Positions 1-52,121 of a DNA stretch of 52,121 nt are shown in pieces. Every line of letters begins with the position of its first letter. The first letter of the stretch is position 1. Position numbers and translations under genes: made by a program. The stretch is taken from the NCBI GenBank assembly GCA_022795445.1, contig JAAWGR010000013.1, positions 1 through 52,121 of the forward strand, given 5' to 3'. The DNA comes from Oscillibacter sp. GTDB lineage: Bacteria > Bacillota > Clostridia > Oscillospirales > Oscillospiraceae. A model generated the notes under the pieces. That model saw only the letters and a program-made list of their open reading frames with translations, had not been told where the DNA came from and ran no database searches.

Positions 1-1
1 A

Positions 2-133
2 GACCCGGCCAAGCTGACATTCATTTACAAGACAGGTTTTCAAAGTCACATGGACGGAGCAAACTTTAAGCCGCCCCCGCAAGAACAGCAGGGCTGCAAA
101 GCAGTCTGCCGGTTTGTGTTCCCATCCTACTGA
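2..133 (+). CDS. possible C-terminal end of an upstream gene, unknown
   Basis: The frame starting at base 2 stays open from the window edge for 43 codons and ends at TGA 131-133; the other two forward frames close sooner. No ATG with a ribosome binding site precedes it inside the window, so if it is real it is the tail of a gene that begins outside. The peptide is not recognised. The following gene is a fragment-like dehydratase-activase protein that is often preceded by its partner domain, but nothing seen here proves this stretch belongs to it. The open frame is short enough to be chance. Confidence 0.25.
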   Translation, partial: DPAKLTFIYKTGFQSHMDGANFKPPPQEQQGCKAVCRFVFPSY

Positions 134-211
134 CAAGGCAGATACAATATGTTCCTATCATAGTGACGACACATGTGGAAACGGTTGCACTGTTGAAACA
201 CAATGTATAAA

Positions 212-280
212 AATACAAGAGGCGGCATCATAAATAGCGATGAGGTCTCTCGTATTTTATAGCGAATACTGTTATGATGC
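212..280 (+). promoter_or_regulatory. interleaved inverted repeats upstream of the dehydratase-activase gene
   Basis: Two inverted repeats overlap. AATACAAGAG (212-221) pairs with CTCTCGTATT (247-256) with one mismatch, and GCATCATAA (225-233) pairs perfectly with TTATGATGC (272-280). The arm order A-B-A'-B' is that of a pseudoknot in RNA, or of two overlapping operators in DNA. It ends 27 bases before the ATG at 308. No clear -35/-10 pair stands out in 134-307, so the role is unknown. Confidence 0.3.
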
Positions 281-307
281 AAGCAGACACCAGAGAGGAG
301 GTTCGCC

Positions 308-1483
308 ATGCCTCGCACATTGTTGATCCCTGCGCTGCTTGACGACTGGTTCCCTCTGCTGCAATATGCCTTTTCCTCCCGGGAGTGGGAACCGGTACTA
401 TTGCAAGAGGAACAAGGGTTAGCTGATCGTGGAATGCGGTATTTTCACAATGAACTATGTTATCCTGTCTTCCTGGTTGCAGGGCAGGTGTTGGCTGCGC
501 TGGAATCTGGTAAGTATGACCCAGCTCTTTGCGGTGTGCTGGTGGGACAAGCTGGTGACGAATGCCGTGGCTCCTGTAATATCCGCCTGACCCGGAAGGC
601 CTTAGATAAAGCTGGATATCCGGAGGTAGTCCTGCTTTCTTTGAATGTTCGGGACATTGACCGGGATACTGGACTGCCTATCACGTTGACGATGATTCGA
701 CGGGCATTAGCTGCTGCCGTCTGGGGAGATGCATTGGCCATTGTGCGAAACCAAGTACGGCCCTACGAGGCGAACGACGGCGATACAGAGGCCTTGTGGC
801 AACAGTGGATAGAGGTGTTGGGGAAGAATCTGCGCCAAAATACAGGTTTTTCCCGACGCCAGATTTTGGAGCGCTGCCGGGAGATTGCGAAGTCCTTCCG
901 CCGGATTATGGTAGTGCGCCGGAAGGTTCAAAAGGTTGCTGTTGTGGGGGAAATCTATACCAAATACTGCCATCTTGGCAACTGGAATTTGATAAAATAC
1001 CTGGCAAAAGAACACTGTGAGATTGGAGTGGGTGGTATCACTTGGTACACGCTTTACTACATGGATTCTCACCGCCTAAAAGGCCCCGTTTACCAGCGAA
1101 GGATTTACCGCCTGCTGGCTCGTTATCTGGATGGAATTCAGCGAGAGCTGCGGACAATCTTGGCAGAGGCGGGGTTTCATACTTTACCGCCGCTAGTGGA
1201 GATGAAGCGCCAAGCAAAGGGGTTTGCACCCCTGAACTGTACCGTGGCTGATGGTTGGCTCATTACTGCTGAGGCAGCGGCCTGGGCAAACCTGGGCTAT
1301 CGGAAAATCCTTTGCGTCCAGCCTTTTGGCTGCTTGCCAGGGCATGTCTTTGGTAAGGGCCAATATGCCGCTCTTCAGCGGAAACTCCCCGACGCACGTC
1401 TGGTTAGCGTGGACTACGATGCCAGTACCGGGGAAGGTACTGTTCAAAGCCGGGTACGGATGCTCTTAGATGAGGTGTTGTAA
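308..1483 (+). CDS. 2-hydroxyacyl-CoA dehydratase / activase-related protein (stand-alone C-terminal module)
   Basis: The protein resembles the C-terminal half of the large 2-hydroxyglutaryl-CoA dehydratase activator-related proteins of Firmicutes (acyl-CoA dehydratase activase-related/DUF2229 type). Family-like stretches include the CYPVFLVAGQ region near residues 51-60, the Cys-containing loop QAGDECRG near 82-89, a VVGEIYTKY segment near 214, and QPFGCLPGHVFGKG near 340. The ribosome binding site GAGAGGAGG lies just before ATG 308. At 391 residues it is far shorter than the roughly 1,400-residue fused proteins and lacks the N-terminal BcrAD/BadFG-type ATPase. A role in Fe-S-dependent radical dehydratase chemistry is inferred from family only; the substrate is unknown. 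Confidence 0.7.
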   Translation: MPRTLLIPALLDDWFPLLQYAFSSREWEPVLLQEEQGLADRGMRYFHNELCYPVFLVAGQVLAALESGKYDPALCGVLVGQAGDECRGSCNIRLTRKALDKAGYPEVVLLSLNVRDIDRDTGLPITLTMIRRALAAAVWGDALAIVRNQVRPYEANDGDTEALWQQWIEVLGKNLRQNTGFSRRQILERCREIAKSFRRIMVVRRKVQKVAVVGEIYTKYCHLGNWNLIKYLAKEHCEIGVGGITWYTLYYMDSHRLKGPVYQRRIYRLLARYLDGIQRELRTILAEAGFHTLPPLVEMKRQAKGFAPLNCTVADGWLITAEAAAWANLGYRKILCVQPFGCLPGHVFGKGQYAALQRKLPDARLVSVDYDASTGEGTVQSRVRMLLDEVL

Positions 1484-1537
1484 ACCTTGGCTTACAAGGA
1501 CGCGAGTAGATGGTTTAAATAGCGGCTGTGGTTTCTT

Positions 1538-2116
1538 TCAAAGGATCAAATTAGGTGCATGGTTTTTCAGGTACGCCTCAATGACGCCTGCCTCAATGGA
1601 TGAGACGCCAACAGTTGGGCCGTGACCCTGTTGATCTTTGAAATCCAGATACAAACCATGGTTTTTCGTTACCCGATGTTCAATCCTATGGATATTTTCC
1701 AGCCGGATAATGGGCGTTCCCATAGACTTGCAGAGAAACAGCCATTCTTCTCCAACCAAGACGCGTCCTCCAGCAAAATCCAGGGCACACTCCAGGTCTT
1801 GATCAACCAGGGCAAGCATTTCCTTTGCTGTCAGATGTTTTTCCTCTGCGCGGAGCTGAGGGCGTATAGATAAGCAAATATCCGTGGTGTCCAGATTAAA
1901 CAGCCCACGCAGCCCGCGGTACAGAATGTACACACCGCCGATGATCAAAAATGCTTCTATAGCTTTGTTGGTGACGAGATTCCTTAAATCCCAAAATTCC
2001 CCTGTGATAAGATCCAGGCAAAGAAAGAATACCCCGCCTGCCAGTGCAGCGGCTCCGGCCCATAAGGATATTCGGATTTCTCTCCGGGCGGTGGAGGCGC
2101 AGACGTTTTTTCTCAT
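1538..2116 (-). CDS. two-TM hypothetical membrane protein
   Basis: Unrecognised protein of about 192 residues. Two hydrophobic segments lie near the N terminus (about residues 18-40 and 52-70), followed by a soluble C-terminal domain that looks beta-rich and resembles the general plan of YcxB/PH-like bacterial membrane proteins; that resemblance is a guess. ATG 2116 was chosen because GGGAGG lies 11 bases upstream; a TTG at 2125 is also in frame but sits only 2 bases from the same site. It begins 5 bases after the stop of the preceding membrane-protein gene, so the two are probably translated from one message. Confidence 0.6.
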   Translation of the reverse strand: MRKNVCASTARREIRISLWAGAAALAGGVFFLCLDLITGEFWDLRNLVTNKAIEAFLIIGGVYILYRGLRGLFNLDTTDICLSIRPQLRAEEKHLTAKEMLALVDQDLECALDFAGGRVLVGEEWLFLCKSMGTPIIRLENIHRIEHRVTKNHGLYLDFKDQQGHGPTVGVSSIEAGVIEAYLKNHAPNLIL

Positions 2117-2121
2117 GGCAG

Positions 2122-2583
2122 TCAATGCCTCCCTTGTTTGGAATCAAACCGCTTTCCCACCGTATAATCAATCCAGTAAAAAACGAGCGTGACAATACAA
2201 AGGATTGCCATGCCAATGATCAAATATGGCGAGAAAAATGCAAGGGTATGGATGACCGGCGCAGCCATACCAGTTGTATCCCGAATCAAGACACAGATGT
2301 CCGAAACATAGAACGCTGCCAAGAAAACCGCGCCAATGATGTAATAAAGCAGCCCAATTGCGGAGAGCTTATTTCGGTCTTCTATTCGCGTTCTGGAATT
2401 TTGAGAGCGGGTTAACTGCGTCGAAATCAAGATTTTTTGCAGAATTGGATGATTCACAACACAATAAAACCGGGCGGACAGCAAGAAGGGATAATAACAG
2501 GACAGTCCCCAACCATAAAGCCATACAAGCGGCCCTACGCCAATTAAAGCACCAAGATGCATAAAGTAATAGCCCAAATCCAT
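2122..2583 (-). CDS. hypothetical multi-pass membrane protein
   Basis: Unrecognised hydrophobic protein with three to four likely membrane segments: near the N terminus, around the LLYYIIGAVFLAAFYV stretch, and near the C terminus. The frame is open back to 2655, but that first ATG lies inside the 2645-2683 hairpin and has no ribosome binding site. Methionines at 2625, 2595 and 2583 are alternatives; 2583 was chosen because AAGGAAGG precedes it, though the spacing of about 13 bases is long. It is followed at 5 bases by the gene ending at 1538. The pair lies downstream of hydF but is separated from it by the hairpin. Confidence 0.55.
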   Translation of the reverse strand: MDLGYYFMHLGALIGVGPLVWLYGWGLSCYYPFLLSARFYCVVNHPILQKILISTQLTRSQNSRTRIEDRNKLSAIGLLYYIIGAVFLAAFYVSDICVLIRDTTGMAAPVIHTLAFFSPYLIIGMAILCIVTLVFYWIDYTVGKRFDSKQGRH

Positions 2584-2644
2584 GCTTCCGCCCATCCCTT
2601 CCTTTGGCTGCGTATAAGTTGCCATAGAATCGTAAAAAAGAAAA

Positions 2645-2683
2645 TTATAGTACAATAGCTGTATAACAGCTATTGTACTATAA
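2645..2683 (-). terminator. 18-bp perfect inverted repeat after hydF (terminator or operator)
   Basis: Arms 2645-2662 and 2666-2683 are perfect reverse complements over 18 bp with a 3-base loop. On the minus strand the hairpin follows the hydF stop by 17 bases and is followed by TTTTCTTTTTTA, as in a Rho-independent terminator, although the stem is AT-rich. The palindrome also contains TATAAT- and TACAAT-like strings, so a DNA operator over a promoter for the two downstream membrane genes is an alternative. Confidence 0.6.
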
Positions 2684-2700
2684 ATGCCGTTAGATTTCTA

Positions 2701-3897
2701 CTATTCAGCGCCCAAAATGGTGAATGGCTGTAAGCTCCGCGCCAAAATCCCTTTCATCTGCGCAATCGCTACGCCATAGTTGACGATTGGCACACCAGCG
2801 GCGGCAGCTTGGGCAATTCGAGACGCCATTTCTTTTTGATTCAGCATACAGCCGCCACAGTGGACAATCAGCGCATAACCGGAAAGATCCTCAGGGAACT
2901 CACCGCCAGAAGTAAAATGGAATTCCGGCTTCCCGCCTGCGTAATGTTCAATCCAGGATGGAAGTTTTACCGTCCCGATGTCGCCGCATTGCCGGTGATG
3001 TGTACAGCCTTCAGAGATCAAAACCTGATCGCCATCGTGAAGTTTTGACAGCCGCTCTGCGCCCCGTACCAGAGGCTCCAAGTCCCCTTTGTACCGGGCA
3101 AACAGGATGGAGAAGGATGTGAGCATTACGTCTGGCGGTGTTTCCTCTGCTATCCGCTCAAAAGCCTGGGAATCCGTAATTACCAGCTTAGGCTTTTGGG
3201 CGAGGGAGGACAAAGTTTGCCGAAATTCCGTATCTTGGCAGATTGCCATGGCGCAATGGGCATCTAAAATGTCCCGGATTGTCTGCTGCTGTGGAAGGAT
3301 GAGCCGTCCCTTGGGAGCGGATTCGTCCACCGGGGCCACCAAAACAACCAAATCGCCTGGGGACAGCAGGTCTGCCACAATGCGCCGTTGATTTTTGGAA
3401 CTTGTGACAAGTGCACCGATTTTTTCCTTCAACTCCCAGATGTGTGTTCCAGCCGCGGCGCTGACATAGATGGCGTTTTCCGGAAGCGGTGGCGGCTCTG
3501 TCAGCAGGTCGGCCTTGTTGTACGCAATTATATAGGGCCGTTTCTTTTCTTCTAAAAGCGTGATCAGTTCCTGGTCCGTTTGACAGATTCCTTTTTCCGC
3601 GTCGACTACCAACACAGCGATATCTGTTTTTGCTAAAACACGCTTTGCCCGTTGAACGCGCAGTTCTCCCAGACCGCCTGCGTCGTCCAGGCCCGGCGTG
3701 TCGATGATCACTACAGGGCCAAGGGGCAGAAGCTCCATCGCTTTTTGCACGGGATCGGTTGTAGTCCCTTTCACAGGGGAAACTACCGCCAGCCCCTGGC
3801 CGGTTACGGCGTTAACAAGGCTGGACTTTCCGGCATTGCATACGCCGAAGAATCCGATGTGGAGCCGTTCGGCGGATACCGTATCCTGTAAGCTCAT
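2701..3897 (-). CDS. hydF: [FeFe]-hydrogenase H-cluster maturation GTPase HydF
   Basis: HydF is the GTPase scaffold on which the [2Fe] part of the hydrogenase H-cluster is assembled from HydE and HydG products and passed to apo-HydA. Visible features: N-terminal Era-like GTPase with the P-loop around residues 18-26 (GVCNAGKSS), DTPG at 66-69 and NKAD at 127-130; C-terminal cluster motif with C298, H300, H346, C347 and C350, matching the family pattern CxH...HCxxC. Length 398 is normal. It is the last gene of the hydE-hydG-hydF run; 14 bases separate it from hydG. A strong hairpin follows its stop. Confidence 0.96.
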   Translation of the reverse strand: MSLQDTVSAERLHIGFFGVCNAGKSSLVNAVTGQGLAVVSPVKGTTTDPVQKAMELLPLGPVVIIDTPGLDDAGGLGELRVQRAKRVLAKTDIAVLVVDAEKGICQTDQELITLLEEKKRPYIIAYNKADLLTEPPPLPENAIYVSAAAGTHIWELKEKIGALVTSSKNQRRIVADLLSPGDLVVLVAPVDESAPKGRLILPQQQTIRDILDAHCAMAICQDTEFRQTLSSLAQKPKLVITDSQAFERIAEETPPDVMLTSFSILFARYKGDLEPLVRGAERLSKLHDGDQVLISEGCTHHRQCGDIGTVKLPSWIEHYAGGKPEFHFTSGGEFPEDLSGYALIVHCGGCMLNQKEMASRIAQAAAAGVPIVNYGVAIAQMKGILARSLQPFTILGAE

Positions 3898-3911
3898 GCC
3901 ATACCTCCCGC

Positions 3912-5360
3912 TTAAAAGCGGAAATCCCGGCGGTTCGACTGCCGAATCTCTTGGATATTTTGTGCTGCAACTTCCCGAACTTTGTCTCTGGGAATCCGCT
4001 TTAGTTCTTGTTCAACCAGGGCATAGCCTGCTTCCTTGGTTTCCGGCGCGGCGTAGTCCTCCAGATACTCTGATAGGGTCATCAAGGCGTTAGGATGGCA
4101 GCAATTCAATATCTGCCCATTTTTGCACAGGCTCATAAAGCGGTCTCCTGTCCGGCCCGCCCGGTAACAGGCGGTGCAGAAGGAGGGGATGTGCCCATGT
4201 TCCATCAGCCAGCGGACCACCTCATCCAGGGAGCGCTGGTCAGAAACGTCGAACTGTTCCGTGTCGTGGGGACGCTCTGTCTCTGTGTAACCGCCCACCG
4301 ATGTACGGGAGCCGCCGCTGACTTGGGAAATCCCCAAGCGGAGCAGTTTTGTGCGTACTTCCTCACTTTCCCGGGTGGAAATGATCATACCGGTGTATGG
4401 AACTGCCAAACGAATACAAGCTGTAATCTTGGCAAACGTCTCATCATCAATGCCGTTGTCAAAGGCAGAAGGATCGATGTCATCGGCGTGCTTGACCCGG
4501 GGAACGCTGATGGTATGAGGGCCAACACCATGAACGGCCTCCAAATGTTCCGCATGCATGATCAGCCCGGCAAATTCGTATTTGTACATTTCCAGTCCAA
4601 ACAGAACGCCCAGGCCTACGTCGTCGATACCGCCCTCCATGGCCCGGTCCATGGCTTCAGTGTGGTAGTCATAATTGTGTTTGGGGCCAGTGGGGTGGAG
4701 TTCTTCGTAACTCTTTTTATGGTAGGTCTCCTGGAACAGGATGTAAGTACCAATGCCCGCATCTTTCAGGCGCCGGTAATTTTCCACGGTAGTTGCCGCG
4801 ATGTTCACATTTACCCGCCGGATATCGCCGTTCTTATGGTGGACACTGTAAATGGTGTTGATGCAGTCGAGGATGTATTCGATGGGATTGTTCACTGGGT
4901 CCTCACCCGACTCAATTGCTAACCGTTTATGGCCCATGTCCTGGAGGGCAATCACTTCAGCCCTGACTTCATCTTGGGTCAGCTTTTTGCGGGAGATGTG
5001 CTTGTTTTTCAAGTGGTAAGGGCAATACAGGCAGCCATTCACACAGTAATTAGACAGGTAAAGGGGAGCAAAAATGACGATGCGGTTGCCATAAAAGGCC
5101 AGCTTGATTTCTTCCGCAATTTCATACATTTTCTTGATTTTATCCGGATCTTCGCAAGCCAGGAGAACCGACGCCTCCCGATGGGTCAACCCTGCGCAGG
5201 CGCAGCCAGTGGCGGTAGGCTTTGGACGAGCTTTTTCCAGAATCTCGTCAATCAGCGCCAAGTTCGCCTTATTGGCTTCGGCATAGGCCAGGGTTTCCTG
5301 GATTTCCTCATCGTTGATAAATTCTTCCGCTTTTAGGGATTTAGGGTTATAGATTGCCAT
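3912..5360 (-). CDS. hydG: [FeFe]-hydrogenase maturase HydG (radical SAM tyrosine lyase)
   Basis: HydG cleaves tyrosine and delivers CO and cyanide as an Fe(CO)2CN synthon for the H-cluster. The radical-SAM CX3CX2C is at C106, C110 and C113; the C-terminal auxiliary-cluster motif is C395-x2-C398-x22-C421. Both clusters that distinguish HydG from the related ThiH (which lacks the C-terminal motif) are therefore present. Length 482 is typical. AAAGGA lies about 11 bases before ATG 5360. It sits between hydE and hydF in the same direction. Confidence 0.96.
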   Translation of the reverse strand: MAIYNPKSLKAEEFINDEEIQETLAYAEANKANLALIDEILEKARPKPTATGCACAGLTHREASVLLACEDPDKIKKMYEIAEEIKLAFYGNRIVIFAPLYLSNYCVNGCLYCPYHLKNKHISRKKLTQDEVRAEVIALQDMGHKRLAIESGEDPVNNPIEYILDCINTIYSVHHKNGDIRRVNVNIAATTVENYRRLKDAGIGTYILFQETYHKKSYEELHPTGPKHNYDYHTEAMDRAMEGGIDDVGLGVLFGLEMYKYEFAGLIMHAEHLEAVHGVGPHTISVPRVKHADDIDPSAFDNGIDDETFAKITACIRLAVPYTGMIISTRESEEVRTKLLRLGISQVSGGSRTSVGGYTETERPHDTEQFDVSDQRSLDEVVRWLMEHGHIPSFCTACYRAGRTGDRFMSLCKNGQILNCCHPNALMTLSEYLEDYAAPETKEAGYALVEQELKRIPRDKVREVAAQNIQEIRQSNRRDFRF

Positions 5361-5402
5361 TTTATGTCAGTTCCTTTCTTTGGGAGCAGATTTCTCTTGC
5401 CC

Positions 5403-6455
5403 TCAGAATGTTTTGATATCACCGCGGCTGGTTACGATTTCATAACCAATCGAACGCATCCTGGCGTCAAGGCAGTCCCGGCACTGTGCCGATTCTTCCC
5501 CGGTACAGATTTTGTTGTCATAAAGTTCATACTGTTTGCGGACAGACACTGGAGACAGGTTGGGCATTACTACATTTGCTCCTGCTTGGATGCCCTTTTC
5601 CCGTCCCTGAGGATCGATGGTGCCAAGGGCCGTAGTGGAAGGGAGCAGTACCGGCGGATAAATCAGCCGGAGGATAGACAGCAGGTAGCAGGTTAATTCT
5701 ACCGTGCCGGCTGGTTCCTTCCGGAAGGGGGTATCCCGGTGAGGGACAAAGGGACCAATACCGCACATATCCGGCTTAAATTCTTCCATGAATTTCAAAT
5801 CCCGCGCCAGTTCTGCGCTTGTCTGGCCTGGGGAACCCACCATAAAGCCGCAGCCTACCTGATAGCCCAATTCCCGCAGGTCTTGCAGGCACTGCATCCG
5901 GTGTTCATAGGACATCTCCGGCGGATGCAGCGATTGGTAATGGGTACGGTCCGCCGTTTCGTGGCGGAGCAGATAACGGTCGGCCCCCGCTTCGCGCAAA
6001 AGCTGGTAGCTCTCACGGCTCCGTTCACCTAGAGAGAGGGTAATCGCACAGTCTGGGTGTTTCTGTTTCAAGGTACAGATCAGTTCGCATAGAATTTTGT
6101 CTGTAAAAAAGATGTCTTCCCCGCCTTGCAGGACGAAAGTACGAAACCCTAGCAGATAGCCCTCATCCGCACACGCCAAAATCTGCTCCGGCGTAAGGCG
6201 GTAACGCTGGCAATGGCGGTTGCTCCGGCGGATTCCGCAGTAGAGGCAGTCGTTTCTGCAAAAATTGCTGATTTCAATGAGACCACGCACATAGACCGTG
6301 TTGCCGTAGATTTCTTTCCGGGCCTGGACAGCCTGTTTCGCTAGCAGTGCCGCGCTCTCTGGACAGCGGGCTTCAATCAAGCGCTGGTATCCATTCAGGG
6401 GAAGGCTCCGGGCTGCCGTCAGGGTCTCGATCAGGGCGAACAGTTCAGGCGTCAT
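5403..6455 (-). CDS. hydE: [FeFe]-hydrogenase maturase HydE (radical SAM)
   Basis: HydE is the radical-SAM maturase acting with HydG and HydF in building the organometallic H-cluster. The CX3CX2C is at C66, C70 and C73, followed by a GIRRSN stretch typical of the HydE/BioB-like fold. Length 350 is normal. Its start overlaps the end of the preceding regulator gene by 11 bases and no strong ribosome binding site is visible, suggesting translational coupling. A C-terminal second-cluster motif is not obvious, as in many HydE proteins. Confidence 0.95.
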   Translation of the reverse strand: MTPELFALIETLTAARSLPLNGYQRLIEARCPESAALLAKQAVQARKEIYGNTVYVRGLIEISNFCRNDCLYCGIRRSNRHCQRYRLTPEQILACADEGYLLGFRTFVLQGGEDIFFTDKILCELICTLKQKHPDCAITLSLGERSRESYQLLREAGADRYLLRHETADRTHYQSLHPPEMSYEHRMQCLQDLRELGYQVGCGFMVGSPGQTSAELARDLKFMEEFKPDMCGIGPFVPHRDTPFRKEPAGTVELTCYLLSILRLIYPPVLLPSTTALGTIDPQGREKGIQAGANVVMPNLSPVSVRKQYELYDNKICTGEESAQCRDCLDARMRSIGYEIVTSRGDIKTF

Positions 6456-6705
6456 CTGTGGTTACGTTGGAAAGGGCTGTTTTGACACTGATTCCTTGCA
6501 GATTACCGATTTTACCCGCCATAGCGGAGATTTGGTCCTGCGGCGCGTCGAGGGCAATGCTGATGATGTTGATCTTCCGCTCGCGGTAAGGGATGCCCAT
6601 ACGGCCGATGATATATGATCCGTACTCATGGAGGATTCCGTTGAGCTTCTCCACCGTCTCGCTGTTCTCGACGATGATGCTCATGACTGCTACTCTGGAA
6701 CTCAT
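6445..6705 (-). CDS. TM1266-family iron-only hydrogenase system regulator
   Basis: Small 86-residue protein, first in the hydrogenase-maturation operon. It matches the TM1266-type putative iron-only hydrogenase system regulator: an ACT/NikR-C-like fold with the IGRMGIPYRERKINIIS segment. ATG 6705 was chosen because AAAGGAGTGC lies immediately upstream; the longer open frame to 6930 has no such support and runs through the promoter and hairpin of the leader. The family's function is not established; the position suggests it senses or controls hydrogenase maturation. Confidence 0.88.
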   Translation of the reverse strand: MSSRVAVMSIIVENSETVEKLNGILHEYGSYIIGRMGIPYRERKINIISIALDAPQDQISAMAGKIGNLQGISVKTALSNVTTDDA

Positions 6706-6731
6706 TTTGCGCACTCCTTTTTCAAAAACAA

Positions 6732-6758
6732 ATGCCGTACCTGCAATCGGTACGGCAT
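6732..6758 (-). terminator. terminator-like hairpin in the hyd operon leader
   Basis: ATGCCGTAC (6732-6740) and GTACGGCAT (6750-6758) form a perfect 9-bp stem with a 9-base loop. Read on the minus strand it is followed by TTTGTTTTTG and then by the AAAGGAG ribosome binding site of the first gene. A promoter lies about 90 bases upstream, so this hairpin would be inside the transcript leader, as in attenuation or a riboswitch-type terminator. No known riboswitch class was recognised in the leader (6759-6817). Confidence 0.6.
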
Positions 6759-6823
6759 AGCTGTTCATTCGCAAAACCGCACCTTTCACGCAGGCTGAAG
6801 CCTTAATGTCAGGTATCGTTTTC

Positions 6824-6852
6824 ATTTTAGCACAAGCTTGCGTATCTGTAAA
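6824..6852 (-). promoter_or_regulatory. promoter of the hydrogenase-maturation operon
   Basis: On the minus strand TTTACA (6852-6847) and TAAAAT (6829-6824) are separated by 17 bases, close to the sigma-A consensus. Predicted start near 6817, giving a leader of about 110 bases before ATG 6705. It lies just upstream of the hyd genes and downstream of the radical-SAM gene stop at 6908. Confidence 0.65.
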
Positions 6853-6907
6853 GTGTAAGATTGTGATTTGATACCTTTTATATGTGGTAAAAAATGAGCA
6901 TATGCAC

Positions 6908-7792
6908 TTAAAGATGTGGCAGGTTTTCACGGTATTGTCTCAGTTCCTTTTCGTCTGCGGAACCAATCACCTCCTCCAATAATTTCACCATTTTGTTTTT
7001 ATCTCCCGGTAAAGATCCCTCAACGAAGATGCAGTTCGATGCGCCCATTGTTGCAAGATAGGTTGGAATGTCCAGGTTTTGGATTAACGTTTTCAGTTCG
7101 CAGAGTTTTTCGAGTTCGGATTCTTCCATCCAGTTTCCTTTTTCGATTTCTTTATACAATTCAGAAGTCTGATAAATTGTCAGCATGGAAGTTACGATAA
7201 TCTTTGGATGCGTTTGATTGAAGATCTCTGCTGTTTTTTGCGCGCCAGTTTCACCGTGCCCAGCGCCATAAATCCCCGTGAGGTAGAAAAAATTATAGTC
7301 CATACCAACCGCATCCAGACGTTTTGTTTCTGTGAGGATTTGGCTTGTTCCAAAGCCTTTTCTCATAAATGACAAAGCCTCGTCGTCTCCGGCTTCAACG
7401 CCGATTGTAATATGGTTATAGCCCAGTTTGCGCAGTTCCTGAAGTTGTTCCATTGTTTTGGCTGTAACGTCGGTGATGCGGGCAAAACACCCGATAGACT
7501 CTGCGTTTGGAAAATATTTCTTTACAAGATTTGCCAGTTCTTTGAGTGTTTCAAATTTTAATACAAACGGATTGGCCCCTGTAAAAAAGACTCTTCTGGC
7601 GTTATGAGAATAGCGCCCAAGTTCTTTCATGTCTTCTTCCACTTCCGTCAAGGGGGACATACGGAATTTAAATGGTAAATCCTCATATAGCGTACAGAAT
7701 TTGCACTTATGATGCGTGCAGCCGGCCGTTACTTGCACCAGTGCGCTGTAAGCTTCATAGGGTGGCCTCCAGATGGTTCCTGTAAAATGCAT
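6908..7792 (-). CDS. radical SAM protein, function unknown
   Basis: Radical-SAM enzyme of 294 residues with an Elp3/MiaB-like layout. The cluster motif near residues 25-33 is CTHHKCKFC, a CX4CX2C spacing instead of the common CX3CX2C; this longer spacing is seen in a known subgroup of radical-SAM proteins. The substrate is unknown. AAGGAGC precedes ATG 7792. It is divergent from an HxlR-type regulator, which may control it. The gene is AT-richer than its neighbours, judged by eye. It ends just before the hyd promoter and is not part of that operon. Confidence 0.85.
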   Translation of the reverse strand: MHFTGTIWRPPYEAYSALVQVTAGCTHHKCKFCTLYEDLPFKFRMSPLTEVEEDMKELGRYSHNARRVFFTGANPFVLKFETLKELANLVKKYFPNAESIGCFARITDVTAKTMEQLQELRKLGYNHITIGVEAGDDEALSFMRKGFGTSQILTETKRLDAVGMDYNFFYLTGIYGAGHGETGAQKTAEIFNQTHPKIIVTSMLTIYQTSELYKEIEKGNWMEESELEKLCELKTLIQNLDIPTYLATMGASNCIFVEGSLPGDKNKMVKLLEEVIGSADEKELRQYRENLPHL

Positions 7793-7840
7793 GAAGATAG
7801 CTCCTTCCTGAACTAGGATGATGTTTTATGGGGCCTTTTT

Positions 7841-7869
7841 ATGATAAAATAATGCGTGAATTTATACAA
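7841..7869 (-). promoter_or_regulatory. promoter of the radical SAM gene
   Basis: Minus-strand TTGTAT (7869-7864) and TATCAT (7846-7841) with a 17-base spacer, about 50 bases before the start codon at 7792. Confidence 0.45.
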
Positions 7870-7896
7870 GTACTGTCTTTTTTAATAGATAGTATT
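7869..7896. promoter_or_regulatory. imperfect inverted repeat, candidate HxlR operator
   Basis: AGTACTGTC (7869-7877) and GATAGTATT (7888-7896) are reverse complements at 7 of 9 positions and sit between the two divergent promoters, touching the -35 of the radical-SAM promoter. HxlR proteins usually bind such sites next to divergent targets; binding here is inferred only from position. Confidence 0.35.
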
Positions 7897-7930
7897 ATTT
7901 TTTGTACGATATATTAGTTTGTTGAGCACA

Positions 7931-7959
7931 TTGCATTTTGTTCGCTGCTGGAATATAAT
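7931..7959 (+). promoter_or_regulatory. promoter of the HxlR regulator gene
   Basis: TTGCAT (7931-7936), 17-base spacer and perfect TATAAT (7954-7959). The expected start is almost at the AAAAGGAGG ribosome binding site, so the leader would be very short. Confidence 0.6.
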
Positions 7960-7979
7960 CCGAAAAGGAGGTACGCACG

Positions 7980-8363
7980 ATGACAAGTAACAAGTTTCGA
8001 TCAGATGATGCAATGGCGCGGTGCGTTCCAATGAGCAGTTTGCAAGCTGTACTCAGCGGGAAATGGAAGATTCTGATTTTATGGTATATAGCGTTTTATA
8101 AAGTTCAGCGATTTGGAATACTGATGCGCCGTTTGGATGGTATTACACAATCCACTTTAACAAAGCAGCTGCGGGAGTTGGAGATGGATGGGTTTATTCA
8201 CCGGGAAATATACAAAGAAGTTCCGCCGAAGGTGGAATACACATTAACGGAGATGGGAAAGAGTTTTATTCCGGTCTTGAATCAAATGATGGCGTGGAGC
8301 GAGAAACACCTTTGTCCGCCAGATTATGTAAATCCGTTTGCGGATCAAATGCCGGAGCCATAA
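7980..8363 (+). CDS. HxlR-family winged-helix transcriptional regulator
   Basis: 127-residue MarR-like winged-helix regulator of the HxlR family. The LSGKWKILILWYI stretch (about residues 25-37) and the QSTLTKQLRELEMDGFI helix-turn-helix with wing KVEYTLTEMG are characteristic. A cysteine before the DNA-binding domain (residue 15) is in the position used for redox sensing in several family members. AAGGAGG lies 8 bases before ATG 7980. It is divergent from the radical-SAM gene, the likely target. The comF start lies 22 bases after its stop. Confidence 0.9.
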   Translation: MTSNKFRSDDAMARCVPMSSLQAVLSGKWKILILWYIAFYKVQRFGILMRRLDGITQSTLTKQLRELEMDGFIHREIYKEVPPKVEYTLTEMGKSFIPVLNQMMAWSEKHLCPPDYVNPFADQMPEP

Positions 8364-8385
8364 TGCTTATATAGAGGTGAGCTGT

Positions 8386-9063
8386 TTGGAGCTCGTAAGG
8401 AACTTGCTGGAAAGTATCTTAAACCTGCTGTTTCCGCCGAAATGCCCGTTTTGCGGAAAGGTATTGGATCGTCCAGGCACTTGTAAAAAGTGCAGAGCCG
8501 TCCTTCCGCGGACGGGAGAAGGAGACGTACTGCGAAGACTGGATGATGGACTGCTTTGCATTGCGCCGCTGTGGTACGAGGGGTGTGTCCGTGATGCGCT
8601 TTTGCAGCTGAAATTCCATGGGTGTGCTTCCAATGCCGTGCCATTAGGCGCTTATATCGGACGGTGTGTGGACGAATACTATTCCGGTAAATTTGATGTG
8701 GTTACTTGGACGCCTGTCAGCCGCAAGCGGTACAAAAAGCGTGGGTATGATCAGGCGGAACTCTTGGCGCGCAGCGCGTGCCTGCGATGGGGAATGAAAC
8801 CGGTCCGTTTGGTTTGGAAGGTCAAAGACAATCCTGCCCAGTCCAGCCTGAAGAGCGCAACCCGGCGGCAATTCAATGTGCAGGGCGTCTACAAAGCTTC
8901 TGCGGAAGCCCGCGGGCAGCGAATCCTCCTGATTGATGACATTTGCACCACCGGTTCTACCTTAACCGCTTGCGCCCAAACGCTTTTAGACGCCGGTGCG
9001 GAGCGTGTTTTGTGCGCTTCTGCGGCAGTGACCGGAAAAAGCGTGGAATTTGGGGAAGAATAG
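8386..9063 (+). CDS. comF: ComF-family phosphoribosyltransferase-like protein
   Basis: ComF-type protein of 226 residues: N-terminal zinc finger with CPFC and CKKC pairs (about residues 20-37), then a phosphoribosyltransferase domain ending in the PRPP-loop motif LLIDDICTTGST near residue 186. ComF is linked to DNA uptake in Firmicutes, though many genomes carry it without other competence genes, as here. The start is a TTG at 8386: AGAGGTGA lies 5 bases upstream and the protein then begins with the usual ComF N terminus; the longer frame from 8338 overlaps the previous gene and has no ribosome binding site. Confidence 0.9.
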   Translation: MELVRNLLESILNLLFPPKCPFCGKVLDRPGTCKKCRAVLPRTGEGDVLRRLDDGLLCIAPLWYEGCVRDALLQLKFHGCASNAVPLGAYIGRCVDEYYSGKFDVVTWTPVSRKRYKKRGYDQAELLARSACLRWGMKPVRLVWKVKDNPAQSSLKSATRRQFNVQGVYKASAEARGQRILLIDDICTTGSTLTACAQTLLDAGAERVLCASAAVTGKSVEFGEE

Positions 9064-9065
9064 AC

Positions 9066-9094
9066 TTGCATTCTGGAAAGAGTGACAGTATAAT
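9066..9094 (+). promoter_or_regulatory. promoter of the MreB-like gene
   Basis: TTGCAT (9066-9071), 17-base spacer, perfect TATAAT (9089-9094), starting 3 bases after the comF stop and about 80 bases before ATG 9175. Confidence 0.65.
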
Positions 9095-9174
9095 GTAAGA
9101 TACGCGAAAAGTTTTCGGGCGACGTACCGCCTGGCTGCAAATAAACGACTGTTGAAAAAGTGGAGGAATTACCC

Positions 9175-10194
9175 ATGGCAAAAGATATCGGTATCGATTT
9201 GGGTACCGCATCGGTATTAGTTTTCGTGCGGGGGAAGGGTATCGTCCTGAATGAACCTTCCGTTGTGGCGCTGGACAAGAATACCGGGAAGCTGTTGAAA
9301 GTCGGCTCTGAGGCTCAGGCGATGCTGGGCCGTACTCCAGGCAATATCATTGCAATCCGTCCCCTGCGTGAGGGTGTCATCTCCGACTACGATATGACGG
9401 AGCGGATGCTTCGGGAGTTTATCCATAAGGTTTCCAGCGTTTCGCTGTTTAAACCCCGGGTAATCATCTGTATCCCTTCCGGTATTACGGAGGTCGAGGA
9501 ACGTGCTGTAATTGACGCGGGCATCCAAGCGGGCGCACGTAAGGTGTTCCTGATCGAGGAACCTGTTGCCGCCGCTATCGGCGCAGGCATCGACATTGAA
9601 AAGCCGGATGGGCATATGATTGTGGATATTGGCGGCGGTACCGCTGACATTGCTGTGATCTCTCTGGGCGGCGTCGTCGAGTCGGCTTCCATTAAGATCG
9701 CAGGAGACCAGCTCAATGAGGCGGTTGTCAAGTATATGCGGCGGAAGCACAACCTTTTGGTGGGCGAGCGTACGGCGGAAGAAATGAAGAAGCAGATCGG
9801 CTGCGTGTTCCCGAAGGAAGAAGAGGAGACCATGGATGTGAAAGGCCGCTGCCTCCTGACGGGCCTGCCGAAAGTGGTAAATGTCAGCTCAACCGAGATG
9901 ATGGACGCTTTTGAGGAACCAGTGGAGCGGATCATGGAAGCGATTCACTCCGTATTGGAGCGGACGCCGCCGGAGCTGGTGGCGGACGTGTCTACTAACG
10001 GCATTGTTATGACCGGCGGCGGAAGCCTTGTGGATGGTTTTGACAAGCTGGTGACAGCCCGGACTGGCATCCATACGGTGATTGCAGAAGACGCTATCTC
10101 CTGTGTGGCGCTGGGTACCGGAAAGAGCTTGGAATCCCTCAACAACATGCAGGACGGCACGATGAACCTCAGCCGCCGCAAACAGATGAACTGA
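9175..10194 (+). CDS. mreB: MreB/Mbl-type rod-shape actin homologue
   Basis: Bacterial actin of the MreB family that polymerises on the inner membrane and guides cell-wall synthesis. Phosphate-1 motif DIGIDLGTASVLV at the N terminus, EEPVAAAIGAG near 135, phosphate-2 DIGGGTADIAV near 155, adenosine motif TGGGSLVDG near 285. Length 339 is normal. TGGAGG precedes ATG 9175; an in-frame GTG at 9160 overlaps the ribosome binding site and was not used. The usual partners mreC and mreD are not adjacent, so it may be an extra paralogue (Mbl or MreBH type). A long hairpin follows. Confidence 0.9.
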   Translation: MAKDIGIDLGTASVLVFVRGKGIVLNEPSVVALDKNTGKLLKVGSEAQAMLGRTPGNIIAIRPLREGVISDYDMTERMLREFIHKVSSVSLFKPRVIICIPSGITEVEERAVIDAGIQAGARKVFLIEEPVAAAIGAGIDIEKPDGHMIVDIGGGTADIAVISLGGVVESASIKIAGDQLNEAVVKYMRRKHNLLVGERTAEEMKKQIGCVFPKEEEETMDVKGRCLLTGLPKVVNVSSTEMMDAFEEPVERIMEAIHSVLERTPPELVADVSTNGIVMTGGGSLVDGFDKLVTARTGIHTVIAEDAISCVALGTGKSLESLNNMQDGTMNLSRRKQMN

Positions 10195-10199
10195 ACGAA

Positions 10200-10234
10200 A
10201 GAGCCGGATGGAGAGGAAATCTCCATCCGGCTCT
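10200..10234 (+). terminator. 15-bp hairpin after the MreB-like gene
   Basis: AGAGCCGGATGGAGA (10200-10214) pairs perfectly with 10220-10234 around a GGAAA loop. No T tract follows on the plus strand. The GAGCCGGATGG core recurs in the hairpin at 11323-11347. Confidence 0.6.
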
Positions 10235-10284
10235 AAAACAACGCTGTAATGGGATGAAATTGATGAGAGAGGAAGATTAGATTT

Positions 10285-11307
10285 ATGCATGTCTACACAA
10301 GTGGGCAGTGGGTTCTGCTATTTTTCTTCTATTGTTTTTGTGGTTGGGTTTGGGAATGCTGCTATGTTTCTGCCCGGCAGCGGCATTGGGTGAACCGTGG
10401 CTTCCTGCATGGCCCGCTGCTGCCGATCTATGGCACAGGGGCGGTCATCATCTTGCTGGTTACGATCCCTGTCGAGGATGACCTGCGGCTGGTTTACCTG
10501 TTTGGCATGGTTGCCGCAACGGTACTGGAATATGTTACCGGCGCAGTAATGGAGCGGCTGTTTCGGGTGCGTTACTGGGATTATTCCAATCAAAAATGGA
10601 ACCTTAATGGGTATATTTGCCTCAGCAGTTCCATCGCCTGGGGATTTTTCTCCATCTTAATGGTGCGGTTTATCCATCCGCCCATTGCCCGCTTGCTGCT
10701 GCGGGTGCCTGCATGGTGTGTGGACCCGCTGGCATTGGCGTTGACCGCCAGTTTCACTGTAGACGTGGTGCGGTCGGTACAGGCGGCGCTGGATTTGCGG
10801 GAGATCCTTACTAAGCTGGCGGAGGAAAATGAGGCGCTGCGGCGTTTGGCTAAGCGTGCAGAGGTCTATGCAGCTTTCGCAAATGATGATTTGCAGCGTT
10901 TTCGGGAGCGGACAGAAGTGGAAAAGCGTCTGCTTCAGCAACGCATCGACATGGAACTGAAGGAGCAGCGTCAGGCCCGCGCAGAGCGGAAAGCACAGGT
11001 GGAGGCAATGGTCCAACGCCGCACGGCAGCGAAGCTGGACGTTTTGGAGACGGTCGCCGAGGCCCTGATTACCTGCCGGAAGCACCTGGACAGCCTGCCG
11101 AATATGACGCCGGAAAAGCTGGAAATCCGCCGCGTCGAGTTGGATGAAATCATCCGGCATGTGCAGGAGCGTCAGGCGGTGATCCGCAGCCGCCCAGCGA
11201 ATGCGTACCATCGCTCCCTGCGTATTCTGCGGGCCAACCCAAGTGCAACGGCCAAGGAGTTCCAAGAGGTATGGGAGACTTTGCGCAATTTGGTTGAGCA
11301 GAAATAA
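10285..11307 (+). CDS. CmpB-like membrane protein with coiled-coil tail
   Basis: The N-terminal half has about four to five membrane segments and resembles the putative ABC-transporter type IV (CmpB/DUF1113-like) family, including the RGFLHGPLLPIYGTG motif near residue 37 and LEYVTGAVMERLF near 82. The C-terminal half (about residues 165-335) is charged and strongly helical, rich in Glu/Arg/Gln, and should form a coiled coil. ATG 10285 has a weak site (GAGAGGAAG) upstream. Function is unknown; the transporter name comes from the family label only. Confidence 0.75.
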   Translation: MHVYTSGQWVLLFFFYCFCGWVWECCYVSARQRHWVNRGFLHGPLLPIYGTGAVIILLVTIPVEDDLRLVYLFGMVAATVLEYVTGAVMERLFRVRYWDYSNQKWNLNGYICLSSSIAWGFFSILMVRFIHPPIARLLLRVPAWCVDPLALALTASFTVDVVRSVQAALDLREILTKLAEENEALRRLAKRAEVYAAFANDDLQRFRERTEVEKRLLQQRIDMELKEQRQARAERKAQVEAMVQRRTAAKLDVLETVAEALITCRKHLDSLPNMTPEKLEIRRVELDEIIRHVQERQAVIRSRPANAYHRSLRILRANPSATAKEFQEVWETLRNLVEQK

Positions 11308-11322
11308 GCATGAAACAAACAG

Positions 11323-11347
11323 AGCCGGATGGGATTCCCATCCGGCT
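11323..11347. terminator. bidirectional terminator hairpin
   Basis: AGCCGGATGGGA and TCCCATCCGGCT form a near-perfect palindrome between the stops of the CmpB-like gene (plus) and rsmA (minus). Outer bases AAACAG and CTGTTT extend the pairing, and CTGTTTTC supplies a short T run on the plus strand. Confidence 0.65.
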
Positions 11348-11361
11348 AAACTGTTTTCGCT

Positions 11362-12210
11362 TCAACGGAGCTGTACAGCCAAGCGGGCGAAGTCATCCAA
11401 GGTGAGACGTTCGCCGCGGATGTTTTCTGGAAGTCCGCAGGTTTCCAGAGCAGCCTGGATGTCGGCTTTTTCATATCCAGGCAGTGCAGCGGCGAGGCTG
11501 TTGACCAAGGTTTTACGGCGCAGAAGGAATGCGCCATGGATCACCTGGAAAAAGAATACCTCATCATCTACCGCCACAGCGGGCCGCTCCCGCCGAACGC
11601 AGTGGAGCACAGCAGAATGGACCTTGGGCCGGGGCTGGAAACGGTCAGGCGGCACATCAAAGAGCAGTTTGGTTTCCATGTAGTACTGCAAAAAGAGTGT
11701 AAACGCGCCGCCGTCCCCAGAGCCTTGGGGCGCTGCCAGCCGTTGAGCGACTTCCCGCTGGAGCAGAACCGTAATGCTTTGAAAGCAAGGTGTTTCGGCC
11801 AGCCGGGACAAAACGGGGGAGGTGATATTATAGGGCAAGTTAGCGCAGACGATAGGCCGCAGTCCTACAAATTTTTCTGTTGCCAGCGCAGCCAAGTCCA
11901 GCCGTAAAACATCGGCATTAAGGATTTCCACATTGGGATATGGCGACATGGTTTCTGCCAGCACAGGCAGAAGCGCTTTGTCCAGTTCCACAGAAACCAC
12001 CTTGCCTGCCCGCTGGGCCAGTTCGGCCGTCAAGCAGCCTGCACCAGGGCCAATCTCCAAGACGCCGCAGTCCGCCGTGGCCCCTGAGGCGGCGGCAATG
12101 TCCGCTGGTATCTGAGGATCGGTCAGAAAATTCTGCCCCATCGATTTGGAAAAGTGGAATCCGTGCCGTGTCAGGAGCGCCCGCAGCTCATTCCAATCAC
12201 AAAGATTCAT
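11362..12210 (-). CDS. rsmA: 16S rRNA A1518/A1519 dimethyltransferase RsmA (KsgA)
   Basis: Dimethylates two adjacent adenines in helix 45 of 16S rRNA during small-subunit assembly. N terminus with SKSMGQNFL (about residues 21-29) as in KsgA, SAM-binding motif EIGPGAGCL near 52, and catalytic NLPYNI near 123. Length 282 is normal. Its start overlaps the FrhB-like gene stop by 4 bases (ATGA), making it the last gene of the ior operon rather than a free-standing gene. Confidence 0.96.
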   Translation of the reverse strand: MNLCDWNELRALLTRHGFHFSKSMGQNFLTDPQIPADIAAASGATADCGVLEIGPGAGCLTAELAQRAGKVVSVELDKALLPVLAETMSPYPNVEILNADVLRLDLAALATEKFVGLRPIVCANLPYNITSPVLSRLAETPCFQSITVLLQREVAQRLAAPQGSGDGGAFTLFLQYYMETKLLFDVPPDRFQPRPKVHSAVLHCVRRERPAVAVDDEVFFFQVIHGAFLLRRKTLVNSLAAALPGYEKADIQAALETCGLPENIRGERLTLDDFARLAVQLR

Positions 12211-13280
12211 ACGGTTTCTCTTAGCCGGCGCAGATTCTCGCTGCCGGTCCGCTTTTTGCCGAGGGAGGCGCCTTTGAGTTTGTCCAATGCGCCCTCCGGC
12301 GTTTCTTTGAACTCTAAAACACCCTTTTTACGAGCCAAATTCAACAATTCTGCACCTTTCTCCGAGCGGACAATCACCTGATTCCAGCCTTTGTCTACAT
12401 CCCAACCGTCAGCGCTCCGCGCACCTCCCACAGACAGATCGGCAAATTCAGCAGTCATATCCGTACAATACCGACAGCCGGAACGCACTAGCGGTGTCAC
12501 TTCGTCCAAGTTTACAGAAATGGTTTCACCAGCCGCTTTCCGCAGTTCCAAGGAGTGGTATTTGCTGGGCGGAATGTCCATGTGGGAGAGACTGCCGCCG
12601 TTAAGGTGATTTTCCGTCAAATCCCGCAGGCCGTCCCACTCCAGCCCCCAGCCGCAGAACAGGCCAAATACCAGACCAATGTTGTCCGCATGGCTATCGT
12701 TTTCCGCCAGGGGTTTCGACTTCATTTTATAAACCGCCAGAGTTTTGCAAGGTGTGCCAACCACGCCGATTTTGTGATAACGATTTTCTTGTAGTGCCTT
12801 GTTCAGAACCGCCAAGGTGGGCGGAATCTGGAAGCTGCTCCCAGAACAGGCGCGGACTTCCTCTGCCGTGGACGCAAGGACGCCCTCTGCTTCCAACCCG
12901 CCCTGGGAGCGGGTCAGGACGGCAGCATCAATCAAACCTTCCTGTAAAGCCAGTTCCACCAGTGCGGTCATGGTTCCTCCATGCTGTGCGCCGCCGCGAA
13001 TATCAGCGTCTGCTGCCCGCGTCAGATAAAGGCCCAAGAATGGTCCAATCTCCGGCAGGACTGCCTCTGCCGGGAAAAAGCGGCATCGTAGAGCGTCTAA
13101 ATCGGTGGGCATTCGGGGGCAGAACTGCTGGCAGCGCCCATCTTTACGCTCACAGTCGAAATAGCAGATGGTACGTCCTTCCATAGACCCCCAATAGGGG
13201 CACATTCCTTGGCATGCGCCGCAGCCGGTGCAAAGTCCGGGGCGAATGACCTGGGTATCCAGGGCAATGGTACTAAGCAT
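12207..13280 (-). CDS. FrhB-like coenzyme F420 hydrogenase/dehydrogenase beta-subunit family protein
   Basis: Iron-sulfur flavoprotein family related to F420-reducing hydrogenase beta subunit. A ferredoxin-like motif CTGCGACQGMCP lies at about residues 18-29, followed by a second cysteine group (CYFDCERKDGRCQQFCP, about 38-54) and the long FrhB N and C domains with GTPCKTLAVYK near 176. Firmicutes do not generally make F420, so the usual role in bacteria is ferredoxin- or flavin-linked electron transfer. Fourth gene in the iorA-iorB operon, so it may pass electrons to or from the ferredoxin used by that enzyme; this is inference. Confidence 0.85.
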   Translation of the reverse strand: MLSTIALDTQVIRPGLCTGCGACQGMCPYWGSMEGRTICYFDCERKDGRCQQFCPRMPTDLDALRCRFFPAEAVLPEIGPFLGLYLTRAADADIRGGAQHGGTMTALVELALQEGLIDAAVLTRSQGGLEAEGVLASTAEEVRACSGSSFQIPPTLAVLNKALQENRYHKIGVVGTPCKTLAVYKMKSKPLAENDSHADNIGLVFGLFCGWGLEWDGLRDLTENHLNGGSLSHMDIPPSKYHSLELRKAAGETISVNLDEVTPLVRSGCRYCTDMTAEFADLSVGGARSADGWDVDKGWNQVIVRSEKGAELLNLARKKGVLEFKETPEGALDKLKGASLGKKRTGSENLRRLRETV

Positions 13281-13293
13281 CTTGCATCCCTCC

Positions 13294-13551
13294 TTATACC
13301 AGGACCGCCGGGAATTGGAAAATCTCTAAATCCATTTCCACTGCGGTTCCTGGTATGTAATCGCCCAGGATGTGTTTCATCCCGCACAAATGCTCCTGGT
13401 ACAAAAAGCGGTAGCCGGGTTTCTGGGGCTTGATAAAATTTTCTGCGTACAGCCGCCCGGTAAGGGCTGAGAAGGTTGTCTCACGGGGCAAGGCCAGGGT
13501 CAGCACGTCCTGCCGTCCAGGGAGGTGAAAATGTACTTGAATGGTATCCAT
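13294..13551 (-). CDS. small beta-grasp/ubiquitin-like hypothetical protein in the ior operon
   Basis: Unrecognised 85-residue protein. The pattern (an N-terminal IQVHFHLPG strand, a turn, a second strand ending at LTLALPRETT, a helix around FSALTGRLYAEN, then strand LYQEH and a final GTAVEMDLEIF strand) is what a ubiquitin-like beta-grasp domain such as YukD/EsaB looks like. No C-terminal Gly-Gly is present, so MoaD-like thiocarboxylate chemistry is unlikely. Its ATG shares one base with the iorB TGA (TGATG). The FrhB-like gene follows after 13 bases. Function unknown. Confidence 0.7.
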   Translation of the reverse strand: MDTIQVHFHLPGRQDVLTLALPRETTFSALTGRLYAENFIKPQKPGYRFLYQEHLCGMKHILGDYIPGTAVEMDLEIFQFPAVLV

Positions 13552-14177
13552 CAGACAACGCCTCCTTTCCCGACGGCTTCACAGCCTTGCGCAAAAGCTT
13601 TCCGGTTCAGTTCCAAAACGTTTCCCTGAAAGCGCTGGGACAAGATTTTTTCCAAATCCTCCCGGTTCAAAGGTGCGCCGGGGAGTTGGGTGAACGCGCC
13701 CAGGAGCGCGATATTCGCAGCGCGGGCGTCGCCTGCGTCCATAGCGATCTGTGCGGCAGGTACAGCAAAAGCCTCTGCCGACAACCCCTGAATGGCCGCT
13801 GTGATTTCGTCCAAACTGGGATAGCTTTGGCTTCCCTGCAAAACGCCCAGCGGGTATACCGGCCGGGGGTCGTAGACGATGGTAGTGCCGTTATTGGCAT
13901 ATTTGCGGGCAATACGCAAGGTTTCCAGCGGTTCGAAGCCGATAATCATATGGGCTTCGCCGGAGGGGATTAGAACGCTCAATTCTTGATCCGCCGAAAC
14001 CCGTACATGGCTCATAACGGAGCCGCCCCGCTGGGACGCGCCGTAAGTTTCGCCTACGGCAACATGATAACCGCGGTCAGTCATGGCGCTGCCCAGGACT
14101 TCTGAGGCCAGCACATTGCCTTGTCCGCCGATGCCGCACACAACAATGTTTAACGGGTCAAAATTCAGCTGTTTCAA
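13551..14177 (-). CDS. iorB: indolepyruvate ferredoxin oxidoreductase beta subunit
   Basis: Gamma-type (PFOR E-gamma) subunit of the enzyme that oxidatively decarboxylates aryl 2-oxoacids from aromatic amino acids to aryl-acyl-CoA, reducing ferredoxin. Typical features: VCGIGGQGN near residues 13-19, and GETYGASQRGGSVMSHVR near 42-59. Length 208 is normal. It overlaps the iorA stop by 4 bases and its own stop overlaps the next start by 1 base, so the operon is translationally coupled. Confidence 0.94.
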   Translation of the reverse strand: MKQLNFDPLNIVVCGIGGQGNVLASEVLGSAMTDRGYHVAVGETYGASQRGGSVMSHVRVSADQELSVLIPSGEAHMIIGFEPLETLRIARKYANNGTTIVYDPRPVYPLGVLQGSQSYPSLDEITAAIQGLSAEAFAVPAAQIAMDAGDARAANIALLGAFTQLPGAPLNREDLEKILSQRFQGNVLELNRKAFAQGCEAVGKGGVV

Positions 14178-16060
14178 CCTTCTTCACCGCCTTCCACTTG
14201 AATGGCCCCGCCAGGGCAGAGCTTGGCGCATACGCCGCAGCCCACGCAAGTTACGGGGTCGATAGACGCCTTGTTGTTTTTGAAATCCCAGGTGTTGCCG
14301 GGACACCCCCATACACGGCTGCAATACTTGTCACATCCGCAGCCGTCACCGATGCATTTGGATTGGTCGACCCATACGCGGAGGGGTTTTTTCCGCTCTT
14401 TGGCCTTGAGGGTCGCGCAGGGTTGGCGCATGATCAGCACATTCATGCCAGATTTTTGCAGAAGCCGCCGTAAGGTTTTCTCAGATTCTGCCACATCGAA
14501 GGGATCAGCAGTTTCTACAGAACAACCTACAGCGTCCAGAATCTTCGGGATGTCCATGGCCTTTACCCGGTCGCCCATGGCCGTCAGGCCGGTACCAGGA
14601 TGGGGCTGGAAACCAGTCATAGCCGTGGCGGAGTTGTCCAAAACGATAAGCAGCATGTTGGCGTTGTGATAAGCAGCGTTCACCAAGCCGGGAAGGATGG
14701 TATGGAAGAAGGTAGAGTCGCCGCAGACGGTGACAACCTTCTGGTCGAGGCCGTAGTTGGTCAACTGGCCTAGACCCTCGGCGATGTTGACGCCGGAACC
14801 CATGCAGTTGCATACCTGGAAAGCATATTGCCCCGCAGACTGCCCAGCCATGAAATAGCAGCCGATGTCGCCTACAACTACGCCAGGGTTTTTCTCCTGC
14901 CGCAAGGTCTTTTTCAAAAGGAAGAAGGTTGCCCGGTGGGGACAGCCAGCGCAGAAGGTCATCTCACGCTCTGGCAAGTCGATGGAAATTTCCGGCGTTG
15001 GTATTTCTGGCAGCACTGTGCCTGTCAAGGCGGAAATGGCCGCCATTACATTATCTGGGTCTAACTCGCCCACTGGCGGAAGACCGGCGGCGGAACGGCC
15101 CAGGAAGGTGATAGAAAGCCGATTTTTCCCCGCGAGGGCCTCCAGGCCTTGTTCCAGGAATGGGTCGACCTCCTCCAAAATCAGCACTTTTTCCGCTGGC
15201 TTCAGGTATTGGAGGATGGCTTTCTCCGGCAGCGGCCAGAGGGTTCCCAAGCTCAGCAGGCCCACCGTATCTGCAGCTCCCAGACGGCTCAGAGCCTCTT
15301 GCGCATAGAGCCGTCCAGTGCCGCTGGAGATGATCAACTGCTTCGCCTGTTCTGGACCGCTGTAGTGGTTGTAGGGGGAGGTCTCAAATTCCTGCCGCAG
15401 TGCTTCCAGCTTTTCCAAGGCAGGAGTGTGCATATAGCAAACGCAGACCATCCGGTCCCATTCCCGCACCCGCTGGAGGGGGTTCGGATGCTCCGGCAGC
15501 GGCCCTAGGGCTACGTTACCCCGTCCATGGCAGACGCGGGTTGTCACCCGTACCAAGACCAGCTGCCCGATTTTCTCGGAGAGTTGGAAGGCGTAAGGGA
15601 TAATATCCTTGGTTTCCTGCATAGTCGTTGGTTCCAGCAAGGGGATGCCTGCCGAAATGGCCTGCCAGCGGGAATCGAATTCGTTAGTGCTGGAGTGGGC
15701 GCTGGGGTCGTCGGAGGTGATGATTACCAGCCCGCCCTTGACGCCGTGCTGTGCAGCACAGTGGAGTGCGTCGGCGGTGCATAGGAGGCCGTTCTGCTTT
15801 ACGATGCAGAGCGCCCGTCCGCCCGCCAAGGACGCGCCGATACAGGCCTGCAATGCACAGACCTCGTTTGTAGACCATTCTGCGTAAAAATTTCGTTCTC
15901 TGGCAATTTTTCCAAGCATCCCCAGGACTTGGGAGGAAGGCGAGCCGGGATAGGAGGCCGCGAAGTTGATCCCAGCCTCTACCGCGCCTCGCACAAGGGC
16001 CTCATTGCCCTGCATGAGGCAGACCTCACCGGGGACGTTGGCTGTCATTGTCCATTCCAT
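14174..16060 (-). CDS. iorA: indolepyruvate ferredoxin oxidoreductase alpha subunit
   Basis: Large thiamine-diphosphate subunit. N-terminal pyruvate-ferredoxin-oxidoreductase domain (GNEALVRGAVEAGI, AASYPGSPSSQ), the TPP domain with CAGCPHRATFF near 370 and GDSTFFHTILPG near 444, and a C-terminal ferredoxin domain. The last cluster motif CVGCGVCAKLCPGG is standard; the first cysteine group (CIGDGCGCDKYC, then CP) has unusual spacing. Length 628 is normal. GAGGGTG precedes ATG 16060; an internal ATG 12 bases later is possible. A promoter and a terminator-like hairpin precede it. Confidence 0.95.
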   Translation of the reverse strand: MEWTMTANVPGEVCLMQGNEALVRGAVEAGINFAASYPGSPSSQVLGMLGKIARERNFYAEWSTNEVCALQACIGASLAGGRALCIVKQNGLLCTADALHCAAQHGVKGGLVIITSDDPSAHSSTNEFDSRWQAISAGIPLLEPTTMQETKDIIPYAFQLSEKIGQLVLVRVTTRVCHGRGNVALGPLPEHPNPLQRVREWDRMVCVCYMHTPALEKLEALRQEFETSPYNHYSGPEQAKQLIISSGTGRLYAQEALSRLGAADTVGLLSLGTLWPLPEKAILQYLKPAEKVLILEEVDPFLEQGLEALAGKNRLSITFLGRSAAGLPPVGELDPDNVMAAISALTGTVLPEIPTPEISIDLPEREMTFCAGCPHRATFFLLKKTLRQEKNPGVVVGDIGCYFMAGQSAGQYAFQVCNCMGSGVNIAEGLGQLTNYGLDQKVVTVCGDSTFFHTILPGLVNAAYHNANMLLIVLDNSATAMTGFQPHPGTGLTAMGDRVKAMDIPKILDAVGCSVETADPFDVAESEKTLRRLLQKSGMNVLIMRQPCATLKAKERKKPLRVWVDQSKCIGDGCGCDKYCSRVWGCPGNTWDFKNNKASIDPVTCVGCGVCAKLCPGGAIQVEGGEEG

Positions 16061-16089
16061 AGTTTGTCACCCTCTCTTTAAGTAAAAAT

Positions 16090-16105
16090 GCCGCCGAAAG
16101 GCGGC
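16090..16105 (-). terminator. hairpin between hypothetical gene and iorA
   Basis: GCCGCC (16090-16095) and GGCGGC (16100-16105) form a GC stem with a GAAA/TTTC tetraloop; on the minus strand it is followed by ATTTTTACTT. It can end transcripts of the upstream gene (stop at 16139), but it also lies downstream of the best iorA promoter, so it may attenuate iorA. Confidence 0.65.
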
Positions 16106-16126
16106 TCTCCTGTTTCCCTATGCTCT

Positions 16127-16154
16127 ATTGTAGCATATTTAACAAGAAATGCAA
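16127..16154 (-). promoter_or_regulatory. promoter of the ior operon
   Basis: Minus-strand TTGCAT (16154-16149) and TACAAT (16132-16127), spacer 16. The -35 overlaps the last codons of the upstream gene. Predicted start near 16120, so the 16090-16105 hairpin would be in the leader. Confidence 0.5.
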
Positions 16155-16588
16155 GGGTAGTGTTCTCCGCCGGTGATCTGATAGCAATAATCCGTCAGCG
16201 GTTCCCGGTAAACTTCTAAATTTTTCAGTTCCTGGATATCTTCTGGGATCAAACGGTTCGCTGGGATTTCAACCTTCCGAATTTTGTGATCAAAGTCTCC
16301 GTTCAGCCAAGTGTGCCAGATTTCAATTTCATGTGCGCTTTCCAGCTGGGTTTTTAAATATTCCACAATTTCAGCCTCGCAGCCGGGTTTATAAATTTCC
16401 AAGCTGGCAAAACATGGCTTGTCCGTTGAAAGTTCCAGAACGGCATTTGTGTGCAGAACGGAAAAATTGCTGTCAAATGCGCCGCCCTCGGTTGTTCCGC
16501 GGTCCAGGTCTATAAAAACAGGCCGTTCCGATGGTTCCCAGACTTCTTCTAAAGGTGTCTCAGAAGCAAGAAAAATGTAAGCGCTCAT
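16139..16588 (-). CDS. hypothetical protein
   Basis: Unrecognised soluble, acidic protein of 149 residues without signal peptide or membrane segment. Mixed alpha/beta character; the C terminus ends in CISC. An AGGGAGG site precedes ATG 16588. It follows another hypothetical gene by 18 bases and shares its promoter. A terminator hairpin lies after its stop. Small acidic pairs like this can be immunity-type proteins, but no motif supports it. Confidence 0.6.
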   Translation of the reverse strand: MSAYIFLASETPLEEVWEPSERPVFIDLDRGTTEGGAFDSNFSVLHTNAVLELSTDKPCFASLEIYKPGCEAEIVEYLKTQLESAHEIEIWHTWLNGDFDHKIRKVEIPANRLIPEDIQELKNLEVYREPLTDYCYQITGGEHYPCISC

Positions 16589-16606
16589 ACAGTTCCTCCC
16601 TGATTT

Positions 16607-17056
16607 TTACAGCTTGATGATATCGATCAAATAATGGTCCTCGTCCCGCGAATCAAACCCTGCAATTTGTATTTGGCTGAAATCCGTGTCAATCAGCAGA
16701 AAACCGTAATGGCCAGCCTCCCATAAGGAAGGGACGGCGGAGGGCAAATTGAAGATCTTGATCCTGGCCCATACGGAGCCAATTTCATAAAAATATTCGT
16801 ATCCTTCTTGCAAATCCATCGTCTGAAGAATCCAAACGGCAATCTGTGAAGCGGAAGACCCATGCGGCAGCCGGCTGTGCGGCAGCTGCGAATAACTGCA
16901 AATCGCGGAGCAGCCTTTCCGGTACGCTTCGTTTAGCGGTATATTTGTTTCGCGTTCAAAAAGATCCAGCACTTGGATTCCTTCCAGCTTTCGCACTTTA
17001 TTTTTCGCCGCCTGCATTGCCTGCTTACGGGCGATCAGCCGCTGCCGTTCTGTCAT
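16607..17056 (-). CDS. hypothetical protein
   Basis: Unrecognised 149-residue protein. N terminus is basic and helical (about residues 1-25), the rest mixed alpha/beta with an aromatic-rich middle (EGYEYFYEIGSVWARIKIF). ATG 17056 was chosen because GAGGTGG is 4-5 bases upstream; a GTG at 17065 overlaps that site. First gene of a two-gene unit with the gene ending at 16139, driven by the minus-strand member of the divergent promoter pair at 17081-17132. Confidence 0.6.
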   Translation of the reverse strand: MTERQRLIARKQAMQAAKNKVRKLEGIQVLDLFERETNIPLNEAYRKGCSAICSYSQLPHSRLPHGSSASQIAVWILQTMDLQEGYEYFYEIGSVWARIKIFNLPSAVPSLWEAGHYGFLLIDTDFSQIQIAGFDSRDEDHYLIDIIKL

Positions 17057-17080
17057 GCATACCACCTCATTCTCACTTTT

Positions 17081-17132
17081 ATTTTACCAGAACAACCGCC
17101 CTCTTGCAATTGGTGGAGGAATTTAGTATAAT
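17081..17132. promoter_or_regulatory. back-to-back promoters sharing one -35 hexamer
   Basis: TTGCAA at 17104-17109 is its own reverse complement. To the right, 17 bases lead to TATAAT (17127-17132) for glnS; to the left, 17 bases lead to TAAAAT on the minus strand (17086-17081) for the hypothetical pair. Both promoters have ideal spacing and use the same six bases as -35, so they should compete for polymerase. Confidence 0.65.
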
Positions 17133-17167
17133 ACCCTCCATGTATTGAACACGAAAGGACGAGAGAT

Positions 17168-18850
17168 ATGGCGGACGAGATCAGACCGGCAGAAAGCCGC
17201 AATTTTATCCACACTTTCATTGAGGAGGACATCGGCCCTGGCGGACAGTATGAGGGCATGACCGTCCACACCCGTTTCCCCCCCGAGCCGAATGGTTATC
17301 TTCACATCGGCCATTGTAAGGCGTTGACCATCGATTTCGGCACAGCGGAAAAATACGGCGGGCTTTGTAACCTGCGCATGGACGATACCAACCCCACAAA
17401 AGAGGATGAGGAGTTTGTAGAGGCCATCAAAGAGGATATCCACTGGCTTGGCTTTGATTGGGGCGATCGGTTCTTCTATGGTTCCGATTATTTTGAAGAG
17501 GATTACCGTCAGGCGGAGGGTTTGATAAAAAAAGGTCTGGCTTATGTCTGCCAGCTGACGCCGGAGGAGTTCAAAGAATACCGGGGCAGTATTGGCGTAC
17601 CTGCCCGCAGCCCCTACCGTGACCGTCCAATTGAGGAAAGCCTTGATTTGTTCCGCCGTATGCGGGCTGGGGAGTTCCCGGATGGAGCCATGACGCTTCG
17701 GGCCAAGATTGACCTTGCCAGCGGCAATTTCAATATGCGGGACCCCGTGCTCTACCGCATTAACCATCTGCCCCACCATCGCCACGGGGATAAGTGGTGC
17801 ATCTATCCTATGTACGACTTTGCCCACCCCATCCAAGATGCGTTGGAAGGCATTACGCACAGCCTTTGTTCTTTAGAGTTTGAGGCCCACCGGCCGCTCT
17901 ACAACTGGGTTGTAGAGAATTGTGATTTACCTGCCAAGCCCCGCCAGATCGAGTTTGCCCGTCTGGGCATCGACCATACTGTTATGAGCAAGCGGAAGCT
18001 GCGGCGGCTGGTAGAGGAGGGGCGCGTCTCCGGCTGGGACGATCCGCGTATGCCAACGCTGTGCGGCCTGCGCCGCCGGGGCTATACTCCCCGTTCCATC
18101 CGCAATTTCTGTGAACGGATTGGCGTTGCGAAGGCGGCAAGCGTGGTAGAATACGGCTTTTTAGAGCATTGCCTCCGGGAGGACCTGAACGAAACCGCCG
18201 AGCGTGTCATGGCTGTCCTGCGGCCAATTCGTCTGACAATCACGAACTACCCGGAAGACAAAACGGAAACCGTCACCGTAGAAAATAACCCCGTAGATCC
18301 AGCCGCCGGAACGCGGGAAGTCCCATTTTCCAGGAACCTGTGGATTGAGGCCGACGACTTTCTGCCGGAACCGGTACCGAAGTATAAGCGGCTGTATCCG
18401 GGAGGCCCGGAGTGCCGTCTCAAAGGCGCATACTTGATTCGCTGTACAGGCTGTGTGCGGGACGAGGCAGGGAACATCACAGAAGTCCTGTGCGAGTACG
18501 ACCCAGAGAGCCGGGGGGGAGACCCTGCCGATGGCCGCAAAGTCAAGGGCGCGACGCTCCACTGGGTAGACGCAGCCACTGCCGCAGATGCGGAAGTCCG
18601 CCTATACAGCGACCTGTTTACAGACGCGGACCCCGACGCAGCGGAAAAAGACTTTATCGAGTGTCTGAATCCCAGCTCTCTGGAAGTGCTGACCGACTGC
18701 AAGGTCGAAGCGTCCCTCGCGGACGCGTCCGCGCCGGCGAACTTCCAGTTTCTGCGCCAAGGCTACTTCTGCCTGGATAGCAAGGATGCGAAACCGGGGC
18801 GTCTGGTGTTCAACCGCAGTGTATCCCTGAAAGATAGCTATAAAAAATAA
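17168..18850 (+). CDS. glnS: glutaminyl-tRNA synthetase
   Basis: Class I aminoacyl-tRNA synthetase charging tRNA-Gln directly. RFPPEPNGYLHIGH (residues 35-48) holds the HIGH motif; the KMSKS equivalent is VMSKRKL near 272. The C-terminal two beta-barrel anticodon-binding domain is complete. Length 560 is typical. Many Firmicutes lack GlnRS and make Gln-tRNA by GatCAB transamidation; those that have it acquired it. Promoter TTGCAA-17-TATAAT lies directly upstream; the gene is monocistronic, followed by a repeat and a terminator. Confidence 0.96.
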   Translation: MADEIRPAESRNFIHTFIEEDIGPGGQYEGMTVHTRFPPEPNGYLHIGHCKALTIDFGTAEKYGGLCNLRMDDTNPTKEDEEFVEAIKEDIHWLGFDWGDRFFYGSDYFEEDYRQAEGLIKKGLAYVCQLTPEEFKEYRGSIGVPARSPYRDRPIEESLDLFRRMRAGEFPDGAMTLRAKIDLASGNFNMRDPVLYRINHLPHHRHGDKWCIYPMYDFAHPIQDALEGITHSLCSLEFEAHRPLYNWVVENCDLPAKPRQIEFARLGIDHTVMSKRKLRRLVEEGRVSGWDDPRMPTLCGLRRRGYTPRSIRNFCERIGVAKAASVVEYGFLEHCLREDLNETAERVMAVLRPIRLTITNYPEDKTETVTVENNPVDPAAGTREVPFSRNLWIEADDFLPEPVPKYKRLYPGGPECRLKGAYLIRCTGCVRDEAGNITEVLCEYDPESRGGDPADGRKVKGATLHWVDAATAADAEVRLYSDLFTDADPDAAEKDFIECLNPSSLEVLTDCKVEASLADASAPANFQFLRQGYFCLDSKDAKPGRLVFNRSVSLKDSYKK

Positions 18851-18861
18851 CCCATGTAAAA

Positions 18862-18915
18862 GGGGTCCAGGGGGACTTGGTTCCCCTGGCGGGGGTGTGG
18901 GGGCGGAGTCCCCAC
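18862..18915. repeat. GC-rich double-hairpin intergenic element
   Basis: CCAGGGG (18867-18873) pairs with CCCCTGG (18883-18889), and GTGGGG (18897-18902) pairs with CCCCAC (18910-18915). Two adjacent GC-rich stems joined by GGGGG runs have the look of dispersed palindromic elements found between genes in gut Clostridia. Only one copy was seen in this window, so dispersal is inference. Confidence 0.45.
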
Positions 18916-18921
18916 GAAAAA

Positions 18922-18959
18922 GTCCCGGCGAGAACTGGTTTTCCAATTCTCGTCGGGAC
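18922..18959 (-). terminator. terminator of the ylxM-ffh-rpsP-khpA operon
   Basis: GTCCCGGCGAGAA (18922-18934) pairs with 18947-18959 with one G-T wobble. On the minus strand the stem is followed by TTTTTCG, as expected for a Rho-independent terminator 9 bases after the khpA stop. Confidence 0.75.
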
Positions 18960-18967
18960 CTTCCGCA

Positions 18968-19198
18968 TCAGTCTACAATATCCACCGAAACCTTCACGCC
19001 GAGCCGCTGGGCATAGGCGCGGACAACGGTCCGAATCTCCTTGGCAATGCGGCCCTGACGGCCAATCACCTTGCCCATGTCATCTGGCGCTACCCGCAAT
19101 TCCAGAGTCAGCTCCTGACTGCCCTGGACTTCCGTAACGGAAACCGCGTCGGGGTTGTCCACCAGGTTTCTGGCGATGTAGAGCAGCAAGTCCTTCAT
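18968..19198 (-). CDS. khpA: KH-domain RNA-binding protein KhpA
   Basis: Small single KH-domain protein (76 residues) that binds RNA, usually as a complex with KhpB/Jag, and affects cell division and small-RNA regulation. The GxxG loop is IGRQGR near residue 46. Position directly after rpsP (gap 15) is the standard Firmicute order. The genes that usually follow (rimM, trmD, rplS) are absent here; a terminator follows instead. Confidence 0.93.
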   Translation of the reverse strand: MKDLLLYIARNLVDNPDAVSVTEVQGSQELTLELRVAPDDMGKVIGRQGRIAKEIRTVVRAYAQRLGVKVSVDIVD

Positions 19199-19213
19199 GG
19201 CGGTCCCCCTGAA

Positions 19214-19453
19214 TTAGAGGACATCCACTTTTTTCAGCAGCGCTCTAACCGTGTCCGTGGGCTGAGCGCCAGACTTGATCCAAGCCTGTGCGCGCTCAGC
19301 ATCAATCTTGATGGCAGCAGGAGAAACGCAGGGATTGTAAGTGCCGATTTCTTCAATAAAGCGGCCGTCGCGGGGGAAACGGGAGTCGGCAACCACAATG
19401 CGATAGAAGGGAGCCTTTTTCGCGCCCATGCGGCGCAGACGAATCTTAACCAT
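19214..19453 (-). CDS. rpsP: 30S ribosomal protein S16
   Basis: S16 of 79 residues, starting [20 protein letters not shown] as in all S16 proteins, with the [13 protein letters not shown] segment. GGAGG lies 8 bases before ATG 19453. The 130-base gap to ffh has only weak hairpin potential; a separate leader or promoter there is possible but not clear. Confidence 0.97.
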
Positions 19454-19583
19454 GTGTAAACCTCCAAAAAACTTTCATTTGGTATTTTATATTTCACCTG
19501 TACGGTTGAAACCATCTTGATACAACGGGAAAGGTGTGACCCAGGGAGGCGGGCAGTTAATAGCTGTCCCTGCCTTTGCCGGC

Positions 19584-20948
19584 TTAACGGAAGCGCTTCT
19601 TGCGGCCAAAGCCATGGAGACGGGGATTTTTGATACCGCCCATCTGGGGTACACGGCCTTTTGACATCTGTTTTGTGAGCTGTTGCATCATATCGAACTG
19701 CTTGAGCAGCCGGTTTACATCCACAACTTCCAAGCCGCAGCCTGCGGCGATGCGCTTCTTGCGGCTGGCGTTCAAAATTTGTGGATTCTCACGTTCCAGA
19801 GGGGTCATAGAGAGGATGATTGCTTCCGTATGGGACATCATTTTCTCATCCAGAGAAGCCCCTTCCAACTGTTTGCCCAAGCCGCCGGGTATCATACCTA
19901 AAAGCTGGCTCAAGTCGCCCATGTTCCGGAGCTGCTGAAGCTGATCATAGTAATCTTGAAGGGTAAAGCGGTTTTTCCGCAATTTTTCCTCCAACTTGGC
20001 CGCCTGTTTTTCATCATAGGCAGCCTCCGCCTTTTCGATGAAGGAGAGCATATCGCCCATGCCCAAGATCCGGGAAGCCATACGGTCCGGATGGAACGGC
20101 TCGATCATATCCAGCTTTTCACCGGTACCTGTAAACTTAATGGGTTTGCCAGTAGCCGCACGGATGGTAAGGGCCGCGCCGCCCCGGGCGTCGCCATCCA
20201 ACTTGGTGAGGACGACGCCGTCGATACCGAGGGCTTCGTCAAAGGCGGTAGCGGCATTGACGGCATCCTGGCCGGTCATGGCGTCGACCACCAAAAGGAT
20301 TTCGTTAGGGTGGACAGCGGATTTCATCCGCTTTAATTCGTCCATCAATTCTTCATCCACGTGCAGGCGGCCTGCGGTGTCCAAAAACACCATATCGCTG
20401 CCGTGGTCTTTCGCGTGCCGAACGGCGGCTTCTGCGATCTTCACAGGGTCGCCTTGGCCCTGCTCGAAAACTGGAAGGTTCAGCTGTCCGCCAACAACTT
20501 TCAATTGTTCAATTGCGGCGGGACGGTATACGTCGCACGCAGTCAGCAGAGGACGCTTTTGGTACTGCTTCCGCATATATCCGCCTAATTTTGCCGTCGT
20601 GGTTGTCTTGCCGGAGCCTTGGAGGCCAACCATCATAACGATGGTTGGGCCGTTGTTGGCCATCGTCAGCCGGGCGTTGGAACCGCCCATGAGGTTCGTC
20701 AGTTCTTCGTTGACAATCTTGACGACCTGCTGGGCGGGGGTAAGGCTGTCCAGAACATCAGAGCCGACTGCACGCTCGGTAACGTTGGCCACAAACTCCT
20801 TCACGACTTTGTAACCGACGTCTGCTTCCAAAAGGGCCAAGCGGACTTCCCGCATGGCTTCCCGCACATCGTTTTCGGTCAAACGGCCCTTGCCCCGGAG
20901 GCGCTTGAATGCAGCGTTTAGTTTTTCGGTTAATCCTTCAAATGCCAT
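19584..20948 (-). CDS. ffh: signal recognition particle protein Ffh
   Basis: SRP54 homologue that binds signal sequences on the ribosome and targets membrane proteins with FtsY. N domain, then GTPase G domain with GLQGSGKTTTTAKL near 109-122, DTAGR near 188 and TKLDGDARGG near 246; C-terminal methionine-rich M domain with the basic end. Length 454 is typical. It starts 3 bases after ylxM stops. No 4.5S RNA gene was seen nearby. Confidence 0.97.
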   Translation of the reverse strand: MAFEGLTEKLNAAFKRLRGKGRLTENDVREAMREVRLALLEADVGYKVVKEFVANVTERAVGSDVLDSLTPAQQVVKIVNEELTNLMGGSNARLTMANNGPTIVMMVGLQGSGKTTTTAKLGGYMRKQYQKRPLLTACDVYRPAAIEQLKVVGGQLNLPVFEQGQGDPVKIAEAAVRHAKDHGSDMVFLDTAGRLHVDEELMDELKRMKSAVHPNEILLVVDAMTGQDAVNAATAFDEALGIDGVVLTKLDGDARGGAALTIRAATGKPIKFTGTGEKLDMIEPFHPDRMASRILGMGDMLSFIEKAEAAYDEKQAAKLEEKLRKNRFTLQDYYDQLQQLRNMGDLSQLLGMIPGGLGKQLEGASLDEKMMSHTEAIILSMTPLERENPQILNASRKKRIAAGCGLEVVDVNRLLKQFDMMQQLTKQMSKGRVPQMGGIKNPRLHGFGRKKRFR

Positions 20949-20951
20949 AGC

Positions 20952-21317
20952 TCATTCCCTCAATGCGTCCGCTTCCGTGCGGATCATGTTTGTCAGCTGG
21001 CTGATCCGGCGGTCATCATAATAGCGGTAGTTAATTTTCTGGATTTCCGCGGCGGAAGATACAATCGCGTCCAAGTGAACGCCGCGGGAGAGGAAGCGCT
21101 TGATGATGCCGGTTTTATCCTCGACCTCCTGCATCACGGCCTCGGCGCGGACGATCACGTCGCGAACGCCCTGGCGGGAGATCCCGGCGAGTTCCGCGAT
21201 TTCGGCAAGGGAAAGGTCTTCATTATAATAGAGGTCGAAGAACTCCTTCTGCCGTTCGGTGAGGAGTTCCCCGTAAAAATCAAAGAGCATCGTCATGCGG
21301 TAGGTTTGGTTTTTCAC
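20952..21317 (-). CDS. ylxM: YlxM-family helix-turn-helix protein
   Basis: UPF0122/YlxM protein of 121 residues, a sigma-70 region-4-like DNA-binding fold. The helix-turn-helix is SLAEIAELAGISRQGVRD (about residues 40-57). YlxM modulates the SRP system in some Firmicutes and nearly always precedes ffh. The start is GTG 21317: AAGGAGG lies 7 bases upstream and the N terminus then matches the family; the longer frame to 21392 runs through the promoter. Confidence 0.9.
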   Translation of the reverse strand: MKNQTYRMTMLFDFYGELLTERQKEFFDLYYNEDLSLAEIAELAGISRQGVRDVIVRAEAVMQEVEDKTGIIKRFLSRGVHLDAIVSSAAEIQKINYRYYDDRRISQLTNMIRTEADALRE

Positions 21318-21363
21318 GAGGCTGCCTCCTTCTGTAAAGTTCAGCGCCTTTACAACAAGGAAC

Positions 21364-21392
21364 AGTTTACAAGATTTTTTCCTGCTTGTCAA
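21364..21392 (-). promoter_or_regulatory. promoter of the ylxM-ffh operon
   Basis: Perfect minus-strand TTGACA (21392-21387), 17-base spacer, TAAACT (21369-21364). A 7-bp hairpin (TGTAAAG 21333-21339 with CTTTACA 21348-21354) lies in the short leader next to the ribosome binding site. Confidence 0.75.
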
Positions 21393-21736
21393 GGGAGAAA
21401 GTGGAAGAATTTAAAGAAACGACGAAAATTTTCTTTGTTTGCTACAAAGTATCCTATAGAAATCGGTTTGCCTGTAAAAATACATCCAAAAACTCGAAAA
21501 CTATTTCGATTGTTTCTTTTCTACTGGGTATCTGTTGTAAGATGGCGCGAGTATATCCGATATTTTCTGACAGGGAGAGGCCGTTGTCCAGAAGCTTTTC
21601 AAGCAGAAAAAGCCGGTGGATTCTGGGCCAATTTGTTTCTGCGCCCTCTGTTTTCGGACAGGCGCCTAGAAGCGGCGGCTGCTCTTCCTCCGTGTCAATG
21701 TAGTCGTAGCTGCAGTTCTCTTTGCCTATCCACCGC
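21393..21736. other. intergenic stretch without a recognised gene
   Basis: About 340 bases between the ylxM promoter and the dipeptidase promoter. One frame near its right end (about 21677 onward) reads a hydrophobic stretch without an ATG or ribosome binding site, perhaps the remnant of a small membrane gene. Other open frames show no ribosome binding site and no recognisable product. No RNA gene was seen. Confidence 0.5.
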
Positions 21737-21765
21737 TTGCGGAACAGGTCATGACATGCTATACT
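21737..21765 (+). promoter_or_regulatory. promoter of the M19 dipeptidase gene
   Basis: TTGCGG (21737-21742), 17-base spacer, TATACT (21760-21765), 41 bases before ATG 21807. Confidence 0.55.
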
Positions 21766-21806
21766 GAATCAAGATGCCCCACAAGGGCTCGAAAGGAGAT
21801 TTTTCG

Positions 21807-22763
21807 ATGGTTTTTGACGCACATTCGGATTTGCTTTGTGATGTAACCCGCTGCCGTCTGGCAGGCGAGACCCATGTGCTGGAACGACGCCACTTAGACC
21901 GTCTCCGCCAGGGCGGAGTAGAGGGTTTGGTTTTAGCCTTCTGGTACGGCAAAGGTGACAAGGACGAAATGTTCTGGAAAAATATCCCTGGTGCTGATAC
22001 GGCTGCAGCTCGATTGAAAATCATGCAGGACTGTGCGGAGGCGGAATTCGCCGAGTGTCCCTGGCTGAGCGTCGTCCACACAGAGCGGGAGGCGGCGGAG
22101 GCCCGTGCAGCGGATAGGATGTATGCATTTCTATGCATTGAGGGCATGTCTGCCATACCAGATATGGAGGGGATTGATTGCCTTGCGGATTTTGGCGTTC
22201 GGATTGCCATGCTGACATGGAACGAACAGAACCAGTTTGCCTCCGGAGCGAAGCAAGACCCCAGCCAGGGGCTGACGGCGCTGGGCCGGGAGGCTGTCCG
22301 CCGTTTGGAAGAGCGGGGGATTGTAATGGATGTATCCCACCTGAACGACGCCAGCTTCTGGGATGTGCTCAAGCTGGCCCAAGGTCCTGTGATTGCCTCC
22401 CATTCTAACAGCCGGGCCGTGTGCCCCGTGCCCCGAAACCTGACGGACGATCAGCTCCGGGCCATTCGGGACGCCGGAGGTGTAGTAGGCCTGAACGTAT
22501 GCGACAGCTTTGTCCATACCGACCAGGCAAAGCGAACGGCGGAAACGTTAGCGCTCCACGCCGCACACATTGCAGATGTGATTGGCGTGGAGCACGTGGG
22601 GTGTGGTTTTGACTTTTGTGAGTATTTTGGCCCAGGGAACGAAGGCGTCCTGAAGGATTGCAGCCATATCCCGGCGTTTTTCGACTGCTTGGAGCGTATG
22701 GGTATGAGTGCCCAGGAACGTCAGATGATTGCGTCGGAAAATTTTATGCGTGTTCTCCGGTAA
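21807..22763 (+). CDS. membrane dipeptidase (peptidase M19, renal dipeptidase family)
   Basis: Zinc-dependent dipeptidase of the M19 amidohydrolase family, 318 residues. The metal-binding DAHSDLL lies at residues 4-10; further family marks are the Glu in IEGMSA near 115, SHSNSRAVCPVPRNLTDDQL near 199 and the C-terminal GCGFDFCEYFGP. Bacterial members hydrolyse dipeptides including D-amino-acid forms. ATG 21807 follows AAAGGAG by 9 bases; the longer frame from 21774 has no site. It converges on clpC with only 7 bases between the two stops. Confidence 0.93.
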   Translation: MVFDAHSDLLCDVTRCRLAGETHVLERRHLDRLRQGGVEGLVLAFWYGKGDKDEMFWKNIPGADTAAARLKIMQDCAEAEFAECPWLSVVHTEREAAEARAADRMYAFLCIEGMSAIPDMEGIDCLADFGVRIAMLTWNEQNQFASGAKQDPSQGLTALGREAVRRLEERGIVMDVSHLNDASFWDVLKLAQGPVIASHSNSRAVCPVPRNLTDDQLRAIRDAGGVVGLNVCDSFVHTDQAKRTAETLALHAAHIADVIGVEHVGCGFDFCEYFGPGNEGVLKDCSHIPAFFDCLERMGMSAQERQMIASENFMRVLR

Positions 22764-22770
22764 AGCTGGG

Positions 22771-25254
22771 TTATTTCGTTACACATAGGGCTGGGGATTC
22801 CAGTTTTTTGACGCAGACCTGTCCTCCTTCAAGACTGAGTCCCGCTGTGTCGCCTTCCTTGAGGGTTCCGTCCAGCATCCGCTCGGCAACGGCGTCTTCC
22901 ACCTTGCTTTGGATACAGCGGCGGAGAGGACGCGCGCCGTACTTGGGATCGAAGCCCTCCTTAGCAAGTTCGGCAACGGCCTCGTCGCTGGTTTCCAGGT
23001 GCAGGCCCATACCTTCCATGCGGGCGGAAACCGTGTTCAGCATCCGCCGGGCAACCTCGCGGATATCCTCCTCGTTCAGGGAACGGAAGACAATGATATC
23101 ATCAATGCGGTTCAGGAATTCCGGCCGGAAGGTCTGGCGCAGCTCTGCCATGACAGTCTCCTTAGCCTGCTGGAATTTTTGCTTGGCATCATCCGCGCCG
23201 TCCTGGGCGTCGGAGAAGCCAAGACGGCTTCCCGCAGTGGTCAGGCTCTTTGCGCCGATGTTGCTGGTCATGACGATCACGCTGTTTTTGAAGTCTACCG
23301 TCCGGCCCTGGGAGTCGGTAATCCGGCCGTCGTCCAGGATTTGCAGGAGGATATTCCAAACATCTTCATGTGCCTTTTCGATCTCGTCAAACAAAATGAC
23401 AGAATATGGTTTCCGGCGGACTTTTTCCGTCAGCTGGCCGCCTTCGTCGTGGCCGACGTAGCCTGGAGGGGAACCGATCAGGCGGGAAACCGTATGCCGT
23501 TCCATATACTCCGACATGTCGATCCGCACCATAGCGGATTCGTCGCCGAACATAGCTTCCGCCAGGGATTTGCAGAGTTCGGTTTTGCCCACGCCTGTGG
23601 GACCAAGGAACAGGAAGGAACCAGTGGGCCGCTTGGGGTCTTTCAGGCCGACCCGGCCCCGCCGGATAGCCCGCGCCACCGCTTGGACGGCCTCGTCCTG
23701 TCCAACGACGCGCTCATGGAGAATATCTTCCATCCGCAGAAGCCGTGCGCCCTCATCCTCAGTGAGGCGGGTGACAGGGATGCCGGTCCAGCCGGATACA
23801 ACGGCGGCAATGTCGTCTGCCGTCACAGGACGGTGCTGCTGGGGGTTTTTGCGGCGCTTGTCGCGCTCGATTTCAATCTGTTCTTGGTAATCTTTTTCAA
23901 TATCCCGCAGTTTAGCAGCAGTTTCATAATCTTGATTTTGGATTGCGGCCTCTTTATCCTTAGAGAGCGCCGCAACTTTTTCCTCAAGGCTTTTCAGTTC
24001 TGGGGACAATTCTTCCTCTTCCATGCGGACACGGGAGGCAGCCTCGTCCATCAGGTCGATGGCTTTGTCCGGCAGGAAGCGGTCGCTGATATAGCGGCTG
24101 GAGAGGGTAACGGCAGCTTCCAGCGCCTCATCTGTCAGCTGGAGCTTGTGGTGGGATTCGTATTTCGGCCGCAGACCCTTGAGGATTTCCAGAGAAGCCT
24201 CCTGGCTGGGTTCGCCCACCTGGACGGGCTGGAAACGACGCTCTAAGGCGGCATCTTTCTCGATATAGCGGCGGTACTCATTCAAAGTGGTAGCGCCAAT
24301 GACGCGAATTTCACCGCGGCCCAAGGCGGGTTTGATGATGTTGGCGGCGTCCACTGCGCCCTCAGCGGAGCCCGCGCCCACAATGGTGTGCAGCTCATCG
24401 ATGAACAGGATCACGTCGCCGGAGCGGCGCACTTCTTCCAAGGCTTTTTTGATGCGTTCCTCAAATTCGCCGCGGTACTTGGTGCCGGCAACCATCCCGC
24501 TGAGGTCTAAGGACAGGATGCGCTTATCGAGAAGGTCGTCTGGCACATCCCCCATGACGATTTTACGTGCCAAGCCTTCTGCGATGGCTGTTTTGCCTAC
24601 GCCGGGCTCGCCGATGAGGCAAGGGTTGTTTTTTGTGCGGCGGGAAAGGATCTGGATAACGCGCTGGATTTCCGTGTCGCGCCCGATTACGGGGTCCAGT
24701 TTGCCTGCGCGGGCGTCGGCGGTCAGGTCGCGGGTGAACTCCCGGAGAGTTTTGTTCGGGCCGCCCTTACCGGAATCCTCTTTTGCCGCCGCCGCCTTGT
24801 TTTGGCTGCCGCGGGGAGCGTCGTTCAGTTTCTGCATGAGGGAGGAATACAGGCTGCGGGCATCCACGCCGGCGGCGCGGAGGATGCGGACGGCCATATT
24901 GTTACCCTCCCGGAGGAGTCCGGCAAGGAGGTGTTCGGTGCCAACATAATTATACTTGCCGCGGATGGAGTCCTCCATGGCGATTTCCACGACACGGCGG
25001 GCGCGGGGGGTAAGGCCCTGGGCAGGATTGCCGCCGGGGAGGCCCGCGCCGATGCTCTTTTTAATAATAGAAACGATCATGTGGTCGGTGAGACCGGCTT
25101 CCAGGAGGACCGAGTGGGCAATGCAGTTCTCCTGGCGTATAAGGCCAAGGAGGAGGTGCTCTGTACCAACGTAACCATGGCCGAGTTCACTGGCGGCCTC
25201 CTGGCTCAACCGGAGGGCTTCTTCCGCTTTTGGGCTGAATTTACGTTCATTCAT
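22771..25254 (-). CDS. clpC: ClpC AAA+ unfoldase
   Basis: Hexameric unfoldase that feeds substrates to ClpP. Two N-terminal Clp_N repeats (about residues 1-140), first AAA+ module with GEPGVGKT near 217, a middle coiled-coil/UVR-type domain around 410-470, second AAA+ module with GPTGVGKT near 555, and a C-terminal D2-small domain. Length 827 is typical of ClpC. Third gene of the ctsR-mcsA-clpC operon, so repressed by CtsR and induced by heat and protein-damaging stress. The mcsB kinase gene normally found in front of it is absent. Confidence 0.97.
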
Positions 25255-25292
25255 AGCATTTAAACTTCCTTTCTTTGGAAACGTGTTTAGGT

Positions 25293-25757
25293 TTACTGGC
25301 TTTCTTTTTCGAGGGCATGGATTTGATCGCGCAGCTCGGCGGCACGCTCGAAATTCTCTTGCTGAACGGCTTGCTGCATTTCGATGCGCAAAGCATTCAG
25401 CCTGCGGGTTTTGTCAAATTCGTTCTTGTCTTCTTGGTTCAGCAGCTCCTCCTTCTTTGGCTCCTGAGGGGTTTCCGGTGCACCGAGGGCGGGCATACCG
25501 GCAAACAAGTCGTCAAAGGGATCTTCCAGCATCCGGTTCATACGGCTGAACAGGGAGGGGACGGGCGAGAAGAAATCATCGAAGAGGCTGCCGGAGAAGA
25601 GGTTCTGCATCATACGCTGGCTGTGGGCGGCGATTTGCCGGGTGTAGCCCAGTTTTTCAGCGCATTCACTGCAAAGATGTTTTTCGGTCACATGACCGTT
25701 GACATTGCTCTGGTAAACAAAGGTAACATCATTCTTGCCACAATTTTCGCATTTCAT
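25293..25757 (-). CDS. mcsA: McsA-like zinc-finger / UVR-domain protein
   Basis: 154-residue protein with an N-terminal four-cysteine zinc finger (CENC and CSEC pairs, about residues 3-32), a flexible middle and a C-terminal UVR motif (NFERAAELRDQIHALE). In Bacillus McsA activates the arginine kinase McsB; here only one zinc finger is visible and no mcsB follows, so it probably acts as a ClpC adaptor by itself. GGAGGT lies before ATG 25757, preferred to an in-frame start at 25772. Gap to clpC is 38 bases. Confidence 0.88.
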   Translation of the reverse strand: MKCENCGKNDVTFVYQSNVNGHVTEKHLCSECAEKLGYTRQIAAHSQRMMQNLFSGSLFDDFFSPVPSLFSRMNRMLEDPFDDLFAGMPALGAPETPQEPKKEELLNQEDKNEFDKTRRLNALRIEMQQAVQQENFERAAELRDQIHALEKESQ

Positions 25758-25830
25758 AATCAATACCTCCAAGATCTATAAATAATAAAATATTGACGAA
25801 TGGTAAGGGCCTGTTCAGGCGTTTGGAAGG

Positions 25831-26283
25831 CTACACTTGCAGGATAAGGACATTTTTTAGGATGTCGGCACGAACTTGACCGCGCAGATCCCGTGGAACG
25901 GCGGCTAGCGCCTTGTCACTGATAGCAGCCAGAAGTGTCCGGGTGAGGGACTCATCCAGCGCGCCGGCTTGGGCGAGGTTGCCCAAGATTGCACGTGCGG
26001 AGGGCAAATCAATTTGCACACCCAGCGAGTTGATCACATGCATCAGCAGGGTCTGCCGGTCTACCTGTACCCGCGTGATCCGGATGTATCCATTTCCGCC
26101 CCGCCGGCTTTCCACGATGTAGCCCCGCTCTGGGGAAAAGCGGGTGGACATCACATAATTGATCTGGCTGGGCACGCATTGAAACCGCTGGGCCAAATCG
26201 CTCCGCTGGACCTCCAGCACACCGTCGCTGGACTCGTTCAGGCAGTCTTGCAGGAAGCTGGCAATCAAATCGGAAATCCCCAT
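25831..26283 (-). CDS. ctsR: CtsR heat-shock repressor
   Basis: Class III stress-gene repressor of 150 residues. The winged helix-turn-helix occupies the N-terminal half with the basic wing VESRRGGNGYIRI (about 58-70), whose glycine-rich tip is the family's thermosensor. The C-terminal domain ends normally. First gene of its own operon (ctsR-mcsA-clpC) with GAGAGGAG before ATG 26283. Autoregulation is supported by two CtsR boxes flanking the promoter. Confidence 0.94.
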   Translation of the reverse strand: MGISDLIASFLQDCLNESSDGVLEVQRSDLAQRFQCVPSQINYVMSTRFSPERGYIVESRRGGNGYIRITRVQVDRQTLLMHVINSLGVQIDLPSARAILGNLAQAGALDESLTRTLLAAISDKALAAVPRDLRGQVRADILKNVLILQV

Positions 26284-26308
26284 AGGGAACGCTCCTCTCT
26301 TGCTTGAC

Positions 26309-26325
26309 TTTGACTTTCTTTGATC
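26309..26325 (-). promoter_or_regulatory. CtsR box 1 (downstream of the promoter)
   Basis: On the minus strand GATCAAA-GAA-AGTCAAA, a heptad direct repeat with 3-base spacing that fits the CtsR consensus (A/G)GTCAAA-NAN-(A/G)GTCAAA with one change. It lies after the -10, between promoter and ctsR start. Confidence 0.85.
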
Positions 26326-26340
26326 TTTGTTTCTGACGTT

Positions 26341-26368
26341 AGTATACCACGATTGAAAGAAAAGTCAA
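26341..26368 (-). promoter_or_regulatory. promoter of the ctsR operon
   Basis: Minus-strand TTGACT (26368-26363), spacer 16, TATACT (26346-26341). It is bracketed by two CtsR boxes. Confidence 0.8.
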
Positions 26369-26377
26369 GGGGGGAAA

Positions 26378-26394
26378 TTTGACTTTCTTTGACT
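26378..26394 (-). promoter_or_regulatory. CtsR box 2 (upstream of the promoter)
   Basis: On the minus strand AGTCAAA-GAA-AGTCAAA, two identical heptads spaced by 3 bases, a close fit to the CtsR consensus, just upstream of the -35. Confidence 0.88.
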
Positions 26395-26496
26395 AATCTG
26401 CAAACAAATTGTGAATAGTTAGTTGTAACAAACCGCGTTTTTCTGGTTTTTTCCGAATTTTCTAAAAATTTTCCTGTTAGAATTTTAACAACCCCC

Positions 26497-26524
26497 TTGC
26501 ATTTTCTGAATTCTATGCTACAAT
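26497..26524 (+). promoter_or_regulatory. promoter of the ferredoxin gene
   Basis: TTGCAT (26497-26502), spacer 16, TACAAT (26519-26524), about 32 bases before ATG 26556. Confidence 0.6.
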
Positions 26525-26555
26525 GAGAATACAAATCAATTGGAGGTGCTACCAA

Positions 26556-26729
26556 ATGGCTTACAAGATTACTTCTGCGTGCGTGAGCTGCGGTTCCTGC
26601 TCGGACGCTTGCCCCGCCGGCGCGATCAGCCAGGGCGATGACGCTTATGTCATCGACGCCGCTGCCTGCCTGGACTGCGGTTCCTGCTGCGACACCTGCC
26701 CCAACGGTGCCATCGTCCCCGAGGAATAA
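26556..26729 (+). CDS. 2[4Fe-4S] clostridial-type ferredoxin
   Basis: 57-residue bacterial ferredoxin with two complete cluster motifs, CVSCGSCSDACP and CLDCGSCCDTCP, each CxxCxxCxxxCP. It carries low-potential electrons and is a natural partner for the indolepyruvate oxidoreductase and hydrogenase systems elsewhere in the window. TTGGAGGTG precedes ATG 26556; the longer frame from 26523 has no site. Single-gene unit with its own promoter and terminator. Codon use is more GC-biased than its neighbours, as in a highly expressed gene. Confidence 0.96.
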   Translation: MAYKITSACVSCGSCSDACPAGAISQGDDAYVIDAAACLDCGSCCDTCPNGAIVPEE

Positions 26730-26742
26730 GAACGGGATACAT

Positions 26743-26776
26743 AAAACCCTGCAAGTTTTGACTTGCAGGGTTTTTT
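26743..26776 (+). terminator. terminator after the ferredoxin gene
   Basis: CCCTGCAAG (26747-26755) pairs with CTTGCAGGG (26762-26770), extended by AAAA/TTTT, followed by TTTTTTG. Strong Rho-independent form; the opposite gene ends at 26799, so it may serve both strands. Confidence 0.9.
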
Positions 26777-26798
26777 GTTTTATCGGAACAGGATAGGC

Positions 26799-27155
26799 TC
26801 AGCCGCGCTTAAAACTCAGATAGCGGGTGCCCTGAAAGGTAAGGCTGCCCTGATCGCCTTCTACAAGCTGGCCATACTCGTTACCATCGATGGTCAGCTC
26901 GATCCGGTCGCCGCTTTCAACCTGGAAGGTGGCGTGATACCAAGTGGAGGCATGCTTACCGTGAACCTCCGTGCGTTTGGCGACGACGGTAGCAGAAACC
27001 GTCAGTTTGGGGGAGTTATTGTTTTTTCTCCACTCGCGTACACCCTGGGAGATAATAAATATAAAGAAACAGATGAACAGAACAAAGAAAATTGCAAAAA
27101 CAATACCAAAGAATCCGAAATCGCTGAAAAACCCGCCAGAAGGTCCGTAATACAT
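26799..27155 (-). CDS. DUF2500-like membrane-anchored protein
   Basis: 118-residue protein with one N-terminal membrane segment (about residues 13-36) and a soluble beta-rich domain beginning around PKLTVSATVVAKRTEV, which fits the DUF2500 (YhhM-like) family. Function unknown. ATG 27155 follows AAAGGGG by 9 bases; the longer frame from 27215 includes the promoter. Single-gene unit. Confidence 0.8.
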   Translation of the reverse strand: MYYGPSGGFFSDFGFFGIVFAIFFVLFICFFIFIISQGVREWRKNNNSPKLTVSATVVAKRTEVHGKHASTWYHATFQVESGDRIELTIDGNEYGQLVEGDQGSLTFQGTRYLSFKRG

Positions 27156-27181
27156 GGAAACAACCCCTTTCTTTTGATTCC

Positions 27182-27210
27182 AGTATAGCATAGGAATCCT
27201 TTGGATGCAA
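27182..27210 (-). promoter_or_regulatory. promoter of the DUF2500-like gene
   Basis: Minus-strand TTGCAT (27210-27205), spacer 17, TATACT (27187-27182). Confidence 0.6.
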
Positions 27211-27226
27211 GGCATAGGCTGGACAA

Positions 27227-27255
27227 TTGACAGGGAAGGGTTTCTGCGGTAAAAT
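27227..27255 (+). promoter_or_regulatory. promoter of the trmN6-rsmI operon
   Basis: Perfect TTGACA (27227-27232), spacer 17, TAAAAT (27250-27255); divergent from the DUF2500 promoter, leader about 105 bases. Confidence 0.65.
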
Positions 27256-27365
27256 TGAAAAGATCGAAAGGCGAAGAAGCTTTTCTTTAGAAAATATGTG
27301 AAAAATAAAGCGCTATAAAAATGTGGTGGAGAAGGCGCTGGCCCATCTCAAGGAGGGAGGAGACG

Positions 27366-28091
27366 ATGGAGCACTGGGAAGAACTGAAACCCGGTGGCTT
27401 GCGGTTTGCGTGGTCCGATGGCCTGTTCCGTCCAGGAACAGACACGTTCCTTTTGTCGTCTCTGCCGCGCCTGAAACCGGGTTTGAGGGTGTGCGACTTA
27501 GGCTGCGGTACAGGTTTGCTGGGGATGCTGCTGCTTCAAAAGGAACCGAATATATCCGTCACAGGCTTGGAGATTCAGCCGGAGGCGGTGGCGCTGGCAG
27601 AAAAAGCCGTCAAAGAAAATGGCTTGCAGGACCGCTTTGCCGTCCGTTTGGAAAATCTGCGGGAAAGTGGGCTGCCTGCCGGGAGCTTTGATTTGACGGT
27701 CTGCAATCCGCCGTACTATTCCCTGCAAAGCGGCTTCACATCTGAAGATGCTGCCCGTCGGAAAGCCCGTTCGGAGATTGTATGTACGCTGGCCATCGTC
27801 TGCCGTGCGGCAGCGCGTCTGACCCGATGGGGCGGGGCGTTCTGTCTTGTCTATAAGCCGGAGCGTCTGACAGATTTGCTCTGTACCCTCCGGGAAAACG
27901 CCCTGGAGCCCAAACGTCTGCGGTTCGTGAGCCAGACGGTGGAGGCCGCGCCGTCGCTCCTTCTCCTGGAAGCCCGTCGGGGCGGCAAACCTGGCTTGAC
28001 TATTGAAACACCTTTAGTATTACAAACCCCGGACGGCAGTCCGTCCTCAGAACTGGAACGTATTTATTTTCGACAGGAGGTCCCATTATGA
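27366..28091 (+). CDS. tRNA1(Val) (adenine37-N6)-methyltransferase family protein
   Basis: SAM-dependent N6-adenine methyltransferase of the TrmN6/YabB type, 241 residues. SAM motif CDLGCGTGLLG near residues 42-52 and catalytic NPPYY near 115. Position directly before rsmI with a 4-base ATGA overlap is the conserved Firmicute arrangement. GGAGGGAGGAG precedes ATG 27366; the longer frame from 27321 is not supported. The exact tRNA target is inferred. Confidence 0.88.
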   Translation: MEHWEELKPGGLRFAWSDGLFRPGTDTFLLSSLPRLKPGLRVCDLGCGTGLLGMLLLQKEPNISVTGLEIQPEAVALAEKAVKENGLQDRFAVRLENLRESGLPAGSFDLTVCNPPYYSLQSGFTSEDAARRKARSEIVCTLAIVCRAAARLTRWGGAFCLVYKPERLTDLLCTLRENALEPKRLRFVSQTVEAAPSLLLLEARRGGKPGLTIETPLVLQTPDGSPSSELERIYFRQEVPL

Positions 28092-28930
28092 GCGGAACGC
28101 TGTACCTTGTTGCAACGCCTATCGGGAACCTGGGTGATTTTTCCCCCAGGGCTGTAGAAACGCTGCAAACCGTGGATTTCGTAGCGGCGGAGGATACCCG
28201 GGTATCCTTGAAGCTGCTGAATCATTTTCATATAAAAAAACCCCTTGTCAGTTATCACGAGCACAACCATGTGACCGCAGGAGAATCCATCCTGGCCCGG
28301 CTGCTGGCGGGAGAATCCTGCGCGCTGGTTACAGATGCGGGTACTCCTGCCATATCGGACCCTGGGGAGGATTTGGTGCACCTGTGCGCTGGGAACGGAG
28401 TAGAGGTGTTGGCGGTTCCTGGCTGCTGTGCGGCGGTAAATGCCTTAGCAGTCAGCGGTCTGCCAACGGGACGGTTTACTTTTGAAGGATTTCTTACTGT
28501 AAATAAGAAAAATCGCCGGGAGCATCTGGATAGCCTGCGGAATGAACAGCGTACTATGATTTTTCATGAGGCGCCCCACAAACTGCGGACGACGCTGGCG
28601 GACCTGGCGGAAGCCTTTGGCATGGAGCGGCGTGTGGCTCTTTGCCGGGAGTTGACGAAGCTTCATGAGGAAACCCAGCGCTGCACGTTGGGCGAAGCTG
28701 CTGCATATTATGCGGAACATCCCCCCCGTGGAGAGTATGTCTTGGTAGTGGCAGGGGCGGAGGCAAGCGCAGAGTCTGCCGTAACGCTGGAAGAGGCGGT
28801 AAGGCAGGTGCTGGTCCTTCAAGGAGAGGGGATACGGCTGAAAGATGCGGCGAAGGAAGTTGCGGTTCACACGGGGCTGTCGAAAAATGAGCTGTACGCC
28901 GCTGCTTTGGGGCGTGAAAAACCGGTGTGA
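28088..28930 (+). CDS. rsmI: 16S rRNA (cytidine1402-2'-O)-methyltransferase RsmI
   Basis: Tetrapyrrole-methylase-fold enzyme that 2'-O-methylates C1402 in the decoding centre. N-terminal VATPIGNLGDFSPRA and AAEDTRVS, then TDAGTPAISDPG near 81-92 and GFLTVNKKNRREHL near 134. Length 280 is normal. AGGAGG lies 6 bases before ATG 28088, inside the end of the upstream gene. The stop codon lies within the terminator hairpin. Confidence 0.96.
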   Translation: MSGTLYLVATPIGNLGDFSPRAVETLQTVDFVAAEDTRVSLKLLNHFHIKKPLVSYHEHNHVTAGESILARLLAGESCALVTDAGTPAISDPGEDLVHLCAGNGVEVLAVPGCCAAVNALAVSGLPTGRFTFEGFLTVNKKNRREHLDSLRNEQRTMIFHEAPHKLRTTLADLAEAFGMERRVALCRELTKLHEETQRCTLGEAAAYYAEHPPRGEYVLVVAGAEASAESAVTLEEAVRQVLVLQGEGIRLKDAAKEVAVHTGLSKNELYAAALGREKPV

Positions 28931-28948
28931 GAAATCACACCGGTTTTT
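28917..28948. terminator. bidirectional terminator rsmI / HAD gene
   Basis: CCGGTGTGA (28922-28930) and TCACACCGG (28935-28943) with a GAAA loop, flanked by AAAAA and TTTTTTTT. The left arm contains the rsmI stop TGA. The A and T runs make it work for both converging genes. Confidence 0.9.
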
Positions 28949-28961
28949 TTTATTCCCAGTA

Positions 28962-29816
28962 TCAGCGTCTGCCGTTGTATTTCTGGTCAAGGAGTTCGAT
29001 CACATCGCCGATGGCCCCGTCTTTTGCATGGCGGACAATCGTGGCTCCACAAGCCCGTACTGCCGGGATGCAGTTCTCTGGTGCAAAACCTTCTGCGGCC
29101 GCGGTGAGCATGGAAATGTCGTTGGCCTCATCACCGGCGCAGTAGACGTGTTCCATGGAAATGCCCAGCCGCGCCGCCAGGAGCTGTATCATGCCGCCCT
29201 TGTTAGCGCCTTTGGAAGTCATTTCCAGAAGAGTCTTGCCGGAGAAAATCAATTCGTAATCTTCCGCCCAGCCCTGCTCTTGCAGGAAGGTTTTAATGGC
29301 TTCCAATGTTTCATGGTCCGCCTCATAAAGCAGCTTTCCCAGTGGCAGAGGAACATCTGCCATGGTGGGCAATTCCACGACGGAAACATTGGTGATGCGT
29401 TCGTGTTGCCGGGTGATCGCGTTGGGATGTACTGCATGGATGATATTATCAATATGATACGCCTCAATGGCCGCCTCAGGGAAGCGGTCAAGGATGACCT
29501 GTCCTCGTTCCCGGGCTTTTTCGTCCAGCATGGCAGTTTCCAGATATGCCGCATTTTCAAAATCGTAAAGCGCCGCGCCGTTGCATACCACGCCAGGACT
29601 ATTCATAGGCACTTGGTCCGCGTAATTGATGAACGCCGCCAGCGCCCGGCCCGTTGCGATGGCGAAGCGTCCGCCCTCTGCCATAAAGTACGCCAGCGCC
29701 GTTCGGTTCCGTTCCGGCAGGGGCGGTACTGGCGTACCGGAACGGAGGGCGTCCTCGGTGTAAATTAAGGTGTTGTCAAAATCGCTGGCGAGTAAAACGC
29801 CGTCAAATTTTCCCAT
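28962..29816 (-). CDS. HAD-superfamily hydrolase (Cof type)
   Basis: Cof-like HAD phosphatase of 284 residues. Motif I is SDFDNTL (about residues 11-17), where the family normally has DxDGTL; the two aspartates needed for catalysis are kept. ATGRAL gives motif II, K in SKGANKGG motif III, and GDEANDISML near 238 motif IV. The C2-type cap is present. Substrates of such enzymes are sugar or nucleotide phosphates and cannot be told from sequence. AAGGGGG precedes ATG 29816; it follows ricT by 20 bases. Confidence 0.88.
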   Translation of the reverse strand: MGKFDGVLLASDFDNTLIYTEDALRSGTPVPPLPERNRTALAYFMAEGGRFAIATGRALAAFINYADQVPMNSPGVVCNGAALYDFENAAYLETAMLDEKARERGQVILDRFPEAAIEAYHIDNIIHAVHPNAITRQHERITNVSVVELPTMADVPLPLGKLLYEADHETLEAIKTFLQEQGWAEDYELIFSGKTLLEMTSKGANKGGMIQLLAARLGISMEHVYCAGDEANDISMLTAAAEGFAPENCIPAVRACGATIVRHAKDGAIGDVIELLDQKYNGRR

Positions 29817-29836
29817 AACTTTGTTACCCCCTTGAA

Positions 29837-30982
29837 TCAGCCCTTATTTGGTTGTTCGCCCTTGTTCCAGCGGCGGCCTCCGCGGTAAGGCGGATGGCGT
29901 TGTTTACTGTCGCTGCTCCGGCTTTCGCCTTTTGCCGGCGGTTTACTGGAACGGGGCTGCTTTCCACCGGAGGGACGAGGAGGTTTTCGGTTGTTATTGC
30001 TGTTGCTCCGGTGACGACGGCGGAAGGGTTTTTCTTCCGTCTTTTCTGGAGGTTCCGGCGTATCCATGTGGAAGGGGATGGAAAAGACTGGCGGTACAAG
30101 TTCTTCTTCCTCTTTTTCTTCCACGAACCGGGCGGGCCGCTCTGGAAGCTCAATGCCGTCCCGGCTGCCTTTACCGTTCCGCAGGACCCGGATTTCGCAG
30201 TTGCGGTAGGTTTTAAGGACCTCCGGCGAGTTGTCCAGGCAGACCTTTACCATCTCCCGCAGGAGGTCTACGCCCTTTACATTACCAGGACCGTCAGGGG
30301 TTTGTACAAAGGATTCCAGCTTTGGCATCCGCTTTGCGGCGTCTTCGTACACATTCTGCTCGTATTTCAAACAGCACATCAGCCGCCCGCAGGTACCGGA
30401 GATTTTCGTGGGGTTAAGGCTGAGGTTCTGCGTCTTGGCCATTTTTATGGAGACAGGCATAAAGCTTTCCAAGAACGAGGAGCAGCAGAAGGGACGCCCG
30501 CAGATGCCCAAGCCGCCGATCATCTTTGCCTCATCCCGCACACCAATCTGCCGCAGCTCGATCCTCGCCCGGAAGACGGAAGCCAAGTCCCGCACCAATT
30601 CCCGGAAATCGACTCGGCCGTCGGCGGTGAAGTAAAAGACGATTTTGTTGCTGTCGAAGCCGGCAGAGACGTTTACCAGCTTCATGACAAGCCCATGCTC
30701 TGCAATTTTTCGCTCGCAGATGTCAAAAGCTTCCAGCTCTTTTTTTCGGTTGTACTCCAGGATGCGGAGGTCGTTTTCATTGGCAATCCGCACCATAATG
30801 CTCAGGGGCTTTACGATGTCTTCCTCTTCAACCTCGTGGTTTCCCTGGGTGCAGATAGCCATCTCTAATCCCTGGGCAGTCTGGACGATTACCTGTTCGC
30901 CCATCCGTACCGGCACACCCTGGGGATCAAAAAAATAGTTTTTGCTTCCGTTCCGGAAACGGACGCTGATTACTTCTGTCAA
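29837..30982 (-). CDS. ricT: PSP1-domain protein RicT (YaaT)
   Basis: RicT is part of the RicA-RicF-RicT (Y-complex) that works with RNase Y in mRNA maturation and carries Fe-S clusters. The PSP1 domain has the cysteine-rich GICGRPFCCSSFL (about residues 158-170) and GTCGRLMCCLKYE (about 194-206) motifs. At 381 residues it is about 100 longer than Bacillus RicT: the C-terminal extension from about 290 is basic and low-complexity (RRRHRSNSNNNRKPPRP), likely disordered and RNA-binding. Its ATG overlaps the holB stop by 4 bases. Confidence 0.93.
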   Translation of the reverse strand: MTEVISVRFRNGSKNYFFDPQGVPVRMGEQVIVQTAQGLEMAICTQGNHEVEEEDIVKPLSIMVRIANENDLRILEYNRKKELEAFDICERKIAEHGLVMKLVNVSAGFDSNKIVFYFTADGRVDFRELVRDLASVFRARIELRQIGVRDEAKMIGGLGICGRPFCCSSFLESFMPVSIKMAKTQNLSLNPTKISGTCGRLMCCLKYEQNVYEDAAKRMPKLESFVQTPDGPGNVKGVDLLREMVKVCLDNSPEVLKTYRNCEIRVLRNGKGSRDGIELPERPARFVEEKEEEELVPPVFSIPFHMDTPEPPEKTEEKPFRRRHRSNSNNNRKPPRPSGGKQPRSSKPPAKGESRSSDSKQRHPPYRGGRRWNKGEQPNKG

Positions 30983-31833
30983 AAGGGTTCATCCTCCAAT
31001 TCCGCGGCGAGCGCGCCCAGCACGTGGCCTGTGCCAACATTATAAGCGCATTCGTCATGATACTTTTTCAGCAGTTCTATTGTGCGCATAATTTGTGCAT
31101 TTGTCAAGTTCTTCGCTAAAAATGGCGCGATTTCCCGATTAGAAGCCTCCGGTTCCCGTCCATATTGCAGCAGCAATGCGGCCGCGAAAGCCTCCCGGCA
31201 GCGGTCCAGCAGGGTTGCCAGTTCTTCCCGGTTGATTTTCCGCCGTTCCAGCCGCACCGCGACTTCCGCTGCCGCTCCCCGGCGGCGTACTGCCGCACGG
31301 CACAAAGCTTCCGTATCTTCTGTGACGTCTGCCAGCTCTGTCCTGGCAGGCCGCAATTTCAGTTCGACGCAGCGGGAGCGGAGGGTTTGGAGAACCACTG
31401 CCGGATTTTCTGCGCAGAAGAGGAAGGCAGCGTAAGGGGGGCCTTCTTCTACGAGCTTCAAGAGGACATTTTGATCTTGTTCGGTCAACAGTGTACAGTC
31501 AGGAAACAGGTAAACCTTCCGGCGTCCCTCATTAGGCTGAACATAGGCGTCCGCCCGAACGTCACGGACGATTTCCACGGCAATGTTTTTGTGCTGCGTA
31601 TCCTGGACAGTGGATACATCCGGATGGATATCTGCAAATACTTTGCGGCAGGCGGCGCAGGTACCGCAAGGGGCCTGATTGTTCTCACATTCCAGTGCGG
31701 CGGCGGCATAACGGGCGGCATGGAGCCGGTCGCCGCTGCCAGTGATCAGCAGGGCATGGGACAAGGCCCCGTGGGACGCAGCTGTCCGGATGTGGGAGAG
31801 TATGGGGTCTTCGGTTTTGGCAGAAGCCGGCAT
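30979..31833 (-). CDS. holB: DNA polymerase III delta' subunit
   Basis: Clamp-loader subunit of 284 residues. A four-cysteine zinc site (C, CGTC, C, about residues 49-62) and the sensor-like LLKLVEEGP near 118 are typical. The Walker A is degenerate (LITGSGDRLHAARY), as expected for delta', which does not hydrolyse ATP. GAGGAGG precedes ATG 31833; the longer frame to 31884 is not supported. holB-ricT order is conserved from Bacillus; tmk is not present here. Confidence 0.92.
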   Translation of the reverse strand: MPASAKTEDPILSHIRTAASHGALSHALLITGSGDRLHAARYAAAALECENNQAPCGTCAACRKVFADIHPDVSTVQDTQHKNIAVEIVRDVRADAYVQPNEGRRKVYLFPDCTLLTEQDQNVLLKLVEEGPPYAAFLFCAENPAVVLQTLRSRCVELKLRPARTELADVTEDTEALCRAAVRRRGAAAEVAVRLERRKINREELATLLDRCREAFAAALLLQYGREPEASNREIAPFLAKNLTNAQIMRTIELLKKYHDECAYNVGTGHVLGALAAELEDEPF

Positions 31834-31943
31834 AATAGGGTTCCTCCTCGCGGTGTAAGTGTGTGCTTTCACACAGCATAACATATTTTCAAAAAAAGAA
31901 AAGGGCGTTTGTTAAGTGGAAGAGAAAACGCTGAATAATGTGC

Positions 31944-31965
31944 AGGCCACCCGAAAGGGCGGCCT
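31944..31965 (-). terminator. hairpin after the DUF2156-GNAT gene
   Basis: AGGCCACCC (31944-31952) and GGGCGGCCT (31957-31965) form a 9-bp stem with one mismatch/wobble and a GAAA loop, 9 bases after the stop at 31974. No long T run follows, so efficiency is uncertain. Confidence 0.5.
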
Positions 31966-31973
31966 ATGCAGAA

Positions 31974-33377
31974 TTAAACGAGTTTTTCAAAATAGTAAAA
32001 AGTTTCGTCTTCCCCGTTCCGGCGCATGGAGGCAGAGAGCATTTTTATAGAGGCGGTATTTTCTTTGAAGCACTTGGCAAATACCCGGCCAAGATGGAGC
32101 TTGTAAAGCCCCCATTCAGCGACGGCGGCAAAGGCTTCCGTACCGTAACCGTTTCCGGCATAAGCTGGAGCGATACGGCATCCCAGTTCCGCGCCGCCCC
32201 GGCAGTCGAAGTTGTAGAGGACGGCTTCACCGATAAATTTTCCATCCAGCCGAACGGCAAAATTTGCAGCGAAACGGTTTGCAAAATCCCGTTGGGCGAC
32301 GTCAAAAAAGCTGCGTTCCTCAACAGGACCGCCTAATCCGCCCACATCATCATAGCCCCACCAACGGTTTCGTTCTTTGTCTAAAACAAGGGCATTGTAA
32401 GCGGGGATATCCGCTTCCGTCAGGGCAGAAAGGGTCAAGCGCTCCGTTTTCAGTTCAGGGATTGCGGTGATGTGCCGCATGAGTTCATTCATTGGTTCGA
32501 AACAGTATTTCGACGCCAGTTTTGCTGGGCCGTATTGCAGCTTCGAGGTCCGGAGCCCACGGTCGGCAGCATCGTCCTCACGGTTGATCCACTGGCAGTT
32601 GCTGCCGAAAGCCCCGGCAAAGGCCTGGACAAACGTTGGATAGATACCGGTATAGGAGTAGAGGGCCTTTTCGATGTGGATGATCAAGGTGTCCCCGCAG
32701 CGCTCCGACAAAGAGAGGGCAATCAGCTTTTCGCCGTCAAACATGCCTCCGGCGACAAACCAAGACTTACCTGCAAGCTTCAGCATTTTCTTCGCCTGCT
32801 TCAGTTCCTCTTGGGCCTTGGCGTTGCTGCTTTTAGGAAACTCTGCCTCATAATCCCGCCAAAATTGTTCAATGATAGGCGCATCCTCAGCCGTTAAAGG
32901 CCGGATAGACGCATCGGGCCACTGCGCCCGAAATTTATTGATGTGGTTCCGCTGTCCAGAGTAGCGTCGCCCGGTAAAATACTGCAAATCCTCCCGGTAA
33001 TAAACATAATCTCGCCAAGTGCGGATGTCGCTGACCCGTACATACGGGTACCGGGCCATTAGCCGCGTCGCTTTGCACTCTGGAACGACGGATATCACTG
33101 GCAGGCGGCCTTGTTCCAGGCAGTATTTTTCGATGAAGGAGAGTGCGGCATCCTCATCGCCCTCTGGGCCGGGAATCGGGTAGTCGAATACCCAGCTGCC
33201 GTCGTGTTCGTTCCGCACGACCAGGCAGCCCGCCGTTTCCGTCCAGGCCGGGTGCAGTACAGGCCGCCACATAAGCTTAGTGCCCAGGGAGTATTCGCAC
33301 AGACCGTAGTTGCAGTCTTTATAGTATTTCCGCAGCTTAGCCGCGTCTTGTTTTGTCACCGGCTTGAACTGTTCCAT
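31974..33377 (-). CDS. DUF2156 - GNAT acetyltransferase fusion protein
   Basis: 467-residue two-domain protein. The N-terminal part (about residues 1-290) resembles DUF2156, the GNAT-like fold of the MprF C-terminal domain that uses aminoacyl-tRNA or acyl donors (GRRYSGQRNHINKF, then LSLSERCGDTLIIHIEKAL). The C-terminal part (about 300-467) is a RimJ/RimL-type GNAT acetyltransferase (LKTERLTLSALTEAD ... AYAGNGYGTEAFAAV with the CoA-binding loop). No membrane segments. ATG 33377 follows GGAGGT by 4 bases. Substrate unknown. Confidence 0.82.
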   Translation of the reverse strand: MEQFKPVTKQDAAKLRKYYKDCNYGLCEYSLGTKLMWRPVLHPAWTETAGCLVVRNEHDGSWVFDYPIPGPEGDEDAALSFIEKYCLEQGRLPVISVVPECKATRLMARYPYVRVSDIRTWRDYVYYREDLQYFTGRRYSGQRNHINKFRAQWPDASIRPLTAEDAPIIEQFWRDYEAEFPKSSNAKAQEELKQAKKMLKLAGKSWFVAGGMFDGEKLIALSLSERCGDTLIIHIEKALYSYTGIYPTFVQAFAGAFGSNCQWINREDDAADRGLRTSKLQYGPAKLASKYCFEPMNELMRHITAIPELKTERLTLSALTEADIPAYNALVLDKERNRWWGYDDVGGLGGPVEERSFFDVAQRDFANRFAANFAVRLDGKFIGEAVLYNFDCRGGAELGCRIAPAYAGNGYGTEAFAAVAEWGLYKLHLGRVFAKCFKENTASIKMLSASMRRNGEDETFYYFEKLV

Positions 33378-33389
33378 GTCAACCTCCAC

Positions 33390-33433
33390 GCGCCTTTGGC
33401 GCTCTCTCGTACTCCGCAGAACCAGGGTTCTGC
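33390..33433 (-). promoter_or_regulatory. two small hairpins in the leader of the DUF2156-GNAT gene
   Basis: GCGCC/GGCGC (33390-33394, 33398-33402) and GCAGAACC/GGTTCTGC (33416-33423, 33426-33433) are perfect stems. The first ends next to the GGAGG ribosome binding site and could hold it back in RNA; otherwise they may just be the end of the upstream transcript. The rest of 33434-33550 shows no gene. Confidence 0.4.
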
Positions 33434-33550
33434 CCCCTTCTATACAATTATAATAGTATACGCCAAATACCGGGATTTCCCTGCGGTTTTTGCAACATTG
33501 TGAAAATCCCTACGGAAACTATACCAAATTTCAAAAGATTTTGCAATGGG

Positions 33551-34873
33551 TTAATCGATTTCTGCCTTCAGAATTGCCCCAGTCACGGCATCAACCTCGT
33601 ATTCATATTCCGTCCGGCCAACGGTAAATTCGATTTCATAACAAGCCAGGCCATGGTCTTTGTCAAGTTCACATTTCACATATTTTGCTTCGTTGGCGTT
33701 GATACCGGCGTGTTGGAATGCGGCGGCTTTTGCCGCGTCGCTGCCGATATAGGTGTAACTGGCAGAGGAGTTATCAGGGGTAGATTGGCTGACTGGTGCG
33801 CGGGAAGCGGCTTCTTGTTCGGATTTTCGGATGGTTCCGTCAACAGCGTTCAGTTCGTATTTGTACTTCGTACCATCACAGATGAATTCGACTTCATAGA
33901 TCCGGACGCCATCGTCCCAATCCAGTTTTGTTCGCAGGTTGGTGATGTTGGCGGCTTCGACGCCAGCATCGGCGTAGGCAATCGCGGCAGCTTGATCCGT
34001 GGTGAGAAGGGTTTCGGAGGAGGGGGGCACATAGCCGGTTTCCTGCTGACTTTTCAGGATACCGCCGGTATAGGCGTCGATTTCGTATTCGTATTCCACG
34101 CCGTTTGCATAAAACTCCACCTTGTATTCCGGGTACCCGTCATCATATTCCAGCCAAACATTGCAATATTCGGTATCCTCTTCGGCAAGGTTTGCATCGT
34201 AGAGCGCATTTTTCATTGCTTGGACGCGGTTGATGCCGTTTGGAATGTCCGGCGCTTCGGGGATATCGTGAGAGTCGGGATAGGGAACGCTCACAACTCC
34301 CTCTAGATCCGAATCAGGGTCCAGTGTAATCCCAAGCGCACAGATATTTTCAGCTCCGCTGAGTATTTTCCCACTGAAAGCATCCACTTTGTAATTAAAA
34401 TCACCCTTTGTAATGTGCAATTGAATTTCATAATGCGGCGGTGTTTCGTCCAGTTTCAGTTCCCCTGTCCAAGTAACAGAGTCGATTGCCAAAGTCCCGG
34501 CGTACTCCTCAGCGGCATAAGCGGCGGTGTTCAGCCCAATAAGCATTCCCGGTGCACCTGCGGCCTGAAGTTGCCGGAGTTCTTCTTCTGACAGTTCCGC
34601 TAACGCCTTGGCGTCCAGTGCGCTGTTCAGGCGCAGAATTTCCTTGATCAAAGCGGTTTTTTCCGCAGAGACCGATTCGCCCAACGCATCGCTCCCCGCA
34701 TTCAGGACCGAAGACGGCGTTTGGGCCCTCAGTTGGGAAATCTGCCAGCTCTGGTAGGCAAAGCCGCAGGCCAGCAGCACGATAACCACCGCTATCGCGA
34801 TAAAAGCGATTTGTTGATTGCTTCGTGTTTTTTTGCTGTTTTCTGGCATGTCCGGATGACCGAGGGGTTCCAT
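33551..34873 (-). CDS. membrane-anchored protein with about four PepSY-type repeats
   Basis: 440-residue protein with one N-terminal membrane segment (about residues 22-43), so the body faces outside. Four repeats of the PepSY type follow: each has an alanine-rich helix, then strands YEVEF/YKYELNAV and the end motif DA.TG.I.K (ends near 172, 271, 352 and 438). The first is the most diverged. PepSY domains are found in inhibitors of extracellular peptidases and in YpeB. The gene is third in the unit rlmB - P-type-like - PepSY. AAAGGA precedes ATG 34873. Confidence 0.85.
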   Translation of the reverse strand: MEPLGHPDMPENSKKTRSNQQIAFIAIAVVIVLLACGFAYQSWQISQLRAQTPSSVLNAGSDALGESVSAEKTALIKEILRLNSALDAKALAELSEEELRQLQAAGAPGMLIGLNTAAYAAEEYAGTLAIDSVTWTGELKLDETPPHYEIQLHITKGDFNYKVDAFSGKILSGAENICALGITLDPDSDLEGVVSVPYPDSHDIPEAPDIPNGINRVQAMKNALYDANLAEEDTEYCNVWLEYDDGYPEYKVEFYANGVEYEYEIDAYTGGILKSQQETGYVPPSSETLLTTDQAAAIAYADAGVEAANITNLRTKLDWDDGVRIYEVEFICDGTKYKYELNAVDGTIRKSEQEAASRAPVSQSTPDNSSASYTYIGSDAAKAAAFQHAGINANEAKYVKCELDKDHGLACYEIEFTVGRTEYEYEVDAVTGAILKAEID

Positions 34874-34912
34874 ATTACATCAAATCCTTTCTATCCAACA
34901 AAGGGCATAGTT

Positions 34913-37210
34913 TTAGTATCTCCCTGTCCAGTCTGCCATAAGCAAAACCGGCAGGGTCCATAGAAACAGAAAAAGTTCCAGGATCAGGGGATTCATTAGT
35001 TCGTACTGTCCCAAGGAAACAAGGTAGAAGGTCAAAAGTGTTCCCACCCAGCTGCCTAAAAGCGACAGTACGGCCGCCCGGCGTACAGCTTTACAAAGCC
35101 GCAGGCTTCCCGCCACGGCCTCCGCATAGGGCAGCAGCCCTTCCCGGAACACCAAGGCGCGGGGAAGGTCGCCGTGGTCGTTTTCCGCTTCGCTGAGCGC
35201 TACCCGGTCCGTCAGATCAGGATACTCTAACCGAATGTTTTTGCTGAATTTGCGCCGCAAAAGGGCGGGGGTGATATTTGGGTCCCGAGAGGCCAGGATT
35301 GGCAGAAGATGGCTCCGGCGCATCATTTTTAAGGCAAAATCCACATTCTCCGATGGTTCGTATTTGATGGCAAAAACTGCGGACAAATGGTGTTCAATTG
35401 CCAGATAAATGCCGGTTTTCAGGTTCAGGTTCCCCGGGAGGCGTATGTCCATCTTGCGCATAAAAGAGGCTGTTCCTAACAGGACGGCTTCCCCGCGAAT
35501 CGTGGCGGCATATCCTCCTTCTTCGTAAAAGCTGAAATCCACCGCAAGTTCATAAGAGCCGCCTTCACCTTTCAGATAATCCTCAAAAAGCCGTTCCAAG
35601 CCGCAGCCGGCGGCTCGGGTCATAGCGGCGGCGTAGGCGATGGCTTTGACGGGCTCTTCGCCGTAGAATTTTTGCCCATTCATCTGGACGGTTCCTGGTG
35701 GGAACAGGTCCGTGTCGGTTAAAATCATGCAGTGCTGGGCGCTGATTTTCTGTGCGCCGGACCAAGAGGCCACAGCGCAGCCGGTTTTTTGCAGGTGCCG
35801 TGACAGTTTTGACCAAGGCAGGCTCCAGCTCAAGGGCATGGAAAAAGTTGCCGCCGCGGCCAGAATGGCGGACCAGTTCAAAAGGAAATCCGCGTTCCGG
35901 TTTTGGCCAAAGGAACTAAGACCCGCAAACACAAACGCCGCGACAAGAAACACCGGCAGCAGTACAGCCTGCCAGATGGTTGCGGCATTGTCCCGGGAGG
36001 CGGTGGTGTAAAATCCGGGAACCGAACCCTGCTGCTTGCAAGCTCCCCGCGGAGTATCGGTTACAAGGTAAGGCGGGTTGCTGTCCACGGCAGCAGCGCG
36101 GTACATGTCGTAGGTTCCCCGGCTCTCCCAGCCGACACCCCACTGGGCGATGGCCAGCGCCAGACAGGCTACGGCGCCGTAAGGGGCTGCCGCAGTCCGT
36201 TCGGTGAAGAGGAGACAGGAGCCGCAGTCCGCTGCGGCGACCAAGGCCGACAGCGACGCTGCCAGTTCTGCGGTACAGCGTCCCCGAAACAGCATTCGGA
36301 TGGCTTTGGCGAACACATGGCGGCTGAAAAAAGCCGTTAGTGTCAGGCAAACCAGCAAAACAATGGATTGGAATTTCAAGTCTCCCGTCCAGAGGGGAAG
36401 TTCCATCCCGTACTGTTCTGCCAGCAGTGCCAGCGTCGGCGGAAGCGCGGACGCCAGAGCTGCAAACCGCGTCCGGGTGCGGATGGCAAAGGCTTTATGG
36501 TGGCGCATGGCCGCCGTCCAAAGGTCCGGTTCTGGGCCAATAGGCTCTGGGTCCGGTTCCGGTTCCGGCTCTGGGGGAGGAGGAATTTCTTCCGTATTCT
36601 CCATAGGCTTGCGCCGTTTGAAAAACCGAGCAGGCAGAGGCGGTTCCAGCTGCTCGCGGATGGCCTCCTCGTGTTGTTCATACATCACAGCCTCGACCGT
36701 GTGCTCCACCACTGTTTCCAGTGGGACAGGCTTAGGTGCGCTGGGTACGTCTAATTGCTCTACATCCACTACCGGCAGGGCAGCCTCCGGCGCGGCGGGG
36801 CCGCCTGGAACCGCCGGAGGAATCTCAAGGGGCGGGCCAGGTTCATCCGCCATTTCCTCAATAATGCTTTCTATGGTGTGCTCAGGTTTCTCTGTGGGTT
36901 CCTCTGTGGGTTCTTCTGCCAGAGGTTCTGCCGTTTCTAAAGGCGGTTCCGGTTCTGGAGTTGGTTCCGCCTGGGGCGCTTCTTCTGGAATATCAGGTTC
37001 CGGGTTGGAAGGCTCTGGTTCGATTGGGATTTCCATGATCGGAGGTTTTTCCACTGGTTCGGGGAGGGGATCTTCCGTATTTTGAAAAAGCTGCCGTTCT
37101 AACCCGCCGCCATATTCTGCCAGGATTTCCTCTAATGAAAAAGTCTCCTCTGCCGCAGGTACATCAGTATCGATGTCTGTAAGGGGGATAATGTCTCGAT
37201 TGTCTGCCAT
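34913..37210 (-). CDS. degenerate P-type-ATPase-like membrane protein with Pro/Glu-rich N terminus
   Basis: 765 residues. Residues 1-230 are acidic, Pro/Glu-rich and probably disordered. Then about four to five membrane segments (near 280-296, 313-335, 343-359, 411-431, 441-464), a cytoplasmic domain (about 465-705) and two final segments (711-733, 739-759). The layout and the stretch around 455-505 follow P1B ATPases: SMPLSW stands where CPC is usual, and TDTDLFPPGT stands where DKTGTLT is usual. TGD and GDGxND motifs are not recognisable (SRDPN, SEAENDHGD). So it is likely a non-pumping relative. CAGGAGAG precedes ATG 37210. Confidence 0.7.
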   Translation of the reverse strand: MADNRDIIPLTDIDTDVPAAEETFSLEEILAEYGGGLERQLFQNTEDPLPEPVEKPPIMEIPIEPEPSNPEPDIPEEAPQAEPTPEPEPPLETAEPLAEEPTEEPTEKPEHTIESIIEEMADEPGPPLEIPPAVPGGPAAPEAALPVVDVEQLDVPSAPKPVPLETVVEHTVEAVMYEQHEEAIREQLEPPLPARFFKRRKPMENTEEIPPPPEPEPEPDPEPIGPEPDLWTAAMRHHKAFAIRTRTRFAALASALPPTLALLAEQYGMELPLWTGDLKFQSIVLLVCLTLTAFFSRHVFAKAIRMLFRGRCTAELAASLSALVAAADCGSCLLFTERTAAAPYGAVACLALAIAQWGVGWESRGTYDMYRAAAVDSNPPYLVTDTPRGACKQQGSVPGFYTTASRDNAATIWQAVLLPVFLVAAFVFAGLSSFGQNRNADFLLNWSAILAAAATFSMPLSWSLPWSKLSRHLQKTGCAVASWSGAQKISAQHCMILTDTDLFPPGTVQMNGQKFYGEEPVKAIAYAAAMTRAAGCGLERLFEDYLKGEGGSYELAVDFSFYEEGGYAATIRGEAVLLGTASFMRKMDIRLPGNLNLKTGIYLAIEHHLSAVFAIKYEPSENVDFALKMMRRSHLLPILASRDPNITPALLRRKFSKNIRLEYPDLTDRVALSEAENDHGDLPRALVFREGLLPYAEAVAGSLRLCKAVRRAAVLSLLGSWVGTLLTFYLVSLGQYELMNPLILELFLFLWTLPVLLMADWTGRY

Positions 37211-37229
37211 TGCTATGCTCTCCTGTCCG

Positions 37230-37994
37230 TCAGCCAAGGCGCTGCCGGACCGCTTCATATAAAAGAATTGCCGCTGCCGCGGAAGCGTTCAGGGAATTCA
37301 GTTTCCCCTGCATGGGAATGCTGACGCGAAAGTCACAGGTTTCTGCTACTAAGCGGCTCATGCCGCTGCCCTCGCTGCCGATGACGATGGCGGCAGGGCC
37401 TTTCAGGTCAGCTTCATAGAGAGGCGTTGTTCCATCTGCTGCCGTACCGAACACCCATAAACCCTGCTTTTTCAAATCTTTTAACAGCGATGGGAGATTT
37501 GGAACCCGCGCTACCGGCAAATGAGCTACCGCTCCGGCGGAGGTTTTTGCCACCACAGCGGTCAGACCTGCGCTGCGCCGTTTCGGGATAATGACGCCGT
37601 GTGCTCCAGCACACTCCGCTGTACGGATCACAGCCCCCAGGTTGTGGGGGTCGGAAAGTTCATCGCAGATGACCAAAAGAGGCGTTTCGCCCTTTTCCAC
37701 CGCTAAATGCAGGATGTCCTCCACACTGGCGTACTCACGCACAGCTGCCAAGGCAATCACGCCTTGATGGGCGTGTGTCTGGCTCATGGCGTCCAGCTTC
37801 CGCCGGTCCGCCTCTACGACGACAGCTCCTGTCGAACGGGCTTTGGAGGCGATGTGCCCTAGGGTTTTGTCTGTCTCTCCTTTTTGCAGGTATACCTTAT
37901 CCAAGGCCATACCGGCCCGCAGAGCTTCCAAAACGGCGTTTCTCCCCTCGATCACACCGTCGGCCCCAGTATCGTTTCTTTGCAGTCTATCCAT
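37230..37994 (-). CDS. rlmB: 23S rRNA (guanosine2251-2'-O)-methyltransferase family (RlmB)
   Basis: SPOUT/TrmH-family rRNA methyltransferase of 254 residues. N-terminal substrate domain begins IEGRNAVLEAL; the knotted SAM domain has DPHNLGAVIRTAECAG (about residues 115-130), IGSEGSGMSRL near 205 and the C-terminal SIPMQGKLNSLNASAAAAI. AGGGAGC precedes ATG 37994. It is the first gene of the unit that continues into the P-type-like protein (gap 19). Confidence 0.94.
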   Translation of the reverse strand: MDRLQRNDTGADGVIEGRNAVLEALRAGMALDKVYLQKGETDKTLGHIASKARSTGAVVVEADRRKLDAMSQTHAHQGVIALAAVREYASVEDILHLAVEKGETPLLVICDELSDPHNLGAVIRTAECAGAHGVIIPKRRSAGLTAVVAKTSAGAVAHLPVARVPNLPSLLKDLKKQGLWVFGTAADGTTPLYEADLKGPAAIVIGSEGSGMSRLVAETCDFRVSIPMQGKLNSLNASAAAAILLYEAVRQRLG

Positions 37995-38039
37995 AGCCGC
38001 TCCCTTATTTTTCTCAAAATTGATCTGCTTTCCGACAAG

Positions 38040-38068
38040 AGTATACCATAAATGAGGAAGACTGGAAA
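38040..38068 (-). promoter_or_regulatory. promoter of the rlmB unit
   Basis: Minus-strand TTTCCA (38068-38063), spacer 17, TATACT (38045-38040). The -35 is weak. Confidence 0.45.
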
Positions 38069-38111
38069 GGTGAATTTACAGAAACTTCATGAAAAAAATC
38101 TTACCTTGTCC

Positions 38112-38140
38112 TTGTGGCCTGGGAACTTCTGTGTTATACT
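38112..38140 (+). promoter_or_regulatory. promoter of ftsH
   Basis: TTGTGG (38112-38117), spacer 17, TATACT (38135-38140), 64 bases before ATG 38205; divergent from the rlmB promoter. Confidence 0.6.
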
Positions 38141-38204
38141 GCTTTATGCTTTCCCGTCCCAGCGCCTAACGCGCTGTTTTACCTCTGAAAGGAGTTTTCC
38201 ATAC

Positions 38205-40406
38205 ATGGACCAAAACAATAAAAACAAAAAGCCAGGGAAAAATAACAATAATAATTGGCGGAACTTTATCTACCTCATTGGCTGGGCTTTAGTTCTGGCG
38301 ATTGCCGTCAGCTATGCTGGGAACTATATGACCAGCGCTGGGAGGCACGCATCTTCTGTCGAGTTGGAGTACAGCGATTTTGTCACGATGGTCAAGGATG
38401 GACAGGTTGTCGCCGTGGATTTCGATACGGACGAGGCGATCCTGAACATCATACCTGCTGATGGCTACGTTTATACCGACGATGCAGGTATTGCTTACAC
38501 AAAGGTCACCCAGGAGGAGAGCGAAGAGGCGGAGGCTTTCGACGGCTTCACTTACACCGACGCCTTGGGCCAGGAACAGAAAACACATCTGGATTTCTTT
38601 ACCGTCCAGCTCCAGACCAATGACGCCACCATAGCCTTTCTACAAGAACAGGATGCAGATATCCGCATCAATGAGGACTATCAGCCTCCCATCAGCCCCG
38701 TTCTGCTGTTCCTCATTAACCTGACGCCGTTCCTGATCATTGTGCTGGTGATGTCCCTGCTTATGAGCTGGATGGCGAAAAAGGGCATGGGCGGCATGGG
38801 CGGAATTGGCGGCGTAGGCAAGGCGAATGCCAAAGTGTATATGGAGAAATCCACCGGCGTGACTTTCCGGGATGTGGCCGGCCAGGATGAGGCGAAGGAA
38901 TCTTTAACGGAAATTATCGATTTTCTGCATAACCCTGGAAAATACACGGAAATCGGTGCAAAACTGCCCAAGGGCGCGTTGTTGGTAGGCCCTCCGGGCA
39001 CCGGTAAGACGCTGCTTGCCAAGGCTGTAGCAGGAGAGGCGGGCGTGCCGTTCTTCTCCATTTCCGGCTCCGATTTTGTGGAGATGTTCGTCGGCGTGGG
39101 TGCGAGCCGTGTCCGGGATTTGTTCAAAGAGGCCAGCAAAGTTGCTCCTTGCATCGTTTTTATTGACGAGATTGACACCATCGGTAAATCCCGTGACAAC
39201 CGTATGGGCGGCAACGACGAGCGGGAACAGACTTTAAACCAGCTTCTTGCCGAGATGGACGGGTTTGACCCAACCAAGGGCGTTATCCTCCTGGCAGCAA
39301 CAAACCGCCCGGAGGTCCTTGACCAGGCGTTGCTGCGTCCTGGCCGTTTTGACCGCCGCATTACTATCGACCGGCCCAATTTGGCAGGACGTATTTCCAC
39401 GCTGGAAGTCCATACCCGCAATATACGCCTGGGTGAAGACGTTAACCTAAAAAAGGTTGCTTTAGCGACAGCAGGCTGTGTGGGTGCGGATCTTGCCAAC
39501 TTGGTGAATGAAGCAGCTCTCCGGGCCGTTCGCAAAGGGCGGAAGCTGGTAAGCCAGGAAGATCTGCTTGCTGCCTTTGAGCTGGTGATTGCTGGCACAG
39601 AGAAAAAGGGCAGTGTGTTGACGGAATTTGAGAAAAAGCTGGTGGCGTACCATGAAGTGGGCCACGCTATGGTGGCCTATAAGCAGAAGAACACCGAGCC
39701 AGTGCAGAAGATCACCATTGTGCCGCACACACAAGGCTCTCTGGGCTATACGCTGCTGATGCCAGAGGAGGACAAGACTGAACTGCGCACGAAAGATGAG
39801 CTGATGGCGAAGATTACCGTTTCCATGGGTGGCCGGGCCGCGGAGGAAGTGGTGATGGATACCATGACCAACGGCGCCTCCCAGGATATCCAGGACGCGA
39901 CGAATGTTGCGCGGAATATGGTAGCCATGTTTGGTATGAGCGAGGAGTTTGGCATGATGGCGCTGGCCTCCCGCCGCAGCCAGTACCTGGATGGCGGCTA
40001 TGGCATGGACTGTGCCCAGGACACCGCCGCCCGGATGGATACGGCGGTTAAGGCGTTGTTGGACACAGCCTACAAGACGGCTGTGGAGGTTATCCGGGAA
40101 AACCGGGAAGATATGGACAAGGTGGTTGCATATCTTTTGGAGAAGGAGACCATCACCGGTGCGGAGATGGTGGCGATCATCGAAGGCCGGGACCCGGAAT
40201 TGGTGGAAAACCCGTATGCCTCTACGCGTCCTTCAGAGATCGAAGCTCCTGCCAAGAAGGTGCATATGATCTCCCAGAAGATTGAAGCCCCAGAGTCTAC
40301 CCAGGAGGACGCTTCTGCGGCAGCGCCTGTGGAAGCAGCAGAACCTCCGAAGGAGGAAACTACAGAGAAGCTGGAACCACCAGAGGGAGAAAACCGTACA
40401 GAGTAA
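38205..40406 (+). CDS. ftsH: ATP-dependent zinc metalloprotease FtsH
   Basis: Membrane AAA+ protease of 733 residues. Two membrane segments (about residues 25-43 and 165-187) flank an extracytoplasmic domain; a Gly-rich linker leads to the AAA module with GPPGTGKT near 263, FIDEIDTIG near 323 and the arginine-finger region; the zinc site is HEVGH near 483. The C terminus is long, acidic and Ala/Glu-rich. AAAGGAG precedes ATG 38205; the longer frame from 38052 crosses the promoter. Monocistronic, ended by a strong hairpin. Confidence 0.97.
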
Positions 40407-40413
40407 GTTGAAA

Positions 40414-40445
40414 ACCGCGTTTCTGCGTATAAGCAGAAACGCGGT
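40414..40445. terminator. terminator between ftsH and the subtilisin-like gene
   Basis: ACCGCGTTTCTGC (40414-40426) pairs perfectly with 40433-40445 around GTATAA; CCTTTTATTTTT follows on the plus strand. The converging gene ends at 40450. Confidence 0.88.
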
Positions 40446-40449
40446 CCTT

Positions 40450-41625
40450 TTATTTTTGCAGGTATGCCAGCAGTGCAGCTGGTTCAATAACACTGCCATA
40501 AGGGTATTCCGAACCATCTTTGACAGCAGATATTGGATGGGCTGTTGCCTGTGCGGCCTGGGTAAATTCTTCAAACGTAACATCCGGTTTTACCTGGCAG
40601 GCCAAAGCATACAGGCCCGCGATCCAGGGGACGGTCCAGCTGGAGCCGCCTTCTGCGAAGTAAGCGTATTCCTCCGGTCCGGCTGGGGAAGCCACAGCCC
40701 GCCGGTCCATTGGGACCAAGAGCGCAGAACCATCGGAGCCTCTGTATTCACCGGTGTAGAGGGAGTCCTCCCAAAATGCGCCGGGACATACATCGGAGAT
40801 GTTGTTTGGGTCTCCATAGGGCGTGCGGCCCATGCCGATATAGGGTTCTATAAGGGGATCGCGGCTGCTGACCCAAACCACAGCAATCCCTGCATCCCGG
40901 GCGCGCTGAATGGCGGCGTCCATTTCCTCCGCCCCCGCCGTGTCCGCCATATAGCCTATAGACATTGAAATCACGCGGATTTTTTCATCCGACGGAAGTG
41001 TCTTGTTCAAGGCAATCAGGCGGTCGATATCGGCGGCATAATAGGACATATCCCGTTCCCCCGTACCAGTTCCAACGTCATCAGCCATGTAATAGAGAAG
41101 GGCTTCCGGAGCTGCGCCCACTGTAGCGCCCAGCGCGATGGAAGCCACTGCCGGGCCATGCATGGAGGCATCATCATTTGCAGCGGTGTGGTACTCCTGA
41201 TAAAGCCGCAAGCGGTCGCCGTACTCCTGGTGGTCAACCAGCAGGGACTGGTCGATGATGGCAATTCCGACGCCTTTGCCGGTAATGCCTTGCGCGTGAA
41301 GGGCTCGTAGACCTAAGCCGGGATCTTTGCCCAGTTCGGTCAATGCAGCAGGGTCAAAGCCTTCTGGAAGGGTTTCCGGCCACTGGGTCCGCGTGTCGAA
41401 ATCGGCGGAGAGCAGGTCGTCCAGACTATCCGACAAGTCCATCCCCCGCAGGTCGGCGCAGCGGAAATCGCCCCAGCCTGCGTCGACATCCGGGTCGTTC
41501 ATCAAGGATGTTGTAACGGCTTTTGGATGGCGGCAGATTGTTCCGGCTTCCAGTGTGCCGGACTCTGCGCCGCAGCTGCTGAGCAGCAAGATCAGGCAGA
41601 TAAGAAGCAGAATGCATTTTTTCAA
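40450..41625 (-). CDS. subtilisin-like (S8) serine peptidase lipoprotein
   Basis: 391-residue exported S8 peptidase. Short signal peptide with lipobox LLLSSC, so it should be a membrane-anchored lipoprotein after cleavage. The triad residues are seen in IAIIDQSLL (Asp), ASMHGPAVASIAL (His) and EGGSSWTVPWIAGL (Ser), though the usual GTSMA around the serine is replaced by SSWTV. The start is probably TTG 41625 (GGAG 8 bases upstream, then a KKC signal peptide); ATGs at 41634 and 41640 are in frame. Three TTCTTACA repeats lie upstream. Confidence 0.86.
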   Translation of the reverse strand: MKKCILLLICLILLLSSCGAESGTLEAGTICRHPKAVTTSLMNDPDVDAGWGDFRCADLRGMDLSDSLDDLLSADFDTRTQWPETLPEGFDPAALTELGKDPGLGLRALHAQGITGKGVGIAIIDQSLLVDHQEYGDRLRLYQEYHTAANDDASMHGPAVASIALGATVGAAPEALLYYMADDVGTGTGERDMSYYAADIDRLIALNKTLPSDEKIRVISMSIGYMADTAGAEEMDAAIQRARDAGIAVVWVSSRDPLIEPYIGMGRTPYGDPNNISDVCPGAFWEDSLYTGEYRGSDGSALLVPMDRRAVASPAGPEEYAYFAEGGSSWTVPWIAGLYALACQVKPDVTFEEFTQAAQATAHPISAVKDGSEYPYGSVIEPAALLAYLQK

Positions 41626-41670
41626 AAGAACCATCTCCATTCGGTTTGATGGCCTTATCATAGCAGGTGT

Positions 41671-41712
41671 TTCTTACAAAAAAGTCGACAAAATTCTTAC
41701 AGATTTCTTACA
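41671..41712 (-). promoter_or_regulatory. three direct repeats TTCTTACA, WalR-like operator
   Basis: TTCTTACA occurs at 41671-41678, 41694-41701 and 41705-41712. On the minus strand, that of the gene, the last two give TGTAAG-N5-TGTAAG, which fits the WalR/YycF consensus TGTWAH-N5-TGTWAH except for the sixth base; the third copy is 23 bases away, about two helical turns. The site is 45-90 bases upstream of the peptidase start. Confidence 0.45.
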
Positions 41713-41719
41713 AAATCCC

Positions 41720-41806
41720 TTACCGGTTTTTCCAGGTACTGTAAAGGCGGCTGGCGACCGGAAGCAAAAGGCAAATCAAAATAAGCCAATTTGGAATATG
41801 GGGCAT
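41720..41806 (-). CDS. 28-residue membrane micropeptide
   Basis: Small gene with an excellent ribosome binding site, AAGGGAGGT, 6 bases before ATG 41806, and TAA at 41722-41720. The peptide is 28 residues: a short N terminus, one membrane helix (WLILICLLLPVA) and a basic tail (RLYSTWKNR). It lies between the zinc-ribbon gene (44 bases upstream) and the subtilisin-like gene on the same strand. The form, a single helix with a positively charged tail, is that of regulatory membrane peptides. Function unknown. Confidence 0.6.
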   Translation of the reverse strand: MPHIPNWLILICLLLPVASRLYSTWKNR

Positions 41807-41849
41807 GTTTCTACCTCCCTTCCTTTGTGATGTCTTAAAAAACCGTCTA

Positions 41850-42065
41850 TCAAAAGGCATGTGCAAGTTCGTCCCGCTCGTGCGGCTGCTCGACCCAGTT
41901 TTCCACGTATCCGCAGCTGTGACAGACGTAGCGGGCGACGGGAATTCGTTTTACCGTTGCAATCCTTGTAATGCAGATGCTGTTGGCCAAGTAACGGTGT
42001 GCATCGTCCGGCACACGGATGATATGCCCGGAACCGCATTTTGGACAGTGCAGTGTGTTTTTCAT
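41850..42065 (-). CDS. small zinc-ribbon protein
   Basis: 71-residue protein with CPKC (residues 7-10) and CHSC (48-51), forming a probable zinc ribbon. Function unknown; such proteins often bind nucleic acid or another protein. AAAGGAG lies 9 bases before ATG 42065, and the gene follows the ABC permease gene by 17 bases, so it belongs to the GntR-ABC operon. Confidence 0.75.
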   Translation of the reverse strand: MKNTLHCPKCGSGHIIRVPDDAHRYLANSICITRIATVKRIPVARYVCHSCGYVENWVEQPHERDELAHAF

Positions 42066-42082
42066 GGAAAATCGTCTCCTTT

Positions 42083-42682
42083 TCAGCTGCGGCTTTGGTA
42101 CAATTTCATAGACAACGGAATGGAGATGATGGTTCCAACCACTGACACAGCAGGGATTAGTACAGCCAGCGGGAGAGGCAGGGAGAATGAGCCGCCGTCG
42201 CCGAAGGAAATCTCCGCAACCAAACCGCCTAAAATCGCAACCCCGAAGATCACCAGCATGAGTGCCATACGGCCCCGTTCCACACCTAAGCGGAGGACCA
42301 ATGGCAGCGTGATATCAATCGCGATGATGCCGATAAACAAGCAGGTTGTAATGGAGGCATAATCAGGGCTGGTGTGATTTATGATTCCAAGCACAAACTG
42401 GCATACCAGACAGAGCGCTATTGCCGCAGTCATACAGAGCCAGCCCAGCACGTATTTGCTTAGTACAAGGTCGCGGGTAGAGTAAGGCATCATAGCGGCA
42501 TACTGATCCCAATGGCTCCGTTCATCGTAAGCGATGGCGGTATAGGGGAGCATGGAGGCCCAAACGACTGCGAAGAGGGAGTAAAAACTGTTGTTGATTG
42601 CGGTAAAGACAAGAACTAGTACAACAAAAATACGCATCTGTTTCCAGAGCACATAACAATCCTTCAAAAGTAACGCTTTCAT
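42083..42682 (-). CDS. ABC-2 type transporter permease
   Basis: 199-residue permease with five to six membrane helices, beginning MKALLLKDCYVLWKQ, the usual N terminus of ABC-2 subunits paired with YtrA-type regulators. Its ATG overlaps the ATPase gene stop by 4 bases. With the ATPase it should form an exporter; the substrate is not shown, though YtrA-linked systems often respond to cell-wall-active peptides. Confidence 0.88.
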   Translation of the reverse strand: MKALLLKDCYVLWKQMRIFVVLVLVFTAINNSFYSLFAVVWASMLPYTAIAYDERSHWDQYAAMMPYSTRDLVLSKYVLGWLCMTAAIALCLVCQFVLGIINHTSPDYASITTCLFIGIIAIDITLPLVLRLGVERGRMALMLVIFGVAILGGLVAEISFGDGGSFSLPLPLAVLIPAVSVVGTIISIPLSMKLYQSRS

Positions 42683-43530
42683 TTTTGCTTTGCCCCTTTC
42701 ACCATAAAGAGAATGATATCTTCGATGCTGGCCCGCTCGACTTCCAGACTGGCGGGCATTTCGTCCCGGCGCACCAGCGCCCGCATGCTGTAACCGCTGT
42801 TTTCGCAGCCGACAACCGCTTCTTCCTGTAGGCTTTGTACCTGTTCCGCCGTTCCGGTAAAAATACCATAGGTTTCCAGCATTTGGTCTTTTTCTTCACA
42901 GAACAGCAGGCGTCCTTGATGGATGAATGCGATGTAATCACAGAGCTTTTCCAGGTCAGAAACGATATGGGAGGAGAGCAGGATAGAGTGGTCTTCTTCC
43001 CGGGTAAACTCGTTGAAGATTTCCAAAACCTCGTCTCGAACGATAGGGTCCAGCCCAGAGGTAGCTTCATCAAGAATCAACAGTTTGGGATGGTGACTCA
43101 AGGCGATGGCAATTGCAAGTTTCATTTTCATGCCCCTGGAAAAATCCTTGAATGCCTTTTTCTCCGGCAGGTCAAACCGCTGGAGAAAATCCGTGTACTG
43201 CTTCTGGTCCCAGCGGCGGTAGGTTGTAGCCATGACCTTTCCAACCTGCACGGGGGTCAGAACTTCCGGAAAATAGGCCTCGTCCAGCACAACACCGATA
43301 TCTTCTTTCACTTGCTGGAACTCTGGACTGGAAACATCCACACCCTGTACGAAAGCTGTGCCGCTGTCAGGCTGGAGGGCGTTCATAATAAGGCGGATGG
43401 TGGTAGATTTGCCTGCGCCGTTTTCGCCCACCAGTCCGCAGATGGTTCCGCAGGGGATCGTAAGATTTAAGTCCTGGATAGCGAAGGAGCCAAAGGATTT
43501 GGAAATGTGTGAGAGTTCAATTGCGTTCAT
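42679..43530 (-). CDS. ABC transporter ATP-binding protein
   Basis: 283-residue ATPase. Walker A GENGAGKSTT near residues 35-44, signature FSRGMKMKLA near 130-139, Walker B LLILDEATSGLDP near 150-162, His switch SSHIV near 191. C-terminal extension of about 70 residues. Overlaps the GntR gene stop by 4 bases. Part of the regulator-ATPase-permease operon. Confidence 0.95.
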   Translation of the reverse strand: MNAIELSHISKSFGSFAIQDLNLTIPCGTICGLVGENGAGKSTTIRLIMNALQPDSGTAFVQGVDVSSPEFQQVKEDIGVVLDEAYFPEVLTPVQVGKVMATTYRRWDQKQYTDFLQRFDLPEKKAFKDFSRGMKMKLAIAIALSHHPKLLILDEATSGLDPIVRDEVLEIFNEFTREEDHSILLSSHIVSDLEKLCDYIAFIHQGRLLFCEEKDQMLETYGIFTGTAEQVQSLQEEAVVGCENSGYSMRALVRRDEMPASLEVERASIEDIILFMVKGAKQK

Positions 43531-43907
43531 ATAGTTTCCTCCTCATAGAGAATGTTCAGCATCTCGTGCAATTCCGTTAGCGAAATACAGCAGCCTTTGG
43601 AAAGCTCGATTGCAGCGTTAAGATGGGTCTCCAGTTCTTTTGCCTGCCGTTCCCGAATCAGGTCCAAGTTTTTCTCCGCCACGAAGCAGCCTTTACCAGC
43701 TATAGTGTATAGGAAGCCGTCGGCTTCCAACTCGTCGTAAGCGCGTTTTATGGTGATAACGGAGATTTTCAAATCTTTTGCCAAGGCCCGGATGGATGGC
43801 AGGGCCTCTCCTGGCTGAAGTTTTCCGGCGATGATTTGCGTTTTCAGCTGGGCGCAGATTTGCTCGTAGATCGGTTGGTTTGTGGTGTTGCGGATGATAA
43901 TATCCAC
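43527..43907 (-). CDS. GntR-family (YtrA-type) transcriptional repressor
   Basis: 126-residue GntR regulator of the YtrA subfamily: winged helix with PIYEQICAQLKTQII and GEALPSIRALAKDL at residues about 11-45, followed by a short C-terminal dimerisation part and no ligand domain. GTG 43907 was chosen because GGAGGG lies 6 bases upstream and the protein then starts MDIIIRN; the ATG at 43913 abuts that site. It sits first in the ABC operon and likely represses it through the palindrome at 43941-43959. Confidence 0.9.
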   Translation of the reverse strand: MDIIIRNTTNQPIYEQICAQLKTQIIAGKLQPGEALPSIRALAKDLKISVITIKRAYDELEADGFLYTIAGKGCFVAEKNLDLIRERQAKELETHLNAAIELSKGCCISLTELHEMLNILYEEETI

Positions 43908-43940
43908 AGGCATCCCTCCAACTGTGTTTTCTGTTTTTGC

Positions 43941-43959
43941 TGTATATAAACAGTATACA
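43941..43959. promoter_or_regulatory. palindromic operator for the GntR regulator
   Basis: TGTATA (43941-43946), 7 bases, TATACA (43954-43959). The symmetry and its overlap with the -10 of the operon promoter fit a repressor site. Confidence 0.6.
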
Positions 43960-43979
43960 CAGAATGAACGGTTTGTCAA
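43952..43979 (-). promoter_or_regulatory. promoter of the GntR-ABC operon
   Basis: Perfect minus-strand TTGACA (43979-43974), spacer 16, TATACT (43957-43952). Confidence 0.75.
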
Positions 43980-44083
43980 GTCCCCTCAAAAATTTTTTCA
44001 CAGGCGATTCTGCCAAGAGCAAAACGCACTAGGAAATTTAAGAAAAATGTGGTATACTACCGGCAGAAAATGGAGGTGAACAT

Positions 44084-45073
44084 GTGGAAACTCTCAGCGG
44101 GGCAAGCAATTGGAAACTGATCATCCGCCGGGAGGCGGGGGACGTTGAAATTCTGCGTGCAGAGACCTGCGACCGGCGAGCGGTCCTGCCGGAGAGCTTG
44201 TTCGGCCTGCCGGTAACGGCTTTGGGCGGACACGCGTTGGCCCCGCGCAGTACAGCGGCGGAGGGAGAGGCGGTGCAGATTTCCTGTGGCGGCGGAGGTG
44301 AATGGGATAATCAGCAATTACAGGATTTGACCTTTCCGGCGTCTCTGAGACGGGTGGGCGATTACGCATTGTTGAATTGTGGCAGTTTAAAAACTTTACG
44401 GCTTCATGACAGCATAACCCGCTGGGGCGGCGGCGCCCTGATGAACTGCCGCCAGCTGAACACCTTCCATATTACGCAGACAGTTTCCGGCAAAAGGGAG
44501 GCTTCCGGCAAAGGGGAAGCCCTTGCCTATTTTGCCGGAGAGCTGTCCCGGGAGCTGGATGTTACCATCACAGGGCCAGACGGCGAAGTTTTCCGGCTGT
44601 TGTTCCCGGAGTTCACGGAAATTTATGAGGAAAACTGTGCCGCTCACCATTTTGATTATCAAATCTCCGGCGCAGGTTATCCCTACCATCATTGCTTCCG
44701 GCAGAAGCAGCTGCGGATGAAGGAATACGACGCGTTGTGGAGCGGTTTCCTGGGTATGGAACACGATGAATTTACGGCCTTGCGACTGGCGTGGTGGCGG
44801 CTGCGGTATCCGGTAGAGCTGGCGGAGAACGCGGCGGCGCGTTACCTTGCATACATCCGTGAGCATGTGCTGGAGACTTTACGGTGGCTCCTGACGGAGA
44901 ACGATACTGGAGGCCTGCGCTTCCTGCTGGCGAACACAGAGCCGAACCGTGAGGCATTCACCCAAGCGTGCGGTTTGGCGAGGGAACGCCAGGCAACAGC
45001 TGCATTGGCGCTTTTGCTGGAAGAACAGCACCGGCGTTTCCCTGTCGGTTTTTCAAAAAGCTTTGATTTGTGA
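44084..45073 (+). CDS. leucine-rich-repeat (BspA-like) protein
   Basis: 329-residue protein with no signal peptide. The N-terminal part (about residues 10-135) shows BspA-type LRR_5 repeats: LPESLFGLPVTALGGHALA, then the pairs ending SLRRVGDYALLNC and SITRWGGGALMNC. The remainder is helical and unrecognised. Start is GTG 44084 with GGAGGTG 6 bases upstream. It is first in a four-gene unit with a VWA protein, a MoxR-like ATPase and a NifU-like protein, so it may recognise a target for that system; this is inference. Confidence 0.8.
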   Translation: METLSGASNWKLIIRREAGDVEILRAETCDRRAVLPESLFGLPVTALGGHALAPRSTAAEGEAVQISCGGGGEWDNQQLQDLTFPASLRRVGDYALLNCGSLKTLRLHDSITRWGGGALMNCRQLNTFHITQTVSGKREASGKGEALAYFAGELSRELDVTITGPDGEVFRLLFPEFTEIYEENCAAHHFDYQISGAGYPYHHCFRQKQLRMKEYDALWSGFLGMEHDEFTALRLAWWRLRYPVELAENAAARYLAYIREHVLETLRWLLTENDTGGLRFLLANTEPNREAFTQACGLARERQATAALALLLEEQHRRFPVGFSKSFDL

Positions 45074-45090
45074 CAAAGTAGGTGATGCAA

Positions 45091-46458
45091 GTGAACCAGC
45101 GTGGGAGAAACCTGACGGAAATCGGGGAGGAGATTCTCATGGCCTCCCGGAACGAATTGTATATGAGCCTGCCGTACCTGGATGTGGCGCTGTGCGCCCT
45201 GCGGTTCCTGCCCGGCGGGGAGGTGACCCTCTCCTTGGCAACAGACGGCGAAAACCTCTACTACGACGGTTCTTGGCTTGCGGACCGTTACCTGCGGTCT
45301 CGCGTGATGACGAACCGGGCGTATCTGCATATCATCCTGCACTGTATGCTCCGGCATCTGGCGAAAAAGCGGGGAAAAGTCCCAGAGCTATGGGACCTTG
45401 CCTGCGATGCGGCAGTGGAGAGCATTTTGGATGAATTGGACTATCCTTGTCTGGACGAAGGAACCGTTCCGATGAAGCAGAAGTTTTTCGGTGAATGTCG
45501 GGCGGAAATGCCGGTTTTGACAGCGGAAGGCATTTACCGGCATCTTTTGCGCCAGAAGCTGCCAGAGTATGAGCTTGCACAGCTTCAGCGTCGTTTTCTG
45601 GTGGATGACCATATCCTCTGGTCCCCGGAGGAACAGGAACAAGAGCAGCAAAGCAAACGGCAGGATGAAAAATGGCAGGATTTATCCAGTAAAACCCAGA
45701 CGGGTCTGGAAACCATGATGTCGGACCATGGGACCGGCGGTGAAGCGGTGTTGGAGCAGGTGCGGGTAGCCGTGCGGGACGATGTGGACTACCGTGCTTT
45801 TCTGCGGCGTTTTGCCGCGCCCCGGGAAGTGGTGGCGGTAGACGGCGATGCCTTTGATTACATTTTTTACACCTACGGTCTCCAGCTTTATGGCAACATG
45901 CCTCTGGTGGAGCCGCCGGAAACCCGGGAGGACCACCGGATTGAAGATTTTGTGATCGCAGTGGACACTTCCATGTCCACCTCCGGCGAGCTGGTGCGGC
46001 AGTTCCTGGCCTGCACCTATGCCGTCTTGCGGAGCGCTGGGACATTTACCCGGAAGGTCAACATCCACATCATCCAGTGCGACGACCAAATCCGTTCTGA
46101 TACAGCCATTCAGGATTTGGAAGAGCTGCGGGATTATATGGATCATTTTGCGCTGAACGGCGGCAGCACCACAGATTTCCGTCCGGTTTTTGATCATGTG
46201 GCGAAGCTCTTGGATGCCAAGATATTTACAAACCTCCGCGGCCTGCTGTATTTCACCGACGGTATGGGTGTCTACCCGGAAAAGCGTCCGCCTTACGAGA
46301 CGGCGTTCATTCTTCTGGGGGAACCGCCTCTGTCGGTGCGGATGCCGCCATGGGCCATCCGGCTGGTACTGGAACTGCCGGATCTGGAACGGGCCGCTAG
46401 GGAGGCTGCGGCGGAACTGCCGGATGAGATTGATTGGGACGAGCTGCCCCGAACGTGA
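45091..46458 (+). CDS. VWA-like / DUF2201 putative metallopeptidase-type protein
   Basis: About 455 residues. The N-terminal domain resembles the DUF2201 putative metallopeptidase domain; where that family has a helix with HExxH-like histidines, this protein has LHIILHCMLRH near residue 79, without the glutamate. The C-terminal VWA-like domain carries the MIDAS motif DTSMS (residues about 296-300). Such proteins are paired with MoxR-type ATPases, as here. The start is probably GTG 45091 with AGGTG 6 bases upstream; ATG 45085 is the alternative. Gap to the ATPase gene is 23 bases. Confidence 0.82.
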   Translation: MNQRGRNLTEIGEEILMASRNELYMSLPYLDVALCALRFLPGGEVTLSLATDGENLYYDGSWLADRYLRSRVMTNRAYLHIILHCMLRHLAKKRGKVPELWDLACDAAVESILDELDYPCLDEGTVPMKQKFFGECRAEMPVLTAEGIYRHLLRQKLPEYELAQLQRRFLVDDHILWSPEEQEQEQQSKRQDEKWQDLSSKTQTGLETMMSDHGTGGEAVLEQVRVAVRDDVDYRAFLRRFAAPREVVAVDGDAFDYIFYTYGLQLYGNMPLVEPPETREDHRIEDFVIAVDTSMSTSGELVRQFLACTYAVLRSAGTFTRKVNIHIIQCDDQIRSDTAIQDLEELRDYMDHFALNGGSTTDFRPVFDHVAKLLDAKIFTNLRGLLYFTDGMGVYPEKRPPYETAFILLGEPPLSVRMPPWAIRLVLELPDLERAAREAAAELPDEIDWDELPRT

Positions 46459-46481
46459 GAGAAGGAGAGGCGAAAGCGATT

Positions 46482-48008
46482 ATGAATATTAAACAGGCAA
46501 AACAAGAAATCACAAACACACTTCGGGCGTACCTGGCAAAGGATGCGCTGGGCAATTATCTGATCCCGCCCGTCCGCCAGCGGCCTGTACTGCTGATGGG
46601 GCCTCCGGGTGTGGGAAAGACCCAGATTATGGAGCAGATTGCCGCGGAAACGGGCGTAGGGCTGGTTGCTTACACCATCACACACCACACCCGTCAGAGC
46701 GCGGTAGGGCTGCCGTTTATTGAGAAGCGGACTTATGGCGGCGAGGAGTTTTCTGTAACAGAGTATACCATGAGCGAGATTTTGGCTTCGGTGTACCGTC
46801 TGATGGAAAATACGGGCCTGAAAGAGGGCATTTTGTTTTTGGACGAGATTAACTGTGTATCGGAGACTCTTTCGCCCATGATGCTGCAATTTTTGCAGTG
46901 TAAAACCTTTGGTAACCAGAAACTGCCGGAGGGCTGGCTGATTGCCGCAGCGGGGAACCCGCCGGAGTATAACCGTTCCGTGCGGGAATTCGACGTGGTG
47001 ACGCTGGACCGCGTGAAGCGGATTGACGTTTCCGAGGATTTCGCCGTATGGAAGGAATATGCCCGCCGTAAAGGTTTGCATGGGGCTGTGGTGTCCTACC
47101 TGGATATCAAGAAGGAAAATTTTTACCGGGTAGAGACCACTCAGGACGGTTTGCAGTTCGCCACCGCCCGTGGCTGGGAGGATTTGTCGGAACTGCTGTG
47201 CGCTTATGAAACCTTGGGCCTTGCAGCGGGACGGGAAGTGATTGGGCAGTATATCCAGCTTCCGCGGATCGCCCGGGACTTTGCCAATTATTTGGAACTG
47301 TATAACAAATATCAGAAAATTTACCACGTTGACGATATTCTCCAAGGGACGTGGCGGCCGGTAACGGTATCAGAGCTGCGGGCTGCACCGTTCGACGAAA
47401 AGTTGTCGGTGATGGGGCTGCTGCTGTCGCGGTTGTCGGAGGCGGCGCGGGAGACGCGGCGGCAGGATGCTCTTGCAGAGGCGTTGCATGGTGCGTTGGC
47501 GGCGTTCAAGGAGTCTCTGGAAGCTGGAGGCGAACCGGCGGTAATCCTTGCAGGCCTTGCAGGGGAACGCCGTGATACGCTGAAGCGTGCCCGGGACGCA
47601 GGCCAGCTGGACCGGGAGCGGCAGAACCTGATCCAGCAGGAAATCAACGTTCTGGAAGATTACCATAAGGAACTGGCGAAGAGTCCGGCCGCCTCAGAGG
47701 AAGCGATGGACGCTGTGCGGAACCGTTTCCGCGGTGAGGTGGAGAAGCGGAAGGCGTTGGCAGAAGAAGCCGGCAGACTGTTGGATAACGCGTTCCGGTT
47801 CCTGGAAACCACCTTTGGACAGGGGCAGGAACTGGTGATTTTTGTGACAGAGATCACCGCTGGATATGATACCAGCTGGTATGTGGAAACCTTTGGCTGC
47901 GACGCCTATTACCGCCACAACCGGGATTTGCTCTTTGATGATACCCGGCACCGGATTCGCGAAGAGATCGCTGCAGCGAAAGTGATGGAGGAGGATACAC
48001 ATGAGTGA
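46482..48008 (+). CDS. MoxR-like AAA ATPase
   Basis: 508-residue AAA+ ATPase of the MoxR type, probable partner of the adjacent VWA protein. Walker A GPPGVGKTQ near residues 39-47 and Walker B GILFLDEIN near 116-124; AAGNPPEYNRS near 155 is the sensor-1 region. The region from about 330 to 450 is helical and Glu/Arg-rich, likely a coiled coil not found in standard MoxR. AAGGAGAGG precedes ATG 46482. It overlaps the NifU-like gene by 8 bases. Confidence 0.88.
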   Translation: MNIKQAKQEITNTLRAYLAKDALGNYLIPPVRQRPVLLMGPPGVGKTQIMEQIAAETGVGLVAYTITHHTRQSAVGLPFIEKRTYGGEEFSVTEYTMSEILASVYRLMENTGLKEGILFLDEINCVSETLSPMMLQFLQCKTFGNQKLPEGWLIAAAGNPPEYNRSVREFDVVTLDRVKRIDVSEDFAVWKEYARRKGLHGAVVSYLDIKKENFYRVETTQDGLQFATARGWEDLSELLCAYETLGLAAGREVIGQYIQLPRIARDFANYLELYNKYQKIYHVDDILQGTWRPVTVSELRAAPFDEKLSVMGLLLSRLSEAARETRRQDALAEALHGALAAFKESLEAGGEPAVILAGLAGERRDTLKRARDAGQLDRERQNLIQQEINVLEDYHKELAKSPAASEEAMDAVRNRFRGEVEKRKALAEEAGRLLDNAFRFLETTFGQGQELVIFVTEITAGYDTSWYVETFGCDAYYRHNRDLLFDDTRHRIREEIAAAKVMEEDTHE

Positions 48009-48294
48009 AGATTTGAAGCGTATTGAGGCTGTTTTAGAGGAAAAAGTTCGGCCCTCGCTGCGGAATCATGGGGGTGAGGTTGAGGTTGAGCGTTTGGAAA
48101 ATGGTGTGTTGTATGTCAAGATGTTGGGCCAGTGCGCAGGATGTCCGTCGGCAGATTTGACCAACGAGTCCCTGGTGGAGGCCGAACTGACCGCCGCCCT
48201 GCCGGAGCTGGTAGAGCGGGTGATTGTGGTGCAGAACGTCAGTGATGAGCTGTGGGAGCAAGCCAAGCGGCTTCTGCGGGATCATCACCTATAA
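48001..48294 (+). CDS. NifU-like Fe-S scaffold protein
   Basis: 97-residue NifU C-terminal-domain protein with CAGC (about residues 40-43, CAGCPSADLT), which binds or transfers an Fe-S cluster. GGAGGAGG precedes ATG 48001, inside the end of the ATPase gene, so it is the last gene of the LRR-VWA-AAA unit. Its presence there hints that a cluster is needed by the system or simply that the operon was assembled by chance. Confidence 0.92.
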   Translation: MSEDLKRIEAVLEEKVRPSLRNHGGEVEVERLENGVLYVKMLGQCAGCPSADLTNESLVEAELTAALPELVERVIVVQNVSDELWEQAKRLLRDHHL

Positions 48295-48298
48295 AAGC

Positions 48299-48334
48299 AA
48301 CCCCCAGGAGGATAGTTAGTCCTCCTGGGGGTTT
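48299..48334. terminator. bidirectional terminator nifU-like / tcdA-like
   Basis: CCCCCAGGAGGA (48301-48312) pairs perfectly with 48320-48331 around TAGTTAG; AA and TTTATT flank it. The tcdA-like stop lies within the right edge (48333). Confidence 0.85.
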
Positions 48335-49073
48335 ATTCTGGTAATTGTATCAAACTCCGCACGACTTCGCTGGCAATCAGCAGCCCTGCCGCAGGCGGAA
48401 CAAACGCACAGCTTCCAGGAATCGCACGGCGGCTGGATGTACCTCCCCGGTCAGGTTCTTCTTCCTGTACAGCAGTGCCTTGCGGAGGGAGGGGCGGTTC
48501 CTTGGAATAAACAACTTTCAACGCCCGAACGCCTCGGCGTTTCAGCTCCTTCCGCATGACACGGGCCAGGGGGCAGATGGAAGTCTCGTAGATATCCGCG
48601 ACTTCCAAGGCGGCAGGGTTAAGCTTGTTTCCGGTCCCCATAGAGCTGATGATAGGCGTTCCCGCCTGCTGTGCCTGTTGAACCAACTCCAGTTTGCCAG
48701 TAACGGTGTCGATGGCGTCGATGACGTAATGATACTGCGAAAAATCGAACTGGCTGGAAGTTTGGGGGCCATAAAAGACTTTGCGGACATGGATTTCTGC
48801 CTCCGGGTTGATATCCAGGATGCGGTCTCTTGCAACGTCAGCCTTATCACGGCCTAGGGTGGAGGTCAGGGCAAATACTTGCCGGTTAAGATTTGACCGC
48901 CCAATCCGGTCGTCATCCACCAAGGTCAGCGTCCCGATCCCGCTGCGTGCCAAGGCTTCCGCGGCCCAGCCGCCTACCCCGCCCAAGCCGAACACGGCCA
49001 CATGTGCCCGCTGAAGGCGTTCCATGTTTGCTTCACCCAGAAGAAGGGCTGTTCTGGAAAACGGTTCCCACAT
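48333..49073 (-). CDS. tcdA: tRNA threonylcarbamoyladenosine dehydratase (TcdA/YgdL family)
   Basis: ThiF/E1-like enzyme of 246 residues that cyclises t6A37 to ct6A in tRNA. Nucleotide-binding GLGGVGG near 29-35, DDDRIGRSNLNRQ near 53-65, the CP...R active-cysteine region (SICPLARVMRKELKRRG) near 169-185. Length is normal. TGAGGAA precedes ATG 49073. It follows the (Cys-x-x)5 gene by 2 bases and so belongs to the minus-strand operon with the AAA+ protein. Confidence 0.93.
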   Translation of the reverse strand: MWEPFSRTALLLGEANMERLQRAHVAVFGLGGVGGWAAEALARSGIGTLTLVDDDRIGRSNLNRQVFALTSTLGRDKADVARDRILDINPEAEIHVRKVFYGPQTSSQFDFSQYHYVIDAIDTVTGKLELVQQAQQAGTPIISSMGTGNKLNPAALEVADIYETSICPLARVMRKELKRRGVRALKVVYSKEPPLPPQGTAVQEEEPDRGGTSSRRAIPGSCAFVPPAAGLLIASEVVRSLIQLPE

Positions 49074-49075
49074 AT

Positions 49076-49441
49076 TTATTCCTCAACTCCCTGGATTTCC
49101 ATCAATTCTGCAACGGCCTGCCCGCGGGCGGTCAGGGCCATGCTGCCGTGAAGGGGATAGTCTGCATAAGCTTGATAGTCAAAATTAGACAGCGGAATGT
49201 CGTAATCTACGCGGATCAGACCCTTTTTTGCAAGGCCACGGAGGGCGCTCCGGCAGTCTCTGGGATTTTGCTGTGCGTCTTCTAAATAGACTGGCCCATC
49301 CGGCCCGGATTTTGCTGCTGCTGGAAGAAAAGGCGTCTGGGCAAACTGGCGGAGCATCTCAATTTCCTCCGGAGCGAGGAAAATAGCAGAGCTGGAACAT
49401 CCCCCGCAGCTTTTGCACCCGCCGCACTGGTCACAATTCAA
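49076..49441 (-). CDS. (Cys-x-x)5 small protein with winged-helix-like domain
   Basis: 121-residue unrecognised protein. Residues 3, 6, 9, 12 and 15 are all cysteines in a regular CxxCxxCxxCxxC array, followed by a helical domain (about 20-110) that resembles a winged helix (CRSALRGLAKKGLIRVDY). The start is TTG 49441 with AGGGAGGT 9 bases upstream; it overlaps the preceding stop by 4 bases (TTGA). The array could bind metal or a cluster, or be modified; no family was recognised. Confidence 0.7.
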   Translation of the reverse strand: MNCDQCGGCKSCGGCSSSAIFLAPEEIEMLRQFAQTPFLPAAAKSGPDGPVYLEDAQQNPRDCRSALRGLAKKGLIRVDYDIPLSNFDYQAYADYPLHGSMALTARGQAVAELMEIQGVEE

Positions 49442-49671
49442 AATAAAGTACCTCCCTGATCTGTATGAAAAACCGCCTGTGCGTCAAATACCGAAGGGGC
49501 TGTGTTCAGCCCACCTGCACCGTTTGCGCCGTCAAAAGCGCTCTGTGTCCGGTTCAGGGGTACGAACTTCGGCGGTTCCATCTCCTCTTCCGTCTCCTTG
49601 TCAGGAGGCGGGATGTTGTTTTTTTGCCGTTTGATCCGGCGCTGCTGTTTCAGCCGCTCGACTGAACGCAT
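49438..49671 (-). CDS. small hypothetical protein
   Basis: 77-residue protein, unrecognised. N terminus basic (RLKQQRRIKRQKNN), middle acidic and Pro-rich, end Gly/Ala-rich: probably disordered, perhaps a binding linker. GGAGG lies 9 bases before ATG 49671 and the gene overlaps the next by 4 bases. It follows the AAA+ second half by 15 bases. Translation signals are good although composition says little. Confidence 0.6.
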   Translation of the reverse strand: MRSVERLKQQRRIKRQKNNIPPPDKETEEEMEPPKFVPLNRTQSAFDGANGAGGLNTAPSVFDAQAVFHTDQGGTLF

Positions 49672-49686
49672 GGTGTAATGCCTCCT

Positions 49687-50136
49687 TTACAAAACCATGC
49701 TGGCATAGGATTCAAAGTTTGCTCGTGTGAAGACTTTGCCGGCTTTGACAAATTCGTACTTGATGGCCTGGTAGTAATGCTTCATATGCACTTCTCCTTC
49801 AGTCTCCGGGTCTGCCGCGGCAAGAAAGGCGGCGTTGAGGATGCAGTTTTTAATGTTGCCGCCCACGAACTCGAACCGTTCTGCCAGGAAATCAATATCA
49901 ACGTCTTCCGCCAGAGGGGTGGACTTAGGGATAGTAGTGGTCCAGAGGACCTTGCGGGTCTCCGCGTCGGGGAACTGGAATTCCACCCTGGGAGTAAACA
50001 GGAACTTTACCGCCAATTCTGAAAGGTCCACATCGGAACCCGGGATATAGGGTTTGGCGTAAAATTTCCAGACGGTTTCCCGTTCTGCGTTTGTAGGGGT
50101 AGGCAGTTCCAGCTGGGTAAAATCCTCTTTGGTCAT
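49687..50136 (-). CDS. C-terminal part of an AAA+ ATPase (after in-frame TGA)
   Basis: 149 residues matching the end of a CDC48-like AAA+ module: PRVEFQFPDAETRKVLW, then the lid FVGGNIKNCILNAAFLAA. It has no Walker A or B of its own. It is in the same frame as the preceding gene, and only a TGA (50142-50140) and a GAT codon separate them, so it is the other part of one ancestral protein. ATG 50136 has no ribosome binding site at normal distance (AAGGAG is 18 bases away); expression would need restart after the TGA or read-through. Confidence 0.75.
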   Translation of the reverse strand: MTKEDFTQLELPTPTNAERETVWKFYAKPYIPGSDVDLSELAVKFLFTPRVEFQFPDAETRKVLWTTTIPKSTPLAEDVDIDFLAERFEFVGGNIKNCILNAAFLAAADPETEGEVHMKHYYQAIKYEFVKAGKVFTRANFESYASMVL

Positions 50137-50139
50137 ATC

Positions 50140-51294
50140 TCACATAGGCAGTTTCTCCTTGCTGACGGCGAACACCGTCAAATCCCGCCGCAGAAATTTG
50201 CCGAAAGCTAAATCCATGCAGCAAAAAAATTTATTTTTTTCCGGTTCCTTATAGGTTAGGCTGTCCATGCAGATACAAGCCCCAGTGAGGAGGCATTCCC
50301 GTGCTGCGGCCCAAAGGACCTGCTCCACAAAACGGAAATCATAGACAAAGAGCTTGGAACAATTGATGGGAATGCAGGAGATATTCTGTTCCTGGCAGAA
50401 ATGCTGGATGGTGAATTCCCGTCCGGAGCCTTTGCCTTCAAAAAGGGAGAAGAGGCGGACGCCATCGTGGAAGGAAATCCGCAGGTCGTTAAGGATTTGC
50501 CCATTTGCAAAGAAGGGGTCTTCCGTTTCTGGCAGACGGGAGAAGAAGCGGATGTAGTTCTCATCGATTTGCATGGGGTGTGTACCGAAGAGAAAGTCAA
50601 TAATCCGCTTATCAGGAGAGATAAGGGTCGAAAATGGCATTGCGCCGTTGACCTGTAAGGACAGCACAGGCTGCAGCTCCACCAGCGCTAGGGACATCTG
50701 GCCGTAGGTCTGTATGATAGTAAATTGCTCGCCGAAGAACACACGGGCGGCGGATTCGATACTGGGGGCGGAGAGGCTGCCGTTCTGGTTTACCACCTGG
50801 AAAATAGAGGCGCAGCGTGTTTGGGTAGAAAATAGGATGCCGCAAGCGAAGCAGAAGCAGGTGTAGGGTGCGAAGTTCCGGCAGAGCTTATACAGTGGAA
50901 GGGAGACCTCTGCCAGCGCAGCGCGGGCGTTGATGTACGCCAACAGTTCCTTTGGGCCAAGGGTGGGTTCCTTCTCTGGCTCTACTTCCATGATGTCCGC
51001 AAACAACGCCTCCAATTCGTCAGAAACTTCTTCCGCTTTCTCATCGTTGGAACTGTCGTTGAGGGCGGGAACGGCAGGGTGAAAGTCTATAAGCTGCTGT
51101 GCGCACAAATCCCGGGCGACCTCGATGTCCGGATAGAGGACATTTTTGAAGCCGCCGCTGTCCTCGGCGAACAGGGGCATCAACCGCTGGATGTAAGCAG
51201 AGAGCGGTAGGTTTACACAGGCAAAGAGGTGGTTTGTATAATCCTGATAGTCCACAAAGGGCTCATCCCGCAGGTTCAAATCGAAGAAATCCAT
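50140..51294 (-). CDS. N-terminal part of an AAA+ ATPase (ends at in-frame TGA)
   Basis: 384 residues. The first 250 form an unrecognised helical domain, probably with winged helices as in AAA+ proteins of contractile-injection or related loci. Residues about 285-380 are the start of an AAA+ core: degenerate P-loop FEGKGSGREFT and ACICMDSL where hhhhDE is expected, so ATP hydrolysis is doubtful even if joined. The protein stops at TGA 50142-50140, mid-domain; the frame continues into the next gene. GAGGAGG precedes ATG 51294. First gene after the decayed response regulator. Confidence 0.75.
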   Translation of the reverse strand: MDFFDLNLRDEPFVDYQDYTNHLFACVNLPLSAYIQRLMPLFAEDSGGFKNVLYPDIEVARDLCAQQLIDFHPAVPALNDSSNDEKAEEVSDELEALFADIMEVEPEKEPTLGPKELLAYINARAALAEVSLPLYKLCRNFAPYTCFCFACGILFSTQTRCASIFQVVNQNGSLSAPSIESAARVFFGEQFTIIQTYGQMSLALVELQPVLSLQVNGAMPFSTLISPDKRIIDFLFGTHPMQIDENYIRFFSRLPETEDPFFANGQILNDLRISFHDGVRLFSLFEGKGSGREFTIQHFCQEQNISCIPINCSKLFVYDFRFVEQVLWAAARECLLTGACICMDSLTYKEPEKNKFFCCMDLAFGKFLRRDLTVFAVSKEKLPM

Positions 51295-51317
51295 AGCGCC
51301 TCCTCACAAAGCGAATA

Positions 51318-51987
51318 TCAAACGTCGGAAAAGATGTAGCCTGCGCCCCGGACGGTTTCAATGATGCCCGGCGGTCGGGGTCAATTTTCTTCCGGAGGTT
51401 GGAAATATGTACCATAACCGTGCGGAAATCCCCCAGGCTGTCGATGGCCCAGACGTTTTGGTACAAGTCTTGGTAAAGCAGGAGGGTGTCTGGATAGTCC
51501 GTCCTGTATTGCAGAAGGGCGAATTCAATGGAGGACAAATCTACCTCCTGGCCTTTCCGGAGGATGCGGCGGTGGGGGATATCCATGGTAAAGGTGCGGA
51601 AGACTCGCTAGCTGTTTCCCTTTTTCTGCTTAGAGCGGCGTATCACGGCGTCCACCCGCGCCAGTAGTTCTGGGAAGCGGACGGGTTTGACCATATAGTC
51701 ATCACCTCCGCTGCGGAGGGCGTTTACGATGGAATTACTGCTTTCCAGACAGCGGAGGAAGATGATAGGCTGTCACTGCTTTTGCGGATGGAACGGCACA
51801 GCTCGTCGCCGGAGCGGTCAGGCAGCATCACATTCAGCAGGATCATATCATACTTTTTTTGGGAAAGGAATTCTTCTGCCTGGGCGCAAGTAAAAGCTTC
51901 GTCGGCCGAATGGCCCGCGTGGGTCAGGTTAGCATGGGTGATGGCGGAAAGGTCCTGATCATCCTCTACCAGCAGAATTGAATACAT
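51318..51987 (-). pseudogene. decayed OmpR-family response regulator
   Basis: The receiver begins at ATG 51987 (ILLVEDDQDLSA) and would run to a winged-helix domain ending in GIIETVRGAGYIF. Lesions: the phosphoacceptor Asp is Asn (residue 52, LLNVMLPD); a single-base loss near 51766-51772 shifts frame after KSSDS; the conserved Thr of FLT is Arg (FLRC); an in-frame TAG at 51610-51608 follows KKGNS; another single-base loss near 51368-51384 shifts frame after KKIDPD. The ancestral stop is at 51320-51318. The promoter and AAGGAGAG site upstream look intact. No partner kinase is in the window. Confidence 0.8.
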
Positions 51988-52022
51988 GGATATCTCTCCT
52001 TAGATCACAAAATTACATAATT

Positions 52023-52051
52023 ATTGTACCATGAAAGTGTTCAATTTTCAA
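52023..52051 (-). promoter_or_regulatory. promoter of the response-regulator remnant
   Basis: Minus-strand TTGAAA (52051-52046), spacer 17, TACAAT (52028-52023). It may also serve the downstream AAA+ operon. Confidence 0.55.
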
Positions 52052-52121
52052 TCCGTTGCGACCCTTGAATTTCAAGGGATTGCTGAATTTTAAGGACTGA
52101 TAAAGACGGAGAAAAACGGGG

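Follow-up and report, generated by a model that had tools for sequence, protein, structure and literature searches.

Retention of a copper-pump relative that lacks catalytic motifs beside the same neighbouring gene suggests a new job for it in gut bacteria

A gene on the minus strand of the window (the whole stretch of DNA that was analysed, 52,121 nucleotides) encodes a full-length relative of the P1B copper ATPases without their catalytic motifs (Table 1). It was found in nearly all genomes of its own bacterial family and order, which we take to be the Oscillospiraceae and the Oscillospirales, respectively. The protein is well supported as a non-pumping one, and we lean, by a modest measure, towards a 'pseudopump' without catalysis that has been kept to serve as a scaffold or receptor anchored in the membrane, with an N-terminal docking peptide.

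The open reading frame (positions 34913-37258, minus strand) has 781 codons for amino acids, and residue numbers given here refer to it. The start at 37210, proposed in the original prediction, was the better choice, as it lies downstream of an AGGAG stretch and 19 nt beyond the rlmB stop at 37230. The gene is present in a single copy in its own genome (one match at E ≤ 0.01). The acidic Pro/Glu tail claimed earlier was present at about residues 17-244. The helices of an AlphaFold2 (AF2) model fit an eight-helix 4-A-2-PN-2 layout, but the model has a pLDDT of 52 and the family-average hydropathy gives seven peaks; the structure model is weak because its input was limited to the window protein and five relatives.

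Table 1. Features of the pseudo-P1B-ATPase locus, with positions in the window.
Position	Strand	Feature	Support or remark
37230..37994	-	rlmB, 23S rRNA 2'-O-methyltransferase, conserved upstream partner	TIGR00186 E=1.7e-71, synteny
34913..37210	-	pseudo-P1B-ATPase gene	765 aa from the 37210 start; ORF open to 37258
37112..37141	-	conserved N-terminal peptide FSLEEILAEY, residues 40-49; family consensus FSLEDILAEF	
36527..37111	-	long Pro/Glu-rich tail, presumed disordered	length varies among relatives
36140..36526	-	four predicted membrane helices ahead of the A-domain remnant, residues 245-373	AF2 helices (weak model), family-average hydropathy
35954..36139	-	A-domain remnant without TGES, residues 374-435	60-80 residues across the family
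35720..35953	-	two predicted membrane helices and pre-motif strand, residues 436-513; CPC position is FSM (472-474)	
35693..35719	-	T514-DTDLFPPG, family motif replacing DKTGTLTEG; T514 is the pump phosphorylation position	
35135..35692	-	degenerate N and P domains: G582, G595, Y633; S657-R-D659-P-N instead of TGDN; GDGxND segment deleted	N-domain fold match
34916..35134	-	final two predicted membrane helices, residues 709-781	AF2 helices, hydropathy
33551..34873	-	PepSY protein encoded downstream; not conserved in the locus	four PepSY stretches

Homology was assessed by profile-profile comparison (hhalign), a check proposed along with the original prediction of a P-type-like protein devoid of pump motifs. 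The prediction was borne out: the family profile matched the P1B profile end to end (E = 5.8e-33, across 533 of 566 columns), and the pump motifs were lost (see below). The controls were a reversed P1B profile, three others with shuffled columns and four families unrelated to P1B; these scored E values of 0.056-0.55, so the similarity is not due to chance. Solved copper ATPases were matched by the family profile at E = 1.9e-13. The window protein gave neither a Pfam nor an NCBIfam match at E ≤ 1, and Pfam gave none at that threshold for the 8 members scanned singly. With NCBIfam, 7 other members produced only sub-cut-off matches, to heavy-metal or copper ATPases (the best at 71 bits, against a cut-off of 1316); one of the 7 also gave three unrelated chance matches, and the sole match of the weakest member had an E value of 0.079.

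Motifs were counted in 137 core sequences (97 from the own bacterial family and 40 rows from other families) mapped by profile alignment; of the own-family sequences, all but L009, L027 and L093 are in alignment A1 (94 of 97). Neither DKTGT nor GDGxND occurred in any of the 137, the latter stretch being deleted in the alignment, while a CPC-like string and TGE[ST] were seen in one sequence each and TGD[NG] in two. The absence of TGD and GDGxND had thus been described correctly, and no homologue with an intact DKTGT was encountered. The loss of CPC and of DKTGT was likewise upheld, but the residues assigned to them were not: CPC aligned to F472-S473-M474, SMP being one residue off, and DKTGT to T514-D-T-D-L518 instead of DTDLF, which places the phosphorylated Asp of the pumps at T514, not D515 (a one-residue shift is possible). 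The CPC position is mostly F/L-S-A in the own family; no conserved Cys was found at this site or among the conserved polar columns. The own family has T at position 514 in 62 of its 97 sequences and D in a single one; among the other-family rows, D stands there in 13 of 40. Members L172-L174 (family f23) have very long tails (>1,000 aa in total) and an Asp at the phosphorylation position, with the rest of DKTGT gone. The TGDNxxTA segment reads x-R-D-F-N-I-T-P by own-family majority, with T at the first position in 41/97. The ATP-driven cycle of P-type ATPases depends on the phosphorylation motif, the phosphatase loop, the magnesium segment and the metal site; because all four were lost together, such a cycle is very unlikely in this family.

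Other positions are strongly conserved. The check suggested earlier, whether DTDLFPPG is conserved across species, came out positive within the own family in the form DxDLFP (D515 in 91/97, D517 in 96/97, F519 in 95/97 and P520 in 97/97) and less so outside it (23/40, 22/40, 35/40 and 34/40, respectively). The D515/D517 pattern recalls the DxD of other HAD enzymes, and its conservation in the own family would suit a transporter or flippase that still works, through a non-canonical cycle in which DxD has become the site of phosphorylation. We regard this as quite improbable, since the alignments put T514 at the phosphorylation position, with D515 offset by one from the pump Asp (the P-domain model being unreliable as to a nucleophile Asp at the end of strand 1, the mark of classical DxD HAD phosphatases), both Asp residues are much less conserved in other families, and TGES and the magnesium-binding segment are absent.

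The Asp of TGD (D659) is retained in 128/137 sequences and G582 in 135/137; together with the Asp found at the phosphorylation position in other families, this counts against the pseudopump reading, as residual nucleotide or phosphate binding is possible. A ligand or nucleotide sensor, in which what is left of the N/P fold would bind a nucleotide or other small molecule and pass a signal on through the tail with no hydrolysis, is an unlikely alternative in view of what the N and P domains have lost: SEHPL has become SGSGL by own-family majority (its Pro is kept in 18/40 elsewhere), GxG begins with Gly in 59/137, PxxK ends in Lys in 6/137, and the GDGxND segment is deleted. Y633, which aligns to the Asp of the 'vaD' stretch of pumps, is Tyr in 135/137 sequences overall. 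P520 and Y633 (97/97 in the own family each) and G595 (137/137) are invariant residues not known from pumps.

Retention was determined by profile searches of genomes. In the own family 137/150 genomes gave a match at E ≤ 1e-5, as did 96 of the 97 good ones (≥90% complete and ≤5% contaminated); with DKTGT absent from all 137 core sequences of the own and other families, the description of the protein as a 'conserved' P1B relative is supported. Across the order, 237/245 genomes matched at E ≤ 1e-10, a threshold that may also catch true pumps, and 224/245 at E ≤ 1e-20, leaving 13 with weaker matches and 8 without a match. In a draw from the class, 12/291 genomes reached E ≤ 1e-20, all of them from the own order. 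The rlmB region was examined in six of the 13 weak-match genomes (G154, G177, G195, G209, G274 and G353). Three of them (G154, G177 and G353) carry a divergent member directly 3' of rlmB, which matched an order profile built without these members at E = 1e-73, 4.7e-72 and 4.4e-46, respectively, in a small ORF set; in G195 the contig ends right after rlmB. RlmB was not found at E ≤ 1e-20 in G209 and G274, nor in G131, G065 and G234, which have no pseudopump match. The single RlmB hit in G247, also without a pseudopump match, is 27% identical and lies beside ribosomal-protein genes; we take it to be a paralogue. These last six genomes may have lost the operon entirely or have gaps in their assemblies.

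Selection was estimated from nine close pairs of members: dN/dS was 0.04-0.19 in eight of them (dS was >1 in four pairs) and the ninth gave no dS. One in-frame stop each was present in the members of G148 and G170, which is what ordinary gene decay or an assembly artefact would produce, and 136/137 family matches are free of internal stops. Because the gene is retained in the family and the order and dN/dS is low, decay or artefact was ruled out as an explanation of the family, and we give it next to no probability. In the locus of G170 (L171), RlmB still lies upstream of the member with the in-frame stop.

In 121 of the 124 testable loci (those with 200 nt or more of sequence upstream; another two fell short of this) RlmB was located ≤400 nt upstream on the same strand. 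The three exceptions were L099, where the distance is 469 nt, L171, which has a broken gene, and L147, in which no RlmB was seen; cruder gene calling had earlier given 103/125. The gene is probably co-transcribed with rlmB. The original prediction had placed an rRNA methyltransferase and a PepSY protein in one operon with it: the first part agrees with the apparent operon with rlmB, and the second does not hold, as a relative of the PepSY gene occurs near the family member in only 1/125 other loci, the nearest one (L032). The PepSY protein was therefore ruled out as a partner. EF-G-like and FtsH-like proteins, recognized by our own reading, were present on either strand in 40 and 36 of 126 loci, respectively, and were rejected as constant partners for this inconstancy. 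Elsewhere in the window, positions 31974-33389 (minus strand) encode a protein in which an LPG_synthase_C (MprF-type) domain precedes a GNAT acetyltransferase domain, and positions 40450-41661 (minus strand) a subtilase-like protein (Peptidase_S8, E = 1.9e-11) that starts like a lipoprotein.

The neighbourhood also bears on whether the protein is a regulatory or partner subunit, a dead relative that would associate with, and modulate, an intact P-type ATPase in its own cell. All 16 of the genomes searched have a P1B match above the family cut-off, and the family is most similar to CopA-type pumps; both points favour such a subunit. Against this, a pump-like neighbour was found in 1/126 loci (L154), the conserved neighbour being rlmB, and G150 and G154 carry a family member where only short P1B pumps exceeded the cut-off. 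We take these short pumps to be of the Zn type; as the family is present alongside presumed Zn-type pumps only, it need not serve CopA. A subunit role is accordingly given a low probability.

The tails of own-family members have a mean length of 215 residues and contain 16.5% Glu and 12.2% Pro. A strict pattern of the FSLEDILAEF type was present in 94/128 tails; the 34 that missed it, about half of them near misses by eye, count against the scaffold reading. A looser pattern was found in 79/92 own-family tails and 18/40 others, and in 11/1,840 shuffled tails. When the own genome was searched with a profile of the peptide, the pseudopump gene, which contributes to the profile, was the only match at E ≤ 10 (E = 2.9e-7). 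In 14 other genomes, 8 of which had given a profile row and 6 of which had not, the best match was by coordinates the pseudopump gene in 14/14, with E values of 1.1e-8 to 0.0056 in the six genomes without a row and 0.165 for the next-best match across all 14. The member was confirmed by the order profile in 13 of the 14 pieces, and the fourteenth (L332, from G171) holds the start of the member. Among 1,708 neighbour ORFs the peptide gave 3 hits, one being the 5' portion of a broken member and the other two resembling chance matches. A VanW/PG_binding_4 protein at L340:1-1560 (minus strand) has an N-terminal LEDILQE stretch (E = 0.675) and is a weak lead.

For the origin of the family, rlmB loci and pumps of outgroups were compared. 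In f43, which belongs to a different order of the same class, an intact CopA-type pump lies, like the family member, directly downstream of rlmB (5/14 loci); unlike the family, all five of these pumps have DKTG, and the one seen in full has CPC, TGES, GDGIND and a Cys-containing N-terminal domain. No P1B match stood immediately downstream of rlmB at a further 38 outgroup loci (1.5 kb flanks, some searched by family profile only); L247 has a P-type match upstream. The background CopA set was the 30 best TIGR01511 loci, from 73 genomes with a match. Of 63 pumps given, 62 matched the family profile: all 48 CopA-type pumps (99.5-177 bits) outscored all 15 of the Zn type (39-81 bits for 14, one without a match), the labels being our own, by length and sequence. 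The five rlmB-linked pumps ranked 4, 17, 18, 19 and 24 among the 62. These scores favour a putative CopA-type origin.

In a quick tree, the rooting of which on Zn-type pumps was our own choice, the family formed a single clade (100), the branch of which is 4.36 changes per column long. Unrooted, it was located between the Zn-type pumps (94) and the CopA-type with the rlmB-linked pumps (81), and because of this intermediate position and the very long branch the tree places it inside neither pump type. Constraining the family and the rlmB-linked pumps to one clade gave a lnL 9.58 above that of the unconstrained tree (p-AU 0.67); the family may descend from an rlmB-linked CopA, with which this result is compatible without proving it. 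An aspartokinase (named from its first residues) precedes rlmB in f43 and in 3/4 f13 loci; this shared order is weak evidence, as it also occurs in other outgroup loci, e.g., L217, L219 and L249.

That the family is retained and has invariant positions of its own points to a gained role, and a scaffold or receptor is the simplest reading because the protein combines a membrane platform with a flexible, peptide-tipped tail. The original prediction had suggested a sensor or scaffold; tentatively, we keep a scaffold or receptor as the leading mechanism. In an ancestor of the order, a P1B ATPase, most CopA-like, would have given up the sites for phosphorylation, dephosphorylation, magnesium and metal, and the dead pump would then have been retained for another purpose. 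The membrane bundle and the rebuilt N and P domains would form a cytoplasmic platform, while FSLEDILAEF, carried on the long, flexible, acidic tail, may dock a putative cytosolic partner. More tentatively, at a little under even chances, the family could be a new, order-wide class of bacterial pseudopumps. On this view, a CopA-type pump co-located with rlmB would have shed all of its catalytic machinery at the root of the order, acquired a short docking peptide on a disordered tail and turned into a membrane hub or receptor that is nearly universal in the group and defines it. The defining feature of P-type ATPases is the phosphorylated Asp, which here a whole conserved family has abandoned; if the proposal is true, the pump fold can serve another use in bacteria. 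With no Pfam match for the eight members scanned and a presence in nearly every genome of one order, the family offers a clean system for asking what a dead pump is for. Among the open-access literature matches listed, no title or start of an abstract described it.

Compared with known systems, the family shares with the P1B-1 copper ATPases (CopA, HMA4 and ATP7B) the end-to-end profile similarity, the N-domain fold and, possibly, the 4-A-2-PN-2 order of helices seen in the weak model. It differs from them in lacking CPC, DKTGT and GDGxND, in an A-domain region of 60-80 residues without TGES, and in its N-terminal Pro/Glu tail, which bears a conserved peptide. Published descriptions cover the motifs for phosphorylation and dephosphorylation of P-type ATPases (PMC10654040) and DKTGT as a motif of these enzymes (PMC3896382). 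In the latter survey, DKTGT was identified in 99.77% of 9,634 sequences, and 22 lacked an intact motif through single point changes, which may be errors of sequencing or mark specialised pumps (PMC3896382). Those sporadic variants resemble the family in having no intact DKTGT; they represent single changes, whereas the family shows an order-wide joint loss of motifs. TMEM94/ERMA, a human P-type-like protein of the ER, is reported to have an A-like domain without TGES, with no nucleotide seen at the proposed site (PMC12134183); its status as a pump is disputed, the opposite being claimed in PMC13322241. TMEM94 is like the family in its P-type layout and in an A-like domain without TGES, and unlike it in being human, in having SPCA as the nearest structure and in keeping a full A-like domain (PMC12134183), the bacterial family being closest to P1B and having lost more.
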